From Gaetbulibacter sp. S0825 (GTDB taxonomy: Bacteria > Bacteroidota > Bacteroidia > Flavobacteriales > Flavobacteriaceae): 64,000 nt of DNA. The notes under the pieces were generated by a model that saw only the letters and a list, made by a program, of their open reading frames with translations, was not told the DNA's origin and made no database searches. Shown piece after piece: positions 1-64,000 of this stretch. The position numbers and the translations under genes were made by a program. Every line of letters starts with the position of its first letter. Position 1 is the stretch's first letter. The stretch covers positions 372,001-436,000 of the forward strand of contig NZ_JAATJT010000001.1 in assembly GCF_011777505.1 (NCBI RefSeq), in the 5' to 3' direction.

Positions 1-693
1 GTTGCTAAGGTGATTAATAATAATACCAAAATGATTATTATTAACACACCTCACAATCCAAGTGGTACTGTGTTTTCTAAAGAAGATATGTTACAATTAC
101 AAAAACTAACCAATAACACAAACATTATTGTGTTAAGTGACGAGGTATATGAGCATATTATTTTTGATGACGAACAACATCAAAGCGTGTGCTTATTTCC
201 TGAGTTAAAATCGCGTAGTTTTATCACAGCGTCTTTTGGTAAAACATTCCATAATACTGGCTGGAAAACTGGGTATTGTTGCGCGCCTAAAGACTTAATG
301 GATGAGTTTGTAAAAGTGCATCAATTTAATGTGTTTAGTGTAAATCATCCTATACAATTGGCACTTGCTGAGTATTTAGAAGAGCCAAATCATTATTTAG
401 AATTATCTGGATTATTCCAAGAAAAAAGAGATTTGTTTTTAAATTTAATTAAAGAATCGAGGTTTACGTTTACACCATCAAAAGGCACTTATTTTCAAGC
501 CTTGGATTATTCAAATGTTTCTAATGAAAACGATTACGATTTAGCAATAAGACTTACAGAAGAACATGGTATTGCATCCATTCCTATTTCAGTATTTAAC
601 GAGAATAAGCTAGATGAAAAAATGCTACGCTTTTGCTTTGCTAAAACCGATGATACTTTAAAGCGTGGTGCTGACATTTTAAATTCAATATAA
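1..693 (+). CDS. PLP-dependent aminotransferase, methionine/kynurenine type (5' end cut by window)
   Basis: Class I/II fold-type I aminotransferase lacking its N-terminus; the frame is open to base 1, so about 230 residues of an expected ~380 are present. Visible motifs are NTPHNPSGTVF (the conserved NPxG substrate/cofactor region), SDEVYEH (Asp and Tyr that contact PLP) and ASFGKTFHNTGWKTGY, where the Lys of SFGKTF forms the Schiff base and GWKTGY supplies the phosphate-binding part. This combination matches the YbdL/glutamine transaminase K group, which transaminates methionine, glutamine and kynurenine. An omega-amidase lies 1.8 kb downstream on the same strand, which would fit removal of the resulting alpha-ketoglutaramate-type product. 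Exact substrate is inferred from family only; the context favours methionine salvage over kynurenine metabolism. Confidence 0.85.
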   Translation, partial: VAKVINNNTKMIIINTPHNPSGTVFSKEDMLQLQKLTNNTNIIVLSDEVYEHIIFDDEQHQSVCLFPELKSRSFITASFGKTFHNTGWKTGYCCAPKDLMDEFVKVHQFNVFSVNHPIQLALAEYLEEPNHYLELSGLFQEKRDLFLNLIKESRFTFTPSKGTYFQALDYSNVSNENDYDLAIRLTEEHGIASIPISVFNENKLDEKMLRFCFAKTDDTLKRGADILNSI

Positions 694-749
694 ATTGTGA
701 CTTTTTATATAGAATAGAGTCCAAATAAAAGAGATAAAAAATTATAAAA

Positions 750-1226
750 ATGAGATATCTATTAATACTACTATTTTTAGGAATAGGCTTTTTTGGCAAT
801 GCTCAAGAAGTAGAAAGAAACGGAAAAACATATGTTGTAAAAAAAGGTAAAATTATGCATGACGGTAACGATGTTACTTCAACATTTTCCTTAGAAGAAC
901 AAACAGCCATTAAAAAAGAGTTTTCCAAACTTGTCAACGAGTTAAAACAGAAAGAAAAAGAAGAAAAAAGGCAAAAAAAGCTTAAAAAAGACAAGAAAAG
1001 AGCCGAAAACAAACAAAAAAAGGTAGAAAAGGAGCTAAAACGTAAAAAGAACGCCGAGAAGAATTTTAGTAATGCTCAGAAAAAATTTAGCAGAGAAAAA
1101 GATAAATTTCAGAAACTTGAAGCTAAGGGTAAATTATCTCCAGAAGATTATGAAAAATGGGAGAAGAAACTTGAAAAACTGAAAGCAAGTATTAGTAAAG
1201 CTGAGAAAAAACTAAAGCGTTCTTAG
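750..1226 (+). CDS. Secreted Lys/Glu-rich coiled-coil protein, unknown function
   Basis: 158 residues beginning with a clear Sec signal peptide (MRYLLILLFLGIGFFGNAQ, cleavage expected after NAQ). The mature part starts with a short domain of about 45 residues (VERNGKTYVVKKGKIMHDG...) followed by a highly charged Lys/Glu heptad-like region from roughly residue 55 to the end, predicted to be a long alpha-helical coiled coil. No catalytic motif is seen. The 3' end overlaps the convergent serine hydrolase gene by four bases. Composition would suit a periplasmic structural or cell-wall-bound protein, but no function can be assigned. Confidence 0.7.
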   Translation: MRYLLILLFLGIGFFGNAQEVERNGKTYVVKKGKIMHDGNDVTSTFSLEEQTAIKKEFSKLVNELKQKEKEEKRQKKLKKDKKRAENKQKKVEKELKRKKNAEKNFSNAQKKFSREKDKFQKLEAKGKLSPEDYEKWEKKLEKLKASISKAEKKLKRS

Positions 1227-2380
1227 TTTAAACTCTTTTCAACTTTGGTCATAAACTCTTTAATTTTAGAAGGCTCTAACCATCTTGTTACAACTACTAA
1301 GTTTTTTTCTTTATCTATTACGATAAAGTTGCCTCCAAATCCAGCTGCATAGTAGATATTTTCAGAGAGGTTTTCCCAATGTCTGCTCCCTTGTTTATTT
1401 AACCACCACATATACCCATAATTAGCATTTGGTTGAGATGGTGTAGTGGCTTTTTTAATCCAAGATTCACTAATAAGCTGTTTGTTTTTCCACTTACCAT
1501 TATTTAAAAATAATAGTCCAAATCTTGCCATATCTTCTGCTGAAATAAATATGCCTCCTCCTGAGTGACCTCCTCCTGTAACAGACTTCATTTTAATGCC
1601 ATCTATAACTGTCCAAGCATTATCATAACCAAACCACCTCCATGTTGTAGATGCTCCAATTGGGTCCATTATATGTTCTTTTAAAACTTGAGGAACTGGT
1701 TGTCTCCAAATATGGGTTAAGGAATACGCTAGCACATTTACACGAACATCATTATACTCCATAACTGTACCTGGTTCTTTTAGCTCTCTGTATTTCCAAT
1801 CGTCAATATCGCCTTTTCTTGGTGGTCTGTCTGCCCAATCTTTTCCTCCCCAAAGCTCTCCAGACCAATCTGAGTTTTGCTGTAACAAATGCTCCCAAGT
1901 AATCTTACTGTTATGGTTGCCTCTAAAAGTGCCATCCCAAACATAGTTGGCCACTTTATCATCAGCACTATTAATTAATTTGTTATCATAAGCCAAACCA
2001 GCTACTGTAGATAAAAAACTTTTGGTGACGCTAAAGGTCATATCAACTCGCTTAATATCTCCCCATTTTGCAACAATGTAACCATTTTTAAGTATTACTC
2101 CAGCTGGACCTCCTCTCTTTTTGGTTGGCCCAGAAATTTCATGAAACGGTTCTCTAGCAAATCCTTTTAAAATGGCTATTCTTAAATCTCTTGAACCTGA
2201 ATATTCATTATCGTTTGCAAATTTTACAGCCTCGTCTAAAAGCTGAGAATTTATATTTAGCTCATTTGGTGTTTTTTCTTGCCATTTAGCATGTCGTTCA
2301 GGGAAATAGGTTGTTTCTTGAGAAAAAGCATTACTAACAAATGTAATGGCAAAAACAAAAATGAGGAAACGAGTTTTCAT
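1223..2380 (-). CDS. Serine hydrolase, beta-lactamase/class C-like, exported
   Basis: 385 residues with signal peptide ending near NAFSQ. The penicillin-binding-protein/beta-lactamase fold signature SxxK is present as SVTK (Ser117, Lys120), followed by a Tyr-Asn-Asp at 209-211 in the place of YxN and a Gly-rich HSGGGIF near residue 272 in the place of the third (KTG-like) motif. The C-terminal stretch NYGYMWWLNKQG...YYAAGFGGNFIVID is typical of the family (esterase EstB, D-aminopeptidase, AmpC-like proteins). It should act in the periplasm or outside the cell on an ester or amide substrate; there is no specific reason to call it an antibiotic resistance enzyme. Confidence 0.85.
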   Translation of the reverse strand: MKTRFLIFVFAITFVSNAFSQETTYFPERHAKWQEKTPNELNINSQLLDEAVKFANDNEYSGSRDLRIAILKGFAREPFHEISGPTKKRGGPAGVILKNGYIVAKWGDIKRVDMTFSVTKSFLSTVAGLAYDNKLINSADDKVANYVWDGTFRGNHNSKITWEHLLQQNSDWSGELWGGKDWADRPPRKGDIDDWKYRELKEPGTVMEYNDVRVNVLAYSLTHIWRQPVPQVLKEHIMDPIGASTTWRWFGYDNAWTVIDGIKMKSVTGGGHSGGGIFISAEDMARFGLLFLNNGKWKNKQLISESWIKKATTPSQPNANYGYMWWLNKQGSRHWENLSENIYYAAGFGGNFIVIDKEKNLVVVTRWLEPSKIKEFMTKVEKSLN

Positions 2381-2456
2381 GACTAGATTATTATGAATTG
2401 ACTCTAAAAATAACTAAAATAAAAATCATTAGTATTTAAAAAATAGTTTAAATCAC

Positions 2457-2464
2457 TACTTTTG
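2457..2464 (+). promoter_or_regulatory. -7 promoter box TACTTTTG of the omega-amidase gene
   Basis: Matches the Bacteroidota sigma-A -7 consensus TAnnTTTG. Only four bases (AAAT) separate it from the ATG at 2469, so the transcript should start at or next to the start codon, giving a leaderless or near-leaderless mRNA. Confidence 0.6.
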
Positions 2465-2468
2465 AAAT

Positions 2469-3248
2469 ATGCAAGACGAATTAAAAATAGCCATTTTACA
2501 ATCCGATTTAATTTGGGAAAACCCCGAAGGCAATAGAGCGCATTTTATAAATAAAATCGCATCGATTAAAGAGCCTATTGATATAATACTTTTACCAGAA
2601 ATGTTTACTTCTGGATTTACTATGTATCCTGAGAATGTTTATGAGACTATGGATGGACCAACAATAAAGTGGTTACAAAAAATTAGTCAAGAAAAGCAAA
2701 CAGCCATTGGAGGAAGTTTAGTTATTAAAGAAAATAATCATTTTTACAATCGTTTTGTTTTTGTAACGTCTGATGGGTTGATTGAAACTTACGATAAACG
2801 CCACACCTTCACCTTAGCTGGAGAAGATAAAGTCTATAAAGCTGGGACAAAAAAAATTGTTATAGATTATAAAGGCTGGAAAATTTGTCCTTTAATATGT
2901 TATGATTTGCGTTTTCCTGTTTGGGCTAGAAATGTAGAAAATTATGATGTGCTTTTTTATGTCGCTAATTGGCCAAAACCTCGAATTGATGCTTGGGATA
3001 CCTTACTTAAAGCACGTGCTATAGAAAACATGAGTTATTGTATTGGTGTTAATCGTGTTGGAAATGACGATAATAACCATGAATATTCTGGACATTCGGC
3101 TGCTTATGATGGCTTAGGAACACAACTAACATCTCTGGAAGATGATGATGAAGGTATAGAGATAGTTACTTTAGATAAAAAACATATATCCACAATTAGA
3201 AATAAGCTGAGGTTTTTAGATGACAGAGACAGTTTTACTGTAAAATAA
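2469..3248 (+). CDS. Omega-amidase, nitrilase superfamily (YafV/Nit2 type)
   Basis: 259 residues, the usual length for this family. The nitrilase catalytic triad is complete: Glu44 in LLPEMF, Lys110 in YDKRHTF and the nucleophile Cys144 in LICYDLRFP. Family members of this branch hydrolyse alpha-ketoglutaramate and alpha-ketosuccinamate, the omega-amides left when glutamine or asparagine serve as amino donors for methionine-salvage aminotransferases. The aminotransferase at the left edge of the window is a plausible partner. No signal peptide, so cytoplasmic. The gene's last 14 bases overlap the convergent Ig-like lipoprotein gene. Promoter box lies four bases before the ATG. Confidence 0.88.
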   Translation: MQDELKIAILQSDLIWENPEGNRAHFINKIASIKEPIDIILLPEMFTSGFTMYPENVYETMDGPTIKWLQKISQEKQTAIGGSLVIKENNHFYNRFVFVTSDGLIETYDKRHTFTLAGEDKVYKAGTKKIVIDYKGWKICPLICYDLRFPVWARNVENYDVLFYVANWPKPRIDAWDTLLKARAIENMSYCIGVNRVGNDDNNHEYSGHSAAYDGLGTQLTSLEDDDEGIEIVTLDKKHISTIRNKLRFLDDRDSFTVK

Positions 3249-4842
3249 ACGTTACTATTTGCTCAGAAAAAGCTCTGACTTCAATCTCTTTTGTATCGTG
3301 ACTAACACGTTCTGGTTGTAATTTCTTTAAATAATTTCCTGAATCGTATTTTCTGTTTTTGTTAGAATCAAAAATAACTCTAAGAAAATAGTTTCCAGGA
3401 TTTAGGCTTAAAAAATCTATTGGTTTTGAAGCGTCTTCTGCGTATTGTTCGGCTTCAATTTCACCTCTTTGGTCAACCAATTGCACAATTACTGGGTAAG
3501 TAGCATTTTGCAAATTAACACGTATTTCACCATAATCTATTTCAGCTTTCGTACGAACATTAAAGTTGAGTGTGTCGTTTCTATCCTCAAAGAAATCGGT
3601 AAATGCACCTGGAAGCAATTTAAAACTATAAGCGTTATCTTCAGTTTTATCAAAGCTAAAGTTATAGATATTGTTTAATGCGTCTAATTTTGTAGAAAAA
3701 GCAACATTGGTAGAGTCTTTATCAAGAATGGTAATCTTACTTTCATCTATTGCCGCAAATGGTGTTGTTCCTTGTAATTGAAAATCTTCTACTAATTTCA
3801 ATGTTCTAGCTTCGATTGGTTTAATTATCAAAGTGTCCTTTTTTAGGTCCCTTATATTTACTTTAAAGGTGTCTTCATAGCCTTTATTCAACACTCTAAA
3901 CATTAAGGAATCTACTTCAAAATTAGGTTTATACCAATAATTAAGTGTGTCTTTATCTGTTTCTTTGGTAATAACAGTTTTAAAATCTGAAGGTGCTTGA
4001 GATAATAACTCAATGGTCATTTTTTTTGCATCGCCTTCGTATCCAAAAGCAATCTTATTTCCAGAAACAAGACTAGGTCTTACTGCTTTAAAATCTGGTA
4101 TTTCCTTGAATAAATTGAGTTCATAAATAGAATCAGACGGCACAGTAATAAATTCTTTTTTAAAAGCTATTTTATCTGTTTTTTGCTGAAAAGTATAGTT
4201 CCCATTTTCTTCTTTTAAAGCAATCATTAAATACTTACCAGCTTTTAAATTCTCCAATTTAAAAGTAGTAACACTATCGAGTGTATTGGTAATATACTTT
4301 GGCTTTTCTTTGTAAATAATGGAATCGTTAAAGGTCTCATTCACTTCATAAAGCATAACCGAAACAAAATCGTCTGGCTCTCTTTCAAATGAGTTTTTTA
4401 CAAATCCACCAATACTCAAAGAGTCTATATAACTCCCCGTTGAAAATACATAACGATAATACGGATAAGGATTGCCTTCGTTATTATCAACTATACTTGT
4501 TCCAAAATTAATGGCATAAGTTGTGTTTTCTTGTAAAGTGTCTAGAATTTTAATAGTAATATATTTACTTGCTGAACCCAAAGGTGTAATCTCTGGTGCA
4601 GGCTCCATTGGAGGCGAAATAATTAACTGCTTCTGTAAGTCGTTAAGCTTAATATACTCGTCAAAATATATCTTAATTTCTTTAGCATTAAAGTTTATTG
4701 AGTTATTATCAGGAACAGACTTTTCAATTTCTGGTGGTGTTACATCTTTTTCTCCACCTGAAGGAGTGCCTCGGTTTGCGCAATTAAATAGCACCAAACA
4801 AATAACAAGCGAAAGAGATAAATTCGAGAAAAAACTGCGCAT
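3235..4842 (-). CDS. Ig-like (Big_5/SbsA-type) domain lipoprotein
   Basis: 535 residues; lipoprotein signal peptide with lipobox LFNC, acylated Cys21. The N-terminal ~105 residues after the Cys (VTPPEIEKSVPDNNS...FDEYIKL...PLGSASKYITIKIL...NTTYAINFG) form the bacterial Ig-like domain found at the start of many Bacteroidota lipoproteins. The rest is beta-rich with no catalytic motif and ends in a segment like a carboxypeptidase-regulatory/SdrD-type fold (NPGNYFLRVIFDSNKNRKYDSGNYL). Widely conserved in Bacteroidota and usually left as hypothetical. Presumably anchored in the outer membrane; role unknown. Its promoter region is next to the inverted-repeat element at 4895-5057. Confidence 0.75.
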   Translation of the reverse strand: MRSFFSNLSLSLVICLVLFNCANRGTPSGGEKDVTPPEIEKSVPDNNSINFNAKEIKIYFDEYIKLNDLQKQLIISPPMEPAPEITPLGSASKYITIKILDTLQENTTYAINFGTSIVDNNEGNPYPYYRYVFSTGSYIDSLSIGGFVKNSFEREPDDFVSVMLYEVNETFNDSIIYKEKPKYITNTLDSVTTFKLENLKAGKYLMIALKEENGNYTFQQKTDKIAFKKEFITVPSDSIYELNLFKEIPDFKAVRPSLVSGNKIAFGYEGDAKKMTIELLSQAPSDFKTVITKETDKDTLNYWYKPNFEVDSLMFRVLNKGYEDTFKVNIRDLKKDTLIIKPIEARTLKLVEDFQLQGTTPFAAIDESKITILDKDSTNVAFSTKLDALNNIYNFSFDKTEDNAYSFKLLPGAFTDFFEDRNDTLNFNVRTKAEIDYGEIRVNLQNATYPVIVQLVDQRGEIEAEQYAEDASKPIDFLSLNPGNYFLRVIFDSNKNRKYDSGNYLKKLQPERVSHDTKEIEVRAFSEQIVTFILQ

Positions 4843-4894
4843 TAAATCAATTATTTAGGCAAATTAACGACTTATTTATATAAACGAAAAAAGT

Positions 4895-5057
4895 TATACC
4901 TAAAACATATAGCTTTTAAGTTTTTTCAGTTGTTCTTTTTTCCTTTCTCTGTGTTAAAACTCTAAACCGTAGCTTAGGCTATGCTTGAAAGTTTTTCCTT
5001 GATAAAGAAAAAAAATCCTGCCTCAAAATTCCCCAAAAGCTATATGTTTTAGGTATA
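4895..5057. mobile_element. MITE-like element with perfect 23-bp inverted repeats
   Basis: Bases 4895-4917 and 5035-5057 are exact reverse complements (23 of 23), separated by 117 bp with no ORF. The arms carry TACCTAAAAC at the outer edge; reading the element as 4897-5055 leaves TA on both sides, which would be a TA target duplication as made by IS630/Tc1-mariner transposases. The right arm touches the comF stop codon and the left arm ends about 50 bp before the Ig-like lipoprotein start. The internal sequence is T-rich on the plus strand and contains a small near-palindrome around TAGCTTAGGCTA. A very long hairpin with regulatory function is the alternative. Confidence 0.6.
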
Positions 5058-5735
5058 TTAAGCAATTGCCATAGTGGCAAGACTTATTTTAACATTGCTA
5101 GCTTTTACTAACTCCGTTGTACAAGCTTCAATTGTTGCTCCTGTGGTAATAATATCGTCCACCAATAATATATGTTTGTTAGTAATGATGTCAAGATTAG
5201 TGATACTAAAAACTTCGTTGTTATTATTCCATCGTGCTATACGTTCTTTAAATACTTGAGTTTTAGTAGAGGTTGTTTTTAAAAGTACGGAATCAATATA
5301 TGGTACATTTAATGCTTGAGCTATTTCTTGTCCAAATTTTTCAACCTGATTATAGCCTCTCTTTTTAAGTTTCTTTTTATGTAAAGGCACTGGAATTACA
5401 GCATCAACTTGTTTATAAGCTTCAATGGTTTTTAGCTCATTACCAAGCCACTTTCCTAAAAAAACACCAATATCTTCATAACCTCTATATTTTAAACCAT
5501 GCAATAAATGTTGTACCATTCCCTTTTTATGGAAATGTAAAAGTGCTGTTGCATTTTCTAATTCTACACGTCCATAAAGTACTTTTTTTACATCATCTTC
5601 AGCTTTAAAATGATAATTGGTTACAGGCAAATTATGTCTGCATTCAGTACAAACATACGCTTCATTATCGGCTAACAAATTATTGCAAGCGTAACATACT
5701 TTTGGGAAAAACAAGTTTAACAAGTTTTTTACCAT
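5058..5735 (-). CDS. comF: ComF family phosphoribosyltransferase-like protein
   Basis: 225 residues. An N-terminal zinc-finger of four Cys (Cys14, 17, 29, 32 in CYAC...CTEC) precedes a phosphoribosyltransferase-like fold with the PRPP loop VDDIITTGATIEAC at about residues 192-205 and the family segment RGYNQVEKFGQEIA. ComF proteins are needed for DNA uptake/natural transformation in several bacteria and share the fold of amidophosphoribosyltransferases (GntX relatives). Cytoplasmic. A TAAGTTTG -7 box lies at 5760-5767 on the minus strand. The stop codon is immediately followed by the right arm of the inverted-repeat element. Confidence 0.85.
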   Translation of the reverse strand: MVKNLLNLFFPKVCYACNNLLADNEAYVCTECRHNLPVTNYHFKAEDDVKKVLYGRVELENATALLHFHKKGMVQHLLHGLKYRGYEDIGVFLGKWLGNELKTIEAYKQVDAVIPVPLHKKKLKKRGYNQVEKFGQEIAQALNVPYIDSVLLKTTSTKTQVFKERIARWNNNNEVFSITNLDIITNKHILLVDDIITTGATIEACTTELVKASNVKISLATMAIA

Positions 5736-5759
5736 TTGAACGATTAAAATTAGTTACTA

Positions 5760-5767
5760 CAAACTTA
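5760..5767 (-). promoter_or_regulatory. -7 promoter box TAAGTTTG of comF
   Basis: Matches TAnnTTTG on the minus strand, ending 24 bases before the comF ATG at 5735; expected leader of about 20 nt. Confidence 0.45.
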
Positions 5768-5818
5768 ATATATATTTTCGCATCAATTAATTAACCCTCC
5801 AACCAATAATAGTGTATA

Positions 5819-6697
5819 ATGATAGTTAACCCTCAAGTATTTAACTATAGATTTACTATAGGAACCTTAGTGGTTGCTTTTACAGTTTTAGCTGCTTACA
5901 GTTACACTAGCTATACGTCTGCACAATCTAAAGAAGATTTTTTAAATCAAGAAAAAAAGCTTTTGGAAAATCAAATTTCTAAAGTCATATCTGGTTATGA
6001 TGAACTTGACGATGCTAATAAAAATTTGAAATCGGAATTAGACAACACAAAAAACATCATTGCCCAAACTCAAGATTCTTTAAAAGAATTACAAGCTGAC
6101 ATGTTTTTGATTCATAAGTATCGTGATGAGTTGCTATCGCTAAAAAAACAACAATCAAACTTGATTAAGAAAGGTGACTCTTTTTTGGCTATTAATGCAG
6201 AATTATCTAAACAAAACACTTCTATTTCAAGACTATTAGATAAGCAAATTGATGTTATTTCTAATTTAAAAGAAGATAAGAAAAAACTAGATAACAATAT
6301 TAAATTAGGAGCTTTAGTTACAGCAAATTCGTTTGAGGCAAACGCTTTTTCAATAAAAAACTCTGGAGAGATTGTAAAAACAACAAAAGCTAGTAAAACT
6401 AAAAATATTAGTGTGGCCTTTGTCTTAGCAGAAAACCCATTAGCAACACCTCAAGAAAAAGAATTTTATATTCAAATTATTGGCCCAGACAATAATGTAG
6501 TTGCAGATAAAGGTGCTATCGAATTTGATACATCATCTTTAATCTATAGCCACAAAACAAATGTTTTATATAATAAAGCGACTTTAGAAGTATCGGCTAA
6601 TATTGAAACCAATAAAACGCTAGAATCTGGACGTTATATTGTAAATATTTTTGACAATAATAGACGAATAGGAGCTACTGAAATAATTTTACTATAA
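5819..6697 (+). CDS. Membrane-anchored coiled-coil protein, unknown function
   Basis: 292 residues. One N-terminal membrane segment (about residues 12-32, YRFTIGTLVVAFTVLAAYSY) is followed by a long heptad-rich coiled coil to about residue 165 (repeated QEKKLLENQI..., LKSELDNTKN..., LDKQIDVISNLKEDKKKL). The C-terminal ~110 residues look like a compact beta domain (SVAFVLAENPLATPQEKEFYIQIIGPDNNVV...ESGRYIVNIFDNNRRIGATEI). Topology implies a short cytoplasmic tail, one helix, and a periplasmic coiled coil plus beta domain. Such proteins are common in Flavobacteriaceae but have no experimentally assigned role that I recognise. A strong hairpin terminator follows at 6719. Confidence 0.7.
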   Translation: MIVNPQVFNYRFTIGTLVVAFTVLAAYSYTSYTSAQSKEDFLNQEKKLLENQISKVISGYDELDDANKNLKSELDNTKNIIAQTQDSLKELQADMFLIHKYRDELLSLKKQQSNLIKKGDSFLAINAELSKQNTSISRLLDKQIDVISNLKEDKKKLDNNIKLGALVTANSFEANAFSIKNSGEIVKTTKASKTKNISVAFVLAENPLATPQEKEFYIQIIGPDNNVVADKGAIEFDTSSLIYSHKTNVLYNKATLEVSANIETNKTLESGRYIVNIFDNNRRIGATEIILL

Positions 6698-6718
6698 TTC
6701 AATAAATAATTTTTAAGT

Positions 6719-6748
6719 AACCGTTCCATTTGTTTGGAACGGTTTTTT
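6719..6748 (+). terminator. Rho-independent terminator
   Basis: Ten-base-pair perfect stem AACCGTTCCA / TGGAACGGTT with a six-base loop followed by a T run, 21 bp after the coiled-coil gene. The T run merges into the -7 box of glyS. Confidence 0.85.
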
Positions 6749-6755
6749 ATTTTTG
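6748..6755 (+). promoter_or_regulatory. -7 promoter box TATTTTTG of glyS
   Basis: Perfect TAnnTTTG, followed by CACC and the ATG at 6760, i.e. four bases from box to start codon. The transcription start would fall on or next to the start codon. The box directly abuts the upstream terminator. Confidence 0.6.
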
Positions 6756-6759
6756 CACC

Positions 6760-8301
6760 ATGGCACATCAAGACGATAAATTCAAAAAAGTAATATCTCA
6801 CGCAAAAGAGTACGGTTATGTATTTCAGAGTAGCGAAATATATGATGGTTTAAGTGCAGTTTACGATTATGCACAAAATGGCGTTGAGCTCAAAAAAAAT
6901 ATACGTGATTATTGGTGGAAAGCCATGGTACAAATGCATGATAATATTGTAGGATTGGATGCTGCCATATTTATGCATCCAACCACTTGGAAAGCATCTG
7001 GACACGTTGATGCTTTTAACGATCCTTTAATTGATAACAAAGATTCTAAAAAACGATATCGTGCCGATGTGTTGATTGAAGACTACTGTGCCAAAATTGA
7101 AGCTAAAATTGAAAAAGAAGTCAAAAAGGCTGAAAAACGTTTTGGTGATGCTTTTAATAAAGAAGAATTTGTATCAACAAACGGCAGAGTATTAGGTTAT
7201 CAAGAAAAAATAAATACCATTCTATCAAGAATGGCAAAGTCTTTAGAAAATGAAGATTTAGCAGATGTAAAAGCCTTAATTGAAGAACTAGAAATTGCCG
7301 ACCCTTTAACAGGAAGTAAAAATTGGACTGATGTAAAGCAGTTTAATTTAATGTTTGGAACTAAACTTGGTGCTTCTGCTGATAGTGCTATGGATTTATA
7401 CTTACGTCCTGAAACTGCCCAAGGTATTTTCGTGAATTTTTTGAATGTTCAAAAAACTGGACGTATGAAAATTCCGTTTGGAATTGCTCAAACAGGAAAA
7501 GCCTTTAGAAACGAAATCGTAGCGCGCCAATTTATTTTTAGAATGCGTGAATTTGAGCAAATGGAAATGCAGTTTTTTGTAAAACCAGGCACTCAAAAAG
7601 AATGGTATGAAAAATGGAAAGAAACGAGGCTTAAATGGCATCTTTCTCTTGGTTTAGGTGCAGAAAACTACCGTTTTCACGACCATGAAAAATTAGCGCA
7701 CTATGCTGATGCAGCAGCAGATATTGAGTTTAAATTCCCATTTGGATTTAAAGAATTAGAAGGAATTCATTCACGTACAGATTTCGATTTAAAAGCTCAT
7801 GAAGAACATTCTGGAAAGAAGCTACAGTATTTTGACCATGAAGACAACAAGAGTTATGTGCCTTATGTGGTAGAAACATCTATTGGTTTAGATAGAATGT
7901 TCCTTGCTGTATTCTCAAACTCATTACAAGAAGAAGAGCTAGAGAATGGTACTACAAGAACTGTATTGAAATTACCTGCGGTTTTAGCACCAACAAAAGC
8001 AGCTGTTTTACCTCTGATTAAAAGAGATGGACTACCAGAAGTGGCTCGTAAAATTGTAGAAGATTTAAAATGGGATTTCTCTGTTGATTATGATGAAAAG
8101 GATGCCGTTGGAAGACGCTACAGACGACAAGATGCTAACGGAACCCCATTTTGTATTACAGTAGATCATGACACCTTAGAAGACAACTCGGTAACTATAA
8201 GACATCGTGACACAATGGAGCAAAAGCGTGTGAAGATTGAAGAGCTACGAGATATTATTAAACAAGAAGTAGATGTGAAATCTTGGTTGATGAAGATGTA
8301 A
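6760..8301 (+). CDS. glyS: Glycyl-tRNA synthetase, alpha2 dimeric type
   Basis: 513 residues, the single-chain class II enzyme (as in Thermus and eukaryotes) rather than the two-subunit GlyQ/GlyS of E. coli. Class II motif 2 is seen in the stretch GIAQTGKAFRNEI...FIFRMREFEQMEMQFFV, motif 3 in VETSIGLDRMFLAV, and the C-terminal anticodon-binding domain in APTKAAVLPLIKRDGLPEVARKIVEDL...VGRRYRRQDANGTPFCITVD. The start at 6760 (MAHQDDKFKK) is chosen because an upstream in-frame TTG at 6730 sits inside the preceding terminator and upstream of the promoter box. Charges tRNA-Gly in the cytoplasm; essential. Confidence 0.96.
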   Translation: MAHQDDKFKKVISHAKEYGYVFQSSEIYDGLSAVYDYAQNGVELKKNIRDYWWKAMVQMHDNIVGLDAAIFMHPTTWKASGHVDAFNDPLIDNKDSKKRYRADVLIEDYCAKIEAKIEKEVKKAEKRFGDAFNKEEFVSTNGRVLGYQEKINTILSRMAKSLENEDLADVKALIEELEIADPLTGSKNWTDVKQFNLMFGTKLGASADSAMDLYLRPETAQGIFVNFLNVQKTGRMKIPFGIAQTGKAFRNEIVARQFIFRMREFEQMEMQFFVKPGTQKEWYEKWKETRLKWHLSLGLGAENYRFHDHEKLAHYADAAADIEFKFPFGFKELEGIHSRTDFDLKAHEEHSGKKLQYFDHEDNKSYVPYVVETSIGLDRMFLAVFSNSLQEEELENGTTRTVLKLPAVLAPTKAAVLPLIKRDGLPEVARKIVEDLKWDFSVDYDEKDAVGRRYRRQDANGTPFCITVDHDTLEDNSVTIRHRDTMEQKRVKIEELRDIIKQEVDVKSWLMKM

Positions 8302-8320
8302 ACTTCATAAAGCAATAACA

Positions 8321-8354
8321 AAAAAAAGCCTCAAATTATATTGAGGCTTTTTTT
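8321..8354. terminator. Bidirectional terminator between glyS and the OM protein gene
   Basis: Stem AAGCCTCA / TGAGGCTT flanked by an A run on one side and a T run on the other, so it can terminate both convergent transcripts. Confidence 0.85.
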
Positions 8355-8367
8355 ATATGGTATGTTC

Positions 8368-8916
8368 TTAAAACCTATATCCAATAGCAATACCTCCACG
8401 ACCAACAACTTCAATATCACTATTACCAAGTAAATCTCTTCCTATTCCTAAATATATTTCGGCAATAAAACCTCGTTTGGTGACAAACTTTGCACCTGCA
8501 GAAATACCAACTGCAAAATCGGTGTATTTTTCTTCAACATAAGTATCAAAAGGACCTTCATTGCTATAATAAAATTCATCTTTCCCAGAATGTAACATTG
8601 TAAATGCTTCCACAAAAAAACCTTGTGCATACTTTTTAGAAAAAAAATGTCTGTAATACGGTGTGATTGAAAACGTTCTATATTCATCTAATCCAGTATC
8701 ATAATCATCCCCTAAACTAATAAGTGTCCCGACACCAAATGATGATTCTTCATTAATGATTCTTTCATAACCAAAATCTAGCCATTTAAAGCCTATTAAA
8801 TTGGTCATGTTTAATTTTAATTCATCTCTTTTCGAAGTATCGAAATCATTGTTTGTTTCTTGTGAAAAAGACATCAATGTACAAAGTAATGTGATTAAGA
8901 GAATTGGTTCTTTCAT
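8368..8916 (-). CDS. Small outer-membrane beta-barrel protein, DUF3575-like
   Basis: 182 residues with a signal peptide (cleavage near MSFSQ). The mature chain alternates hydrophobic and polar residues in strands typical of an eight-strand barrel (FGVGTLISLG, FSITPYYRHFF, AQGFFVEAFTML, FAVGISAGAKFV, GFIAEIYLGIGRDL) and ends with the aromatic GIAIGYRF expected of BAM substrates. The YYRHFF...GFFVEAF pattern resembles DUF3575 proteins. Likely a small OM structural or porin-like protein; no ligand can be inferred. Confidence 0.75.
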   Translation of the reverse strand: MKEPILLITLLCTLMSFSQETNNDFDTSKRDELKLNMTNLIGFKWLDFGYERIINEESSFGVGTLISLGDDYDTGLDEYRTFSITPYYRHFFSKKYAQGFFVEAFTMLHSGKDEFYYSNEGPFDTYVEEKYTDFAVGISAGAKFVTKRGFIAEIYLGIGRDLLGNSDIEVVGRGGIAIGYRF

Positions 8917-9022
8917 TTAGTTTAGTTTTTAGTTCAACAAGATTTATCAATAATCATGCCTTTGTAAGATGTTTCTTTAATTAAAAGGTTGCGTATTATT
9001 TTTAAAGAATATTCAAGTTCTT

Positions 9023-10153
9023 TTATTCGCCACTAGACAAAAGCATAAAAGCACCTTTAGCAAGCACTTGCTTACCTCTAAAATCTTCAATGTTTAAAAC
9101 TTCAATAAAATCTTCAGTTTGTTTTCCAACCTCAACCTTTGTTTTTTCAAAAATGTAATCGTCTTGTTGTTTTTCTAGAACTAGTGCATAAAAATCCCCA
9201 TCAATTTCTGCTACTGCTCCTTTTGGGAAAGCATTCCCTTTAGAAGCATCTGTGATAATTTGAGCTTCTACAAACATGCCTGTAACAAAAGACGAGTTTT
9301 CATCATCTTCAATATGTCCATGTATTTTTATGGTTCTATTTGCTGTGTCGATTGAAGTTCCGACCAAATAAACTTCGGCAGTAAAAATATCATTGGTTGC
9401 TTCTGGAATTTTAAAACTAATTGGTTGCTCTTTCTTTATTTTTAAAATATCTTTCTCAAAAACCATTAGCTCCAAATGAATATGGTCAGTATTCACTATT
9501 TCTAGTATTTCATTTGATGCAGATACATAAGAACCATTACTTACATTTACTTTAGTAATAGATCCTGCAATTGGTGCATACAAATTTATGGTCGATGAAA
9601 TTTTATCGTTCTCAACATTTTGTGGATTAATATTAAGCATTTTTAACTTTTGTTTTAAACCATTGTAATGTGCCAAATTACTTTTGTAATCACTCTCAGC
9701 TTTTAGGTAGTTTTTTTGAGAAGTGATATTCTCTTTATACAAAGTGGATTGTCTTTCAAACTCCGACTTTAAATAGGCGAGTTGATTAGAAACTTCTAAA
9801 TAGTTTTGTTGCAACTCTACAAATTCTGGATTTTCTAGTGTCACTAACAATTGCCCTTTTTTAACTTCATCACCAATTAAAAGTGGCGTATTTTTAATAT
9901 ACCCTTCCATAAATGTAGTGATACTTGCTCTACTAGATGGAGGTACGTCTATAAAACCTGTAGCAGTTATTGTTTGATTAAAATCTTGCATGGATAGTTC
10001 ACCTAGAGCCATGTTTTCTGATTCAAACTGAGATGCTGAAATAACAACCTCCTCCTGATGACTTTGACTTTCAATGCTAACTTCTGTTTCTTTTTCATTA
10101 TTCCCACAAGACAAAATGACTAGTAAAAATAAAATGCTATATATATGTTTCAT
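9023..10153 (-). CDS. Efflux RND periplasmic adaptor, CusB/CzcB-like lipoprotein
   Basis: 376 residues; lipobox VILSC with Cys16. Order of domains: N-terminal region, barrel-sandwich half (TATGFIDVPPSSRASITTFMEGYIKN...GDEVKKGQLLVTLENPEF), helical hairpin (LQQNYLEVSNQLAYLKSEFERQ..., residues ~115-175), second sandwich half (INLYAPIAGSITKVNVSNGSYVSASNEIL), beta-barrel and membrane-proximal domains. This is the membrane-fusion component that bridges the inner-membrane RND pump to the outer-membrane channel. It lies nine bases after the CusA-TolC fusion gene, in the same operon. Metal ion likely but identity not readable; no Met-rich CusB metal site is obvious. Confidence 0.88.
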   Translation of the reverse strand: MKHIYSILFLLVILSCGNNEKETEVSIESQSHQEEVVISASQFESENMALGELSMQDFNQTITATGFIDVPPSSRASITTFMEGYIKNTPLLIGDEVKKGQLLVTLENPEFVELQQNYLEVSNQLAYLKSEFERQSTLYKENITSQKNYLKAESDYKSNLAHYNGLKQKLKMLNINPQNVENDKISSTINLYAPIAGSITKVNVSNGSYVSASNEILEIVNTDHIHLELMVFEKDILKIKKEQPISFKIPEATNDIFTAEVYLVGTSIDTANRTIKIHGHIEDDENSSFVTGMFVEAQIITDASKGNAFPKGAVAEIDGDFYALVLEKQQDDYIFEKTKVEVGKQTEDFIEVLNIEDFRGKQVLAKGAFMLLSSGE

Positions 10154-10162
10154 GTTATTATT

Positions 10163-13100
10163 TTATAATATTAAGTGATTAATGGCTATGACTGTTTGAT
10201 TGTATTGATTTAAATTATCTAAATAACTAAGCTCAATCTCTTTTGCATTTTCAATACTTTGGATGAATTGAAAAAAGTCTATTTCTCCGTGCTTAAAGCT
10301 TTGTTCGGCTGTTTTTATAATCTCCTCGGAAAGATGCTTGCCTTGAGTTTCATAATATATAAGTGCTTCATCAAGTTGCTCTAATTTTGCTAATAGTGTA
10401 CTAAACTCTGCTTCATAACTTAAACTGTAATTTTTTTGCTGTTCTTCAGCAACTTTAAGAGCCAGTTTAGAAGCTTTAATTTTTGATGAATTTCCGCTAA
10501 ACAACAATGGTATTTTAAGTCCTATTTGATAACCATTTATGCTTGAGTTTAAAGTACTGTTTGTGCCTTGAAAATACTCGAAACTTACATCTGGCAATAA
10601 ATTTTGCGATTCTAAATTGATTGCTGAATTGTAGTAATCTTTAGAGCTTTCAAAATATGTTAACCCAACATTAGGGCTGTTAAGTGTTCTTTCTAATTCT
10701 AGCCTATTAGGAGCTTGAGTTTTAAATGAAGATACATCAGATTGCACTACTTTATTAAGCTGATGTTGGGCAGCAATAATTTCCTTTGATGCTTGCCCTA
10801 ATAACATTTCTATTTGACGTTGTTTTGATTTAGCTGAAATCATTTCTAGATAATTGGTTTCGCCTAGTTCGAAACGTCTTTCAGAAGCTTTTGCAAAATC
10901 TTTATACAAACTATCTAAATATTGAATAGTTGCAACTTTTTCGTTGGTATATACTAATTGATAATAAGCTGAATACACATCTCTTTTAACCTTTAACAAT
11001 TGAATGTTGTACTCTGCTTCTGCTATGCTTTGTGCTGCCTTATTAAGCTTTTTTTGAGCAAAATACACCGTTGGAAATTTGAAATCTTGTGAAACTCCAA
11101 AGACTTTTAATGGTTCATTGTTTATGGCTAGATTGCTCTCATCATAATTATAATAAACATTTGTTTTATCAAAACTAAACGCACTGCTTACCAAAGCTTC
11201 TTTCTCTTCAACCGTTAATGCTGATGCTTTTAAAGATGCATTGTTTTCTATTGCTTTGGCTAACACTTCATCAATAGTTATTGGCTTTGTTTGTGCGTTC
11301 ATTTGAAATGCAAACAATAATAGCAAAGTGCTTATTATTGTATTTTTATTCGTCTTCTTAATCTTAATAGTTTCAAACCAAGAATACAATACAGGCAACA
11401 CGACAAGGGTTAGTATTGTTGCTGTAATTAAGCCTCCAATAACAACTGTTGCTAATGGACGTTGTACCTCAGCTCCAGCACTCGTAGAAACTGCCATCGG
11501 CAAAAACCCCAACGCTGCTGCCATTGCTGTAAGCAGTACAGGTCTTAATCGTTCGGTGGTGCCTTTAATAATTAGTTCTTTCATATTCGTAATTCCAGAT
11601 TCTTTTAAAGATTTAAAATGCTCAATAAGCACAATACCATTTAATACTGCAATACCGAAAAGCGCTATAAAACCAACACCTGCCGATATACTAAAAGGCA
11701 AATCTCTAGCCCAAAGTAATAATACACCTCCAACTGCAGCAAGTGGAATTGCAGAATAAACCATTAATGCTTCTCTTACTGAGCCAAAAGCAAAATACAA
11801 GAGAATAAAAATTAGAAATAAGGCTACTGGAACAGCTACTTTTAATCTAGCTGTCGCATTTTGCAGATTTTCAAATTGTCCTCCATAGGTAATGCTATAA
11901 CCAGCTGGTAATTTTAAGTTGGCATCTATTAGTTGACTTACATCATCTACAACCGATTGCAAGTCACGATTCCTAACATTAATACCAACAACAATACGTC
12001 GTTTGGTGTCATCTCTAGAAATTTGAGCAGGACCTTTGGTATATTTAATCTCTGCTAATTCACTAAGTGGAATTTTCAATCCATTGGGTGTGTCGACATA
12101 TAAATTTTGGAGGTTTTCAATCCCTTTACGTTGCGATTGGTCAAGACGCAATACCAAATCGAAGCGTTTTTCTCCTTCAAAAACACTTCCTATAGCTTCT
12201 CCTGCAAATCCCATTGAAATAATTTGATTCAGGTCAGAAATATTTAAACCATACCTTGCAATTTTACTTCTATTATATATTACGCTCATTTGTGGTAATC
12301 CTTCAACTTTTTCAACTGTAATATCCGAAGCACCTTCAACATCATTAATTAAACTTCTAATCTCATTCGCTTTATCTGCTAGAATTTCTAAATCTTCACC
12401 AAAAATTTTAATGGCCACATCTGCTCTCACTCCAGTAACCAATTCATTAAAACGCATTTCAATGGGTTGCGTAAACTCAACTTCCATATTTGGAATTATG
12501 GCAAGTGCTTCTTTAAACTTATCTGCCAATTCATCTTTTGTGGATGCTGAAACCCATTCTTTTTTAGGCTTTAGTTTTATTATCACATCACTTTCCTCCA
12601 TAGACATTGGATCTGTTGGGACTTCGGCTGCACCAATTCTTGTTACTACTTGTTCTACTTCTGGGAATTGCTCTAATAACGTGTTTTCAATTTTTGTTGT
12701 GATTTCAATAGTTTTTGTTAGTGATGTTCCTGTTTTTAAAACTGGTTGAATAACAAAATCCCCTTCATCTAACGTTGGCACAAATTCGCCTCCCATTCTA
12801 GTAAAAATCCAAGAGCTAAAAACTAAAAGAATGGTTGCTAAACCTATAACTATTTTTTTATTATTTAAGGCCCAATTTATTGTTGGCTTATACCAAGAAG
12901 TTATTTTTTTCATTAACCTATAAGAAAAATTTGTTGAGGATTTTTTAGAAGGTTTTAAAAACATAGAAGCTATAACAGGAACATAGGTTAAACACAAAAT
13001 CATGGCTCCAATCAACGCAAAACTAAAAGTAAGCGCCATTGGTTTAAACATCTTGCCTTCAATACCACTTAATGACAAAATTGGAATAAAAACTATAAGG

Positions 13101-14479
13101 ATAATCAGCTGACCAAAAATGGCCGAGTTCATCATTTTAGATGCGCTATTTAAGGTGACATTATCTATTTCTTCTTGTCTTGCAACACCGCTTAGGCTAG
13201 AAATCTTATCACTTTGCCTTACAATTTGAAACGCTATAAACTCAACAATAATCACAGCTCCATCGATAATAATACCAAAATCAATAGCTCCCATACTCAT
13301 TAAGTTGGCATCAATTTTAAATATGTTCATTAAGGTAATGGCAAACAATAAACTTAACGGAATTACTGAAGCAACAACTAATCCAGAGCGTAAATTACCA
13401 AGTAATAAAACCACTATAAAAATGACTATTAAAGAGCCCAAAATTAAATTTTCGGCAACGGTCGTGGTCGTTTTTTTAATAAGTTCGCTTCGCTCCAAAA
13501 ATCCATTAATATAAACACCTTCTGGCAAGGTTTTTTGGATTGATGCCACACGTTCTTTAACTGCATCAATAATTTGTTTGGAGTTTCCGTGCTTAATCAT
13601 CATGATTTGTCCAAGCACTTTTTCACCTTCTCCATTTCCAGTAATAGCACCAAATCGAGTAGCACTTCCAAAGCCTACATTAGCAATGTCCTTTATATAA
13701 ATTGGTAAGCCATTATTATTTTTTACTACAATATTTTCAATATCATTTAGCTTTGATATTAACCCTTCGCCTCGAATAAAAAAGGCTTCATTAGCTTTCT
13801 CAATATAGCCTCCACCTGCAACACTATTGTTTTTCTCTAAAGCTGTATATATATCAGAAATGGCAATATTCATTGCCTTAAGTTTTTGCGGATTAATGGC
13901 CACTTCGTACTGCTTTAAATGCCCTCCCCAAGTATTCACCTCAACAACTCCTGGAATACCAGACAACTGTCGTTTTACTATCCAATCTTGAATGGTTCGT
14001 AAATCGGATGTTGTGAATTTGTCTTTAAATTCAGGTTTTACATCCAATGTGTATTGATATATTTCACCCAAACCTGTAGTTATTGGTCCCATTTCAGGTG
14101 AGCCGAAGCCTTTAGGAATTTTTTCGGAAGCTGATTTAATTTTTTCTGCAATTAATTGTCTCGGCAAATACGTTCCTAAATCGTCATCAAAAACAATAGT
14201 AACAACAGATAGTCCGAACTTTGAAACCGACCTTATTTCATTAACTCCAGGTAAATTAGCCATTTCCAGTTCTACTGGATAGGTTATAAATTGTTCAACA
14301 TCTAAAGTTGATAGGTTTCTGGATGTAGTTAATACCTGTACTTGGTTATTGGTAATATCAGGAACAGCTCCAATAGATATTCTTGTTAGGGAAAAAATTC
14401 CAAAACCAATAAGTATTGCTGTAAAAAGTAATATAATCAGCTTATTTTTTAAACTAAATCGAATAATATTTTCTAACAT
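10163..14479 (-). CDS. Heavy-metal efflux RND pump fused to TolC-like outer-membrane factor
   Basis: 1438 residues. Residues 1 to about 1040 are a CusA/CzcA-family HME-RND pump: N-terminal helix, porter domains, the transmembrane-4 signature AIDFGIIIDGAVIIVEF with the proton-relay Asp, and the repeat after about residue 520. From about 1060 onward is a TolC/CusC-like outer-membrane factor (ITIDEVLAKAIENNASLKAS..., NYLEMISAKSKQRQIEML..., GQISLKIPLLFSG-like repeats). Between them, residues ~1045-1063 (STLLLLFAFQMNAQ) look like a former signal peptide, suggesting fusion of two genes. The same polypeptide would have to be processed to reach both membranes. Cation efflux (Cu, Ag, Co, Zn or Cd) is inferred from family. 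Confidence 0.93.
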   Translation of the reverse strand: MLENIIRFSLKNKLIILLFTAILIGFGIFSLTRISIGAVPDITNNQVQVLTTSRNLSTLDVEQFITYPVELEMANLPGVNEIRSVSKFGLSVVTIVFDDDLGTYLPRQLIAEKIKSASEKIPKGFGSPEMGPITTGLGEIYQYTLDVKPEFKDKFTTSDLRTIQDWIVKRQLSGIPGVVEVNTWGGHLKQYEVAINPQKLKAMNIAISDIYTALEKNNSVAGGGYIEKANEAFFIRGEGLISKLNDIENIVVKNNNGLPIYIKDIANVGFGSATRFGAITGNGEGEKVLGQIMMIKHGNSKQIIDAVKERVASIQKTLPEGVYINGFLERSELIKKTTTTVAENLILGSLIVIFIVVLLLGNLRSGLVVASVIPLSLLFAITLMNIFKIDANLMSMGAIDFGIIIDGAVIIVEFIAFQIVRQSDKISSLSGVARQEEIDNVTLNSASKMMNSAIFGQLIILIVFIPILSLSGIEGKMFKPMALTFSFALIGAMILCLTYVPVIASMFLKPSKKSSTNFSYRLMKKITSWYKPTINWALNNKKIVIGLATILLVFSSWIFTRMGGEFVPTLDEGDFVIQPVLKTGTSLTKTIEITTKIENTLLEQFPEVEQVVTRIGAAEVPTDPMSMEESDVIIKLKPKKEWVSASTKDELADKFKEALAIIPNMEVEFTQPIEMRFNELVTGVRADVAIKIFGEDLEILADKANEIRSLINDVEGASDITVEKVEGLPQMSVIYNRSKIARYGLNISDLNQIISMGFAGEAIGSVFEGEKRFDLVLRLDQSQRKGIENLQNLYVDTPNGLKIPLSELAEIKYTKGPAQISRDDTKRRIVVGINVRNRDLQSVVDDVSQLIDANLKLPAGYSITYGGQFENLQNATARLKVAVPVALFLIFILLYFAFGSVREALMVYSAIPLAAVGGVLLLWARDLPFSISAGVGFIALFGIAVLNGIVLIEHFKSLKESGITNMKELIIKGTTERLRPVLLTAMAAALGFLPMAVSTSAGAEVQRPLATVVIGGLITATILTLVVLPVLYSWFETIKIKKTNKNTIISTLLLLFAFQMNAQTKPITIDEVLAKAIENNASLKASALTVEEKEALVSSAFSFDKTNVYYNYDESNLAINNEPLKVFGVSQDFKFPTVYFAQKKLNKAAQSIAEAEYNIQLLKVKRDVYSAYYQLVYTNEKVATIQYLDSLYKDFAKASERRFELGETNYLEMISAKSKQRQIEMLLGQASKEIIAAQHQLNKVVQSDVSSFKTQAPNRLELERTLNSPNVGLTYFESSKDYYNSAINLESQNLLPDVSFEYFQGTNSTLNSSINGYQIGLKIPLLFSGNSSKIKASKLALKVAEEQQKNYSLSYEAEFSTLLAKLEQLDEALIYYETQGKHLSEEIIKTAEQSFKHGEIDFFQFIQSIENAKEIELSYLDNLNQYNQTVIAINHLIL

Positions 14480-14550
14480 AATTCATTGTAAAATGTGATG
14501 TAAGCTATATGAAAATAGCTTATAAATAAATGATTTTAATCAGTAATGAA

Positions 14551-14940
14551 TTATGTTAACCGTGGTGGTTGAAAAACAGAATGCTTTTCAAATAAAGAAT
14601 AAGAATCTTTATAAAAGAAGGTTTTTGAAGCATCAACAAATGCATATTCTTTTAGTTCAAATGCTGTAGAATGCTGCATAAAAATAGTAGGTGAATGGTG
14701 ACATGTTTGCTGATCATGCTTAAACGGAAGGTCTTCGTGTTCTTTATGTTCCTTGCTATGGTTTTTGAATTCTTCGCCATAATGTTCTGCTATGAACTCA
14801 AAAAAACTATCTCCATATTGTTCTTGATGAAAAGAAGCATGCTCCAAAAGTGTATTTAGCTTTGAAATATCATCAAAACCAATATTGAAACTTTGAAAAA
14901 GTATCAGATTTGCAAATATTATGGAAAATAACTTTGTCAT
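14551..14940 (-). CDS. Exported His-rich small protein heading the metal-efflux operon
   Basis: 129 residues from the start chosen here (MTKLFSIIFANLILF). It has an N-terminal hydrophobic segment and then 11 His and one Cys, concentrated in NHSKEHKEHEDLPFKHDQQTCHHS (about residues 68-91), and ends in FQPPR followed by two residues. His clusters suggest divalent metal binding in the periplasm, consistent with the RND efflux genes that follow 71 bp downstream on the same strand. A -7 box at 14950-14957 decides the start: the in-frame TTG (14952) and ATG (14949) overlap or abut the box, so ATG 14940, nine bases beyond it, is preferred. No family assignment is certain. Confidence 0.72.
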   Translation of the reverse strand: MTKLFSIIFANLILFQSFNIGFDDISKLNTLLEHASFHQEQYGDSFFEFIAEHYGEEFKNHSKEHKEHEDLPFKHDQQTCHHSPTIFMQHSTAFELKEYAFVDASKTFFYKDSYSLFEKHSVFQPPRLT

Positions 14941-14949
14941 ATCGTTCAT

Positions 14950-14957
14950 CAAAAGTA
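14950..14957 (-). promoter_or_regulatory. -7 promoter box TACTTTTG of the metal-efflux operon
   Basis: Perfect TAnnTTTG on the minus strand, nine bases before the ATG at 14940. Expected leader only a few nucleotides. It is the only convincing promoter seen upstream of the His-rich / RND genes. Confidence 0.55.
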
Positions 14958-15011
14958 AACAAAAAACTGAAAACTATTGATACCTAGGTTACATTCAATC
15001 TAATTGAAGAT

Positions 15012-18000
15012 TTAAAAATAGGCTTTTAATTGTATGGTTCCTGTATGAATGGTTTTACTCAATTCGCTTTTTCTTCCAAAATAATTAATATTTAAATCTA
15101 GAAATTTTGTTAATTTTTTTTGAGCTAGCAAGTTCCATGTGAAGTTTTTTCCTGGTTGTAAACCTTCCATCATTTGATAACCGACTGGCGAATTTGAATT
15201 GCCCTGAAACTTGTTTGAAAAGTAATTTACTTCGGCAGTTATTGCAGCCTTTTGGCTATTAGCTAGTGCAAATGACACGCCATATTTTTGTTGAGTTAAT
15301 GTTTCTAAATTTCCTATAGTATTTTCTTTATTTGCATATTGGTAAAACACATCAAATCGAGTAGTGTCATTAAATAAATAGGAGAGTTTTGGATTTAGTT
15401 TTGTTTCATCAATATTATAGTTTTTACTCACAAAATTCTCACTTATACTTTCGTTGTTATTGAATGCTGAATCTAAGTTTAGTAACCATGTATTAGCAAT
15501 TTTATGGTTAAAATTAAATTGGTGGCTCTTCAAATTATTTTCAATAAAACCAAACGATAATACATTTCTAGATTTGTTCGATAAATATGCATACGAAGAA
15601 GTATAATGCTGTTTCCCTCTATTGAAGAAAAATACATTTCTAAAATTTAATTGCAACCCTAATTGATTTTCTGCTTCACTCTCAAAAGGGTTTAAATTGA
15701 AATTATTGCCTTCTCTTTTTATTTTTCTATCAATTAAATAAGAGGTTTGATTATAAAAATGAGACCAAAATTTTTGGCTTGCATTTTCAGAAGACGACCA
15801 AACCGAAGGATTAATAGTTAACGTTTGACTCAGCCTATTTTGGTGTGTTTTTAAGAATACTTGATTTGGCAATAAAACTCTAATATATTGTCCTTGGTCT
15901 TGAAATTGTGCCAATTCAAATTCTTCTAATTCTTGAATCCCATTGTTGTTATAATCAATCCAAGTGTAAGCTCCTTGTCCTGGTTCTACCTCAACATAAG
16001 TAAATTGTTGTTGAGGCAAGGTTCCTGAGTTGGTTTCAAAAATGGTATTCCATAATACAATTTGCTTAAATAGTTTTTGGTTGAACTGAATTCTTGAATT
16101 TAGAGATGGCGAATCATCAATAGAATTATCCTCGCTTTTTAAAACTCGATAATTTGCGTAAATGCCTAAATTGGTGTTATTATTCTGAATAAGTTTTGAA
16201 CGCACATAATATGTATTAGAGGTATTTACTTTTTGAAGCTGACCATTTTTAATACTGTCATTTACCCTGTTTTTATAACCAACTTCTACAAATACGTTGG
16301 TACTATCACCAATTCCTGTAAACACTTCATAAGATGAGAATTTTTGACTTAATGACGTTAATGTATTCGTTGCTTTTTCTTTTTGCTCGTTATCTTCAAT
16401 AGCTACTTTAGTACCTACCCAACCATTTTTTAAATTATAGGCAATTCTATTAAAAGACCTTGAGAATTCAGAAGTATTTAAACTTGAGTTAGCTGTTAAA
16501 AAACTTGAATTTGAAAAGATGTTGAACCTTCCTAATCTTAAATCAACTAAAACAACATGACGATTTCCATTAAAGTTTTCAGAATATCCTAAATGCTCAA
16601 ATTGATAGGTAGCTATACCTTTATTACCATGAACTAGCTGCAACCCTGTTTTAAATAATTGTTGATTCCCTAAAGGCATATCCAAGTTCCAATCTCTATT
16701 AAATTCAGCATTGTATAATCGCTCAATGGTTTTAAAGTCTTTTTGAATATAATCGCCATCTACAAAAGCGTTTAAATTCCACAGACTATCATTTTTAATA
16801 ATGCTTTGCGTGATTTTTAACTTTCCAGCAAATCCATTATTGTCAGCATCATCTAATGTCGAAAATAAATTAAGGTCGTTTTTACTTGCTGAAATTTCAA
16901 AATCAATACTCGTTTTTTCTGAAGGCGTATAGGAGCCATTAACTACAGCCATTTGTAGTTTTGTCGGTGCAATTAACTGGACAACTGGCTCATAATTTCC
17001 TTGAGGTACGCCTAAAATTGGTGCTACATATTCGTAAATTGTTGTAATAGCATTGGTATTACTCACCACATAATTCCCTTGGTTTTCGCCAACTAATGAA
17101 AACCTTACATTAAATAATTCATCGTTTGGGTCATTAGAAAACACGAATGCTTCAACGCCACTTATAATTTCTTTCTTGTAAAGAATTCTATTTTCATTAA
17201 AAGCTTCTGGTACTGCTGAAGGTGCTACCATCAACCCATTATCGTCTCCAGCATCTTTTAAAACCTGTACTTGATCAGTAGATAAGTTTTGCTGTAAGGG
17301 CTGATTTTTAGCATCGTTTTCGGTGTAAACTGAAGCGCCTATTTTTAGTTTCTCACTTTGGTAATTTCCTCCTCCATAACCAACAAACCTAGAATAATTT
17401 CTATCACTAAATTGATAATCTATTACTATACGCATTTCGGAAGTAATAGGATAAGTTGCATTGAAAATAATTTCACCAGCATTGTAGTCTATGATATAGT
17501 CCTTATTTTCTCCTCGCTCTAAAGCAATCCCATTTACATAAACAGTTTCACTTCCAGATACAATTAACACAAATAATTCGCCATTTTGCCCTTGTAATTT
17601 ATAGGGTCCTTGATTGCCTTCTTGCCCATTAAATTTACTACTACTAAATTGTCCTCGCACCAATGCACCAGCTGCAAAAATATTCGACTTAGAATCGTCT
17701 CCGTTTAGATTAGCATTAATGGATAGGCCTTGAACACGTTTAGAAAATCGCCCAAAATAAGACCCTGTGTTTTGTAAATCAATATCTCCAGCGCGAATGT
17801 TCCATGTGTCACTATATAACTCAATAAATATTTGATCAAACTCGTCCAATCGTTGTGAATAACCACTTTCTTGTAGCGGAATATTGGCGTCTTGTATAGA
17901 AGCCCTTAAAGAGACTTTATCATTTAACTTCCCTGAAATTTGTAAATCTAATTCACTGTTTAAAACCGAATTTTGATTATTCCCAACAGTAATACCTCTG

Positions 18001-18422
18001 GAAATACTTCCTGATGTTGTCAACCCATCAAAAGGAATAAAACCATTGGTTTCGCTTGGTTGTGATAACTTATATAGTTTATCTAGATTATCTGTGTTTT
18101 CAACAATAATGCTCTCATCTAATTGCTTGTACGTTTTCGTTAAAAAATCTGGATAGCGTAAATACTCAATAATAATGGAGTCTGTTTCTATGGGTTTTTT
18201 AAACGTTAAAAGTGCTTTTGAAAAATCAATACTATAGAAAGTTGAATCTAAAGTAATTCCATTTTTAAGTTTTACTAAAAATTTACTAGAATTAATACTT
18301 ACACTATCAACCAAAATAGAATCCTTTACAATAACTTTTTTAGTCTTGTAATTAGAGGTTTGCTCTTGAGAAAAACTCAAAAAGCAAAAGAAAAAAAAGA
18401 AAAAAGGTAATGTTACTTTCAT
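15012..18422 (-). CDS. Large outer-membrane protein, unknown function
   Basis: 1136 residues with a signal peptide (cleavage near FLSFSQ). After about 100 N-terminal residues comes a Gly-rich region (DGLTTSGSISRGITVGNNQN...), then many amphipathic strands ending in an aromatic C-terminus (IQLKAYF), as in outer-membrane barrels. Residues about 270-345 (GPYKLQGQNGELFVLIVSGSETVYVNGIALERGENKDYIIDYNAG...) contain a motif I associate with large Bacteroidota surface proteins of the SprA/Sov neighbourhood, but the protein is less than half SprA's length and is not SprA. Repeated DUF-like strands later in the chain are of unknown role. Surface or OM location is well supported; function is not. Confidence 0.65.
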   Translation of the reverse strand: MKVTLPFFFFFFCFLSFSQEQTSNYKTKKVIVKDSILVDSVSINSSKFLVKLKNGITLDSTFYSIDFSKALLTFKKPIETDSIIIEYLRYPDFLTKTYKQLDESIIVENTDNLDKLYKLSQPSETNGFIPFDGLTTSGSISRGITVGNNQNSVLNSELDLQISGKLNDKVSLRASIQDANIPLQESGYSQRLDEFDQIFIELYSDTWNIRAGDIDLQNTGSYFGRFSKRVQGLSINANLNGDDSKSNIFAAGALVRGQFSSSKFNGQEGNQGPYKLQGQNGELFVLIVSGSETVYVNGIALERGENKDYIIDYNAGEIIFNATYPITSEMRIVIDYQFSDRNYSRFVGYGGGNYQSEKLKIGASVYTENDAKNQPLQQNLSTDQVQVLKDAGDDNGLMVAPSAVPEAFNENRILYKKEIISGVEAFVFSNDPNDELFNVRFSLVGENQGNYVVSNTNAITTIYEYVAPILGVPQGNYEPVVQLIAPTKLQMAVVNGSYTPSEKTSIDFEISASKNDLNLFSTLDDADNNGFAGKLKITQSIIKNDSLWNLNAFVDGDYIQKDFKTIERLYNAEFNRDWNLDMPLGNQQLFKTGLQLVHGNKGIATYQFEHLGYSENFNGNRHVVLVDLRLGRFNIFSNSSFLTANSSLNTSEFSRSFNRIAYNLKNGWVGTKVAIEDNEQKEKATNTLTSLSQKFSSYEVFTGIGDSTNVFVEVGYKNRVNDSIKNGQLQKVNTSNTYYVRSKLIQNNNTNLGIYANYRVLKSEDNSIDDSPSLNSRIQFNQKLFKQIVLWNTIFETNSGTLPQQQFTYVEVEPGQGAYTWIDYNNNGIQELEEFELAQFQDQGQYIRVLLPNQVFLKTHQNRLSQTLTINPSVWSSSENASQKFWSHFYNQTSYLIDRKIKREGNNFNLNPFESEAENQLGLQLNFRNVFFFNRGKQHYTSSYAYLSNKSRNVLSFGFIENNLKSHQFNFNHKIANTWLLNLDSAFNNNESISENFVSKNYNIDETKLNPKLSYLFNDTTRFDVFYQYANKENTIGNLETLTQQKYGVSFALANSQKAAITAEVNYFSNKFQGNSNSPVGYQMMEGLQPGKNFTWNLLAQKKLTKFLDLNINYFGRKSELSKTIHTGTIQLKAYF

Positions 18423-18540
18423 CTAGTATGATAAACTAAAAAGCTTGTGAAATATTTTGTTGATAGTTTTAGTTAAAACTCCTTTAAAATTATAGTGTAA
18501 AAGTACAGCATTATTTATTTTAGCTGAAACCAATATTTTA

Positions 18541-19302
18541 ATGAAAATCATTTCTTATAACGTCAACGGAATTCGCGCAGCAATTAACAAAGGTTTTATA
18601 GATTGGTTACAAAGTGCAAATCCAGATGTAATCTGCTTACAAGAAATAAAAGCTTTAGAAGAACAGCTAGATTTATCAGTTTTTGAAGATGTTGGATACA
18701 AGCATAATTATTGGTTCAGTGCTCAAAAAAAAGGATATAGTGGTGTTGCTATTTTAAGTAAAACCGAGCCTGATCATGTAGAATATGGTACTGGAATACC
18801 AACTATGGATTTTGAAGGACGAAATATTCGTGCCGATTTTGGTGACCTTTCGGTAATGAGTATGTACTTACCTTCTGGAACTAATATGGAAAGGCTTGAG
18901 TTTAAGTTTAATTACATGGACGAAATTAAAGAGTATTTAACTTCTTTAAGGCAAAGTAAACCCAATTTAGTTGTTTGTGGTGATTATAATATTTGCCACG
19001 AAGAAATTGATATTCACAACCCTAAAATGAAAAATGTTTCAGGCTTCTTACCTGAAGAACGTGAATGGTTAGGAAGATTTATCAATAGCGGATTTATAGA
19101 CTCTTTTAGGTACTTAAATAACGATTTACAACAATATAGTTGGTGGAGTTATCGTGCTAATGCTAGAGCAAATAATAAAGGTTGGCGTCTAGATTACGCA
19201 ATGGTTACAGAGCCATTACAAGAAAATATTAAAAGAGCCGTTATACTCACTGAAGCAGTGCATAGCGATCACTGTCCAATTTTAGTAGAAATAAAAAAAT
19301 AA
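18541..19302 (+). CDS. xth: Exodeoxyribonuclease III (AP endonuclease)
   Basis: 253 residues, full length for ExoIII/ExoA. Conserved EEP-fold motifs: ISYNVNGIRAA at the N-terminus, metal ligand Glu in CLQEIKA, catalytic Tyr/Asp regions VVCGDYNICHEEIDIHNPK and RLDYAMV, and the final SDHCPILV with catalytic Asp-His. Repairs abasic sites and removes 3' blocking groups in base-excision repair; works with the MutY glycosylase encoded at 23.8 kb in the same window, though the two are not co-transcribed. Confidence 0.95.
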   Translation: MKIISYNVNGIRAAINKGFIDWLQSANPDVICLQEIKALEEQLDLSVFEDVGYKHNYWFSAQKKGYSGVAILSKTEPDHVEYGTGIPTMDFEGRNIRADFGDLSVMSMYLPSGTNMERLEFKFNYMDEIKEYLTSLRQSKPNLVVCGDYNICHEEIDIHNPKMKNVSGFLPEEREWLGRFINSGFIDSFRYLNNDLQQYSWWSYRANARANNKGWRLDYAMVTEPLQENIKRAVILTEAVHSDHCPILVEIKK

Positions 19303-19342
19303 TCAAATCTATAAATAACCTAATAACAAAAAAACCACAGTT

Positions 19343-20302
19343 ATGATTAAAAAAATGTCATTAATAGTAATAATAACAACTCTTGCGATTTCTTGTGTGT
19401 CTCCGAAAGTTTATAAAGAACTTGAAGATAAATACTCAAACTTAAAAAAAGAGCACAGACAATTATCGGATGATAATGAAACACTTCAAAATGCTAAAAC
19501 CAAATTAGAAAATAGTCTAAAAGACCTTCAGAAAAACTATGACGATGCTGTTTCTACTCGCGATAAATTGCTAAGTGAATACAATGCGTTAAAGGCTAAT
19601 TATGATAATTTAACTGCGTCGTATGATGCTTTAGAAAAAAATAGTTCGGCTGCCATAGCAGATAACGTAAAAAAGAACAGAGAATTATTAGCACAGTTAG
19701 AAGCTAAAGAGCAAGCACTTGCTGCTGAAAACTCACGATTGGAAGCACTTAAAAAACAATTAGAAGACAGATCTAATCGTGTAGCTGAATTAGAAAGTGT
19801 TATTGCGGCAAAAGACAAAGCCATGACCGATTTAAAAAATGCCATTTCAAGAGCATTAACCGATTTTGAAGGTAAAGGCTTAACCGTTGAGCAGCGTGAT
19901 GGGAAAGTATATGTTTCTATGGAAAATAAACTTTTGTTTAGTTCAGGAAGTTGGGCGGTAGGAACAGAAGGAAGAAGAGCAGTACAGCAACTTGGTGCTG
20001 TATTAGCAGACAATCCTGAAATTGCCATTTTAATTGAAGGACATACCGATAATGTACCATACAAAGGCAACTCTCAACTAAGTGGCAACTGGGATTTATC
20101 AACTAAACGAGCTACTGCTATTGTTAATATTCTAAGAGAAAATGCCAATATAAATCCAGAAAACTTAACAGCAGCTGGACGTGGTGAATATGCTCCTATT
20201 GCAACCAATGATACTGCTGAAGGAAAAGCAAAAAATAGACGTATTGAAGTTATTTTAACGCCTAAGTTAGATGAACTTTCAAAATTGTTAAGCGATATAT
20301 AA
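19343..20302 (+). CDS. OmpA-family peptidoglycan-binding lipoprotein with coiled coil
   Basis: 319 residues; lipobox LAISC with Cys18. A coiled coil spans about residues 25-165 (KELEDKYSNLKKEHRQL..., repeated LEN/LKDLQKN heptads). The C-terminal OmpA domain (about 180-310) carries the peptidoglycan-binding motifs IEGHTDNVPYKG and NWDLSTKRATAIVNIL, with the family Arg in AKNRRIEVI. It should tether the outer membrane to the cell wall, with the coiled coil spanning the periplasm. An alternative ATG four codons in (19355) would also leave a lipobox. Preceded by xth with a 40-bp gap. Confidence 0.9.
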   Translation: MIKKMSLIVIITTLAISCVSPKVYKELEDKYSNLKKEHRQLSDDNETLQNAKTKLENSLKDLQKNYDDAVSTRDKLLSEYNALKANYDNLTASYDALEKNSSAAIADNVKKNRELLAQLEAKEQALAAENSRLEALKKQLEDRSNRVAELESVIAAKDKAMTDLKNAISRALTDFEGKGLTVEQRDGKVYVSMENKLLFSSGSWAVGTEGRRAVQQLGAVLADNPEIAILIEGHTDNVPYKGNSQLSGNWDLSTKRATAIVNILRENANINPENLTAAGRGEYAPIATNDTAEGKAKNRRIEVILTPKLDELSKLLSDI

Positions 20303-20309
20303 CTAATAA

Positions 20310-20406
20310 CGTCATTGCGAGAAGTGAGCGACGAAGCAATCTGCCAGTCATGTTCTAATACTTTGAGAGAGATTGCCACATCAAACAAGTTTGCTTCGCA
20401 ATGACG
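20310..20406. repeat. GTCATTGCGAG-type extragenic palindromic repeat
   Basis: The outer arms CGTCATTGCGA (20310-20320) and TCGCAATGACG (20396-20406) are perfect reverse complements; inside, CGAAGCAA (20332-20339) pairs with TTGCTTCG (20391-20398), and CAATC/GATTG add a further partial match. Sequences of this type recur in many bacterial genomes, including Bacteroidota, as dispersed intergenic repeats. Only one copy was noticed in this window. It lies between the OmpA lipoprotein gene and the aldo/keto reductase gene. Confidence 0.7.
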
Positions 20407-20453
20407 GAAAACAATAATAATTAAAAAGAAGCTCCCACTTTTTGGGAAGAACT

Positions 20454-21488
20454 ATGAAATACACCAACTTACCAAACACAAATATAAAAGTCAGTAAAAT
20501 ATGCTTAGGCTCTATGACTTGGGGCAACCAAAATACCGAAGCCGAGGGTCATGCACAACTAGACTATGCCTTTGACAATGGCGTTAATTTTATTGATACT
20601 GCCGAGTTATATCCTGTTCCAGCTGAAGCAAAAACTAGCGGAAGAACAAGTGAAATAATTGGCACATGGTTACAAAAAACAAGAAATCGTGATAAAGTAA
20701 TTTTAGCAAGTAAAATTGCTGGAGGTGGTGACTATACGGCACATATTAGAACTACTGGCTTTGTAAAAGGAATTAAAGATGCTGTAAACAATGAGTTAAA
20801 ACGTTTACAAACCGATTATATAGATTTATTTCAACTACATTGGCCAGAACGTGAAACCAATACGTTTGGCGTAAGAGATTACACTCATAATCCAAACGAT
20901 TCTTGGCAAGATAATTTTAATGAAGTACTTCATGTATTGGATGATGTTATTAAGGAAGGTAAAATTAGACACATTGGCTTATCAAACGAAAAAGCTTGGG
21001 GAACCATGCGTTATTTAGAAGAATCTAAAACTCATAATTTACCAAGAATGATAACCATTCAAAATGCCTATTCGTTATTAAACAGAGTGTTTGAAGGCGA
21101 TATGGCAGAAATAGCCATGAGAGAAAACATTAAATTATTAGCCTATTCACCGTTGGCATTTGGTGTGTTATCTGGAAAATATATTAAAGGTATTGCTGCT
21201 GATAATTCTCGATTAAAATTGTTCCCAAGGTTTGCACGATATAGTAGCGAGCAATCTACCGAAGCAACAAAGCAATACTTACAGTTAGCTGAAGAGAATA
21301 ATTTAAGTTTAACGCAAATGTCATTAGCATTTGTTAACCAAAGACCTTTTATTGCTAGTAATATTATTGGAGCAACAACAGTTGAACAATTAAAGGAAAA
21401 CATAGATAGCATTAATGTAGAATTAAGCGATGAGCTTTTAGAAAAGATTAATGCTATTCATGCAGCTATACCTAATCCTGCTCCTTAA
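20454..21488 (+). CDS. Aldo/keto reductase, Tas-like
   Basis: 344 residues. The aldo/keto reductase tetrad is visible: Asp and Tyr in FIDTAELYP, Lys in VILASKIAGGG and His in LFQLHWPER, in a TIM barrel with the C-terminal NADP-binding region ASNIIGATTVEQLKENIDS. Long loop after Tyr (PVPAEAKTSGRTSEIIGTWL) is typical of the E. coli Tas group. The start at ATG 20454 (MKYTNLPNTNI) is preferred over an in-frame TTG twelve bases upstream because the family begins at this Met. Likely NADP(H)-dependent reduction of small carbonyls; physiological substrate unknown. Confidence 0.92.
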   Translation: MKYTNLPNTNIKVSKICLGSMTWGNQNTEAEGHAQLDYAFDNGVNFIDTAELYPVPAEAKTSGRTSEIIGTWLQKTRNRDKVILASKIAGGGDYTAHIRTTGFVKGIKDAVNNELKRLQTDYIDLFQLHWPERETNTFGVRDYTHNPNDSWQDNFNEVLHVLDDVIKEGKIRHIGLSNEKAWGTMRYLEESKTHNLPRMITIQNAYSLLNRVFEGDMAEIAMRENIKLLAYSPLAFGVLSGKYIKGIAADNSRLKLFPRFARYSSEQSTEATKQYLQLAEENNLSLTQMSLAFVNQRPFIASNIIGATTVEQLKENIDSINVELSDELLEKINAIHAAIPNPAP

Positions 21489-21506
21489 TTGAAAAAAAAA
21501 TGAAAC

Positions 21507-21543
21507 AAAAAAGCCTTACTCAATGCGAGTAAGGCTTTTTTTA
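21507..21543. terminator. Bidirectional terminator between aldo/keto reductase and RNase E/G genes
   Basis: Eleven-base-pair stem AAGCCTTACTC / GAGTAAGGCTT with a five-base loop, with A run upstream and T run downstream; serves both convergent genes and its T run reaches the rng stop codon. Confidence 0.88.
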
Positions 21544-23088
21544 TAATGTAATTACGTTACCATCTTTATCTTTAAAGTGGTACTCTAGATATGTGTAAGC
21601 ATCTCTTGGCAATATTTTTACCCATTTTTTATGTTCAAAATACCATTTTGAACGTTGTGATGGAAAACCTTTTGTTAAAAAGGCTGCTATAAAAGGATGT
21701 GTGTTTAATGTCACCTTTTTATAGTCTTTTTTAATAATTAAGTCCAGATCATGCTTGATTTTTTCAACAATCTTAATTGGTGCTTCCACTTCTTTGCCAT
21801 TAATACCATTAGGATCTTCCTCTCTGGTTTTAATTTTCATTTCAGGTCGTACACGCTGTCTGGTTATTTGTATCAATCCAAATTTACTTGGAGGTAAAAT
21901 TTTATGTTTTGCTCTATCATCTTTCATTTCCTCGCGAAGATGATTAAAGAGCTTCCTTCTATGGTCAGCCGTATTCATGTCGATAAAATCGATAACAATA
22001 ATGCCTCCCATATCACGTAAACGTAACTGTCTTGCTACTTCTGTTGCCGAAATTAAATTAACTTCTAGCGCTGTATCCTCTTGGTTTCTAGCTTTATTAG
22101 AGCGGTTTCCACTATTCACGTCTATAACATGAAGTGCTTCGGTGTGTTCTATCACCAAATATGCTCCTTTCGCCATAGAAACTGTTTTTCCAAAGGATGT
22201 TTTAATTTGTCTTTCTATTCCAAACTTTTCAAAAATTGGAACTTTAGACTGATACAACTTAACTATTGATTCTTTTTTTGGTGCAATTTCTTGCACGTAA
22301 TCTTTAATTTGAATGTAAAGCGATTCGTCATCTACTACTATTGAGGAAAAAGAATCATTAAATATGTCTCTTAAAATTGAAGAGGCTTTATTCATTTCTC
22401 CTAATACTTTACTTGGATGACTTGCTCTTTGTAGCTTTTTACACATTGCGACCCAACGGTCATACAAATTTTGTAAATCTTTATCTAGTTCTGCTACTTT
22501 TTTGCCTTCTGCTACAGTACGTACTATTACACCGAATCCTTTTGGTGTAATACTTTTTAATAATCGTTTTAATCTATCTTTTTCTTCTTTGCTTTCAATT
22601 TTTTGAGAAATTGAAATACGATCAGAAAAAGGGACCAACACCAAATATCTACCTGCAATGGATATTTCCGAGCTAATTCTCGGTCCTTTTGTAGAAATTG
22701 GTTCTTTAACTATTTGCACTAATGCAGATTGATTTGATTTTAAGGCGTCATTAATTTTGCCGTCTTTATCAATATCTTTTTCAAATGGGAAATCTTTTAA
22801 AGAGTAATCTTTAAGTTTACCTGTGCTTACACGTTTTATGAATTTTAAAAGGGAAGGGAGTTTAGGTCCTAAATCATGATAGTGCAAAAATGCATCTTTT
22901 TCATAGCCTACATTAACAAATGCAGCATTTAAACCTGGTACAGATTTTCGGATTTTGGCTAAAAACACATCACCAACCGAGAAATTACTGTCATCCTCAT
23001 CCTTTTGTAATTCAATAAGTTTTCCATCTTTTAATAAGGCAAAATCAACATTGTTTGAACTAGATCTAATGATCAATTCTTTATTCAT
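21541..23088 (-). CDS. rng: Ribonuclease E/G family
   Basis: 515 residues, the short RNase G-like form without the long RNase E C-terminal scaffold. N-terminal S1-like region (GDVFLAKIRKSVPGLNAAFVNVGYEKDAFLHYHDLG), then the RNase H-like/DNase I-like catalytic part with VIDVNSGNRS and IIVIDFIDMN, whose Asp residues bind the catalytic Mg, and the zinc-link/small domain region after KFGLIQITRQRVRPE. Processes rRNA precursors and initiates mRNA decay. The 5' leader contains a hairpin at 23102-23138. Upstream on the same strand are the small basic protein gene and HU, separated by a terminator. Confidence 0.93.
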   Translation of the reverse strand: MNKELIIRSSSNNVDFALLKDGKLIELQKDEDDSNFSVGDVFLAKIRKSVPGLNAAFVNVGYEKDAFLHYHDLGPKLPSLLKFIKRVSTGKLKDYSLKDFPFEKDIDKDGKINDALKSNQSALVQIVKEPISTKGPRISSEISIAGRYLVLVPFSDRISISQKIESKEEKDRLKRLLKSITPKGFGVIVRTVAEGKKVAELDKDLQNLYDRWVAMCKKLQRASHPSKVLGEMNKASSILRDIFNDSFSSIVVDDESLYIQIKDYVQEIAPKKESIVKLYQSKVPIFEKFGIERQIKTSFGKTVSMAKGAYLVIEHTEALHVIDVNSGNRSNKARNQEDTALEVNLISATEVARQLRLRDMGGIIVIDFIDMNTADHRRKLFNHLREEMKDDRAKHKILPPSKFGLIQITRQRVRPEMKIKTREEDPNGINGKEVEAPIKIVEKIKHDLDLIIKKDYKKVTLNTHPFIAAFLTKGFPSQRSKWYFEHKKWVKILPRDAYTYLEYHFKDKDGNVITL

Positions 23089-23101
23089 TTTGTTAATTTT
23101 T

Positions 23102-23138
23102 ATCCATCACGACCATTTTAATGTCACGACAGATGGAT
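23102..23138 (-). promoter_or_regulatory. Hairpin in the rng 5' leader
   Basis: ATCCATC (23102-23108) and GATGGAT (23132-23138) form a perfect 7-bp outer stem; the inside holds two copies of TCACGAC and can pair further around CAT/ATG with a bulge. It ends 13 bases before the rng start codon, so it would shape the leader of the mRNA for RNase E/G. Confidence 0.4.
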
Positions 23139-23251
23139 TAAACATATTATTTGATTCACAGGATTTTAATCCAGAAAATTCATGATTATGTTAGGTAGTA
23201 ACATAATTAATACATGAATTTGATATCAAAGAACGATTTTTAAATAAAACT

Positions 23252-23279
23252 GAAAAAGTAGTTTTGCAACTACTTTTTC
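23252..23279 (-). terminator. Terminator of the HU / 29-residue protein transcript
   Basis: Perfect 12-bp stem (23252-23263 with 23268-23279) and a four-base loop, three bases after the stop of the small gene at 23283, rich in T on the minus strand. Confidence 0.75.
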
Positions 23280-23282
23280 AAA

Positions 23283-23372
23283 TTATTTTTTCTTGTGACG
23301 ATTAGCGCGTCTTCTCTTTTTACGCTTATGCGTCGCTACCTTGTGTCTTTTACGTTTTTTACCACTTGGCAT
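23283..23372 (-). CDS. 29-residue very basic protein, candidate ribosome-associated
   Basis: Reading ATG at 23372 to TAA at 23283 gives MPSGKKRKRHKVATHKRK followed by KRRRANRHKKK: 29 residues, of which more than half are Lys, Arg or His and none are acidic. It lies 39 bp after the HU gene on the same strand and is followed at once by a perfect hairpin terminator, so it has its own place in a transcript. Composition is that of small ribosomal proteins (bL34-, bS-Thx- or bL36-like peptides). I recall similar unannotated peptides near HU genes of other Bacteroidota, and the Flavobacterium johnsoniae ribosome is reported to contain a novel protein, bL38; whether this is that protein is a guess. 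A short ORF by chance is unlikely given the codon pattern and context. Confidence 0.72.
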   Translation of the reverse strand: MPSGKKRKRHKVATHKRKKRRRANRHKKK

Positions 23373-23411
23373 AAATAATGTTTTTTTTAATTAATACTTT
23401 TTTTTAATGTC

Positions 23412-23702
23412 TTATTTAACTTCAACATTTGCTTTTACACCTTCTACAAATACTTTTGCAGGCTTAAATGCTGGAATGTTGTGTGCTGGAATTTTAATAG
23501 TCGTATTTTTTGAAATATTTCTACCTGTTTTCTCTGCTCTTGTTTTTACGATGAAACTACCAAATCCTCTTAAGTAAACGTTATCTCCTCCTTCTAAAGA
23601 GTTTTTAACTTCCGTCATAAAAGTTTCTACTGTTGCTTGTACATCTCCTTTTTCAATTCCTAATTTCTCAGAAATTTTAGCTACTATATCAGCCTTCGTC
23701 AT
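23412..23702 (-). CDS. hup: HU/IHF-family DNA-binding protein
   Basis: 96 residues. Helical N-terminal dimerisation half (MTKADIVAKISEKLGIEKGDVQATVETFMTEV), then the family signature RGFGSFIVKTRAEKTGRN and the DNA-embracing beta-arm with the intercalating-type Pro in KIPAHNIPAFKPAK. Dimeric histone-like nucleoid protein. Transcribed with the small basic gene downstream, divergently from mutY. A -7 box is at 23745-23752. Confidence 0.95.
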   Translation of the reverse strand: MTKADIVAKISEKLGIEKGDVQATVETFMTEVKNSLEGGDNVYLRGFGSFIVKTRAEKTGRNISKNTTIKIPAHNIPAFKPAKVFVEGVKANVEVK

Positions 23703-23744
23703 TGTTAATTATTTTTTAGGGTTATCTATTAATTCTAAGGGATG

Positions 23745-23752
23745 CAAATATA
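23745..23752 (-). promoter_or_regulatory. -7 promoter box TATATTTG of the HU gene
   Basis: Perfect TAnnTTTG on the minus strand; the expected start lies about 35 bases before the HU ATG at 23702. Confidence 0.6.
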
Positions 23753-23810
23753 TGTATTTTATATTCAATATTTCAAGCCTAAATCATTAAATTTTAACCC
23801 AATAAACGTT

Positions 23811-23818
23811 TATTTTTG
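23811..23818 (+). promoter_or_regulatory. -7 promoter box TATTTTTG of mutY
   Basis: Perfect TAnnTTTG ending 19 bases before the mutY ATG at 23838. It shows that in-frame starts upstream of it would not be on the transcript. Confidence 0.6.
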
Positions 23819-23837
23819 CAGCTCATATAATTTTAAA

Positions 23838-24878
23838 ATGATTTTTAATAAAATTTTAATTGATTGGTTCTCAGTACATAAACGTGAGTTGCCTTGGAGA
23901 AAAACTAAAAATCCTTATTTAATATGGCTATCTGAAATCATTTTACAACAAACGCAGATTAAACAAGGGTTGCCATATTATGAAGCTTTTGTGAGCAAAT
24001 TTCCAACTGTAAATACACTTGCAAATGCTGAAGAATCAGTGGTCTTAAAGTTATGGCAGGGTTTAGGGTATTATTCTAGAGCTAGAAATTTACATTTTTC
24101 AGCTAAATACATTTTAAATGAATTACAAGGTGAGTTTCCCAAAACTTATAAAGAACTCCTTAACCTAAAAGGTGTTGGTGATTATACCGCAAGCGCCATT
24201 GCTTCTATTTGCTACAACGAAGCAACTGCTGTGGTTGACGGAAATGTGTACAGGGTTTTATCAAGATATTTTAATATCGATACGCCAATTAATTCTACAA
24301 AAGGGATTAAAGAGTTTAAAGCTTTAGCGCAGCAGCTTCTCCCAAAAACCAATATTGGTGATTACAACCAAGCTATTATGGAATTTGGTGCTGTACAATG
24401 TAAACCAGCGAATCCAAATTGTAATGAATGCCCTCTACAAAATAGTTGTAAAGCTTTTGAACTAGATAAGATTAATTTGCTTCCTGTAAAGCTCAAAAAA
24501 ACAAAGGTTAGTAAAAAGTTTTTTAATTTTTTAGTATTCCTTTCTAACGATGGAAAAACTATTATCGAACAACGAACCGAAAAAGGTATTTGGAAAAACT
24601 TATATCAGTTTCCTTTAATCGAGTCAGAAAAAAGTTTAACAATAGATGAGCTAAAATCACATTCTGAAATTAAGGCTTTATTAAATGGTAATACATATGA
24701 ACTCAGTTTATATAACAACAACGCAATAATCCATAAACTATCACATCAACATTTGCATACAAAATTCTGGATTATTGAAACTCATAAGCTTCCAAAAGAG
24801 AGTATTCCAAAGTCTAAAATTAGACAATATCCAGTTCCTATATTAATTGGAAATTTTATTGAGCAATTTAATTTTTAA
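23838..24878 (+). CDS. mutY: A/G-specific adenine glycosylase
   Basis: 346 residues. The HhH-GPD glycosylase core shows SEIILQQTQIKQGLPYYEAFV with the catalytic-face Glu, the hairpin LKGVGDYTASAIASICY, and VVDGNVYRVLSR with the catalytic Asp. The 4Fe-4S cluster ligands follow as Cys-x6-Cys-x2-Cys-x5-Cys in CKPANPNCNECPLQNSC. The C-terminal ~120 residues are the NUDIX-like domain that reads 8-oxoguanine. It removes adenine opposite 8-oxoG. The start at 23838 (MIFNKILIDWF) is used; an earlier in-frame start would lie upstream of the promoter box. First gene of the mutY-ssb-gldE-gldD row known from other Flavobacteria. Confidence 0.95.
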   Translation: MIFNKILIDWFSVHKRELPWRKTKNPYLIWLSEIILQQTQIKQGLPYYEAFVSKFPTVNTLANAEESVVLKLWQGLGYYSRARNLHFSAKYILNELQGEFPKTYKELLNLKGVGDYTASAIASICYNEATAVVDGNVYRVLSRYFNIDTPINSTKGIKEFKALAQQLLPKTNIGDYNQAIMEFGAVQCKPANPNCNECPLQNSCKAFELDKINLLPVKLKKTKVSKKFFNFLVFLSNDGKTIIEQRTEKGIWKNLYQFPLIESEKSLTIDELKSHSEIKALLNGNTYELSLYNNNAIIHKLSHQHLHTKFWIIETHKLPKESIPKSKIRQYPVPILIGNFIEQFNF

Positions 24879-24946
24879 AAGCTTTTTTATTACCTTTAAA
24901 TAAATCAATTAAAAACCACTAATTTAGTAGTCTAAAACAAATTATT

Positions 24947-25390
24947 ATGTCTGGAACATTAAACAAAGTAATGCTGATTGGGCATTTGGGAGATGAAGTG
25001 AAAATGCATTATTTTGATGATAAGAATTGTGTTGGTCGTTTTCCGTTAGCAACCAACGAGACTTATACAAACAAGCAAACCAATGAACGTGTCACCAATA
25101 CCGAATGGCACAACATTGTTGTACGTAATAAAGCTGCCGAAATTTGTGAAAAATACTTAAGCAAAGGCGACAAGGTCTATATTGAAGGTAGAATTAAAAC
25201 ACGTAAATGGCAAGATGACAAAGGTAATGATCGCTATTCAACTGAAATTTATTGTAACGATTTTACATTTTTAACAACCAAAAACGAAAGTGGTAATACT
25301 CAAGGTGCTCCACAACCTGAGGCTAAACAGCAAACACAAAATCAAGTAAGTGAACCTATTGGAGACGATAATGACGATTTGCCATTTTAA
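24947..25390 (+). CDS. ssb: Single-stranded DNA-binding protein
   Basis: 147 residues. The OB fold occupies about residues 1-108 (NKVMLIGHLGDEVKMHYF..., NTEWHNIVVRNKAAEICEKYLSKGDKVYIEGRIKTRKWQDD), followed by a flexible Gln-rich linker and the acidic tip DDNDDLPF, which binds SSB partner proteins. Acts as a tetramer in replication, recombination and repair. It sits 68 bp after mutY. Confidence 0.95.
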   Translation: MSGTLNKVMLIGHLGDEVKMHYFDDKNCVGRFPLATNETYTNKQTNERVTNTEWHNIVVRNKAAEICEKYLSKGDKVYIEGRIKTRKWQDDKGNDRYSTEIYCNDFTFLTTKNESGNTQGAPQPEAKQQTQNQVSEPIGDDNDDLPF

Positions 25391-25411
25391 TATTAACCAA
25401 AACGTATAAAT

Positions 25412-26713
25412 TTGGATCCTGATCCCATTAGTTTAACAATATCTTTAACTGCCATTGATACCTCAACCGTATCTGGAATTATATTGTTTTTTATACTATT
25501 AATCTGTTCTGCTCTAATTTCTGGAGCCGAAGTAGCATTGTTTTCGTTAACACAATCAGATTTCGATAATTCAACCGAAGAATCCAAACCTCTGGAAATT
25601 ATTTATAAGTTATTAGAAAAACCTAAAAAACTTCTAGCAACAATTTTAGTAGCAAATAACTTTATAAATATTGCCATAGTTATTTTGTTTGCTTATTTAA
25701 GTGAATTCTATTTTGCCAATCTATCTCCAACTTGGTTTAAGTTTTTAGTTGAAGTTGGAGTAGTAACCTTTTTAATTCTATTGTTTGGTGAAATTTTGCC
25801 TAAAATTTATGCCAGTAGAAATAGTGTGAAATTTGCCAAATTTATGGCATACCCTTTACGCTTTTTAGATGTAATTATTTCCCCTCTAAGTTTACCTATG
25901 CGCAGTATTACTATCGCTATGCATAATAAATTAGGAAAGCAAAAATCTAACATAAGTGTGGATCAATTATCACAAGCACTAGAGTTAACTAGCGAAGAAG
26001 ACACAACAAAAGAAGAGCACAAAATATTAAAAGGCATTGTGTCGTTTGGAAATACCGACACCAAACAGGTTATGCGTCCGCGTATTGACATTTTTGCGCT
26101 AGATAACAATTTAAAATATAGCGATATTGTTCCAGATATTATTAAAAATGGCTATTCTCGAATCCCTGTCTTTCAAGATAATGTCGATAATGTTGTTGGT
26201 GTTTTATATGTAAAAGATTTGTTGCCACATTTAGGTAAAAAACAGTTTGATTGGACCTCTTTATTACGTGATCCATTTTTTGTTCCCGAGAATAAAAAGC
26301 TAGACGATTTAATGCAAGAGTTTCAAGAGAAAAAGGTGCATTTAGCAGTTGTGGTAGATGAGTATGGAGGCACATCTGGGATTGTATCGTTAGAAGATGT
26401 TATTGAGGAAATTGTTGGAGATATTAGTGATGAATTTGATGACGACGACCTTATTTATTCTAAATTAGATAATAACAACTTTGTGTTTGATGGTAAAACA
26501 ACTTTAAAAGATTTTTACCGTATTATTAAAATTGAGGACGAAGCTATTTTTGAAGACAATAAAGGAGAGGCAGAAACTATTGCAGGATTTGTATTAGAAA
26601 TTTCTGGAAATTTTCCAAAATTGGACAGTAAAATAAATTTTGAGAATTACGTTTTTACTATAGAGTCTTTAGATAAAAAACGTATTAAACAAGTAAAAAT
26701 CACCATTAATTAA
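25412..26713 (+). CDS. gldE: Gliding-motility protein GldE (CNNM/HlyC-CorC family membrane protein)
   Basis: 433 residues. N-terminal DUF21/CNNM transmembrane domain with about four helices (residues ~18-160; the opening ISGAEVALFSLTQ is typical), a CBS-domain pair (about 195-320, VMRPRIDIFALD... and VHLAVVVDEYGGTSGIVSLEDVIEEIVGDISDEFDDD) and the C-terminal transporter-associated domain (GKTTLKDFYRIIKIED...GEAETIAGFVLEISG). In F. johnsoniae GldE is associated with gliding and assists GldD. The only usable start is a TTG at 25412 (LDPDPISLTI); no ATG or GTG exists between the upstream stop (25394) and residue 130 or so. gldD begins at the next base after its stop. Confidence 0.92.
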   Translation: MDPDPISLTISLTAIDTSTVSGIILFFILLICSALISGAEVALFSLTQSDFDNSTEESKPLEIIYKLLEKPKKLLATILVANNFINIAIVILFAYLSEFYFANLSPTWFKFLVEVGVVTFLILLFGEILPKIYASRNSVKFAKFMAYPLRFLDVIISPLSLPMRSITIAMHNKLGKQKSNISVDQLSQALELTSEEDTTKEEHKILKGIVSFGNTDTKQVMRPRIDIFALDNNLKYSDIVPDIIKNGYSRIPVFQDNVDNVVGVLYVKDLLPHLGKKQFDWTSLLRDPFFVPENKKLDDLMQEFQEKKVHLAVVVDEYGGTSGIVSLEDVIEEIVGDISDEFDDDDLIYSKLDNNNFVFDGKTTLKDFYRIIKIEDEAIFEDNKGEAETIAGFVLEISGNFPKLDSKINFENYVFTIESLDKKRIKQVKITIN

Positions 26714-27289
26714 ATGAGAAGCATTTTTCTATTAGTAATCATTGCCTTTTGTATATCGTGTGGAAACGACCCAACACCAAAACCAAAAGCTTTTTTAAGA
26801 TTAAACTACCCTAAACACCAATATGTTCAAATTCAACAAGAGCTTCCTTTTACCTTCGAGAAAAATCTGTTTGCTAAAGATATTAGCAATATTAAAGTAT
26901 CTGGTGACCAAAAATCATATAGTTTAGACATTTCTTATCCATCATTAAAAGGCACTATTTATATTACCTACAAAGAGATTATTAATAACAACCTAGAACC
27001 CTACTTAATAGATGCACAAAATATTACTCAAAAACATTCTCAAAGAGCCGATGAAATTATTGAGCAACCTTATTTAAATTTTGAAAATAGAGTCTTTGGA
27101 ATGTTTTATGAAGTTGGTGGTAACGCTGCCTCACAATCGCAATTTTATGTTACCGATAGTGTCAAGCATTTTTTAACTGGCTCTTTATACTTTTACGCCA
27201 AACCTAACTACGATTCTATTCTTCCAGCTGCTGACTATTTAAAGAAAGATATTCAGCATATTATGGAAACCATTCGATGGAAACAATAA
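26714..27289 (+). CDS. gldD: Gliding-motility lipoprotein GldD
   Basis: 191 residues; lipobox FCISC with Cys16, then PTPKPKAFLRLNYPKHQY, the characteristic GldD N-terminus. No catalytic motif. GldD is required for gliding and for type IX secretion in F. johnsoniae. The ATG directly follows the gldE TAA, so the two are probably translationally coupled. A hairpin terminator follows. Confidence 0.93.
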   Translation: MRSIFLLVIIAFCISCGNDPTPKPKAFLRLNYPKHQYVQIQQELPFTFEKNLFAKDISNIKVSGDQKSYSLDISYPSLKGTIYITYKEIINNNLEPYLIDAQNITQKHSQRADEIIEQPYLNFENRVFGMFYEVGGNAASQSQFYVTDSVKHFLTGSLYFYAKPNYDSILPAADYLKKDIQHIMETIRWKQ

Positions 27290-27290
27290 A

Positions 27291-27315
27291 AAAACCTGGA
27301 ATTAACCAGGTTTTT
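27291..27315. terminator. Bidirectional terminator after gldD
   Basis: Nine-base-pair stem AAAACCTGG / CCAGGTTTT with a six-base loop and flanking A and T runs; also suits the convergent T9SS cargo gene that ends at 27339. Confidence 0.85.
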
Positions 27316-27338
27316 AATAGTAATTGACACTGCTATAT

Positions 27339-27992
27339 CTATTGATTAAGTATTTTTTTTGTTGCTACTCTATCAACAGAATTTAACCTAATAATATACA
27401 TCCCTTTACTTAAGTTATTAGTTCTTAATTCAAAAACTGCTTTGTTAGGTGTTTCTTGTAAAACCAATCTTCCGCCTAAATCATAAATACTAACTTTGGT
27501 AACTGGCTCTAAAGACGTCACTTGAATTAAGTCTGTTGAAGGGTTTGGGTACAATGAAAACTCTAATAGAGAATCCTCATTATTTGAAAGCACGTAAAAG
27601 TCACAAGTTCCAGCAACTTCGTTCCAAGTTAAAGCATCCGTTTGTTTCCAAATACGGTTGGCGTAGTTTGCACCATCAGTATTTATATTTCCATTTGTAT
27701 TCCTAGTAGCACATTCTCCATTTGTATAGTTATCAAGAATGTCTTCATAAACACCATCTATTATAAATTTATACTCCATATCTGCTGTAGGGGCAGGAGA
27801 AAATATGAATTGAAAACTACCATTTCCCATATCAGTTCCAATAGGTCCAGAACTAGGATCCCATCCATTCCACCAAGGGCCTCCAATTCTGCAAGAAGTT
27901 GTTCCTGGAGGAGCAACCACATTTACAACTAAATCTTGAGCAAACAAAGTCGTTGCAAAAAGTAATGTAATTAAAATGTAAAGTTTTTTCAT
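27339..27992 (-). CDS. T9SS cargo with type A C-terminal sorting domain and starch-binding-like N-domain
   Basis: 217 residues from the Met at 27992 (MKKLYILITLLFATTLFAQ, signal peptide). Residues ~20-130 look like a CBM20/48-type beta-sandwich (RIGGPWWNGWDPSSGP...MEYKFIIDGVYED). Residues ~140-217 are a type A sorting domain: LEFSLYPNPSTDLIQV, TKVSIYDLGGRLV, NLSKGMYIIRL and final KKILNQ. It would be exported by Sec, then across the outer membrane by the type IX system, with the tail cleaved. A longer in-frame reading that starts 39 codons upstream has no signal peptide and is rejected. Confidence 0.85.
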   Translation of the reverse strand: MKKLYILITLLFATTLFAQDLVVNVVAPPGTTSCRIGGPWWNGWDPSSGPIGTDMGNGSFQFIFSPAPTADMEYKFIIDGVYEDILDNYTNGECATRNTNGNINTDGANYANRIWKQTDALTWNEVAGTCDFYVLSNNEDSLLEFSLYPNPSTDLIQVTSLEPVTKVSIYDLGGRLVLQETPNKAVFELRTNNLSKGMYIIRLNSVDRVATKKILNQ

Positions 27993-28072
27993 TTTATATG
28001 TATTATAATTAAGGGTTGAATATACTTCTTTGAAAACCTCATCCCAAAAATTGCACCTATACAAAAACCATA

Positions 28073-28080
28073 CAAACCTA
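28073..28080 (-). promoter_or_regulatory. -7 promoter box TAGGTTTG for the T9SS cargo gene
   Basis: Matches TAnnTTTG on the minus strand, about 80 bases upstream of the ATG at 27992, back to back with the plus-strand box at 28097. Confidence 0.4.
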
Positions 28081-28096
28081 TAATTAATTAAAAACT

Positions 28097-28104
28097 TACA
28101 TTTG
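28097..28104 (+). promoter_or_regulatory. -7 promoter box TACATTTG upstream of the ACT-like gene
   Basis: Perfect TAnnTTTG. Between it and the ATG at 28129 lies a minimal ORF (ATG at 28111, three further codons, TAA at 28123-28125) in the same frame as the gene, one codon before its start. Confidence 0.55.
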
Positions 28105-28128
28105 CACAAAATGTTAATTATATAACAA

Positions 28129-28785
28129 ATGAAAACAATTGCAAGTTGTGTAGAAGATGTGCTAATTACCCAACCATACTTAGAAGAAGCGCTGTCACGA
28201 GGTATTATTAACTATAGTGCCTTAGCCGAAGAACTCCAACAACCAATTAGCGGCATACTAAAAAAGCCTGTGAAATCGGCTGCTATAATGATGGCATTAA
28301 GGCGCTATAACTCTCCTCTTGTCCCAGGGCATTCCTTAAAGATGAAAAAAATCATCAATAACTTGGGAGATATCACGGTGCGCTCTAACCTTACCGATTT
28401 TACAGTTAAAAACTCTCATACATTAATACAAAACCACTCTAAAATACTTGAAAAAGTAAAAGGGCAATCCAAATTGTTTTACACCTTTACAAGAGGCATT
28501 CATGAAAGTAATATTATTATTTCCAGCAGTTTAAAGCCTTTTATTATGGAATGTTTTAAAGGCGAAACGTTTATAGCTATACAAGATGGGCTTTCCGCAA
28601 TTAGTATTAATTTACCCGAAGAAAACTCTAAAATAGCTGGTTTGTATTATCATTTTTTTAAACGTTTGGCTTGGGAAGGTATTATTTTATACGAAGTAGT
28701 TTCAACCACTAATGAGTTTACTATTTTGGTTGAAGATGATTTTGTTGATAAAGCATTTTCGGCTGTTAAAAGGCTTAAGAAATAG
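28129..28785 (+). CDS. ACT-domain-like regulatory protein, unknown ligand
   Basis: 218 residues. The N-terminal ~75 residues (CVEDVLITQPYLEEALSRGIINYSALAEELQQPI...SAAIMMALRRY) look like a helical winged-helix or helix-turn-helix module. The C-terminal part (from about residue 140, FIAIQDGLSAISINLPEENSKIAGLYYHFFKRLAWEGIILYEVVSTTNEFTILVEDDFVDKAFSAVKRL) has the beta-alpha-beta-beta pattern of the ACT domains of aspartate kinases. Relatives in Bacteroidota are often labelled aspartate kinase, but there is no kinase domain. A ligand-responsive regulator is the simplest reading; DNA binding is not proven. Confidence 0.65.
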   Translation: MKTIASCVEDVLITQPYLEEALSRGIINYSALAEELQQPISGILKKPVKSAAIMMALRRYNSPLVPGHSLKMKKIINNLGDITVRSNLTDFTVKNSHTLIQNHSKILEKVKGQSKLFYTFTRGIHESNIIISSSLKPFIMECFKGETFIAIQDGLSAISINLPEENSKIAGLYYHFFKRLAWEGIILYEVVSTTNEFTILVEDDFVDKAFSAVKRLKK

Positions 28786-28874
28786 ATAATTCATTGTTTG
28801 ATTATGGCTCAATTGGAAATTCATTCTGAATTTCCTCTGGTTCGTTTTCTTTTGCTAACTTAGTTCCAGCCAAC

Positions 28875-28910
28875 GCAACTAACCATACTCGAACACGTTG
28901 TGCGTAATTA
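28875..28910 (-). repeat. Left copy of an imperfect inverted repeat flanking the 28.9-29.9 kb gene
   Basis: Read on the minus strand, this segment has the words TACGCA, CAACGT and TTAGTTGC in the same order as TACGCA, CAACGT and TTTATTGC downstream at 29905-29934. Position immediately before the gene, opposite orientation to the downstream copy. Confidence 0.35.
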
Positions 28911-28920
28911 GGATAAAAAT

Positions 28921-29904
28921 ATGAACAAATTTCTCAGAAGGGTTTCATTTTTAATTTTTCTATCGAGTTTCTGTAATATTTCCTTTGCACAAAATATTAT
29001 ACAAGAATACGAACCAGTAAAAAACGATAGCATAAGAATTGGAAAAGGAGAAAACGATTTCTTGCCTTTAATCCAAAGCGGTTATACCTTAATGCTTCCA
29101 GAAGATAAGGCAATTAATGGTGTACTCATTTTTCTCGAAGATTCTGGGTATGACAAAAAAAATATGAATGCGAAACAGGTTTATAATCAAGCTTATAAAA
29201 AAGGATTTGCCGTTTTGTCTGTTTCAACCGAAATTCCTTTTGACTTTTACTTTTCTAAAACATCTATCCGTTCTACACATAATTTAATTCGCGAAGCTTT
29301 TCTCAAACATAATTTACCAAATAAAAATATTATCTTTTTAGGAGCAAGTTTAGTTGGGCATAGAGCAATGCGATATATTAAATTTATGAAAGAGATTGCT
29401 TTCCAGTTTCAACTCAATATAAAAGGTATTGTCATTTGCAATTTTACGTTGGATTGGACAAGAAAATGGTATCAACATAATCGCGATATAAGAATCAACC
29501 AAATTGACCTATGGGAACCAACTTTCATAAATTATTTGTTGGAAACTCATTTAAATGGTACACCCAAAACAAATCCAGAGAGTTATCACAATTTTTCATC
29601 GTATAGCTACTTTGATGAAAAAAATAGAAACATTTCAGTTTACAAAAATTATGCTGTAAGAGCCTATATAGAGCCAGCAATAAAATATAAATTAAAAAAT
29701 CAATTAAGAACATTGTATGAAAACAATTCGACAGATATCGTTGGGTTTTTAGCTGAGCTAGAACTTGCAGGAAATGAAAACACTGAATTAATTGTAATAC
29801 AACCAAAGGATAATCCAGCTCCTGTAAAGAATACACAGTCAACTTGGGATGCAATAAACAAAGACGAACTGATGGATTGGATTCTGAAGCAAGTTGAAAA
29901 ATAA
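28921..29904 (+). CDS. Exported alpha/beta-hydrolase-like protein, unknown function
   Basis: 327 residues with a signal peptide (cleavage near ISFAQ). The stretch NIIFLGASLVGHRAMRYI (about residues 137-154) resembles a nucleophile elbow preceded by a hydrophobic strand, with Ser143 as candidate nucleophile, and the upstream INGVLIFLEDSG and FAVLSVSTEIPFD fit the early strands of an alpha/beta hydrolase or prolyl-oligopeptidase-like fold. The Asp/His partners cannot be fixed. The gene has low-complexity, AT-rich codon use and is bracketed by similar short sequences in inverted orientation, so it may have been acquired as a cassette. No related gene in the window. Confidence 0.55.
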   Translation: MNKFLRRVSFLIFLSSFCNISFAQNIIQEYEPVKNDSIRIGKGENDFLPLIQSGYTLMLPEDKAINGVLIFLEDSGYDKKNMNAKQVYNQAYKKGFAVLSVSTEIPFDFYFSKTSIRSTHNLIREAFLKHNLPNKNIIFLGASLVGHRAMRYIKFMKEIAFQFQLNIKGIVICNFTLDWTRKWYQHNRDIRINQIDLWEPTFINYLLETHLNGTPKTNPESYHNFSSYSYFDEKNRNISVYKNYAVRAYIEPAIKYKLKNQLRTLYENNSTDIVGFLAELELAGNENTELIVIQPKDNPAPVKNTQSTWDAINKDELMDWILKQVEK

Positions 29905-29934
29905 ACTACGCAAACAACGTATACAGTTTATTGC
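29905..29934 (+). repeat. Right copy of the imperfect inverted repeat
   Basis: Starts immediately after the stop codon of the preceding gene; shares TACGCA, CAACGT and a TTxxTTGC ending with the minus strand of 28875-28910. Confidence 0.35.
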
Positions 29935-29950
29935 TTCTTTTTAGCTTTGC

Positions 29951-29973
29951 CAAAAAGCCGTTCAAAACGGCTT
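29951..29973 (-). terminator. Terminator of brnQ
   Basis: Eight-base-pair stem AAGCCGTT / AACGGCTT with a three-base loop; the T run follows on the minus strand, 12 bases beyond the brnQ stop. Confidence 0.75.
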
Positions 29974-29984
29974 ATTATCTATTA

Positions 29985-31268
29985 TTAAGCGTCTCGTTGT
30001 TTAAGAGATTGAATCAAATTAATCACAATAAAAGTAACCAATGCAGGAAGTGCCCAACCTAAATTCTCCTTTGCAAAAGGTATTATTTCTTTAACATTTT
30101 GTAACCAATCGGCTTCTATTAAAAAGCCTAAAAAATCGGGAATGCTAAAAATAAAGGTTACTAAAACAACTGTCTTAAACACTAGTTTAGTTGCATATTT
30201 CTTTGGAATCACATTTAATAAAATAAGTACAATCGTTAAAGGGTATATAAACATTAAAGCTGGTAATGCCACTACAATAATATAATGAACGTCGAATTGA
30301 CCAACTAAAACACCTATAATACAGGATATAATGGCTGTAATGGTATATGCTAATTGTGATTCTTTAAATAGGCCTTTAAAGAAATCGGCAGTTCCAACAA
30401 TAACACTTACTGCAGTTGTAAAACATGCTAAAGAAATAAGTACACTTAAGAATAGATTACCAATATTCCCTAAAGTTTTTAAGCTTAAACCTGAAAGTAA
30501 TTCTGGTCGTGTAATTGAGGCTTCAAACTCCGTATTATGTAAAGCTCCAACAGCTATCATTCCTGCATATATTATAAACAAACCCGTCGCAGCTACTAAT
30601 CCAGATTTACCAATTATGGTTTTTTTATCTTCAAAAGAAATACCTCCTTCCAGATTTAGTGAAATTATCACAACGCCTCCAATTAAAATGCCTCCAAGTG
30701 CATCATAAGTTTGATACCCTTCCAATAATCCTGCAACTAAAGCTGGTGCTTCTAAAGTTGAAGTATTCATGCTTTCAGGTGACGTGAAAAGACCAATAAT
30801 TATTATAGCCAATAAAATAAGAACTATTAAAGGCGTTAAAAATTTACCAAGGATGCTCAGTATACTATCTCTTTTCATTATAAAGATAAAAGCAATACCA
30901 AAGTATAAGCTACTAGTTAAAAGCGAAGGCGTATTAAAAAAAGGCTGAATTGCCATTTCATGAGTTACAGCTGCAGTTCGAGGTATTGGCAAGGTAATAG
31001 CAATTGTATATACACATAAACAATATACTAAACTAAATAATGGTGATACCTTATTACCAAAGTCCAACATGGTTCCTTGCAATCTAGCATGACCAAATAA
31101 AGCCAGTAAAGGAATAACTGTTGCCGAAGTTACAAACCCAAGAGTCACAAGCCACCAATCTGGCCCAGAATTAAACCCTAAAAAAGGTGGCAAAATTAAA
31201 TTTCCTGCGCCAAAAAAACTTGCAAACAATGCAAAACCAATTATTAATATCGTTTTCTTATTATTCAT
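29985..31268 (-). CDS. brnQ: Branched-chain amino acid transporter, LIVCS family
   Basis: 427 residues, about 12 hydrophobic helices. The N-terminal ILIIGFALFASFFGAGNLILPPFLG is diagnostic of the LIVCS family (BrnQ), as are PRTAAVTHE and the loop YQTYDALGGILIG. Sodium- or proton-coupled uptake of leucine, isoleucine and valine across the inner membrane. Divergent from the alpha/beta hydrolase gene with a 36-bp intergenic region. Confidence 0.93.
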   Translation of the reverse strand: MNNKKTILIIGFALFASFFGAGNLILPPFLGFNSGPDWWLVTLGFVTSATVIPLLALFGHARLQGTMLDFGNKVSPLFSLVYCLCVYTIAITLPIPRTAAVTHEMAIQPFFNTPSLLTSSLYFGIAFIFIMKRDSILSILGKFLTPLIVLILLAIIIIGLFTSPESMNTSTLEAPALVAGLLEGYQTYDALGGILIGGVVIISLNLEGGISFEDKKTIIGKSGLVAATGLFIIYAGMIAVGALHNTEFEASITRPELLSGLSLKTLGNIGNLFLSVLISLACFTTAVSVIVGTADFFKGLFKESQLAYTITAIISCIIGVLVGQFDVHYIIVVALPALMFIYPLTIVLILLNVIPKKYATKLVFKTVVLVTFIFSIPDFLGFLIEADWLQNVKEIIPFAKENLGWALPALVTFIVINLIQSLKQRDA

Positions 31269-31278
31269 CTTATAAAAT

Positions 31279-31286
31279 TATCTTTG
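31279..31286 (+). promoter_or_regulatory. -7 promoter box TATCTTTG of the alpha/beta hydrolase gene
   Basis: Perfect TAnnTTTG, 18 bases before the ATG at 31305; it excludes an in-frame TTG start at 31284 that overlaps it. Confidence 0.55.
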
Positions 31287-31304
31287 TGGAAGATAATAAA
31301 TTTG

Positions 31305-32090
31305 ATGAATACTTTTGTTTTATTTAAAAATGCTAGAGTCCATTATAACGTCTATGGACAAGGAGACGTTGTGGTTTTACTGCATGGGTTTTTAGAAAAC
31401 TCAACTATGTGGCATGATTTTATTTCTAAATGGTCTAAAAACAATCGCATAGTAACTATTGATCTTTTAGGTCATGGGCAAAGCGAGAGTATTGGCTATG
31501 TTCATTCTATGGAACTTATGGCAGAAGCAGTTAATAGAGTATTATCTCACTTAAAAATCCAAAAAGCTACGTTTATTGGTCACTCCATGGGAGGCTATGT
31601 GGCATTGGCATATGCAAAATCATTTTCTTCTAAAATTTCAGGACTCTGTTTAATGAATTCGACTTATAAAGCGGATGATGAAGAACTAAAGTTATTACGT
31701 GCTCGGGCTAATGAATTAGTGAAAAGTAATTTCAAGAATATGGTACAGCTGTCTTTTACCAATTTGTTTGCACCTCAAAGCAGAATCGAATACAAAGAAG
31801 CTGTTAAATCTGCTTTATCTGAAGCATTAAAAACTTCGGTTAATGGGTATATTGCAGCTCAAGAAGGTATGAGAATTAGGTTAGATAGCAAAAATGTATT
31901 TAAACAACTTAAATGCAAAAAACTAATTATTATTGGCAAAAAAGATGCTGTTATTGACGGTCATGTTTTAATAAAAGAAGCTAATGAATTACAAACAGAA
32001 ACTGTTGAATTACCTGATGGGCACATGAGTCATATTGAAAATAAAGAATCTTTTTCTTACAATATTATGCATTTCATCGAAAATTTATAG
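31305..32090 (+). CDS. Alpha/beta hydrolase, MhpC/YbfF-like
   Basis: 261 residues from MNTFVLFKNARVHYNVYGQG. Oxyanion HGFLENSTMW, nucleophile elbow IGHSMGGYVALAYA (Ser near residue 94), acid in GKKDAVIDGHV and catalytic His in DGHMSHIENKESF complete the triad. Cytoplasmic esterase or related hydrolase; the natural substrate cannot be told from the sequence. Confidence 0.9.
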   Translation: MNTFVLFKNARVHYNVYGQGDVVVLLHGFLENSTMWHDFISKWSKNNRIVTIDLLGHGQSESIGYVHSMELMAEAVNRVLSHLKIQKATFIGHSMGGYVALAYAKSFSSKISGLCLMNSTYKADDEELKLLRARANELVKSNFKNMVQLSFTNLFAPQSRIEYKEAVKSALSEALKTSVNGYIAAQEGMRIRLDSKNVFKQLKCKKLIIIGKKDAVIDGHVLIKEANELQTETVELPDGHMSHIENKESFSYNIMHFIENL

Positions 32091-32149
32091 TCTTTTAGCG
32101 TTTATTTGTATTTTTTTTCTAAGTTTATCTCCCCAATAACCGATAGCTT

Positions 32150-32431
32150 ATGAAAACAACTACTTCTACCTCTCAAACTAATTATTCTAATCCAGTTTCA
32201 AAATTTTATTGTAATATCTTCGGTCATCAATACGATGTATCAAAATTAGTTACTAAACACGTAAAAGAATATACCTGTAAATGTTGCAAAAAACAGTTAA
32301 CAACAAATGGCAATGGTCATTTAACCGAACTTACGCCAACATTTCAAGAAATAAATTCAATTTTAGAATATATTCACACTAGAAGAAAGACAAGACTTAA
32401 GCAAAAAATGTATTCTACAACTGCTGCTTAA
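32150..32431 (+). CDS. Small zinc-ribbon-like protein, DUF1660 type (copy 1)
   Basis: 93 residues. Core FYCNIFGHQYDVSKLVTKHVKEYTCKCCKKQLTTNGNG holds paired Cys/His residues (Cys near 32, His, then CKCC) that could bind one zinc, as in the DUF1660 family, which includes prophage-encoded proteins. The C-terminal part is helical and basic. A paralogue with about half its core residues identical follows 245 bp downstream. Function unknown. Confidence 0.7.
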   Translation: MKTTTSTSQTNYSNPVSKFYCNIFGHQYDVSKLVTKHVKEYTCKCCKKQLTTNGNGHLTELTPTFQEINSILEYIHTRRKTRLKQKMYSTTAA

Positions 32432-32583
32432 TTATTACTACAAGACAGTTAATTTATAGGTTTTGAAACCAACTACTTAGCTAAAATATATTTAGCTCTA
32501 TTCTTCATGTCAAATAAAGAATTTGACTTTTCTAAGTTTCATTTTTAATAAAAAATGTTGCGTTCAAAGAAAAAAAGAAACTC

Positions 32584-32606
32584 TTTAACGAATACTTCTC
32601 GTTAAA
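32584..32606. promoter_or_regulatory. Palindrome upstream of DUF1660 copy 2
   Basis: TTTAACGA (32584-32591) and TCGTTAAA (32599-32606) are perfect reverse complements around a seven-base centre. The right arm ends seven bases before the -7 box at 32613, placing the palindrome over the expected -33 region: a candidate operator. Confidence 0.45.
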
Positions 32607-32612
32607 TCCTTT

Positions 32613-32620
32613 TATTTTTG
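32613..32620 (+). promoter_or_regulatory. -7 promoter box TATTTTTG of DUF1660 copy 2
   Basis: Perfect TAnnTTTG, about 55 bases before the TTG start at 32676. The remaining 32432-32675 intergenic sequence holds only this box and the palindrome. Confidence 0.55.
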
Positions 32621-32675
32621 CAAAAAAAATTACTTTTAATGATCCCTCATTATTAATTAGCTAAAACTAAAAGGT

Positions 32676-32933
32676 TTGAAACATTTATATTGTTCATTTT
32701 TTGGTCATGATTACACGGTAACAAAGAACGTTACATATCATGTAAAAGAATACACTTGCAAACATTGTAAAGAGCAAGTGACTACAAACGGTAACGGTAA
32801 ATTAACTTTATTAACTCCAAAGTATAAAGAAATTAACGCTGTACTAGAAAGAATCCATAATAACAGACTTAGGAAAAAGAATATCCCTGTAATTGATTTA
32901 AGCGATAACTCGTTATTCCGATTGGCTAAGTGA
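32676..32933 (+). CDS. Small zinc-ribbon-like protein, DUF1660 type (copy 2)
   Basis: 85 residues: LYCSFFGHDYTVTKNVTYHVKEYTCKHCKEQVTTNGNGKLT closely parallels the first copy (FGHxY, HVKEYTCK, TTNGNG, LTP.(Y/F).EIN). The start is a TTG at 32676; the frame closes upstream at 32660 with no ATG or GTG between. The last 21 bases overlap the convergent thiL gene. A dedicated promoter and palindrome suggest it is regulated separately from copy 1. Confidence 0.7.
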   Translation: MKHLYCSFFGHDYTVTKNVTYHVKEYTCKHCKEQVTTNGNGKLTLLTPKYKEINAVLERIHNNRLRKKNIPVIDLSDNSLFRLAK

Positions 32934-33965
32934 GTTCCAACCTTGAGCTTTTAAAGGTATTTTTTCTTCTGCCCTTGTTACCAAATGCATTCCTGCATTC
33001 TTATCAGTAATATAACCTATAACCGTTAAGTTAGGATTAGCTTTTATTTTAGGAAAATCTTCTTGAGAAATAGTCATAAGCAATTCATAGTCCTCACCTC
33101 CATTTAATGCAATAGTCGTACTATCAATATTAAACTCCTCACAAGTAGTAATTACTTCAGGGTCTAGTGGAATTTTATTTTCATATATATCGCAGCCAAC
33201 TTCGCTATGCTTACATAAATGAATCATTTCAGAAGATAAGCCATCGCTAATATCAATCATAGATGTTGGTTTTACATCAAGCTCTTTTAAAAGTGTTACA
33301 ATATCTCTTCGAGCTTCTGGCTTTAATTGACGCTGAACGATATAAGTGTATTTATCTAAATCTGGTTGATTATTGGGGTTTACTTTGAACACTTCCTTTT
33401 CACGTTCCAACACTTGAAGTCCCATATATGCGCCTCCCAAATCTCCCGTTACTACTAACAAATCATTTGGCTTAGCACCTTTTCTATAAACTATATCTTT
33501 TTCGTTTGCTTCACCAATAGCAGTTATTGAAATTATTAGCCCTGATGTTGACGAAGTAGTATCTCCTCCTACCACATCTACCTTATATATCTTAGCGGCA
33601 GTTTCAATTCCTGCATACAATTCTTCAAGGGCTTCTAATGGAAATCTATTGGATACAGCAATAGACACAGTTATTTGAGTTGCTGTAGCATTCATTGCAT
33701 AAATATCTGATAGATTTACCATAACTGCCTTATAGCCTAAATGCTTTAGAGGCATATAACTCAAATCAAAATGAACACCTTCAACCAACAAATCTGTTGA
33801 AACCACTACTTTTTTATTATTAAAGCTTAGAACAGCAGCATCATCACCAATGCCTTTAAGCGTGCTTTTATGGCTTATCTTAAAGTTTTTTGTTAAATGA
33901 TCAATGAGTTTGAATTCTCCTAAATCACTTAGTGGTGTTCTTGTTTGGTTTTTATCTTCTATCAT
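32913..33965 (-). CDS. thiL: Thiamine-monophosphate kinase
   Basis: 350 residues from MIEDKNQTRTPLSDLGEF. Typical ThiL/PurM fold: GIGDDAAVL with the Mg-binding Asp pair, STDLLVEGVHFD, VVGGDTTSS and the later MIDISDGLSSEM and ALNGGEDYELL. It phosphorylates thiamine monophosphate to the diphosphate with ATP. The start at 33965 lies exactly four bases after a TATCTTTG box on the minus strand, so an in-frame start six codons earlier is inside or upstream of the promoter and is rejected. Confidence 0.94.
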   Translation of the reverse strand: MIEDKNQTRTPLSDLGEFKLIDHLTKNFKISHKSTLKGIGDDAAVLSFNNKKVVVSTDLLVEGVHFDLSYMPLKHLGYKAVMVNLSDIYAMNATATQITVSIAVSNRFPLEALEELYAGIETAAKIYKVDVVGGDTTSSTSGLIISITAIGEANEKDIVYRKGAKPNDLLVVTGDLGGAYMGLQVLEREKEVFKVNPNNQPDLDKYTYIVQRQLKPEARRDIVTLLKELDVKPTSMIDISDGLSSEMIHLCKHSEVGCDIYENKIPLDPEVITTCEEFNIDSTTIALNGGEDYELLMTISQEDFPKIKANPNLTVIGYITDKNAGMHLVTRAEEKIPLKAQGWNSLSQSE

Positions 33966-33969
33966 GCTG

Positions 33970-33977
33970 CAAAGATA
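33970..33977 (-). promoter_or_regulatory. -7 promoter box TATCTTTG of thiL
   Basis: Perfect TAnnTTTG on the minus strand; four bases (CAGC) separate it from the ATG, the same spacing as at glyS and the omega-amidase gene. Confidence 0.6.
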
Positions 33978-34110
33978 TGGCAATTCCTTTTATTTACTCG
34001 ATAATCGAGGTTTAAATACACCAAATTTTGTCACGAAATCAAAATTAATTTCCTGTAAATACCTCATGCTCATGTACCAAGTTAGTTTACTAATAAATCA
34101 TATTCTGTAA

Positions 34111-34141
34111 AACAAAAAAAGCACCCTATTTAAAGGTGCTT
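34111..34141 (-). terminator. Terminator of the M14 peptidase gene
   Basis: Stem AAGCACC / GGTGCTT with a nine-base loop followed on the minus strand by a T run, 22 bases after the stop. Confidence 0.75.
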
Positions 34142-34162
34142 CTTCTTTCTTTAAACAAGAGA

Positions 34163-35785
34163 TTATCGCAATTTGTAATATTTAAAAACTGGATAGGCTA
34201 CAGGTTTCTTCTCAATACCCTTTTCATTAAAATAATCGTCAAAGAAATTCCAAGTTACCAAACCATCATCCGATTGTGGTTCGAGCATATAAAAAATAAG
34301 GTTAGATAACGGTTGTGCCATATCTATCCAATAATCGCCTTTTTTGAATTTCTTTGTTTTAGCAACAAATTCTCCTTTAGCATTTGCCATAAAATGTCCT
34401 TCAAATTTACGCTTTGAGAGGCTTAAATCAGACATTATAAACTCTTCGCCTACTGCTCTTTTTGATACCTTTAATTCAGTTACCATAACACCTTGTTTTC
34501 TCAAATGATCTACAATATGCTTCATGGATTTAGGCAAAAAATAACCTCTTGGCAACGTACTTTCCACCTCAGCTTCAAATTTTGAATGATTTTGAACATT
34601 AGGTATCTCGATAATCTTCCCTGAACGCGAATATCTTTGTTTTCCTTCTTTATTATAAGCAATATAATCGTATGCTCTTAAGGTAAACGTATCGTCTAAA
34701 GGCACCATTTTAAAACGCACGCCTTTTTTGACTTTCCCTGCATTTTGTTTTACATTATCAATAGCATCTTGAGTTGCTTTAGCATTAATCTCTGCCATTT
34801 CCCTTCCATTATTATGAGTAAACTCTAAAATTTCAGCTACAAAACCATAAGTGCCATTCATACGTTTGTAAAAACGATCATGTGCAAAAGCTTCACTTAA
34901 AATACCAACTTTATTTCTTAAACCCATTTGGTTTACAATATATCTTGGGTGATGATTGTATGTGTAAATAGCTTTTGTTGGCCAACCTTGACGTAACGAG
35001 TATCCTCCATAAGGCCCTAATTTTACACCATAATTCTCATCAATAGATTTAACAATACTTGGCAGCATAGTATTCCAAGTGAAATCGTAAGGTGCTTTTT
35101 GGCCTGCATAATGATAGCTTGGTGCATAAGTGACTCCGTAACCATGCCAAGTACCATTGGTAGTATGTAAATCGACCAACATTTCAGGGTCCCATTTTAA
35201 TATAACATTTTGAACTAATCCTTCTGTTTCAAAAGCTTCCATTTTAACGCCATCCCTATTTAAATCAAACCCTTGACTATTGGCTCTAATCCCAACTTCA
35301 ACAGGACTGTCTTCTTGCGATGGGCGCCTTCCTTTTTCCATTTTATCATTAGAATCTGTATTATATATTGGTGCAAAAATGATAATTTGATTATCTAACA
35401 AATGCTTTTTATCTCCTAATAAAATATCTCGCATTAATTGTTGCAATACTTCTTTCCCTTCAACTTCTCCAGAATGAATATTTCCTTGAACATAAATGAC
35501 TGGTTTTCCTGAATCTTTCGCTTCTTGAGGTGAGTTAATTTTTGGATTTGCCATAACAACAACAGGAATTTCTTTTCCTTCCATACTTTTCCCCATAAAT
35601 TCAAGATGCATTAAACTTGATTTGGCTTGAATCGCTTTTATAAAATCCATTACATCAGCATATGTTGATGTTTTTTGGTAATTAGACTTTTCTGGTGTTG
35701 TCATCAAGTCTTCACTCCAAGGTGTGTTTTGGGCTGTTAATTGGAGGCTTAGCAGAAAAACTACTAATCTTAAAAATGATTTCAT
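34163..35785 (-). CDS. M14 family zinc carboxypeptidase-like, exported
   Basis: 540 residues from MKSFLRLVVFLLSLQLTAQ (signal peptide). The first zinc motif is GNIHSGEVEGKEV (His and Glu), the third ligand follows in DLHTTNGTWHGY, and the catalytic Glu probably lies in LSEAFAHDRFYKR. The order and the SGKPVIYVQGNIHSGEVEG segment match Bacteroidota M14-type peptidases. The C-terminal ~200 residues are beta-rich and of unclear role. Periplasmic or secreted peptidase. A longer reading with 19 extra residues would start with TTG and bury the signal peptide. Confidence 0.85.
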   Translation of the reverse strand: MKSFLRLVVFLLSLQLTAQNTPWSEDLMTTPEKSNYQKTSTYADVMDFIKAIQAKSSLMHLEFMGKSMEGKEIPVVVMANPKINSPQEAKDSGKPVIYVQGNIHSGEVEGKEVLQQLMRDILLGDKKHLLDNQIIIFAPIYNTDSNDKMEKGRRPSQEDSPVEVGIRANSQGFDLNRDGVKMEAFETEGLVQNVILKWDPEMLVDLHTTNGTWHGYGVTYAPSYHYAGQKAPYDFTWNTMLPSIVKSIDENYGVKLGPYGGYSLRQGWPTKAIYTYNHHPRYIVNQMGLRNKVGILSEAFAHDRFYKRMNGTYGFVAEILEFTHNNGREMAEINAKATQDAIDNVKQNAGKVKKGVRFKMVPLDDTFTLRAYDYIAYNKEGKQRYSRSGKIIEIPNVQNHSKFEAEVESTLPRGYFLPKSMKHIVDHLRKQGVMVTELKVSKRAVGEEFIMSDLSLSKRKFEGHFMANAKGEFVAKTKKFKKGDYWIDMAQPLSNLIFYMLEPQSDDGLVTWNFFDDYFNEKGIEKKPVAYPVFKYYKLR

Positions 35786-35943
35786 ATTCAATTTGGTTGG
35801 TTTATAAATTACTTTGCATAAAAATACTTTATTAAGCCACAACTATGCAATTATTTTGAGTACAAATTATCTTGTAGCTATTTTTTGTGAAGCTGACTAT
35901 TAAACTATCTCGTTTTTCTTGTATTTTAGTAAAAAAGAATTGC

Positions 35944-37176
35944 ATGAAAAATATCAAAACACAGCTTCTAGCTGTTTTATTGGGAGCTCTTATATTGTTT
36001 CTTGAACAAAGTTGCTCAAAGAATAATACATTCATTGACGAACCTACTCCCACCAGTTCTAATGCAACATGTGAAAACGGATTTGCAGGAGTGTTTCCTT
36101 GCAACGATTACGATTTGCTAGCACACATCACATTAGAAGAACTTAGAGGGGGTAGTGACGGAAACGACTCTTGGGGTTGGACAGATCCTGTTTCGGGAAA
36201 GGAATATGCCTTAATGTGTACGTCCATTGGTGTCTCTTTTGTTGATATTTCAAATCCTATAGATCCAATATTAGTGGGTAACCTCCCAACTGCCACAAGC
36301 AATAGTTTATGGCGAGATGTGAAAGTTTATAATGATTATGCGTTTGTAGTTAGTGAGGCTTCTGGACATGGTATGCAAGTATTTGATTTATCACGTTTGC
36401 GAAATGTAACTTCTCCGCCTGAGGTGTTTACTGATGATGTTCATTATACACAATTTGGTAATGCACATAATATTGTAATTAATGAAGATAGTGGTTTTGC
36501 TTATGCTGTAGGAACCAATACTTTTGGTGGAGGCCCACATTTTGTGAATATTCAAGACCCACTAAATCCTACACCAGCAGGTGGATATAGTAATGATTCT
36601 TATTCACACGATGCTCAAGTGGTTACTTATAATGGTCCTGATGCCGATTATAGTGGTAGTGAAATTTTAATTGGAAGCAACGAAAATGAAGTAGTTATTG
36701 TAGATGTAACCGATAAAAACAACCCAACTAACATATCTAGTATTTCTTACTCTAACATTGGTTTTACCCATCAAGGATGGTTTACTGAAGACCAAAAATA
36801 TTTTATTCTTGGGGATGAAACAGATGAAATTAATTACAATACAAGAACTAGAACTTTGGTATTTGATTTTACAGATTTAGACAACCCAATATTTCACATG
36901 CAACATTTAGGGCCAACAACATCAATAGATCACAATGTGTATGTTAAAGGTAATTTATTGTATCAGGCAAATTATACGTCTGGTATTAGAATCATTGATA
37001 TTTCTAATTTAGAAACCAACACAATGACCGAAATTGGTTTTTTTGATACTTATCCAGAAAACAATAGCACGTCCTTTCATGGTGCTTGGAATGTGTATCC
37101 TTATTTTGAAAGTGGAAACATAATAATTAGCGACATCGAAAGAGGATTATTTATTATACGTAAAAACGGAAGTTAA
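35944..37176 (+). CDS. LVIVD-repeat lipoprotein, choice-of-anchor B family
   Basis: 410 residues; lipobox LEQSC with Cys24. The body is a set of short repeats each with a VDISNPxxP-type turn (VSFVDISNPIDPILVG, HFVNIQDPLNPTPAG, VVIVDVTDKNNPTNIS, RIIDISNLETNT), as in LVIVD/choice-of-anchor B proteins that form seven-bladed propellers. Ends in DIERGLFIIRKN. Surface or outer-membrane attached. Two bases separate it from the next lipoprotein gene, so the two are likely co-transcribed. Role unknown. Confidence 0.82.
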   Translation: MKNIKTQLLAVLLGALILFLEQSCSKNNTFIDEPTPTSSNATCENGFAGVFPCNDYDLLAHITLEELRGGSDGNDSWGWTDPVSGKEYALMCTSIGVSFVDISNPIDPILVGNLPTATSNSLWRDVKVYNDYAFVVSEASGHGMQVFDLSRLRNVTSPPEVFTDDVHYTQFGNAHNIVINEDSGFAYAVGTNTFGGGPHFVNIQDPLNPTPAGGYSNDSYSHDAQVVTYNGPDADYSGSEILIGSNENEVVIVDVTDKNNPTNISSISYSNIGFTHQGWFTEDQKYFILGDETDEINYNTRTRTLVFDFTDLDNPIFHMQHLGPTTSIDHNVYVKGNLLYQANYTSGIRIIDISNLETNTMTEIGFFDTYPENNSTSFHGAWNVYPYFESGNIIISDIERGLFIIRKNGS

Positions 37177-37177
37177 C

Positions 37178-38512
37178 ATGAAAAAAACAGCCTACTTATT
37201 TTGCATGATACTATGCCTTACCGTTAGTTCGTGCCATGAAGATTTCGATGATAATTACGTGTCCATTTTTAACGATATTGCCTTTATAAATACTTATGGA
37301 GGCTCACAAGAAGACCATATTGTTTCAATAGTAGAAACTTCTGATGGCAACTTAGCACTATTCGGTTATACAAACAGTATTGATGGAGATATTACAGATA
37401 AGACATTACAAGAAAACGACTATTGGTTAATTAAAATAACTCCTGATGGCAACCTTCTTTGGAGTAAAACTTATGGTGGTAGCGGTGATGATGTTGGTCA
37501 AAAAGTGGTGGCTACAAATGATGGAGGTTTTGCTATTACAGGGTACAGTATGAGTAGTGATGGTGACGCAAGTAAAAATGAAGGTTTTCATGATAATTGG
37601 CTTTTAAAATTAGATGCAAATGGCAATATATTATGGGAAAAAAGCTATGGTTTCTCAGGTCATGACCATTCTTACTCAATTATACAAACAAGTGACGGTG
37701 GATTTTTAATGACAGGCTTCTTAGATGTAACTGCTTCTGGAGGTTTAGGAAATACGAAAGTCAACAGCTCCAAACGACATGGAATTGGCGAGTTTTGGTG
37801 CCATAAACTAGACGCCAATGGCAATATAGAATGGCGTAAATATTTTGGAGGCACTAATAACGACCGCTCTTTTGACGTTGTACAAGCCAATGACGGAGGA
37901 TATGTAATTACAGGGTTTTCTGAAAGTGATGATTTCGACATCACTAATAGTTACGGTTCTTACGATTATTGGGTCATAAAATTAGATACTGCTGGTAATT
38001 TACTTTGGGAGAAATCGTTGGGTGGTAGTGAAATTGACCAAGCTAGATCTATTGCTAAAACTGATGACAATGCATATATAATTGCAGGTAATTCTTTTAG
38101 TACTGATGGAGATGTTTCCTCAAACAAAGGAAATTCCGATTTCTTCATCGTTAAAATAGATGATAATGGAAAAGTGAAATGGCGAAAAAACTATGGAGGC
38201 TCCGATTTTGATTACGCAACATCTATTTCGCCATCAACTAATGGATTTCTACTTACAGGGAACTCAAAAAGCAGCGATAAGGATGTAACTTCCAACTATG
38301 GTGAAAACGATTTTTGGGTCATTAAAATAAATGCCAATGGCAAACTTTTAGATCAAAAAAACTTTGGAGGTTCTAGTTTAGATTTCGCTTTTGATGTTCT
38401 TGAAACAACAAAGGGAGACATCTTTATTGTTGGTGAAACTGAAAGCAACGATTACGACATTATAGAGAATAATGGTCTTAAAGATGCTTTAGTTATAAAG
38501 GTAAATGACTAA
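37178..38512 (+). CDS. Repeat lipoprotein (seven propeller-like repeats)
   Basis: 444 residues; lipobox VSSC, Cys19. Seven repeats of about 55-60 residues share the pattern YGGSxxD...SI..T.DGGF.ITG.S.S.DGD......D.W.IKLDxxGNxxWxK; their starts can be read at TYGGSQED, TYGGSGDD, SYGFSGHD, YFGGTNND, SLGGSEID, NYGGSDFD and NFGGSSLD. The repeat type is common in Bacteroidota secreted proteins and would fold as blades of one propeller. Directly follows the LVIVD lipoprotein gene. Function unknown. Confidence 0.8.
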   Translation: MKKTAYLFCMILCLTVSSCHEDFDDNYVSIFNDIAFINTYGGSQEDHIVSIVETSDGNLALFGYTNSIDGDITDKTLQENDYWLIKITPDGNLLWSKTYGGSGDDVGQKVVATNDGGFAITGYSMSSDGDASKNEGFHDNWLLKLDANGNILWEKSYGFSGHDHSYSIIQTSDGGFLMTGFLDVTASGGLGNTKVNSSKRHGIGEFWCHKLDANGNIEWRKYFGGTNNDRSFDVVQANDGGYVITGFSESDDFDITNSYGSYDYWVIKLDTAGNLLWEKSLGGSEIDQARSIAKTDDNAYIIAGNSFSTDGDVSSNKGNSDFFIVKIDDNGKVKWRKNYGGSDFDYATSISPSTNGFLLTGNSKSSDKDVTSNYGENDFWVIKINANGKLLDQKNFGGSSLDFAFDVLETTKGDIFIVGETESNDYDIIENNGLKDALVIKVND

Positions 38513-38591
38513 TCTACTTTGCATAACAAAAACCTATCTAACTATTGGCTAATATAATGTTAGGTTTTCTTTAAAAACAGCACATAAATTG

Positions 38592-38599
38592 TATATTTG
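38592..38599 (+). promoter_or_regulatory. -7 promoter box TATATTTG of the suf operon
   Basis: Perfect TAnnTTTG, 31 bases before the sufA-like ATG at 38631. No IscR-type site was recognised. Confidence 0.55.
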
Positions 38600-38630
38600 T
38601 TCTTTATTTAGAAATAATCTACATAAGAAT

Positions 38631-38960
38631 ATGATCAAGGTTTCTGAAACTGCTAAAAAGAAGGTTGTTGAGCTCATGCAAGATGATGGCTATAATGCCA
38701 CAACAGACTTTGTGCGTGTAGGCGTTAAAAGCGGCGGATGCTCTGGGTTGTCGTACGATTTGCAGTTTGACAAACAACAAGAAGAAGGAGATAAAGTTTT
38801 TGAAGATAATGGCGTAAAAATTATTGTCGACAAAAAGAGTTTTCTATACCTTATTGGCACTACCTTAGAATATTCTGGAGGGTTAAACGGAACTGGTTTC
38901 GTATTTAATAACCCCAACGCAAACCGAACATGTGGTTGCGGCGAAAGTTTCTCCTTATAA
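38631..38960 (+). CDS. sufA: A-type iron-sulfur carrier (SufA/IscA/HesB)
   Basis: 109 residues from MIKVSETAKKK. The three conserved cysteines are in GGCSGLSYDLQFD and, at the C-terminus, TCGCGESFSL. A-type carriers accept clusters from the SufBCD scaffold and pass them to apo-proteins. First gene of the suf operon, nine bases before sufB. Whether it should be named sufA or erpA cannot be decided from sequence alone. Confidence 0.9.
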   Translation: MIKVSETAKKKVVELMQDDGYNATTDFVRVGVKSGGCSGLSYDLQFDKQQEEGDKVFEDNGVKIIVDKKSFLYLIGTTLEYSGGLNGTGFVFNNPNANRTCGCGESFSL

Positions 38961-38969
38961 TTTACAAAA

Positions 38970-40418
38970 ATGAGCAAGTATACAGAAGACGATTTAAGAG
39001 AAGAACTTAAAACCAAGGAATACGAGTATGGTTTTTACACAGATATTGAATCTGAAACATTTCCTGTTGGTTTAAATGAAGATATTGTTCGAGCCATTTC
39101 CAAAAAGAAAGAAGAGCCAGAATGGATGACCGAATGGCGTTTAGAAGCTTTCAAGGTTTGGAAAGAAATGGTAGAGCCTGAGTGGGCAAATGTACACTAC
39201 AAAAAACCCGATTTTCAAGCAATTTCTTATTATTCTGCACCAAACAGCAAACCAAAATACGATAGTATAGACGAGGTTGACCCAGAATTATTGGCAACAT
39301 TTGAAAAGCTAGGTATTTCTTTGGACGAACAAAAAAAATTAGCTGGAGTTGCAATGGATGTTGTAGTAGATTCTGTATCAGTTGCAACAACCTTCAAAAA
39401 GACCTTATCAGAAAAAGGAATCATTTTCATGAGTATTTCTGAAGCCATAAGAGAGCATCCAGAATTAGTAAAAAAATACATTGGCACTGTAGTGCCGCAA
39501 AAAGATAATTTTTATGCTGCTTTAAATAGTGCTGTATTTAGTGATGGATCATTCTGCTACATTCCAAAAGGCGTAAGATGTCCTATGGAATTGTCAACCT
39601 ATTTTAGAATCAATCAAGCAGGAACAGGACAATTTGAAAGAACATTGGTAATTGCCGACGAAGGCAGTTACGTAAGTTATTTAGAAGGCTGTACGGCTCC
39701 AAGTAGAGATGAAAATCAGCTACATGCTGCCGTAGTAGAATTAATAGCACTTGATGATGCCGAAATTAAATACTCAACAGTACAAAACTGGTATCCTGGA
39801 AATGCCGAAGGAAAAGGAGGCGTTTACAATTTTGTAACTAAAAGAGGGTTGTGTGAAACCAATGCAAAAATCTCTTGGACGCAAGTTGAAACTGGAAGTG
39901 CGGTAACATGGAAATATCCATCATGTGTGCTAAAAGGTGATAACTCTGTAGGTGAGTTTTACTCTATAGCAGTAACTAATAATTATCAGCAAGCTGATAC
40001 AGGAACTAAAATGATTCACTTAGGTAAAAACACCAAGTCAACCATTATTAGTAAAGGTATTTCGGCTGGGAAATCTCAGAATAGTTACAGAGGTTTGGTA
40101 CAAATAAATTCAAGAGCAGATAATGCTAGAAATTTTTCACAATGTGATAGTTTGTTAATGGGTAATGAGTGCGGTGCACATACATTTCCATATATAGAAG
40201 CTAAAAATAAAACAGCTATAATAGAACACGAAGCTACAACTAGTAAAATTGGCGAAGACCAAATATTTTATTGTAACCAAAGAGGTATCGATACCGAAAA
40301 AGCCATTGCATTAATTGTAAATGGTTTTAGTAAGGAAGTTTTAAACAAGCTCCCAATGGAATTTGCTGTTGAAGCTCAAAAATTATTAGAAATAAGCTTA
40401 GAAGGATCTGTAGGTTAA
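38970..40418 (+). CDS. sufB: Fe-S assembly scaffold protein SufB
   Basis: 482 residues, standard length. Conserved stretches include [20 protein letters not shown]-like [50 protein letters not shown] (Cys of the scaffold) and the C-terminal [22 protein letters not shown]. Forms the SufBC2D complex on which new clusters are built. Followed by a small lipoprotein gene rather than sufC. Confidence 0.96.
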
Positions 40419-40431
40419 AAATAATTAGATT

Positions 40432-40854
40432 ATGAAAAAACTAATTTTATTATTGGCAATTATTGCATTTGTAAGTTGTAAAAAAGAAACAAAATCTGAA
40501 GAAAATACAACAGTTTCTGAACAACAAGATGCTCCTGAAATAACTGAAAAACAAAGTGATGGTTTAACACTTTTAAAAGGAGAGTTTGTATACTATGACG
40601 ATGCAGCGGTTTTACAAACTCATGCTGAAATTTACGGAGTTCTATTAATTAACAAATTTGAAGATTTAAAAAATAGAGCTGAAAAGTTTAAAACAAAACC
40701 AACTGACATGGTTCAAGTTGAAGTAAGAGGTAAAATAACAAACGAAAAACACGAAAATATTCTTTGGGATAATAAAATAGAAATTTTCGAAATATTAAAC
40801 GTAAGTAAGCCAAATCCTGAAGGAGGCGAAATGATAACAATAGGCAAAGATTAA
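40432..40854 (+). CDS. Lipoprotein embedded in the suf operon
   Basis: 140 residues; lipobox FVSC with Cys16 followed by a Lys/Glu-rich linker. The C-terminal ~90 residues ([30 protein letters not shown]...[31 protein letters not shown]) are beta-rich and resemble an OB-fold, as in the C-terminus of NlpE-like proteins; this is a resemblance only. It lies 13 bases after sufB and one base before sufC, which implies translation coupled to suf. A periplasm- or membrane-facing protein in a cytoplasmic cluster-assembly operon is unusual. Confidence 0.78.
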
Positions 40855-40855
40855 T

Positions 40856-41608
40856 ATGTTAAAAATTAAAGATTTACACGCAAGTGTTGACGATAAAACA
40901 ATACTAAGAGGCATTAACCTTGAGGTTAAAGCTGGAGAAGTGCACGCAATTATGGGACCAAATGGGTCTGGAAAAAGCACTCTAGCTTCTGTTATTGCAG
41001 GAAAAGAAGAATACGAAGTTGACAAAGGAAACATCATTCTTGAAGGTGAGAATATTGGAGAGCTAGAAGCTGATGAAAGGGCTCACAAAGGCATTTTCTT
41101 ATCGTTTCAATATCCTGTAGAAATTCCTGGAGTTTCAGTGACTAACTTTATGAAAACTGCAATTAACGAAACTCGTAAAGCAAGAGGTTTAGCTGACATG
41201 CCAGCAAATGAAATGTTAAAGCTAATTCGTGAAAAATCAGAGCTATTAGAAATTGATAGAAAGTTTTTATCACGTTCATTAAACGAAGGGTTTTCTGGTG
41301 GTGAAAAGAAACGTAATGAAATTTTCCAAATGGCGATGCTTGAGCCTAAATTGGCAATTCTAGATGAAACCGATTCTGGATTAGACATTGATGCACTTCG
41401 TATTGTTGCAAATGGTGTGAATAAATTAAAAAGTAAAGACAATGCTACTATTGTCATTACACACTATCAACGTTTATTAGACTATATAATACCTGATTTC
41501 GTACATGTAATACATAATGGTAGAATTGTAAAGTCTGGTGGCAAAGAATTGGCCCTCGAGTTAGAAGAAAAAGGGTACGATTGGATTAAAGAAGAAGTTG
41601 GCGCATAA
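40856..41608 (+). CDS. sufC: Fe-S assembly ATPase SufC
   Basis: 250 residues. ABC ATPase with Walker [10 protein letters not shown] (34-42), the signature region [17 protein letters not shown] typical of SufC, Walker [13 protein letters not shown] and the switch His in [10 protein letters not shown]. Drives conformational changes in SufBCD. One base after the preceding lipoprotein stop. Confidence 0.97.
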
Positions 41609-41680
41609 CGCTAGTAAGAAGGAAACAGTCTCAGCAATCAATTTACTAAACGTTGCGACTGAAAACTGAAAACTAAAAAC

Positions 41681-42994
41681 ATGGAATTAAAAGAAAAATT
41701 ATTATCGTCTTTTTTAGCTTTCGAAAATCAAGTAGATGTAGACACCTACGTTCACGACATTAGAAGCAAAGCCATAAAAACCTTTGAAACTAAAGGGTTT
41801 CCAAATAAGATGGATGAAGCTTGGAAATACACTTCTTTAAATAAAATTTTAAAGGAAGATTACAGCGTGTTTTCAAAAGAAGAAAACGCTTTAGAATATA
41901 GTGATGTAAAAAAGTATTTTATTCACGATATAGATTCGTATAAAATCATCTTTATAGATGGCAAATATTCGTCTCACCTTTCCGATACCACTCACGATGG
42001 AATGGATGTCTGCTTAATGTCCGCAGCATTAACAAAACCCAAATACCGCTTAGTTATTGAAAACTATTTTAATAAAGCAGCGAAAGACGATGGTTTATCA
42101 GCATTAAATACTGCCTTTTCCAAAGAAGGTGCTTATATTAATATCCCAAAAAACAAAATTGCTGAAAAGCCTATTCAAATTATTCATTTTTCTACTGGAA
42201 AAGAATCTGCGTTAATGCTTCAGCCCAGAAATTTGATTGTTGTTGGCGAAAACTCGCATGTACAAATTATCGAGCGTCATCAAAGTTTAACTTCCAATCC
42301 TGTGTTAACAAATTCGGTGACCGAAATTTTTGCGAATAAGCGCGCCATAGTAGATTATTACAAAGTGCAAAACGATGACCAAAATGCGTCTTTAATTGAC
42401 AATACTTATATCAACCAGAAACAACAAAGTCATGTGTCGGTTCACACCTTTTCTTTTGGAGGGAAATTAACCAGAAACAATTTAAACTTTTTCCAAAATG
42501 GCGAGCATATTGATTCTACTCTAAAAGGTGTAACTATTATAGGCAACAAACAGCATGTAGACCACAATACACTAGTACATCATATTGAGCCAAACTGTGA
42601 AAGCCACCAAGACTATAAAGGCATTTTTGGAGATAATTCTGTTGGTGTATTTAACGGAAAAGTTGTGGTTGAAAAGGAAGCACAAAAAACCAATGCATTT
42701 CAAGCTAATAATAATATATTAGTAAGTGATAAAGCCTCCATTAATACAAAACCACAATTAGAGATTTTTGCTGATGATGTAAAATGTTCTCATGGTTGTA
42801 CTATTGGACAATTGGACGAAAGTGCTATGTTTTATTTACGTTCTCGAGGTATCCCTGAAAAAGAAGCCAAAGCCTTATTAATGTATGCCTTTGCGAATAA
42901 CGTTTTAGAAAGTGTAAAAATACCTGAATTAAAAAAACGTATTAATAAGCTTATCGCTAACAAATTAGCTGTAAATATTGGGTTTGATTTATAA
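41681..42994 (+). CDS. sufD: Fe-S assembly protein SufD
   Basis: 437 residues. Paralogue of SufB with the shared right-handed beta-helix core (RNLIVVGENSHVQIIERHQS..., DHNTLVHHIEPNCESHQDYKGIFGDNSVGVFNGKVVVEKEAQKTNAFQANNNIL) and the terminal KCSHGCTIGQLDESAMFYLRSRGI. Partner of SufB and SufC. A 72-bp gap without a visible promoter separates it from sufC. Confidence 0.95.
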   Translation: MELKEKLLSSFLAFENQVDVDTYVHDIRSKAIKTFETKGFPNKMDEAWKYTSLNKILKEDYSVFSKEENALEYSDVKKYFIHDIDSYKIIFIDGKYSSHLSDTTHDGMDVCLMSAALTKPKYRLVIENYFNKAAKDDGLSALNTAFSKEGAYINIPKNKIAEKPIQIIHFSTGKESALMLQPRNLIVVGENSHVQIIERHQSLTSNPVLTNSVTEIFANKRAIVDYYKVQNDDQNASLIDNTYINQKQQSHVSVHTFSFGGKLTRNNLNFFQNGEHIDSTLKGVTIIGNKQHVDHNTLVHHIEPNCESHQDYKGIFGDNSVGVFNGKVVVEKEAQKTNAFQANNNILVSDKASINTKPQLEIFADDVKCSHGCTIGQLDESAMFYLRSRGIPEKEAKALLMYAFANNVLESVKIPELKKRINKLIANKLAVNIGFDL

Positions 42995-43023
42995 TCCTAT
43001 TCTCAATTTACAAAACACAAAAC

Positions 43024-44238
43024 ATGCTAGACGTTGCAACCATAAGAAAAGATTTTCCAATACTTTCTCGTAAAGTAAATGGTAAACCTTTAGTCTATTT
43101 AGACAATGCTGCAACTTCACAAACACCTCAACAAGTTATAGATGTAATTGTAGATTACTATAGTATTTATAACGCTAACATACATCGTGGTGTACATACT
43201 TTAAGTCAGGAAGCGACTGACAAGTACGAAGAGGCTCGACATAAAATTCAAGCGCATTTTAATGCTGAAAAAGCACATGAAATCATTTTTACTTCAGGAA
43301 CAACGCATAGCATCAACTTGGTTGCAAATGGGTTTGCTTCGTTAATACAAAAAGGTGATGAAGTAATCGTTTCTGCCTTAGAGCATCATAGTAATATTGT
43401 GCCATGGCAAATGCTTTGCGAAAAAACTGGAGCCACATTAAAAGTGATTCCAATGAATGAGGAAGGTGAATTAGTAATGAGCGACTACGATAATTTACTT
43501 TCAAACAAGACTAAATTGGTATTTGTCAATCATATTTCTAACGCATTAGGAACCATAAACCCAATAGAAGAAATCATCAAAAAAGCACATCACGTAGGTG
43601 CTGCTGTATTGGTAGATGGCGCACAAGCTTGTCCTCATATAAAACCTGATGTACAAAAACTGGATGTCGATTTTTATGTAGTATCTGCACATAAAATGTG
43701 TGGTCCAACTGGCGTTGGTATGCTCTATGGTAAAGAAACGTGGCTAAACAAATTACCACCTTATCAAGGAGGCGGTGAAATGATTGCCGAAGTGACTTTT
43801 GAGGAAACCACGTATGCCGATTTACCTCATAAATTCGAAGCTGGAACACCAAATATTTGTGGTGGTATTGCTTTTGGAGCAGCCATTGATTATATGAATT
43901 CCATAGGTTTTGATAATATAGCAACCTATGAAAATGAATTGCTTGATTACGCTACCAAAAAACTATTGGAAATTGATGGGCTACGTATTTATGGAAATAC
44001 AAAAAACAAAACCTCAGTCATTTCTTTTAATGTTGGCAATATTCACCCATATGATATTGGTTCTATTGTTGACAAATTAGGTATTGCTGTTAGAACTGGT
44101 CACCATTGTGCGCAACCAATTATGGACTACTATAAAATTCCTGGAACTGTTCGTGCTTCATTTGCTTTTTATAACACTTTTAAAGAAGTAGATACTTTTG
44201 TAGACGCTGTTAAAAGAGCTGTTCAAATGCTTTCTTAA
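43024..44238 (+). CDS. sufS: Cysteine desulfurase SufS
   Basis: 404 residues, class V aminotransferase fold. PLP-binding Lys224 in VVSAHKMCGPTG; catalytic Cys362 in RTGHHCAQP carries the persulfide. Type II desulfurase, which needs SufE as sulfur acceptor; sufE is present 1.8 kb downstream. Last gene of the continuous suf block before the protease gene. Confidence 0.97.
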   Translation: MLDVATIRKDFPILSRKVNGKPLVYLDNAATSQTPQQVIDVIVDYYSIYNANIHRGVHTLSQEATDKYEEARHKIQAHFNAEKAHEIIFTSGTTHSINLVANGFASLIQKGDEVIVSALEHHSNIVPWQMLCEKTGATLKVIPMNEEGELVMSDYDNLLSNKTKLVFVNHISNALGTINPIEEIIKKAHHVGAAVLVDGAQACPHIKPDVQKLDVDFYVVSAHKMCGPTGVGMLYGKETWLNKLPPYQGGGEMIAEVTFEETTYADLPHKFEAGTPNICGGIAFGAAIDYMNSIGFDNIATYENELLDYATKKLLEIDGLRIYGNTKNKTSVISFNVGNIHPYDIGSIVDKLGIAVRTGHHCAQPIMDYYKIPGTVRASFAFYNTFKEVDTFVDAVKRAVQMLS

Positions 44239-44400
44239 CTTAATTATCTGAATATCATATAGTTGATTTTTCATACCGAAATTCTCAATTTTATTTAATG
44301 TGCACTTTATCGAAAAAATTGATATTTTTTGATGAAAATGTTAATTTTTTCTTAAAATATTAATATATTCTCAGCCATTAACATAAATCAATTATTTAAT

Positions 44401-45459
44401 ATGAAAAAAGTACTTTTAAGTATGGCAGCTATTGCCATGATCTTTACATCTTGTAGTGAAAATGAAAACGAAATTTCACAAGACCAAACTAATGTCGATA
44501 TGAGCGACTTTTATGTTTATACTGATGCCGACATTGATGAGAGTTCAAGATCAGCAAATAGCAAATCTTGTTATAGTATGGTAAATCTTAACCGTCAACT
44601 TAATTTAAATCCAGGACTGGAGAAAAAAATGTATGATGTTGAATATCATACAAGAAAACTTATTGCTGGTAAAGGCAAACCACCAGGAACTGGTGGAGGT
44701 GGAAGTGGCGGTGGATCTGGAGATTCCGATGTTGACGTTTTACCAATTGATGACAATCTAGGAGTAATAAATATTCCTGTATATGTCCATGTAGTCTATG
44801 CAGATGCAAATAGCATAAGTAACAGTCAAATACAATCGCAAATTAATGTATTAAATAGTGACTTTAGCAATACAAATGTAAATCAGCTACCTAGTGGAAC
44901 TACTTTTGAAAACGATGCAACAAATGCTGGTTTTCAATTTACACTAGCAGGTACATTTAGGCATAATGACAGCAGATCATCATGGGGAACTAATGATGCA
45001 GTAAAAAGCGCTTATCCTCCTGTGACACCAGAAACTCATTTAAATATTTGGGTTTGTAATATTGGCGGTGGAATCTTGGGTTATGCACAATTTCCAGGTG
45101 GAAATTCATCTACAGATGGTATTGTAGTTGGAGGTGATTATTTTGGTGTTACTTCTGGTGTTTATGGTGGTGGAAGAACAACTACTCATGAAATTGGACA
45201 CTATTTTAACTTACGTCATATTTGGGGAGATGGAAGATGTAATAGAGATGATTTTGTAGCTGATACTCCAAAGTCTGATAGATCAAATGGAGGTTGCCCA
45301 ACATATCCAACTGTACATTGTAAAGATGCTGATATGACAATGAATTATATGGATTACACATATGACTCATGCATGTATATGTTCACTGATGGACAACGTA
45401 ATAGGATGCGTGCAATTTTTGCTCCTGGTGGTGCAAGGGCGTCAATGGTTGGAAGCTAG
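44401..45459 (+). CDS. M43 (pappalysin/cytophagalysin) zinc metalloprotease lipoprotein
   Basis: 352 residues; lipobox FTSC with Cys18. After an N-terminal region and a Gly-rich linker (GTGGGGSGGGSGDSD) comes the catalytic domain: zinc-binding THEIGHYFNLRH (His263, Glu264, His267, His273), the HIWGDG extension of cytophagalysins and the Met-turn MNYMDYTYDSCMYMF. Three or more cysteines in the C-terminal part could form disulfides. Surface-exposed protease. It sits inside the suf locus, preceded by a 162-bp gap and followed by a strong terminator, so it is probably its own transcription unit. Confidence 0.9.
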   Translation: MKKVLLSMAAIAMIFTSCSENENEISQDQTNVDMSDFYVYTDADIDESSRSANSKSCYSMVNLNRQLNLNPGLEKKMYDVEYHTRKLIAGKGKPPGTGGGGSGGGSGDSDVDVLPIDDNLGVINIPVYVHVVYADANSISNSQIQSQINVLNSDFSNTNVNQLPSGTTFENDATNAGFQFTLAGTFRHNDSRSSWGTNDAVKSAYPPVTPETHLNIWVCNIGGGILGYAQFPGGNSSTDGIVVGGDYFGVTSGVYGGGRTTTHEIGHYFNLRHIWGDGRCNRDDFVADTPKSDRSNGGCPTYPTVHCKDADMTMNYMDYTYDSCMYMFTDGQRNRMRAIFAPGGARASMVGS

Positions 45460-45484
45460 TTATTTTTTTAAATAAATAAAATTT

Positions 45485-45512
45485 AAAGACGCCAACTTTG
45501 GCGTCTTTTTTG
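45485..45512 (+). terminator. Terminator of the M43 protease gene
   Basis: Ten-base-pair stem AAAGACGCCA / TGGCGTCTTT with a four-base loop and a following T run. Confidence 0.88.
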
Positions 45513-45543
45513 TACCTTAAATTAAAACTTATATTCATAAATA

Positions 45544-46002
45544 ATGAAACTACTATTTACAATATTCTCTTTAATTCTTATCCCAAAAGATTGTAATAAT
45601 CTATCTTCAAGTTTTAAGGAGTTACAAAAACGACAAGACACGATTACAATTACATACCTAGCAGTTTCAAGAGGTTTTTTTGAAGAGATTTCAGTGTCAA
45701 ATAATTCTTTTAGCATTTGTAACGATCTTAATAGAAAAGAGTATAAAACTTATGAATGTTCTAAAAAAGACTGGAACGAAAGTTTAGAGTTGCTGTCTAA
45801 AATTAATATTCAAGAGTTGCCAAAACTAGTAGCACCAACGTCTATGAGACAATATGATGGCGCAGCTCATGCAACACTTATTATTAAGGATGGTGATAAT
45901 AAAATAAAGTCAAATACATTCGATCATGGTCATCCACCAGAAGAAATTAAAGCATTAGTAGAAAAGCTTCTATCTTTTAAAAAAATAGCCACAAAACAAT
46001 AA
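45544..46002 (+). CDS. Hypothetical protein in the suf locus
   Basis: 152 residues. The N-terminus (MKLLFTIFSLILIPKDC) is a hydrophobic segment that may be a signal or lipoprotein leader, since a Cys follows at position 17. Middle part (TITYLAVSRGFFEEISVSNNSFSICND...SKKDWNESLELLSKI) and the conserved-looking AAHATLIIKDGDNKIKSNTFDHGHPPEEIKALVEKLL give no family I recognise. It lies between the terminator of the protease gene and the promoter of sufE. Confidence 0.6.
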   Translation: MKLLFTIFSLILIPKDCNNLSSSFKELQKRQDTITITYLAVSRGFFEEISVSNNSFSICNDLNRKEYKTYECSKKDWNESLELLSKINIQELPKLVAPTSMRQYDGAAHATLIIKDGDNKIKSNTFDHGHPPEEIKALVEKLLSFKKIATKQ

Positions 46003-46009
46003 GGAATTG

Positions 46010-46017
46010 TATTTTTG
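46010..46017 (+). promoter_or_regulatory. -7 promoter box TATTTTTG of sufE
   Basis: Perfect TAnnTTTG, 16 bases before the GTG start at 46034, so the downstream suf genes have a promoter of their own. Confidence 0.55.
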
Positions 46018-46033
46018 CATAAAATAAATTACT

Positions 46034-46456
46034 GTGACAATTAAAGATATACAAAACGACATTATTGAGGAGTTCTCCATGTTTGACGACTGGATGCAAC
46101 GTTATGAGTATATGATAGAACTTGGCAAGTCTTTACCATTAATTAACGACCAGTACAAAACCGATGATAATATTATTAAAGGATGTCAAAGTAAAGTTTG
46201 GGTTCATGCCGAAATGAAAGATGATAAAGTGGTTTTTACTGCCGATAGCGATGCCATTATTACAAAAGGCATTATTGCCATTTTAATTAGAGTATTCTCA
46301 AACCAAACACCAAAAGACATTATTGAAGCTGAGACAGCTTTTATAGATGAAATAGGGCTTAAAGAACATTTGTCTCCAACTAGAGCTAATGGGTTGGTAA
46401 GTATGATAAAGCAATTAAAAATGTATGCCATAGCATATCAAACACAAGTAAAATAA
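46034..46456 (+). CDS. sufE: Cysteine desulfuration protein SufE
   Basis: 140 residues, initiating at a GTG. The acceptor Cys51 lies in IIKGCQSKVWVHAEM, the hallmark of SufE/CsdE. It takes the persulfide sulfur from SufS and delivers it to SufB. The stop codon overlaps the sufT start by one base. Transcribed from the box at 46010. Confidence 0.94.
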   Translation: MTIKDIQNDIIEEFSMFDDWMQRYEYMIELGKSLPLINDQYKTDDNIIKGCQSKVWVHAEMKDDKVVFTADSDAIITKGIIAILIRVFSNQTPKDIIEAETAFIDEIGLKEHLSPTRANGLVSMIKQLKMYAIAYQTQVK

Positions 46457-46782
46457 TGAGTACAACACAAATAGATGTAAACGCCTTGGGCGAAAAAATA
46501 GTTAGAGTAATAAAAACCATATTCGATCCAGAGATTCCTGTAGATATTTATGAGTTAGGATTGATATATGATGTTTTTGTTAACGAAGATTATGAAGTTA
46601 AAATTTTAATGACCTTAACAACTCCTAATTGTCCTGTAGCAGAAACGTTGCCAATGGAAGTCGAAGAAAAAGTAAGGTCTATCGATGAAGTAAAAAATGC
46701 AGAAGTTGAAATTACTTTCGATCCACCTTGGAGTCAAGATTTAATGAGCGAAGAAGCTAAATTAGAATTAGGGATGCTATAA
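46456..46782 (+). CDS. sufT: SufT-like protein (DUF59/MIP18 family)
   Basis: 108 residues. The DUF59 core shows IFDPEIPVDIYELGLIYDV and the single conserved Cys in LTTPNCPVAETLPMEVEE, with the closing ITFDPPWSQDLMSEEAKLELG. Members assist Fe-S cluster maturation or transfer. Overlaps sufE by one base, hence translationally coupled. Confidence 0.92.
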   Translation: MSTTQIDVNALGEKIVRVIKTIFDPEIPVDIYELGLIYDVFVNEDYEVKILMTLTTPNCPVAETLPMEVEEKVRSIDEVKNAEVEITFDPPWSQDLMSEEAKLELGML

Positions 46783-46785
46783 TTT

Positions 46786-47298
46786 ATGGCAGAAGAAATA
46801 ATAAATCGCGTCGCGAATAGTAAACTTGTAACCATCGATTTGGAAGACTATTATCCTAAAGGAAAGCGTGTGCTTTTGGATATTAAAGATTGGCTATTGG
46901 AAGGTTTAGTACTTCGTGAAAAAGAGTTTAGACAACAAGCGAGCGAGCATAATTGGGAGCAGTATAAAAATAGTTTTGTTGCTTTACATTGTTCAACAGA
47001 TGCTATTGTTCCTGCTTGGGCTTATATGTTGTTATCAACCTATTTAGAGCCTTATGCTATTAAAACTGTTATAGGAGATTTAAGCACTTTAGAGACTTCA
47101 ATCTATCAAGATATCATCTCAGAATTAGATGTTTCTGAGTTTGAAGACAAACCTCTTATTGTTAAAGGGTGTTCAAATAAACCTATTCCAGACAATGCCT
47201 ATATTCAACTTACAACAAAGTTAAAGCCAATTGCTAAATCTATTATGTATGGAGAAGCTTGCTCATCGGTACCACTTTATAAGAAACCAAAATCTTAA
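46786..47298 (+). CDS. DUF2480 family protein
   Basis: 170 residues, three bases after sufT. Recognisable DUF2480: RVANSKLVTIDLEDYYPKGKRVLLDIKDWL..., LHCSTDAIVPAWAYMLL, and VKGCSNKPIPDNAYIQLTTKLKPIAKSIMYGEACSSVPLYK. No catalytic motif known to me. It occurs with suf genes in many Bacteroidota, so a role in cluster assembly or in using the same substrates is inferred from the neighbourhood. Cytoplasmic. Confidence 0.85.
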   Translation: MAEEIINRVANSKLVTIDLEDYYPKGKRVLLDIKDWLLEGLVLREKEFRQQASEHNWEQYKNSFVALHCSTDAIVPAWAYMLLSTYLEPYAIKTVIGDLSTLETSIYQDIISELDVSEFEDKPLIVKGCSNKPIPDNAYIQLTTKLKPIAKSIMYGEACSSVPLYKKPKS

Positions 47299-47382
47299 AA
47301 ATGTTGTGACTTACCAAACATTTTTGGGTCTTAACTATAATTCTAAATAAAAAAATCTACAAAAACAATTAACTTAAATCGA

Positions 47383-48288
47383 ATGAAAAAAATAGTATTA
47401 TTAGCCGTTTTCTTTTGTGGTATAGCTTTTACACAAGCACAAACAAAGGAAGAGTTAAAAGCACAAAAAGCCGAAAAACAAGCCGAAGCTGATGCTGCTC
47501 AAGGAGAAGCAAATGCCATTCAAGCGCAAATTGATGCCTTACCAGGTTGGAGAGTTGGTGCCTTTGGAACTATTGGCGGAAGTCTATCCAATTTCAAAAA
47601 CTGGTACTCACAAGGAACACCAAATAACTCCTCAGGGAATATTGGTTTTACTGTAAATGGGTATGCAAATCTTATTGAAGATACATTCTTTTGGAGAAAC
47701 TCTTTATCTACCAATTTAAATTGGGTAAAACTAGATGACAAAGACAATTCCTTAGATGATGACAGTTTTAATCCAACGACAGATGTGTTTAATTTATCAT
47801 CACTTTACGGTAGAAAACTTAGCGAAAAATTTGCTATATCTGGATTGGCAGATTATAGAACGACGCTTTTAAACAATTTTAACGACCCAGGTTATTTAGA
47901 CCTTGGTGTTGGAGGTACATGGACTCCAGTAGAAAACTTAATTGTGGTTATTCACCCATTAAACTATAACTTTGTGTTTAGCAGTGGCGACACCGTATTT
48001 GACTCTTCAATGGGTGCTAAAATTGTTGCCGATTATACAAGACAAATTGGAGCTATCAATTTTAAAACTAACTTCTCAACATTTCAAAGTTATAAGTCTG
48101 GAGACTTATCTAACTGGACGTGGACCAACTCTTTTGGATACACGTTGTGGAAAATGATTGGTGTTGGTTTTGATTTTGGTTTAAGAAGCAACCAACAAGA
48201 AGCAGCTAATTTTCAAGGTGTTGCTTTAGAAGACGCCGATAACGACTTACAAAGTTATTATACGTTTGGATTGAACTATAAGTTCTAA
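47383..48288 (+). CDS. DUF3078 outer-membrane protein
   Basis: 301 residues with signal peptide (cleavage near FTQAQ), a short helical stretch (KEELKAQKAEKQAEADAAQGEANAI), then the DUF3078 barrel beginning WRVGAFGTIGGSLSNFKNWYSQGTPNNSSGNIGF and ending in the aromatic TFGLNYKF. Outer-membrane beta-barrel of unknown role. Its place after DUF2480 in the suf locus recurs in related genomes as far as I recall. Confidence 0.85.
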   Translation: MKKIVLLAVFFCGIAFTQAQTKEELKAQKAEKQAEADAAQGEANAIQAQIDALPGWRVGAFGTIGGSLSNFKNWYSQGTPNNSSGNIGFTVNGYANLIEDTFFWRNSLSTNLNWVKLDDKDNSLDDDSFNPTTDVFNLSSLYGRKLSEKFAISGLADYRTTLLNNFNDPGYLDLGVGGTWTPVENLIVVIHPLNYNFVFSSGDTVFDSSMGAKIVADYTRQIGAINFKTNFSTFQSYKSGDLSNWTWTNSFGYTLWKMIGVGFDFGLRSNQQEAANFQGVALEDADNDLQSYYTFGLNYKF

Positions 48289-48308
48289 TCAAACACACAT
48301 AATTTAAA

Positions 48309-48340
48309 TAAAAAAAAGCCGCATATTTCGGCTTTTTTTT
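48309..48340. terminator. Bidirectional terminator between DUF3078 gene and hflX
   Basis: Stem AAAGCCG / CGGCTTT with A run before and T run after; the T run reaches the hflX stop codon. Confidence 0.85.
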
Positions 48341-49553
48341 ATTCGTATGTTTCGTCGTAATCTGGATATAAAAATTCATTATAAGGAAAACGCTGTACAT
48401 GAATTTTTCTAACTTCATCATACACGCGTTTTTTAAAATCCTCTAAATTTTCTTTATTTAATGCCGATATAAATAAGGCGTTATCACCAATTTTAGCCAT
48501 CCATGTGTTTTTCCATTCTTGCAACGAATAGTTCGCTTTTGTTCGTTCGGCAATTAAATCGGTATCATCAAAAGGTTCTGCTTCATAAGCATCTATTTTA
48601 TTAAATACCATGATGGTTGGCTTATCATCGCTTTTAATATCAGTTAAAATATTTTGTACCGATTCTATATGCTCTTCAAAGTTTGGGTGCGAAATATCTA
48701 CGACGTGCAACAATAAATCGGCTTCGCGAACTTCGTCTAATGTACTTTTAAAGGATTCTATTAATTGCGTTGGTAATTTTCTAATGAACCCAACCGTATC
48801 ACTCATTAAAAAAGGCAAATTCTTAATCACTACTTTTCTAACTGTGGTGTCTAAGGTTGCAAACAATTTATTTTCGGCAAATACTTCAGATTTGCTAATC
48901 ACATTCATAAGTGTAGATTTTCCAACGTTGGTATAACCTACCAAAGCCACTCTAACCAATTTACCTCTATTGCCACGCTGAACTTCCATTTGCCTATCTA
49001 TCTTCTTGATTTTGGCTTTTAGAAGTGCAATTTTATCTCGCACAATACGTCTATCTGTTTCTATTTCGGTTTCTCCAGGACCACGCATTCCAATACCACC
49101 TTTTTGTCTTTCAAGATGCGTCCACATCCCTTTTAAACGAGGTAACAAATATTGACATTGTGCCAATTCTACTTGTGTGCGCGCATAACTGGTTTGTGCG
49201 CGTTGGGCAAAAATATCTAGGATTAAATTTGTTCTATCAAGTACCTTACAGTTAAGTATCTTGCTAATATTTCGTTCTTGTGCTGGCGATAATTCGTCAT
49301 CAAAAATGGCAGTTCCTACCTCATGCTCTTCAATATAATGCCTTACATCTTCCATCTTTCCAGTTCCTATAAAAGTTTTAGGATTAGGCATGTCCATTTT
49401 TTGAGTGAAACGTTTTAAAACGTCTCCTCCTGCTGTATAAGTTAAAAACTCCAACTCATCTAAATACTCTTTAGATTGCTCTTCGTTTTGATCTTGAGTA
49501 ATAACTCCTATTAAAACTGCTTTTTCTAACGCTGTGTCTTTCTTTTCTATCAT
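48339..49553 (-). CDS. hflX: GTPase HflX
   Basis: 404 residues. N-terminal HflX domain (LDELEFLTYTAGGDVLKRFTQKMDMPNPKTFIGTGK) and glycine-rich linker (KGGIGMRGPGETEIETDRR), then the G domain with G1 LVGYTNVGKST, G3 SDTVGFIRKLP, G4 NKID and G5 ISA. Ribosome-splitting/rescue GTPase, linked to heat and other stress. A TACCTTTG box lies 11 bases before its ATG (49565-49572, minus). Confidence 0.96.
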   Translation of the reverse strand: MIEKKDTALEKAVLIGVITQDQNEEQSKEYLDELEFLTYTAGGDVLKRFTQKMDMPNPKTFIGTGKMEDVRHYIEEHEVGTAIFDDELSPAQERNISKILNCKVLDRTNLILDIFAQRAQTSYARTQVELAQCQYLLPRLKGMWTHLERQKGGIGMRGPGETEIETDRRIVRDKIALLKAKIKKIDRQMEVQRGNRGKLVRVALVGYTNVGKSTLMNVISKSEVFAENKLFATLDTTVRKVVIKNLPFLMSDTVGFIRKLPTQLIESFKSTLDEVREADLLLHVVDISHPNFEEHIESVQNILTDIKSDDKPTIMVFNKIDAYEAEPFDDTDLIAERTKANYSLQEWKNTWMAKIGDNALFISALNKENLEDFKKRVYDEVRKIHVQRFPYNEFLYPDYDETYE

Positions 49554-49564
49554 AAATTGAGTTG

Positions 49565-49572
49565 CAAAGGTA
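49565..49572 (-). promoter_or_regulatory. -7 promoter box TACCTTTG of hflX
   Basis: Perfect TAnnTTTG on the minus strand, 11 bases before the ATG; leader expected to be about five nucleotides. Confidence 0.55.
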
Positions 49573-49645
49573 CAAATAGAAATGCAGATTATAATTGTAG
49601 TTCGGCTAATAAGATTTTAGTATTTTAGGCTCATATTTGAATTAA

Positions 49646-50590
49646 ATGATAACACCCTACCATACCATTGCTTTTTATAATCTTGAAAACTTATTTGATA
49701 CGTTTGATGATAAATTCACATTCGATGATGATTTTTTACCTAACTCGGAAAAAAATTGGACTGAAAAACGCTATCGAAAAAAGGTAAGGAAATTAGGGTA
49801 TGCCATTTCTAATATTGGTGTAAAAACATCGAAAAAATATCCAGCAATTGTTGGCTTAGCTGAGGTTGAAAACAAACTGGTAATTGATGACCTTCTAAAT
49901 TCTAAATTTTTAAAAGATAAATCTTATGATTATGTACATTATGACTCTCCTGACGAACGAGGTATAGATGTCGCAATGATTTATGACACGACTGTTTTTG
50001 AGGTTATTAATACCGAAGTTTTTCCTTTAGATCTTTTTGATGAAGATGGTAGCAGAGATTACACTAGGGATATTTTAATGGTTGAAGGCAAATTAAATGA
50101 CGAACTTATGTACTTCGTAGTTAACCATTGGCCTTCACGACGACAAGGAGCCGAAGAAAGTGAGCCAACACGACTTCTAGCTTCAGCCAAAGCACTAGAA
50201 GTTATCTCTAAAATTAAAAGTGGCAACCAACAGGCTAAAATAATCATTATGGGTGATTTTAATGATGGCCCTTTAAATAAAAGCGTCAAACAATTAGTTC
50301 ATACTGAAGATTTGTTTAACCCTATGGAAGAGCTTAAATCGTTTTTTAGAGGTAGTTTGAGTCATCGTCGTCAATGGAATTTATTCGATCAAATATTATT
50401 CACAACAAACTTTTTTGAATATCAAAAAGGAGAACACAGTTTTTCTAAAGCTGATATTTTTGACAGGGAATTTTTAAGGCAATATAAAGGCAAGTATCGA
50501 GGAAACCCTTTTAGAACATTTGTTGGCCGAATATACAAAGGTGGTTATAGTGATCACTTTCCTGTGTATATTCATTTAAAACGCTCTTAA
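49646..50590 (+). CDS. Endonuclease/exonuclease/phosphatase family protein, cytoplasmic form
   Basis: 314 residues without a signal peptide. EEP-fold motifs: IAFYNLENLFDT at the N-terminus, metal Glu in LAEVENK, HWPSRRQG, GDFNDG, NLFDQIL and the final SDHFPVYIH with the catalytic Asp-His. A paralogue with a signal peptide is at 55361. A box-like CATATTTG (one mismatch to TAnnTTTG) ends six bases before the ATG. Family members cleave phosphodiester or phosphomonoester bonds in nucleic acids or lipids; the substrate here is unknown. Confidence 0.85.
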   Translation: MITPYHTIAFYNLENLFDTFDDKFTFDDDFLPNSEKNWTEKRYRKKVRKLGYAISNIGVKTSKKYPAIVGLAEVENKLVIDDLLNSKFLKDKSYDYVHYDSPDERGIDVAMIYDTTVFEVINTEVFPLDLFDEDGSRDYTRDILMVEGKLNDELMYFVVNHWPSRRQGAEESEPTRLLASAKALEVISKIKSGNQQAKIIIMGDFNDGPLNKSVKQLVHTEDLFNPMEELKSFFRGSLSHRRQWNLFDQILFTTNFFEYQKGEHSFSKADIFDREFLRQYKGKYRGNPFRTFVGRIYKGGYSDHFPVYIHLKRS

Positions 50591-50961
50591 AACTTATCTA
50601 GGAGCAATACAGAAAGCGCTATACACCCTAGAGGCAACAGCCAAAGTACCCAAATATTATAAGAGCCATGTTTTTTTTTGGATTTGGCATTTACTACTAA
50701 TCTCCTTTTTCCCGAATACACCATCCAGTTTTTAAAATAAATAATAACCGAGGTTATGACAAATAATGTCCATGCATTAGAAGACGACATGGTTTCAACT
50801 TTCATTTGCTTAAAAAATTCAGAGAAAAAAACACCCAACAATAATAATAAAGAGCATTGTAATAAAGACATATAGAATACAGCTATAGTATTAGCTTTTC
50901 TTTTAAATCTTGGCTTGTAATGATTGAAAATGTTTAATGCAAATTGATCAAAAATTGTCAT
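50587..50961 (-). CDS. Small membrane protein, unknown function
   Basis: 124 residues with three likely membrane helices (about 30-48, 63-80 and 103-120: YMSLLQCSLLLLLGVFF, AWTLFVITSVIIYFKNWM, YNIWVLWLLPLGCIALSVLLL) and a basic loop (KRRLVVNAKSKKKHGS). No recognised family. It lies downstream of, and on the same strand as, the DUF5689 lipoprotein gene but behind a terminator. Confidence 0.65.
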   Translation of the reverse strand: MTIFDQFALNIFNHYKPRFKRKANTIAVFYMSLLQCSLLLLLGVFFSEFFKQMKVETMSSSNAWTLFVITSVIIYFKNWMVYSGKRRLVVNAKSKKKHGSYNIWVLWLLPLGCIALSVLLLDKF

Positions 50962-50974
50962 AAATAGGTCATTA

Positions 50975-51006
50975 AAAAATAAGGTCTGCCTTTAAAAGCA
51001 GACCTT
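50975..51006 (-). terminator. Terminator after the DUF5689 lipoprotein gene
   Basis: Nine-base-pair stem AAGGTCTGC / GCAGACCTT with an eight-base loop, followed by a T run on the minus strand. Confidence 0.8.
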
Positions 51007-51029
51007 AAAAGTATAAAATATAATTAGGA

Positions 51030-52439
51030 TTAGTTTGTTCCTAATACTCTAAAATCTTCAACATGATAAGCACCGTCTAATTGGGTATCTGTTCCAGAAC
51101 CCACTACTTTAAATGCAACATAAAGAGTTCCGGTATAAGATGAAATGTCTATTAATCCAGAATCTTGAAATGAGTACCACGAATCGCTTTGCTTAGCTAA
51201 ATTAGCTTCAATTGGTTGCCAAGTAGCAGCTAACACATCTGTGCCATTAAAATCGGTAGACACAAACACTTCTAATGTATTGTCTGGAGAATCTAAATGG
51301 TGTTGAGCTGTTTGGAAATTTAAAAACTCATTACTTTGAGCATCCATATCAATTCCTGGAGATATTAACCATCCAATATTAACATCGTCGCCTGTAAAAT
51401 AACCGCTAAATTCTGCATAACCATTACCGCTAAATACTTGTTCTGTCCAAAGTTCTCCACCAACTTCAGCAAAATTTGTCCAACCTGGTAGGTCTAAATT
51501 TGTATTATCAACAGCTGCATCAAAATCTTCTTCATAAATAACTGTAAAGTCATTAATGTTTAATGGCTCGCATTTTGAATCTGTTAAATTAACATCATCT
51601 AGACTATTTAAAACCATGACTATATTACTACCATTAAATGTTTTACTAATTACACCAGCAATTGTTCCGCCAGCATCTGTTGTAAGAATTACATTTTTAA
51701 AACTTGCAAATGAACTTGTTTCTAGTGGAAAATTAACATAGCTAAATCCTTCGCAGCTTTCCATCATTCTTGAAGTATCAAAATCATCACTCTCATCTAC
51801 ATATGATTCTCCTTCTAAACTATTTGGAAATTGTACGTTTTCAACCATTACAAACATTCCAACATGAGAATCATTAATTTGAGAAAACGTTAATACTTTT
51901 GGTGAAATAGTTTCTGTTACTTCTGATCTAAAAACATGCTTCGGAATTTGGTTAGCGGTAATTTCTTCTATCTCTTCACCATCATCACTAGGTTTGCCAC
52001 CTATACCAATAACATCATCACCTGAACGTGTTTCACCAAGATATAATCCTTTTAAATTAATATACACTTCGCGCCCAAAATTAAATTGATTGTAAGAATC
52101 GGTTAAATTTAGCACCACTTTTAAAGCTGAAGTTGGGTTTGTAGGATGGTCTTGAATAAAAAATTCTTTGTAAAAATTCCCTGTAGCATCCGAGGAGCTT
52201 ACATATCCTTTTACATAAACATCCGATACTATTTCAGTTGCTTGACGAAATACAAATTGGTCTTTTAATTCGGCTATCGTCATTGGTGTTGCTGAACTAG
52301 AAAGTAATGCTGCTAATCCTTGGTTATTTTCATCGCCTAAAGACGTTGGCACTGTAAAGTCATCGTCTTGAACACAAGAAACCATAGCTGAAGTCGCTAC
52401 AGTAACCATTATTAAAGTTAATATTCGATTGAATTTCAT
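51030..52439 (-). CDS. DUF5689 lipoprotein with choice-of-anchor J C-terminus
   Basis: 469 residues from MKFNRILTLIMVTVATSAMVSC (lipobox AMVSC, Cys22); an upstream in-frame ATG eight codons earlier would give a poorer signal peptide. Residues ~50-270 are DUF5689 (TPMTIAELKDQFVFR...VSDVYVKGYVSSSDATGNFYKEFFIQD...VYINLKGLYLG), an OB-fold-like domain. The last ~180 residues (IYEEDFDAAVDNTNLDLPGWTN...LISPGIDMDAQSNEFLNFQT...YVAFKVVGSG) are a choice-of-anchor J jelly roll. It follows the TonB receptor gene after 35 bp, taking the place a SusD-like protein would have. Surface ligand-binding lipoprotein is inferred. Confidence 0.85.
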   Translation of the reverse strand: MKFNRILTLIMVTVATSAMVSCVQDDDFTVPTSLGDENNQGLAALLSSSATPMTIAELKDQFVFRQATEIVSDVYVKGYVSSSDATGNFYKEFFIQDHPTNPTSALKVVLNLTDSYNQFNFGREVYINLKGLYLGETRSGDDVIGIGGKPSDDGEEIEEITANQIPKHVFRSEVTETISPKVLTFSQINDSHVGMFVMVENVQFPNSLEGESYVDESDDFDTSRMMESCEGFSYVNFPLETSSFASFKNVILTTDAGGTIAGVISKTFNGSNIVMVLNSLDDVNLTDSKCEPLNINDFTVIYEEDFDAAVDNTNLDLPGWTNFAEVGGELWTEQVFSGNGYAEFSGYFTGDDVNIGWLISPGIDMDAQSNEFLNFQTAQHHLDSPDNTLEVFVSTDFNGTDVLAATWQPIEANLAKQSDSWYSFQDSGLIDISSYTGTLYVAFKVVGSGTDTQLDGAYHVEDFRVLGTN

Positions 52440-52474
52440 TGTTTGTGATATTATATTTTTCATAATTATTTTTT

Positions 52475-55228
52475 TTAAAATCTGAAGTTTAGGTTAAGAA
52501 AATAAGTAGTACCTCTACCATACCAATACTTTGGTCCAAACACACGTTTAGGATTGGCATTATCATCTCTTAACTCTCTAAAATTGGCGTTTCTCCCTTG
52601 TTCAAAACCTCCTGTTTTATATTCTTTATCTAGTAGATTATTAACACTAGCAAATAAACCAATAAAATAATCGCCAATTTTCCAAGATTTACCTCCAATG
52701 GCATTAACCGTCATGTATGAATCAAACTTTTCTTGCTTTAAAAGTTCTCTTGCCAAAGCGGGATCGTAATCGTTAAATGGCAACCCATCATTATCCAAAT
52801 AGAAGTTTTGTGTTCTTGTTAAAGGACTAATATCTACATATGCATTAGAAAAGAAATTCGCTGTAGCTCCAAACCACCAATAATCTGGGTCTCTATATTC
52901 AAATCCAACCGAGGAAGCGCGTTGTGGTCCTCCAGCAATTTTGTAGTCTTTTAAATTGGCTTCTTCAAAATCTTGAAAACCATTATCAAAATCATCAGAA
53001 GTTAAAATAAGGTTTGGGTTATTGTCATACGTATATTGTCCTATTGAGGCAGCTCCTTTCAACTTGATAGTTGGTGTTACCTGAGCTTCGATACCTAATT
53101 CGCCTCCAAAGTGTTTTTTATTCACGCCTTGAAGAATCTCTTGTACAAAAGCTGTATTATCACCTCCAACACCGTCGGCAAAGAAGAATGAAATTTCATT
53201 GGCATCTTTAATGGTTGTATAATAACCTGTTAATCTTGCTTTAACTATTGGCGACCTGAATATGTAGCTAGCATCTGCTGACATTATTTTTTCTTCAGTA
53301 ATGTCTACACCACTCCTGTCTCCAACAACACTATGATTTTCTCTAGAATTAGAGAACGTGTTACGTAATGAAGGGGCTTTAGAAATATAGGCCGCATTTA
53401 CATCAAATAAATGCTTTCCGGTTAGCTTGTAAGTAAAGCCTCCTTTAGCACCTAATCCATTAAATTTAAGTTTTTTTCCTTTACCAAAAGAGTTGTCTTT
53501 ATATGCTTCGTGTTGATATAATCCTTCTCTTTGATATTGAGTATTAGTAATGTTTCCTGCTAAGTAAAAATCTATTTTGTTGTATTTAAATATCGCTTGA
53601 ACGTGCGCACTAAAAACATCAGCATGTAAGTTATAGTTGTATCTTAACTTGTCGCCTTCACCTACAACCCTATCAGGGTTTCTAAGGTCATATTGATAGC
53701 CATCAAAAGAATCTACATTTAAATAGCCCGTAGTGCTTCCTAGCATATCGGTTATTTGTGCAAAATTTTCAGACTTCAATTGTCTTAAGTTCAAAGCTCC
53801 GTTTAAAGTAATGTTATCCGAAATCTCAGTATTGAAAATCGTGTTAGCTGTGAATTGCGTATCGTCACTTCTATCTTCATAAAGTACATAAGCTGCGTTA
53901 TTACCACTTGTATTATTGGTGATATTGGCGTCATAAATTCTGTTCCAATTTATTTGTCCTTTGCTTATGAAGTCTTGCTCAAACTCATAGGCATTCTCTA
54001 AATCATCTCTAGACACCCAATAACTAGGTAGGTTTTGGTAATAAGCTGGACTTGGATTTGCACCTCCAGCATAATCTAAACGACTATTACCTAACTCCCC
54101 AAATTGATATGCTAGATTGGTGTTTAACGTTGTTTTTTCACTAACATTCCAATTATGGTTTAACATGATAATTGGCTCGTCTGTACGCTTAACTCTTGAG
54201 TTACGCTTTTCACCATCTTGCCAACCCCAATATTCGTTATATTTAATGTCTTTTAAATCGTAAACTTCTTGTGTGTTTGGTGAAGATTTACCTCTTCTAT
54301 TAGGCGCATAAATTCCAGTGAAGTTAATGCTGTGTTTATCGTTTATTAGTTTTTCAACAGAAGCGAAAAATGAATTAGCATCATAAAATGTTCCATCTTG
54401 GAAACCTTCATTCCCCCAACGTCTTCCAAGTGACATTGAATAAGCCCAACCACCTTCTACTAACCCAGATGCATAAGATGCCATCATACGGTTTGTGTAA
54501 CTTCTGTTTGAAGATGAATAAGTAATACGGCCTCCTTTTCTATATTGTGACGCTCTTACATTAATATTGGTAGTTCCTAATATCCCTCCAAAGTTATATG
54601 CCGAAGGTGGTATACCATTTGTAAACTCTTGGTTTCTCATAGCATCATTTAAACCTCCCCAATTACTCCATTGTGGTCTTCCGTTGAACATTTTATTCAT
54701 TTCAACACCATTAATAAGTATGGTTCCGTTTTCAGAATCTAGTCCTCTTACTCTAAAAAAAGACGAGCCAAATTCGAAAGCAGCAGTACGTAAAAACACA
54801 TCTTGAGACGATTGTAATAATCCTGAAATATTATCGGCACCACTTGTGTCGTCGTTAAGTTCATCATCGGATAAATTAATAGTAAACAAATCAGCCGAAT
54901 CCGATACATCAATTTTCAAAAACATATCGGTTATATTTACAGTACTTCCTTCGTTTACAACAATTGGATATCGTGCTGTGATATAGCCTTGCTTAGATAC
55001 ATTTAATACTTGCTCACCTAAAGGGACATTTCTTGTAAAGCTAAACTCACCTTTAGCATCCGTTTTAGTTGAGTGTGAAGTTTCCTCGATTGTAATAGTA
55101 ACTTCGGGGATTGGCAAATTAGTAGCTGCATCTTTTACACTACCTTTAATAATAGTTTGCTGTGCAAAAGCTGTAGAGACTAGAAAAACTCCCAATAAAA
55201 AAATTAGTATGCTTTTTTTCATTTTCAA
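52475..55228 (-). CDS. TonB-dependent receptor with carboxypeptidase-like regulatory domain
   Basis: 917 residues with signal peptide ending AFAQ. Then the N-terminal CarboxypepD_reg-like domain (IIKGSVKDAATNLPIPEVTITIEETSHSTKTDAKGEFSFTRNVP), a plug domain (about 125-225; VRGLDSENGTILINGVEMNKMFNGRPQWSNWGGLND) and a long barrel ending in the aromatic TTYFLNLNFRF. Imports a substrate across the outer membrane using TonB energy. Paired with the DUF5689 lipoprotein downstream and divergent from the secreted nuclease-like gene. Confidence 0.93.
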   Translation of the reverse strand: MKMKKSILIFLLGVFLVSTAFAQQTIIKGSVKDAATNLPIPEVTITIEETSHSTKTDAKGEFSFTRNVPLGEQVLNVSKQGYITARYPIVVNEGSTVNITDMFLKIDVSDSADLFTINLSDDELNDDTSGADNISGLLQSSQDVFLRTAAFEFGSSFFRVRGLDSENGTILINGVEMNKMFNGRPQWSNWGGLNDAMRNQEFTNGIPPSAYNFGGILGTTNINVRASQYRKGGRITYSSSNRSYTNRMMASYASGLVEGGWAYSMSLGRRWGNEGFQDGTFYDANSFFASVEKLINDKHSINFTGIYAPNRRGKSSPNTQEVYDLKDIKYNEYWGWQDGEKRNSRVKRTDEPIIMLNHNWNVSEKTTLNTNLAYQFGELGNSRLDYAGGANPSPAYYQNLPSYWVSRDDLENAYEFEQDFISKGQINWNRIYDANITNNTSGNNAAYVLYEDRSDDTQFTANTIFNTEISDNITLNGALNLRQLKSENFAQITDMLGSTTGYLNVDSFDGYQYDLRNPDRVVGEGDKLRYNYNLHADVFSAHVQAIFKYNKIDFYLAGNITNTQYQREGLYQHEAYKDNSFGKGKKLKFNGLGAKGGFTYKLTGKHLFDVNAAYISKAPSLRNTFSNSRENHSVVGDRSGVDITEEKIMSADASYIFRSPIVKARLTGYYTTIKDANEISFFFADGVGGDNTAFVQEILQGVNKKHFGGELGIEAQVTPTIKLKGAASIGQYTYDNNPNLILTSDDFDNGFQDFEEANLKDYKIAGGPQRASSVGFEYRDPDYWWFGATANFFSNAYVDISPLTRTQNFYLDNDGLPFNDYDPALARELLKQEKFDSYMTVNAIGGKSWKIGDYFIGLFASVNNLLDKEYKTGGFEQGRNANFRELRDDNANPKRVFGPKYWYGRGTTYFLNLNFRF

Positions 55229-55360
55229 TATTAAAATTAATACTCTTATCTCTTAAAAAACAAATTTTTTAAGACTAACAAATTTACATTATTTATCACT
55301 AATATTTACCTTTGGCTTAAGATTTGATTGTATCTTAACGGACTTTTAATACACATTTAA

Positions 55361-56413
55361 ATGAAAAAAATAAATTATTTAACGGTAGCGCTTCTCTTTT
55401 TTGCTTTTATAAATGTAGATGCACAAGAAAAAAGAAAGTTTAAAGTGCACACTGTTGCTTTTTACAATGTTGAAAACCTATTTGACACTATCAACAACCC
55501 AAATAAGTTTGATGAGGCTAGTCCGATAATGGAATTGAATTTTAACAGAGGAGAAATTTATAAGAAGAAAGTCCAGAACATGGCTCGAGTTATATCTGAA
55601 ATTGGTGCAGATGTCTCCAAAAATACGCCTGTAATTATTGGTTTATCGGAAGTAGAGAATAGAGAGGTTGTTGAAGATTTAGCAAATGACCCTGCTTTAG
55701 TTGCAAAAAATTATGGTATTGTACACTTTGAATCTCCTGATGCCAGAGGAATTGATGTTGCATTAATGTACCAAAAAGATTTTTTCACTCCAACCAATAC
55801 TAGCAATCATGAATTAAAGATTTATGATGACAATACACGAAAACGTGTTTACACTAGAGATCAATTACTGGTTACTGGAAAACTTGAAGGAGAAACGGTA
55901 CATGTAATTGTAAGTCATTGGCCTTCAAGAAGCGGTGGGGAAGCAAGAAGTAGGCCTAAACGCATTGCAGCAGCCCAATTAAATAAGCGTATCATAGATT
56001 CTTTGCAAGCCATTGATCCTTACGCCAAAATATTTTCAATGGGAGATTTCAATGATGATCCAACTAACTCAAGCTTTAAGGATGTCTTAAAAACAGAGAA
56101 AAACAAAGAAGATGTAAAACTTAAAGGTATTTATAACCCAATGGAAGACTTTTTTAAAAAGGGATTAGGATCTAATGCCTATCGAGACGCTTGGAGTTTA
56201 TTTGATCAAATATTAATTACAAAACCCTTTTTAGAAAAAGATTACTCATCTTTTAGGTTTTATAAAGCTGGTATTTTTAACAAACAGTATTTAACAAATA
56301 AAAAAGGGAGGTATAAAGGGTATCCTTTAAGGAGTTTTGCAGATGGAGGTTTTACTAATGGTTTTAGTGACCACTTCCCAGTATATGTGCATATTATTAA
56401 AGAGGTTAAGTAA
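55361..56413 (+). CDS. Endonuclease/exonuclease/phosphatase family protein, exported form
   Basis: 350 residues with signal peptide (MKKINYLTVALLFFAFINVDAQ). EEP motifs parallel those of the 49646 gene: VAFYNVENLFDT, GLSEVEN, RGIDVALMYQ, HWPSRSGG, GDFNDDP, LFDQILIT and SDHFPVYVH. Thus a periplasmic or secreted phosphodiesterase/nuclease-like enzyme. It is divergent from the TonB receptor (132-bp shared upstream region), suggesting joint regulation and a substrate handled outside the inner membrane. Confidence 0.88.
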   Translation: MKKINYLTVALLFFAFINVDAQEKRKFKVHTVAFYNVENLFDTINNPNKFDEASPIMELNFNRGEIYKKKVQNMARVISEIGADVSKNTPVIIGLSEVENREVVEDLANDPALVAKNYGIVHFESPDARGIDVALMYQKDFFTPTNTSNHELKIYDDNTRKRVYTRDQLLVTGKLEGETVHVIVSHWPSRSGGEARSRPKRIAAAQLNKRIIDSLQAIDPYAKIFSMGDFNDDPTNSSFKDVLKTEKNKEDVKLKGIYNPMEDFFKKGLGSNAYRDAWSLFDQILITKPFLEKDYSSFRFYKAGIFNKQYLTNKKGRYKGYPLRSFADGGFTNGFSDHFPVYVHIIKEVK

Positions 56414-56430
56414 GAATGAACTATAAAACA

Positions 56431-56466
56431 TAAAAAAAGCAGCAATTAAGATTGCTGCTTTTTTTA
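56431..56466. terminator. Bidirectional terminator after the exported EEP gene
   Basis: Twelve-base-pair stem (56435-56446 with 56451-56462) and a four-base loop with flanking A and T runs; also serves the convergent membrane protein gene at 56473. Confidence 0.88.
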
Positions 56467-56472
56467 GTTCTT

Positions 56473-56910
56473 TTAACCTAACCAAGTACTCCACGGAATT
56501 CTTGATAAAAACAATACTAATCCTAATAAGTAAAAAATAGTAATTGTTTTAAATTTAGAAGCAGAAGTCGATTTCTTTTTATGCTTAGAGTAACCAATAG
56601 TAATTAATACCACAGCTAAAATATTTACAAATGGATGTTCTACAAGATATAATCTAGAAATAGAATCGCTCATTACTCCACCTCCTAATTCACTCCAATT
56701 ACTAAACCAAGGAGATACAAAATATAATATGATCCCTATTAGCAATTGTATGTGAGATACTATTAGTCCAAACAATGATATTCTAAACGCTTTGGCATCA
56801 TATTCTTTTTTGCCTGTTAGTCCAATAATAGCATTTATAACTGCTATTAATAGTATAATTAACACTAAATAAGCCCAATAAGAATGGAGCATTTTTACAG
56901 TATCGTACAT
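56473..56910 (-). CDS. Four-helix membrane protein, cytochrome b-like
   Basis: 145 residues with four predicted membrane helices (about 12-30, 44-66, 90-108 and 123-138). Histidines lie within or next to helices (LHSYWAYLV, IVSHIQLLIG, VEHPFVNIL), a pattern that could bind heme, and relatives are sometimes labelled cytochrome b. No covalent heme motif. The assignment is tentative. Confidence 0.6.
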   Translation of the reverse strand: MYDTVKMLHSYWAYLVLIILLIAVINAIIGLTGKKEYDAKAFRISLFGLIVSHIQLLIGIILYFVSPWFSNWSELGGGVMSDSISRLYLVEHPFVNILAVVLITIGYSKHKKKSTSASKFKTITIFYLLGLVLFLSRIPWSTWLG

Positions 56911-56957
56911 AATTTATAGTTTTAGTTGAATTTCAAAAATAGTAATTTTTATCCATA

Positions 56958-56990
56958 AAAAAACCTGCTCTTTTTTGAGCAGGTTTTTAA
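56958..56990 (-). terminator. Terminator of the 57-59.7 kb TonB receptor gene
   Basis: Ten-base-pair stem AAACCTGCTC / GAGCAGGTTT with a six-base loop and T runs on either strand; lies 17 bases after the receptor stop. Confidence 0.85.
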
Positions 56991-57006
56991 TATCTATAAT
57001 AGGATA

Positions 57007-59691
57007 TTAGAATTTGTAACGTAAGCTTACATTCCAAGTTCTACCTAAACCAAAGTAACCTTGGTTACGGTTGCTTATACCTTTAAAGTTAGCTTCCCCA
57101 CCTGTGTTTTGGATATTAGTTCTTATGTCTGAAAGATAAATTTCATAGAATACGTTGTTAACGTTAGCTCTAATGTTTACAGATTTATCTTTATCTTTTC
57201 CTACTAACATTTTGTATGATATACCTGTATCAACAATCTTGTAAGTAGGTAATTTCAAGTTTTCTTTTACTGCTCCTACATCAGCATATAATCTGTCATA
57301 GAATCTAAAATCCGCATCCCAAGATAATCTTTCTGCTAAATCGATATCTAGACCAAATCCAAGAGTAAACTGAGCAGCATCTCCTACTTCACCACCATCA
57401 ACATCAGTTTCAGATTCAGAAATAATATTTCTGTCCTCATCTGTTATTTGTGTTGTAGATGATCCCTTATATCTCCAGTTACCAGCAGACATAAATCCGT
57501 TAACTCTAAATCCATCAGACGGTCTTGCTGTAAAATCTACTTCAATACCAGAGTGTAATTGCTCAACTCCAAAATTTAATGTGTTTTGCACAAGTCCACC
57601 TACGATACGAGAAGAACTAACTACTCTATCTTTCCAAGAAGTTCTATAAGCATTTACATTAGCAGAAAATGCTCTAGTATTGTAAGAATATCCAGCTTCA
57701 AGACCAAAAATAGTTTCATTTTGGTGACCAGGACTTACTTGGTTATTAAACTGTGGGAAGATATTATCATGATAAGGTTGTCTTGAATAAAGTCCTGCAT
57801 TAACATATGCTTTATTTTCTTCAGCTTCATCTAACACAAAACCTAAACCACCTTTTACATTGTATCCAACATTATTAACTTTCTCAGAATCTACAGCATC
57901 TGTTGTTCCACTAGGAAGTGGTGTTCCAGTCCATTGCGATGATGTACCATCTATAAGTGATTGGTCGGCATACTGATAATGATCAAAACGTTGGTGTGTT
58001 TGATTTGATAGTGCTCCTTGGAAGAAAGCAGAAAATCTATCAGTAGAATATTCTAACTGAGTAAACATACCTGCATAAGAAATACGCTCGTCATTACTAT
58101 AAGCAATTTTCTCATCTTCATCAAAAGATGCAAACATTGCCGTCCATGGATCAGCAGCCATATCTCTAGTTGTAATTACATTTTTGTAAGTACCGAAAGA
58201 ACCGTAAGTTTGGTGGTTTTCATCTCTTAAACGAATATTTTCTTGCCATGAAGTTAATCCATGAAAATTTTCAACAACTCTAAAGTGCTTACCGTAATAC
58301 GTTCTTAAATCTACACCAACATTAAATGAAAGGTTTTCACTAAGTTGTGTTTGCAAATTTGAAACTACACCATACCAACTATGCAAGTTCATAGAAGCAC
58401 GAGTAATATATCCTCCTTCTGCAGCAAAATTACCACCAGCACCAGAAGTACCTAAGTTATAAGCATAAATTGCATCATAATCTATACGTCCCTCATCTGT
58501 TCTAATTCGACTTCCTCTGTTTCCAGTTCCACCACCGCGTCCCCAAGATGCATATAACACAGTAGATAAATTAGTATCGTCACTAATTTTATAATCCCAG
58601 TTTATGTTTGCAACTGGTTTATGGTAAAAGTTTCTTCTTTCTGTCATGTACTTACCTTGGTAAGTTCCCCAGTTATTATTGTAACGTCGACCGTACTTCT
58701 CATAATCAGATAGTCTTTTAGAGAAGTTTTGATCATGAAACTGTGGTGCTCCAGTAAGTAAAAAGTTAAAATTATGTGTCTCGTTAGGCGTATAACCTAC
58801 AGATAAGAAATATGTTTGACCAGCACCAAAGTTACCTTCGTTGTAGCCATCACCCTGCCAATGAGATAACATAAAGCTTGCTCCCCAACCTTTTTCAGAT
58901 TTTCCTGTATTGTATGAGTATGTTGTTTTAATGTAATCGTTATTGGCAATTCCTGCGTATACAAATCCTGATTCTCTTTTAGCGGTTGTTCTAGTAACAA
59001 AATTTACTGTACCACCTACTGAAGATATTGCTAATTTTGAAGACCCTAAACCTCTTTGATTTTGAATCGCACTCGCAATATCATTAATTCCAGACCAATT
59101 AGACCAATACATTTTACCATCTTCCATCCCATTAATTGGTTGTCCGTTTAATAAGTAAGCTGTGTTGTCTTGTTCAAAACCACGAACTGCAATTCTAGAA
59201 TCTCCAAATCCACCAGATTGTCCAGCAACATATACTGAAGGTGTATTTACTAGCGTCATTGTTATGTCTTGCGCTCCAATTTTCTTTTGAATCTCACTAG
59301 CTGTAATAGTAGACACGGCTACTGGTGTTTTTCTATCATCGGCTAAATCGATAAGTCCTGTACCAACAACAACGATTTCTTCTAAAGCGTTATCAGGAAA
59401 CAAAGTAACTGTTCCTAAGTTAGTATTACCGTCAAATTTTAAAGTTACAGATTCATATCCTACATAAGATATAACAATCTGTCCTGAAGCTGCTTCAGTG
59501 GTTAATGTAAATTTACCATCAAAGTCCGTAGATGCTCCATTTGTAGTTCCTTTTTCAAGGATGTTTGCTCCTGGTAACGGAGCATTCAGTTCAGAATCCA
59601 TAATGGTTCCTGTAACTGTGCTTTGAGCTATTGCGCTTGTAGTAAACACTAATGCTAAAGCAAATAATAAAAATTGAGTAGTTTTTTTCAT
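57007..59691 (-). CDS. TonB-dependent receptor with carboxypeptidase-like domain
   Basis: 894 residues with signal peptide ending AIAQ, a CarboxypepD_reg-like domain (STVTGTIMDSELNAPLPGANILEKGTTNGASTDFDGKFTL), a TonB-box-like EEIVVVGTG, plug (about 120-225, IAVRGFEQDNTAYLLNGQPINGMEDGKMYWSNWSGINDI) and barrel with terminal NVSLRYKF. No SusD-like or binding lipoprotein gene is adjacent, so it is an orphan receptor and its substrate is unknown. A TATATTTG box is at 59784-59791 on the minus strand. Confidence 0.93.
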   Translation of the reverse strand: MKKTTQFLLFALALVFTTSAIAQSTVTGTIMDSELNAPLPGANILEKGTTNGASTDFDGKFTLTTEAASGQIVISYVGYESVTLKFDGNTNLGTVTLFPDNALEEIVVVGTGLIDLADDRKTPVAVSTITASEIQKKIGAQDITMTLVNTPSVYVAGQSGGFGDSRIAVRGFEQDNTAYLLNGQPINGMEDGKMYWSNWSGINDIASAIQNQRGLGSSKLAISSVGGTVNFVTRTTAKRESGFVYAGIANNDYIKTTYSYNTGKSEKGWGASFMLSHWQGDGYNEGNFGAGQTYFLSVGYTPNETHNFNFLLTGAPQFHDQNFSKRLSDYEKYGRRYNNNWGTYQGKYMTERRNFYHKPVANINWDYKISDDTNLSTVLYASWGRGGGTGNRGSRIRTDEGRIDYDAIYAYNLGTSGAGGNFAAEGGYITRASMNLHSWYGVVSNLQTQLSENLSFNVGVDLRTYYGKHFRVVENFHGLTSWQENIRLRDENHQTYGSFGTYKNVITTRDMAADPWTAMFASFDEDEKIAYSNDERISYAGMFTQLEYSTDRFSAFFQGALSNQTHQRFDHYQYADQSLIDGTSSQWTGTPLPSGTTDAVDSEKVNNVGYNVKGGLGFVLDEAEENKAYVNAGLYSRQPYHDNIFPQFNNQVSPGHQNETIFGLEAGYSYNTRAFSANVNAYRTSWKDRVVSSSRIVGGLVQNTLNFGVEQLHSGIEVDFTARPSDGFRVNGFMSAGNWRYKGSSTTQITDEDRNIISESETDVDGGEVGDAAQFTLGFGLDIDLAERLSWDADFRFYDRLYADVGAVKENLKLPTYKIVDTGISYKMLVGKDKDKSVNIRANVNNVFYEIYLSDIRTNIQNTGGEANFKGISNRNQGYFGLGRTWNVSLRYKF

Positions 59692-59783
59692 ACTGAAAAA
59701 TTAAATTGATTTTTTAGTTCTAGGCAAAATTAACCATTAATTGTTATAGTTTATTAACTAATAGTTAAGAATTTTTACCGCCG

Positions 59784-59791
59784 CAAATATA
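59784..59791 (-). promoter_or_regulatory. -7 promoter box TATATTTG of the TonB receptor gene
   Basis: Perfect TAnnTTTG on the minus strand; predicts a leader of about 85 nucleotides before the ATG at 59691, long for this window. Confidence 0.5.
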
Positions 59792-59853
59792 CATACTATT
59801 GTTTAATTTTAACAAATTTTAACGAAATTACGTACGTAGATACCTTTTTACAA

Positions 59854-61500
59854 TTACTTGGCTATATTTTTATAGTGATTGATAAGGTTTTTCGTAGAAG
59901 AATCGTGACTATTGGTTTTTGTAGAACTAATCTCCTTCAATACGCTTGTAGCTAACTGTTTTCCTAGCTCTACCCCAAATTGGTCGTAACTGTAAATATT
60001 CCAAATTATACCTTGCACAAATATTTTATGTTCATACATTGCTATTAACTTTCCAAGGTTTTCAGGGGTTAATTTGTCAATAAAAAAAGTTGTTGTAGGC
60101 CTATTTCCTTCAAATACTTTAAAAGGAGTTAGTGTTTTTTGTGCGTCTTTAGGCAGTTTACTGTCTATAAGCTCATTATCTACCTCCTCTTTTGACTTTC
60201 CTTTTAACAATGCTTCTGTTTGAGCTATGAAATTGGAAATAAGCTTATCATGATGCTCATTATTACCATGTAGACTTTCTTTAAAGCCAATGAAATCAGC
60301 AGGAATTAACTTTGTTCCTTGATGTAATAACTGAAAAAAGGCATGTTGTGAGTTTGTACCAGGTTCTCCCCAAATAATGTTACCTGTTTGGTAGTTTACT
60401 TTGTCTCCATTTCGCATTACAGTTTTTCCATTACTCTCCATAATGGCTTGTTGAAGGTAGGTCGCAAATTGATTTAAATATTGAGTATAAGGTATAATCG
60501 CTTCGCTTTCAGCTTTGAAAAAATTATTATACCAAATACTCAAAAAAGCAGAAATAACTGGAATATTTGATTGAAACGGCTCGCTTTTAAAATGTTTATC
60601 CATTTTGTAAGTACCTTCTAATAAGCCTTCAAAGTTTTTATATCCAACCGATAAGCTTATACTCAACCCCACAGCACTCCAAAGTGAAAATCTACCTCCA
60701 ACCCAATCCCACATTGGGAATATATTATCTTCTGAAACACCAAAATCTTTAACTTTTTCAATATTGGTAGATACAGCTACAAAGTGTTTGGAAATAGCAT
60801 CTTTATTCCCAGATTGTAAAAACCATTGTCTAATCGTATTCGCATTAGATAATGTTTCTTGAGTGGTAAACGTTTTGGAAACAATTATAAATAAGGTTGT
60901 TTCTGGGTTTAACTTTTTTAAAACTTCATTAACGTGGTCTCCATCTACATTGCTAATAAAATGAGTTGCTAAATGGTTTTTGTAAAAGCTTAAGGCATCG
61001 ACAACCATTGATGGGCCAAGATCGGAACCACCAATACCAATATTTACAATATCTGTAAATGGTTTGCCAGTAAACCCTTTTGACTCACCATTTACAATAT
61101 TATTCGTAAAGGTTTCGATTTTTTTCTTGGTAACGTAAATCTTAGGAATGATGTTTTCGTCATCGACAAATATTTGAGCAGTTTTTGGTGCTCTTAAAGC
61201 TGTATGAAGTACTGCTCTCTGTTCAGTTTGATTTATTTTATCTCCTGAAAAATAACTTGAAATTGCTTGTTTTAGTTCAACTTCTTGAGCTAACTCTAAA
61301 AACAAATCAATAGTTGATTGTGTAATTCTATTTTTTGAATAATCCACAAAAAAATCGTCCCATTTAATTGTGAAACGATTCGCACGATTTGAATCTTCTT
61401 CAAACCATTGTGTCATGTGAGCATTTTTTATCTCATTGAAATGTTTTTCTAGCTTTTTCCAAGCTTTTGTTTTGGTTGGATCAATACTCTTTAAAGCCAT
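59854..61500 (-). CDS. pgi: Glucose-6-phosphate isomerase
   Basis: 548 residues, E. coli-type PGI. The signatures GIGGSDLGPSM, VSKTFTTQETLSNA, PMWDWVGGRFSLWSAVGL, IWGEPGTNSQHAFFQLLHQGT (catalytic Glu and His) and the last DQFGVELGKQLA with the catalytic Lys in VELGK are present. Interconverts glucose- and fructose-6-phosphate. Its ATG overlaps the stop codon of the M23 peptidase gene by one base. Confidence 0.97.
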   Translation of the reverse strand: MALKSIDPTKTKAWKKLEKHFNEIKNAHMTQWFEEDSNRANRFTIKWDDFFVDYSKNRITQSTIDLFLELAQEVELKQAISSYFSGDKINQTEQRAVLHTALRAPKTAQIFVDDENIIPKIYVTKKKIETFTNNIVNGESKGFTGKPFTDIVNIGIGGSDLGPSMVVDALSFYKNHLATHFISNVDGDHVNEVLKKLNPETTLFIIVSKTFTTQETLSNANTIRQWFLQSGNKDAISKHFVAVSTNIEKVKDFGVSEDNIFPMWDWVGGRFSLWSAVGLSISLSVGYKNFEGLLEGTYKMDKHFKSEPFQSNIPVISAFLSIWYNNFFKAESEAIIPYTQYLNQFATYLQQAIMESNGKTVMRNGDKVNYQTGNIIWGEPGTNSQHAFFQLLHQGTKLIPADFIGFKESLHGNNEHHDKLISNFIAQTEALLKGKSKEEVDNELIDSKLPKDAQKTLTPFKVFEGNRPTTTFFIDKLTPENLGKLIAMYEHKIFVQGIIWNIYSYDQFGVELGKQLATSVLKEISSTKTNSHDSSTKNLINHYKNIAK

Positions 61501-62849
61501 TATTTTTCGGTTATTAAATCGTCTTCTACCAATATTTGATTGTCTAAAATTTTAGTGCTATCAATCTTTATTTCCAATTTTTCTCTTAAAAACTCAATAC
61601 CATCTAGTTGAGCTCTAATAGGTTTAATAAATTCTAGGTATTCCGCTTTAAGACTGTCTGAAATTGGTTCAGCTTCAGGTAGTTTTTGCTTAAATGGGTC
61701 CACTTGTTTTCCATTTTTCCAAAAACGATAACATACATGTGGCCCTCCAGTGTTTCCTGTCATACCTACCCAACCAATGACATCACCTTGCTTTACAAAT
61801 TGCCCTACTTTTACATTTCGGTTTTTCATATGCAAATATTGCGTGCTATAAGTCGCATTGTGTTTAATCTTTACATACTTGCCATTTCCTCTTGTATAAC
61901 TTGATTTTGTAACTGTTCCGTTTGCTGTTGCCAAAATTGGTGTACCAATACCAGCAGCAAAATCAGTACCTCTATGTGGCCTAACTCTATTACCATAATA
62001 AGCAATGCGCCTTTTTAAATTATAGCGTGATGATACACGACTAAACTGTACAGGTGCCTTTAAAAAGGCTCTACGTAAATTTTTAGCCTCTTCACTAAAA
62101 TAATCCCTAAAACCTTTTTCTTTATCGGTTTCAAATTCAAAAGCGTAGAAAGGTTCTTTGTTATGTTCAAAATATGCTGCTTTTATATTGTGAACGCCTA
62201 CGTAAGTACTATCGTCAATATATTTATCGGTATAAATAACTTTAAATTCATCGCCTTCTTGCAGTCTATTAAAATCTATTGTCCAAGCATAAATATCATC
62301 TGCCATCATAAATGCCAATCTCTGGCTCAATCCTTGCTCATCTAATACTTGAGAAATGCTTGACCCAGGAGCTATCGTTCCTGTTGCTTCTTTCTCTACA
62401 TATTTAATAGGCTTTTTATTAGTATATGCATGAATGGAATCTTGAAAATTCACAACTACATATTCTTCCTTATTAGGTTGGTAAATAAAACATGTCGGTA
62501 ATTGTAAAGAGTCTTTCGTACAAAGTAATGTGTATGGTTTTCCCTCTTGAAGTCTTGCAATATTAAAAGAATCTTTGGTTTTTTCTACTATGTTGTAAAT
62601 TTGAGGGTAGCCAATTTTATTACGCTCTAATATTTGACCAAAACTATCACCCCTTCTTATAGTATCTCTAACTACAATAAAGTCGTTTAGGTTAAATCCA
62701 AATTCATATTTTTCTATTTCTTTCTCTTCTTCTAAAGCTATTTCATCACTGATGATTTCTTCTTTAGGTTCATTTTTACAAGAAATAATGCCAACAACAA
62801 TTGCTAGCATTAAACATATATTTTGAAATTTTTTATTCTTAAAAATCAT
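61500..62849 (-). CDS. M23 family peptidoglycan endopeptidase lipoprotein with altered zinc site
   Basis: 449 residues; lipobox GIISC, Cys24. Two LysM/OapA-like modules (RRGDSFGQILERNKIGYPQI... and GTIAPGSSISQVLDEQGL...) precede the M23 domain (about 290-400). First zinc motif RPHRGTDFAAGIGTPI (HxxxD) and the catalytic His of TQYLHM are intact, but the usual HxH zinc/catalytic pair reads GPHVCYRFWKNG, so the second His is a Cys. Cys can bind zinc, so activity is not excluded. Outer-membrane or periplasmic murein hydrolase or its inactive relative. One base separates it from the upstream dioxygenase gene. Confidence 0.88.
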   Translation of the reverse strand: MIFKNKKFQNICLMLAIVVGIISCKNEPKEEIISDEIALEEEKEIEKYEFGFNLNDFIVVRDTIRRGDSFGQILERNKIGYPQIYNIVEKTKDSFNIARLQEGKPYTLLCTKDSLQLPTCFIYQPNKEEYVVVNFQDSIHAYTNKKPIKYVEKEATGTIAPGSSISQVLDEQGLSQRLAFMMADDIYAWTIDFNRLQEGDEFKVIYTDKYIDDSTYVGVHNIKAAYFEHNKEPFYAFEFETDKEKGFRDYFSEEAKNLRRAFLKAPVQFSRVSSRYNLKRRIAYYGNRVRPHRGTDFAAGIGTPILATANGTVTKSSYTRGNGKYVKIKHNATYSTQYLHMKNRNVKVGQFVKQGDVIGWVGMTGNTGGPHVCYRFWKNGKQVDPFKQKLPEAEPISDSLKAEYLEFIKPIRAQLDGIEFLREKLEIKIDSTKILDNQILVEDDLITEK

Positions 62850-62850
62850 A

Positions 62851-63783
62851 TTAAATAGTTTCTCCCCAATTATCTATTTCTTGTTGGCTCCAAAGTTCAG
62901 GAAAAAAAATACGTTTTTGATACTTTGGATGCATATATTTTTGCCAATCGCTTCCTCCAGTTGCCTCACCATCACCATCAGGGCCTAGAATATAATGAAC
63001 AGCTGCATTATAATGTGCCAATACCCAAGTAATATTAACCGTATAATCGTAATGTCTCATGGCTTTTACCAAATTTTCATTTTTTTGGTCTTCTTCTGGT
63101 AATTCTTTAAATCGTGACCATAAATTTTTAGTGTTGTAAATTTTCATAAAGGTTATAAATTCTTCTTTATAACGCTTTTCAAAATTTATAAGCAATTTAG
63201 ATTTGCTACCTGTTTTATAATCTTTACCAGCAGCTTGCCAATACAAATGGTCAAAAGCATGCTCGAAAGGTGTATTTCTATTTATAGTTTTTCTAAAACG
63301 ATTGTCTATGAGATTAATGAGCTCGGTAGAAGCAAATTCGATTTTTCTGTATTGCCCACTTTGAAAGCCACTTGCAGGCGTTAGTGTGTGCCTAAATTTA
63401 CTATACTGCTCAACATCCATACCTTCGCGCATGATATTAAATGAAGTCGTTAACATATCGAAATAACGACTGATTCGCATCAATTTATCTTCAAAAAACT
63501 TAGCTGTTAACTGCTCATTTTCGGCAACTTGGGAAATTTCCCAAAGTATCATTTTAAAAAGCAACTCATTAATTTGATGATAAGTAATAAACACCATTTC
63601 ATCAGGAAACGTAGTGCGTTGTATTTGAAGACTTAATAAGGCATCCGTATGAATATAGTCCCAATAAGTAATAGAGTTTGAATACAATAAGCCTTCTAAG
63701 TAATTTTCGGTATCTTCACTTTCGGCGTCGTACTTTTGTTGGATTTTATTTAGTAAGTGGTTATAATCTGGTTGGTTAGACAT
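62851..63783 (-). CDS. Tryptophan 2,3-dioxygenase family protein
   Basis: 310 residues, slightly longer than the E. coli-size enzymes. The all-helical TDO pattern is clear: LLSLQIQRTTFPDEMVFITYHQINELLFKMILWEI (with the conserved substrate-contact H-Q-I-x-E), MLTTSFNIM, FRHTLTPASGFQSGQYRKIEF, and MRHYDYTVNITWVLAHYNAAVHYILGPDGDGEATGGSDW with the C-terminal proximal-His region and the ATGGS loop. First step of the kynurenine pathway if it is a true TDO. Bacteroidota carry related copies of uncertain specificity, so the gene symbol is withheld. Five bases after the DUF3108 gene. Confidence 0.85.
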   Translation of the reverse strand: MSNQPDYNHLLNKIQQKYDAESEDTENYLEGLLYSNSITYWDYIHTDALLSLQIQRTTFPDEMVFITYHQINELLFKMILWEISQVAENEQLTAKFFEDKLMRISRYFDMLTTSFNIMREGMDVEQYSKFRHTLTPASGFQSGQYRKIEFASTELINLIDNRFRKTINRNTPFEHAFDHLYWQAAGKDYKTGSKSKLLINFEKRYKEEFITFMKIYNTKNLWSRFKELPEEDQKNENLVKAMRHYDYTVNITWVLAHYNAAVHYILGPDGDGEATGGSDWQKYMHPKYQKRIFFPELWSQQEIDNWGETI

Positions 63784-63788
63784 AATTA

Positions 63789-64000
63789 TTAATCAAATTG
63801 TATTTCAAAAGGGTGCTTTAATCCTTTAAAAGCTTCTAAATCGGCTCTTAAAGAACCTATAGCTAAGTCAGCTTTTAAACGCAAAGGTATTTTATTTTTA
63901 TCGGCACTTACCCATAAAGTTAAACTTTCTTCTTCTTTAAATACACGTCCAGCCATAACATATGGCCTGAACATTAAACATTTTACTTTTCCGAAATTGG
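63789..64000 (-). CDS. DUF3108 protein, C-terminal part (5' end beyond window)
   Basis: The frame stays open to base 64000: residues NFGKVKCLMFRPYVMAGR lead into VFKEEESLTLWVSADKNKIPLRLKADLAIGSLRADL and end in KGLKHPFEIQFD. This is the conserved C-terminal half of DUF3108 proteins, which are exported and of unknown function. First visible gene of the operon that runs through the dioxygenase, M23 peptidase and pgi. The Met at 63974 is internal and not the real start. Confidence 0.82.
   Translation of the reverse strand, partial: NFGKVKCLMFRPYVMAGRVFKEEESLTLWVSADKNKIPLRLKADLAIGSLRADLEAFKGLKHPFEIQFD

Follow-up and report, generated by a model that had tools for sequence, protein, structure and literature searches.

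The small ribosomal protein bS22 has been located on the ribosomes of F. johnsoniae, Borrelia and actinobacteria (PMC10618245, PMC10085706). As the passages on this protein describe it, Borrelia bS22 sits in a pocket of helices h2, h27, h44 and h45 of the 16S rRNA, contacts H68 of the 23S rRNA and is closer to the F. johnsoniae protein than to mycobacterial bS22 (PMC10618245). In the solved structures, bS22 has the shape of a short, bent helix close to the decoding site and provides an additional contact with the large subunit (PMC10618245, PMC10085706). The C. acnes protein occupies the same site and is 37% identical to F. johnsoniae bS22, and the known members of the class have about 28 to 33 residues, 55 to 65% of which are positively charged (PMC10085706; lengths also from the PDB chains). 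A distinct protein, bL38, belongs to the 50S subunit, lies near uL6 and is described by its beta strands (PMC10618245). In the account given in PMC6582356, mS38, the mitochondrial counterpart of bS22, is needed in yeast for the efficient formation of mitoribosomes and for initiation on certain mRNAs. According to PMC9976891, Bacteroidia keep their anti-Shine-Dalgarno sequence hidden.

Described leader RNAs also bear on the locus analyzed here. RNase E of Escherichia coli is controlled through its own 5′ UTR, while RNase E control outside E. coli is presented in the same source as largely unknown (PMC10989929). Outside rRNA, sites of the boxA type regulate suhB as well as a Citrobacter koseri gene (PMC5725501). 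A transcriptome of F. psychrophilum yielded 64 structured 5′ regions, and some conserved ones are named in the text as those of pheA, hisG, ftsY, acsA, alaS and rimP (PMC9723704).

A 29-residue frame behind HU

The stretch of DNA that was analyzed, referred to as the window, comprises 64,000 nucleotides from Gaetbulibacter sp. S0825 (Bacteroidota, Flavobacteriaceae). The part considered here contains the following genes and a hairpin:

23412..23702, minus strand: open reading frame for an HU/IHF-family DNA-binding protein, upstream of the bS22 frame, with 39 bp from stop to start
23283..23372, minus strand: almost certainly the bS22 gene; ATG, 29 codons and TAA; translation MPSGKKRKRHKVATHKRKKRRRANRHKKK; PDB matches 7jil_5, 9i5v_10 and 8fmw_V
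23250..23281, minus strand: hairpin resembling an intrinsic terminator, from a terminator scan and folding, directly after the bS22 stop
21541..23088, minus strand: rng, open reading frame for an Rne/Rng-family ribonuclease of 515 amino acids (TIGR00757 at 4.7e-122)

The preliminary description of this DNA had reported a frame that runs from ATG over 29 codons to TAA, encodes more than half basic and no acidic residues, lies behind HU on the same strand and is followed at once by a terminator hairpin. All of this was borne out: the minus strand carries the frame at precisely 23283-23372, HU is encoded on that strand as well, and a hairpin of 14 pairs (three of them G-C) begins one base after the TAA and leads into a U-rich tail. 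Counted on the translation, the peptide has 10 K, 7 R and 3 H, so that 20 of the 29 residues are K, R or H, and it has no D or E. With 29 residues, 17 of them K or R, it resembles bS22 in both length and charge.

A search of all PDB chains with the peptide (phmmer) returned 7jil_5 (28/29 residues identical, E 4.2e-11), 9i5v_10, an AURKAIP1/COX24 domain-containing protein (E 2.7e-8), and 8fmw_V, a Borrelia chain named "30S ribosomal protein bS22" (E 2.1e-6). A profile built from 18 relatives matched the same chains with E values of 3.5e-16, 4e-14 and 2e-10, respectively, and neither the single sequence nor the profile matched any other PDB chain up to E 10. No THX chain was among these three matches, so that no sequence relationship to bTHX was found. 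We take 7jil to be the ribosome structure of F. johnsoniae. This is consistent with the passages on F. johnsoniae bS22 in PMC10618245. The 7jil sequence carries two names in the PDB, "30S ribosomal protein S22" and "50S ribosomal protein L38", and the relatedness of the peptide to chains solved or named as bS22 is established through 8fmw_V and through 7jil_5 with its second name. The L38 name on 7jil and related entries is likely a label mix-up.

Pfam COX24_C (PF08213), a name carried by other bS22 proteins, gave no match to the window peptide and none in its own genome at an E value of ≤10; it matched 3 of the 18 relatives, with a best E value of 0.19. NCBIfam gave no match for the peptide or its relatives, and there was no bS22 match in the plasmid and phage collections. 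We call the peptide bS22 because of the PDB matches and because PMC10618245, in its passages on the two proteins, treats bL38 as a separate protein of the 50S subunit. A bS22 gene, encoding a small-subunit ribosomal protein, is by a very wide measure of confidence the best explanation of the 29-residue frame.

Conservation and neighborhood of bS22

A bS22 match was found in all 100 genomes of the family sample (one genome per genus) and in 289 of 296 sampled genomes of the phylum (E ≤ 1), one of these, G199, matching with an E value of only 0.06. Thus, almost all sampled genomes of the phylum have bS22, and the frame is confirmed as real, far beyond chance (289/296). Conservation of the amino acid sequence, which the preliminary description had proposed as a check, extends across the phylum, and the matches listed are of full or nearly full length and have no internal stop. 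Seven phylum genomes had no match in the first search. A second, profile-based search of these seven and of nine further genomes still gave no match in six of the seven and an E value of 1.41 in one, while that for G199 was 0.86. Genomes G227, G274 and G286 (genus g77) and G147, G195 and G199 (genus g97) showed no convincing match, and three other g77 genomes do have bS22; loss, divergence or a missing piece of sequence are possible explanations. The profile matches of two loci, L084 and L085, each include one TAG within the aligned stretch, possibly a stop near the variable end.

The same 29 residues are encoded at 42 of 79 loci by 41 distinct DNA sequences, which lie on average 14.6 of 87 bases apart; since these loci were chosen for protein identity, the silence of their differences follows from that choice. 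Of 261 possible single changes of the bS22 DNA, 210 would alter the protein or create a stop. What is notable is that silent changes accumulated in such numbers while the protein stayed as it was. At the other 37 loci the differences fall mostly at a few positions, and 23 positions are invariant in an 18-row alignment. The exact 7jil sequence is encoded at many family loci, and the window peptide is one residue off; on this basis we take the sampled phylum and family to be Bacteroidota and Flavobacteriaceae.

For the gene neighborhood, 80 loci were used, one of which (L065) is a placeholder without the gene, leaving 79. HU lies upstream of bS22 on the same strand at no fewer than 72 of these 79 loci and rng lies downstream on the same strand at no fewer than 66; both counts are lower bounds because the fetched flanks were limited. 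The HU frame of the window matches HU/IHF models with E values of up to 1.4e-18, yet it stays below their curated cutoffs. At the family loci HU directly adjoins bS22 and there is no room for a TPR-like gene between them. At five loci of distant lineages (L061, L066, L071, L075 and L077), the order is HU, a putative TPR gene and then bS22, and the distance between HU and bS22 is 102 bases in L063 and 176 bases in L080. The link between HU and bS22 seems to be old, since HU that is spaced or separated by a TPR gene recurs in distant lineages. A gene long linked to HU is easy to miss here because it is so short.

The hairpin behind bS22 accounts for two terminator-like sites, one on each strand, compared to a mean of 0.3 in shuffles of 23000-23900, and its fold has a z score of −5.7 relative to shuffled sequences. 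From the end of the frame to the boxA-like site described below, the mean fold z score is −4.2, with values below −2 at 46 of 52 loci. The hairpin core AGTAGTT..AACTACT, or a close form, is kept in the printed loci (noted for L003, L007, L016 and L044). In several relatives, the bS22 stop codon TAG falls inside the 5′ arm of the hairpin.

The preliminary description had suggested a ribosomal or nucleic acid-binding peptide and had brought up bL38. Its ribosomal part is upheld by the matches to chains of ribosome structures, while the bL38 guess is not. Identity with bL38, which in F. johnsoniae is a 50S protein placed beside uL6 and helices H95/H97 of the 23S rRNA, would be in keeping with one of the two PDB names on the 7jil sequence, "50S ribosomal protein L38". 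However, the Borrelia chain that is a clear relative of the peptide is named bS22, and the Borrelia paper names F. johnsoniae bS22 and F. johnsoniae bL38 apart and describes the latter by beta strands (PMC10618245, in its comparison of the two). On the strength of the PDB matches and of this source, bL38 was set aside in favor of bS22, and we regard it as very improbable. The company of HU (same strand, 72/79 loci) and the several distant lineages in which HU and bS22 flank one TPR-like gene could instead point to a nucleoid or nucleic acid-binding partner of HU. We give this reading hardly any credence: a nearly identical sequence has been solved within a ribosome, and 7 of the 79 loci have no HU match within the fetched flanks. 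A frame that is very short, of low-complexity composition and set in AT-rich surroundings might also have arisen by chance inside noncoding or regulatory DNA, but the protein is conserved across the phylum while its DNA drifts at silent sites. The phylum-wide matches and the silent-site drift refute this explanation, whose probability is negligible.

For the bS22 gene we propose the following. HU and bS22 probably form one transcription unit that would end at the hairpin behind the bS22 stop. The peptide would form a short, bent helix within the 30S pocket that 16S h2, h27, h44 and h45 make up and would touch the 23S RNA upon subunit joining. By filling the pocket and contacting the 23S RNA, bS22 may stabilize the decoding region and add an intersubunit contact. 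For S0825 itself, we infer both the use of this pocket and an effect of bS22 on translation from the ribosomes described in other organisms. The peptide is already known, and the 29-residue frame therefore represents ordinary biology; it adds little beyond the near-universal presence of bS22 in the sampled phylum. The leader of rng would matter more and is the part of the locus worth a further look.

The leader of rng

Between the hairpin behind bS22 and the rng start codon, the following features were assigned:

23226..23234, minus strand: boxA-like site GTTCTTTGA (motif GTTCWTTGA), start of the rng leader
23176..23221, minus strand: P1 hairpin of the leader, from the single-sequence fold; its arms differ among relatives with pairing kept
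23161..23172, minus strand: P2 hairpin, then TGTG; in S0825, GGAT with ATCC around four bases
23102..23134, minus strand: P3 hairpin with 12 pairs; 13 bases separate it from the rng start codon
23086..23177, minus strand: match of RNA model R1, from P2 to the rng start (E 1.1e-9)

The motif GTTCWTTGA occurs in the strip between bS22 and rng at 52 of 54 family loci, compared to 0.13 expected from single-base shuffles; it is absent in L036 and L041. One genus provides 14 of the 54 loci, and without it the motif is found in 38 of 40. This count was kept apart from six loci of another family of the order and six loci of the class outside the order, and the motif was found in none of either six.

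The 16S-23S spacer of the same genome contains, after tRNA-Ile and tRNA-Ala, the sequence GTTCATTGACATATTG, which we take to be a boxA because of its place and likeness; the rRNA spacer was read in this genome only. The leader copy GTTCTTTGATAT and the spacer sequence GTTCATTGACAT agree in 10 of 12 bases, making the leader site similar to this site of the genome's own rRNA operon, and GTTCATTGACAT itself is found in the leader at 6 of the 54 family loci. Only 25 of 52 single-sequence folds leave the site fully unpaired. Promoters of Bacteroidetes have a −7 element, and GTTCWTTGA was considered as such a promoter. Two observations led us to abandon this reading: 23 of 52 copies have the form GTTCATTGA, without TTTG, and the motif resembles the site in the rRNA spacer. 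A second match to the 13-base form of the motif in the same genome lies inside a putative integrase gene and was set aside.

After the boxA-like site, the leader has a mean fold z score of −3.8 over 52 loci, 41 of which are below −2, whereas the 145 bases upstream of bS22 at the same loci gave a mean of −0.35 with 2 of 52 below −2. The arms of P1 vary together in the single folds (GAGUUU/AAACUC, GGGUUUU/AAAACCC and AAAUUCA/UGAAUUU), and the helix is missing in some of these folds. In the minimum-energy fold of the S0825 leader, GGATTAAA pairs with the downstream TTTAATCC instead of forming P2; this pairing was rejected as a conserved helix, since the first of these segments reads GGGT in many relatives, whereas TTTAATCC is unchanged. 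With a 33-row alignment of leaders of up to 160 bases, RNAalifold detected no structure, and with a 16-row one it recovered P3 alone; the hairpin lengths vary.

Model R1 covers P2 and P3, without P1, and was built from 14 rows picked by hand from loci with a clear P2 and P3. It matched 44 of the 61 loci given to it, these being the loci up to L067 without L004, L009, L011, L013, L014 and L065. In the alignment fitted to R1, which is biased towards the structure of the model and on which the strong covariation rests, 87.9% of the cells pair (75.6% in P2 and 96.9% in P3), and 10 of 12 pairs show two-sided changes. None of 500 shuffles reached the observed value in any of five measures, and sliding the partners by one to three columns lowered pairing to 20 to 49%. 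The unfitted 14-row alignment gave a mixed picture. Two pairs with two-sided changes and seven further pair types were matched or exceeded by 322 and 365 of 500 shuffles, respectively, while nine cells with two-sided changes, compared to 4.0 in shuffles, were reached by 1 of 500 and the covariation score by 2 of 500.

R1 has a single match in its own genome at an E value of ≤0.01, and this copy is one of the 14 sequences from which the model was built. At the same threshold it matched 53 of 100 family genomes, 13 of which had contributed model sequences. Each genome has one match, always 59 to 216 bases downstream of bS22 on the same strand; the other 47 genomes had no match under the stricter filters. 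Taken together, it is well supported that the rng leader is conserved and structured in the family, with a boxA-like motif and three hairpins, two of which have measured covariation.

At the gathering score, Rfam gave no match in the 64-kb window, and only subthreshold ones lie near the leader. No description of an rng leader of this family was found in open papers, including passages of two catalogs of structured RNAs. Section 19 of PMC9723704 does not name rng among the structured 5′ regions; Table S7 of that paper may hold it.

These features suggest that the strip from about 23086 to 23234 on the minus strand may be an uncataloged leader RNA, made up of an rRNA-like boxA and three hairpins, that serves feedback on the level of the RNase E/G-family enzyme; we give this proposal an even chance. 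The feedback could involve the Nus (boxA) complex, the RNase itself as it cleaves or binds the leader, or both, and would couple rRNA synthesis with rRNA processing and RNA decay. The leader with its boxA would be transcribed either by polymerases that read through the bS22 terminator or from a separate promoter, and Nus factors or the RNase itself would then act on it and set the output of rng. The terminator behind bS22 would separate the leader from HU-bS22. By analogy, the rng leader may thus be a feedback leader for an enzyme of the RNase E/G type. If true, RNA decay would be coupled directly to the machinery of rRNA antitermination by way of a boxA that precedes an RNase gene.

Comparison with described systems

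The closest described relative of the peptide is chain 5 of 7jil (also 9oz9, 9ozn, 9ozz and 9p0e), taken as F. johnsoniae bS22. The two share 28 of 29 aligned residues; the window peptide has R21 where 7jil has A, and 7jil has one extra terminal lysine. Borrelia burgdorferi bS22 (8fmw chain V) belongs to the same length class and has the core THKRKK.RR.NRHKK in common with the peptide, but its gene starts with GUG and is described as unannotated in Borrelia (PMC10618245). Actinobacterial bS22, mitochondrial mS38 (AURKAIP1, Cox24) and eL41 are placed in the same or a similar 30S site by the passages on them in PMC10618245, PMC10085706 and PMC6582356; in contrast to these, the window peptide lacks a Pfam COX24_C match, and the 3 of 18 relatives that have one do not go beyond E 0.19.

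In E. coli, the Rne/Rng-family gene rne is likewise preceded by a structured leader, its 5′ UTR, for which feedback has been described (PMC10989929). The rng leader, for which regulation is predicted, differs in that the window has no Rfam family at the gathering score. In the suhB leader of E. coli, too, a boxA that is not part of rRNA precedes a gene (PMC5725501). In the window, the gene in question encodes an RNase, and hairpins follow the boxA-like site, which is a putative site for NusB/NusE.
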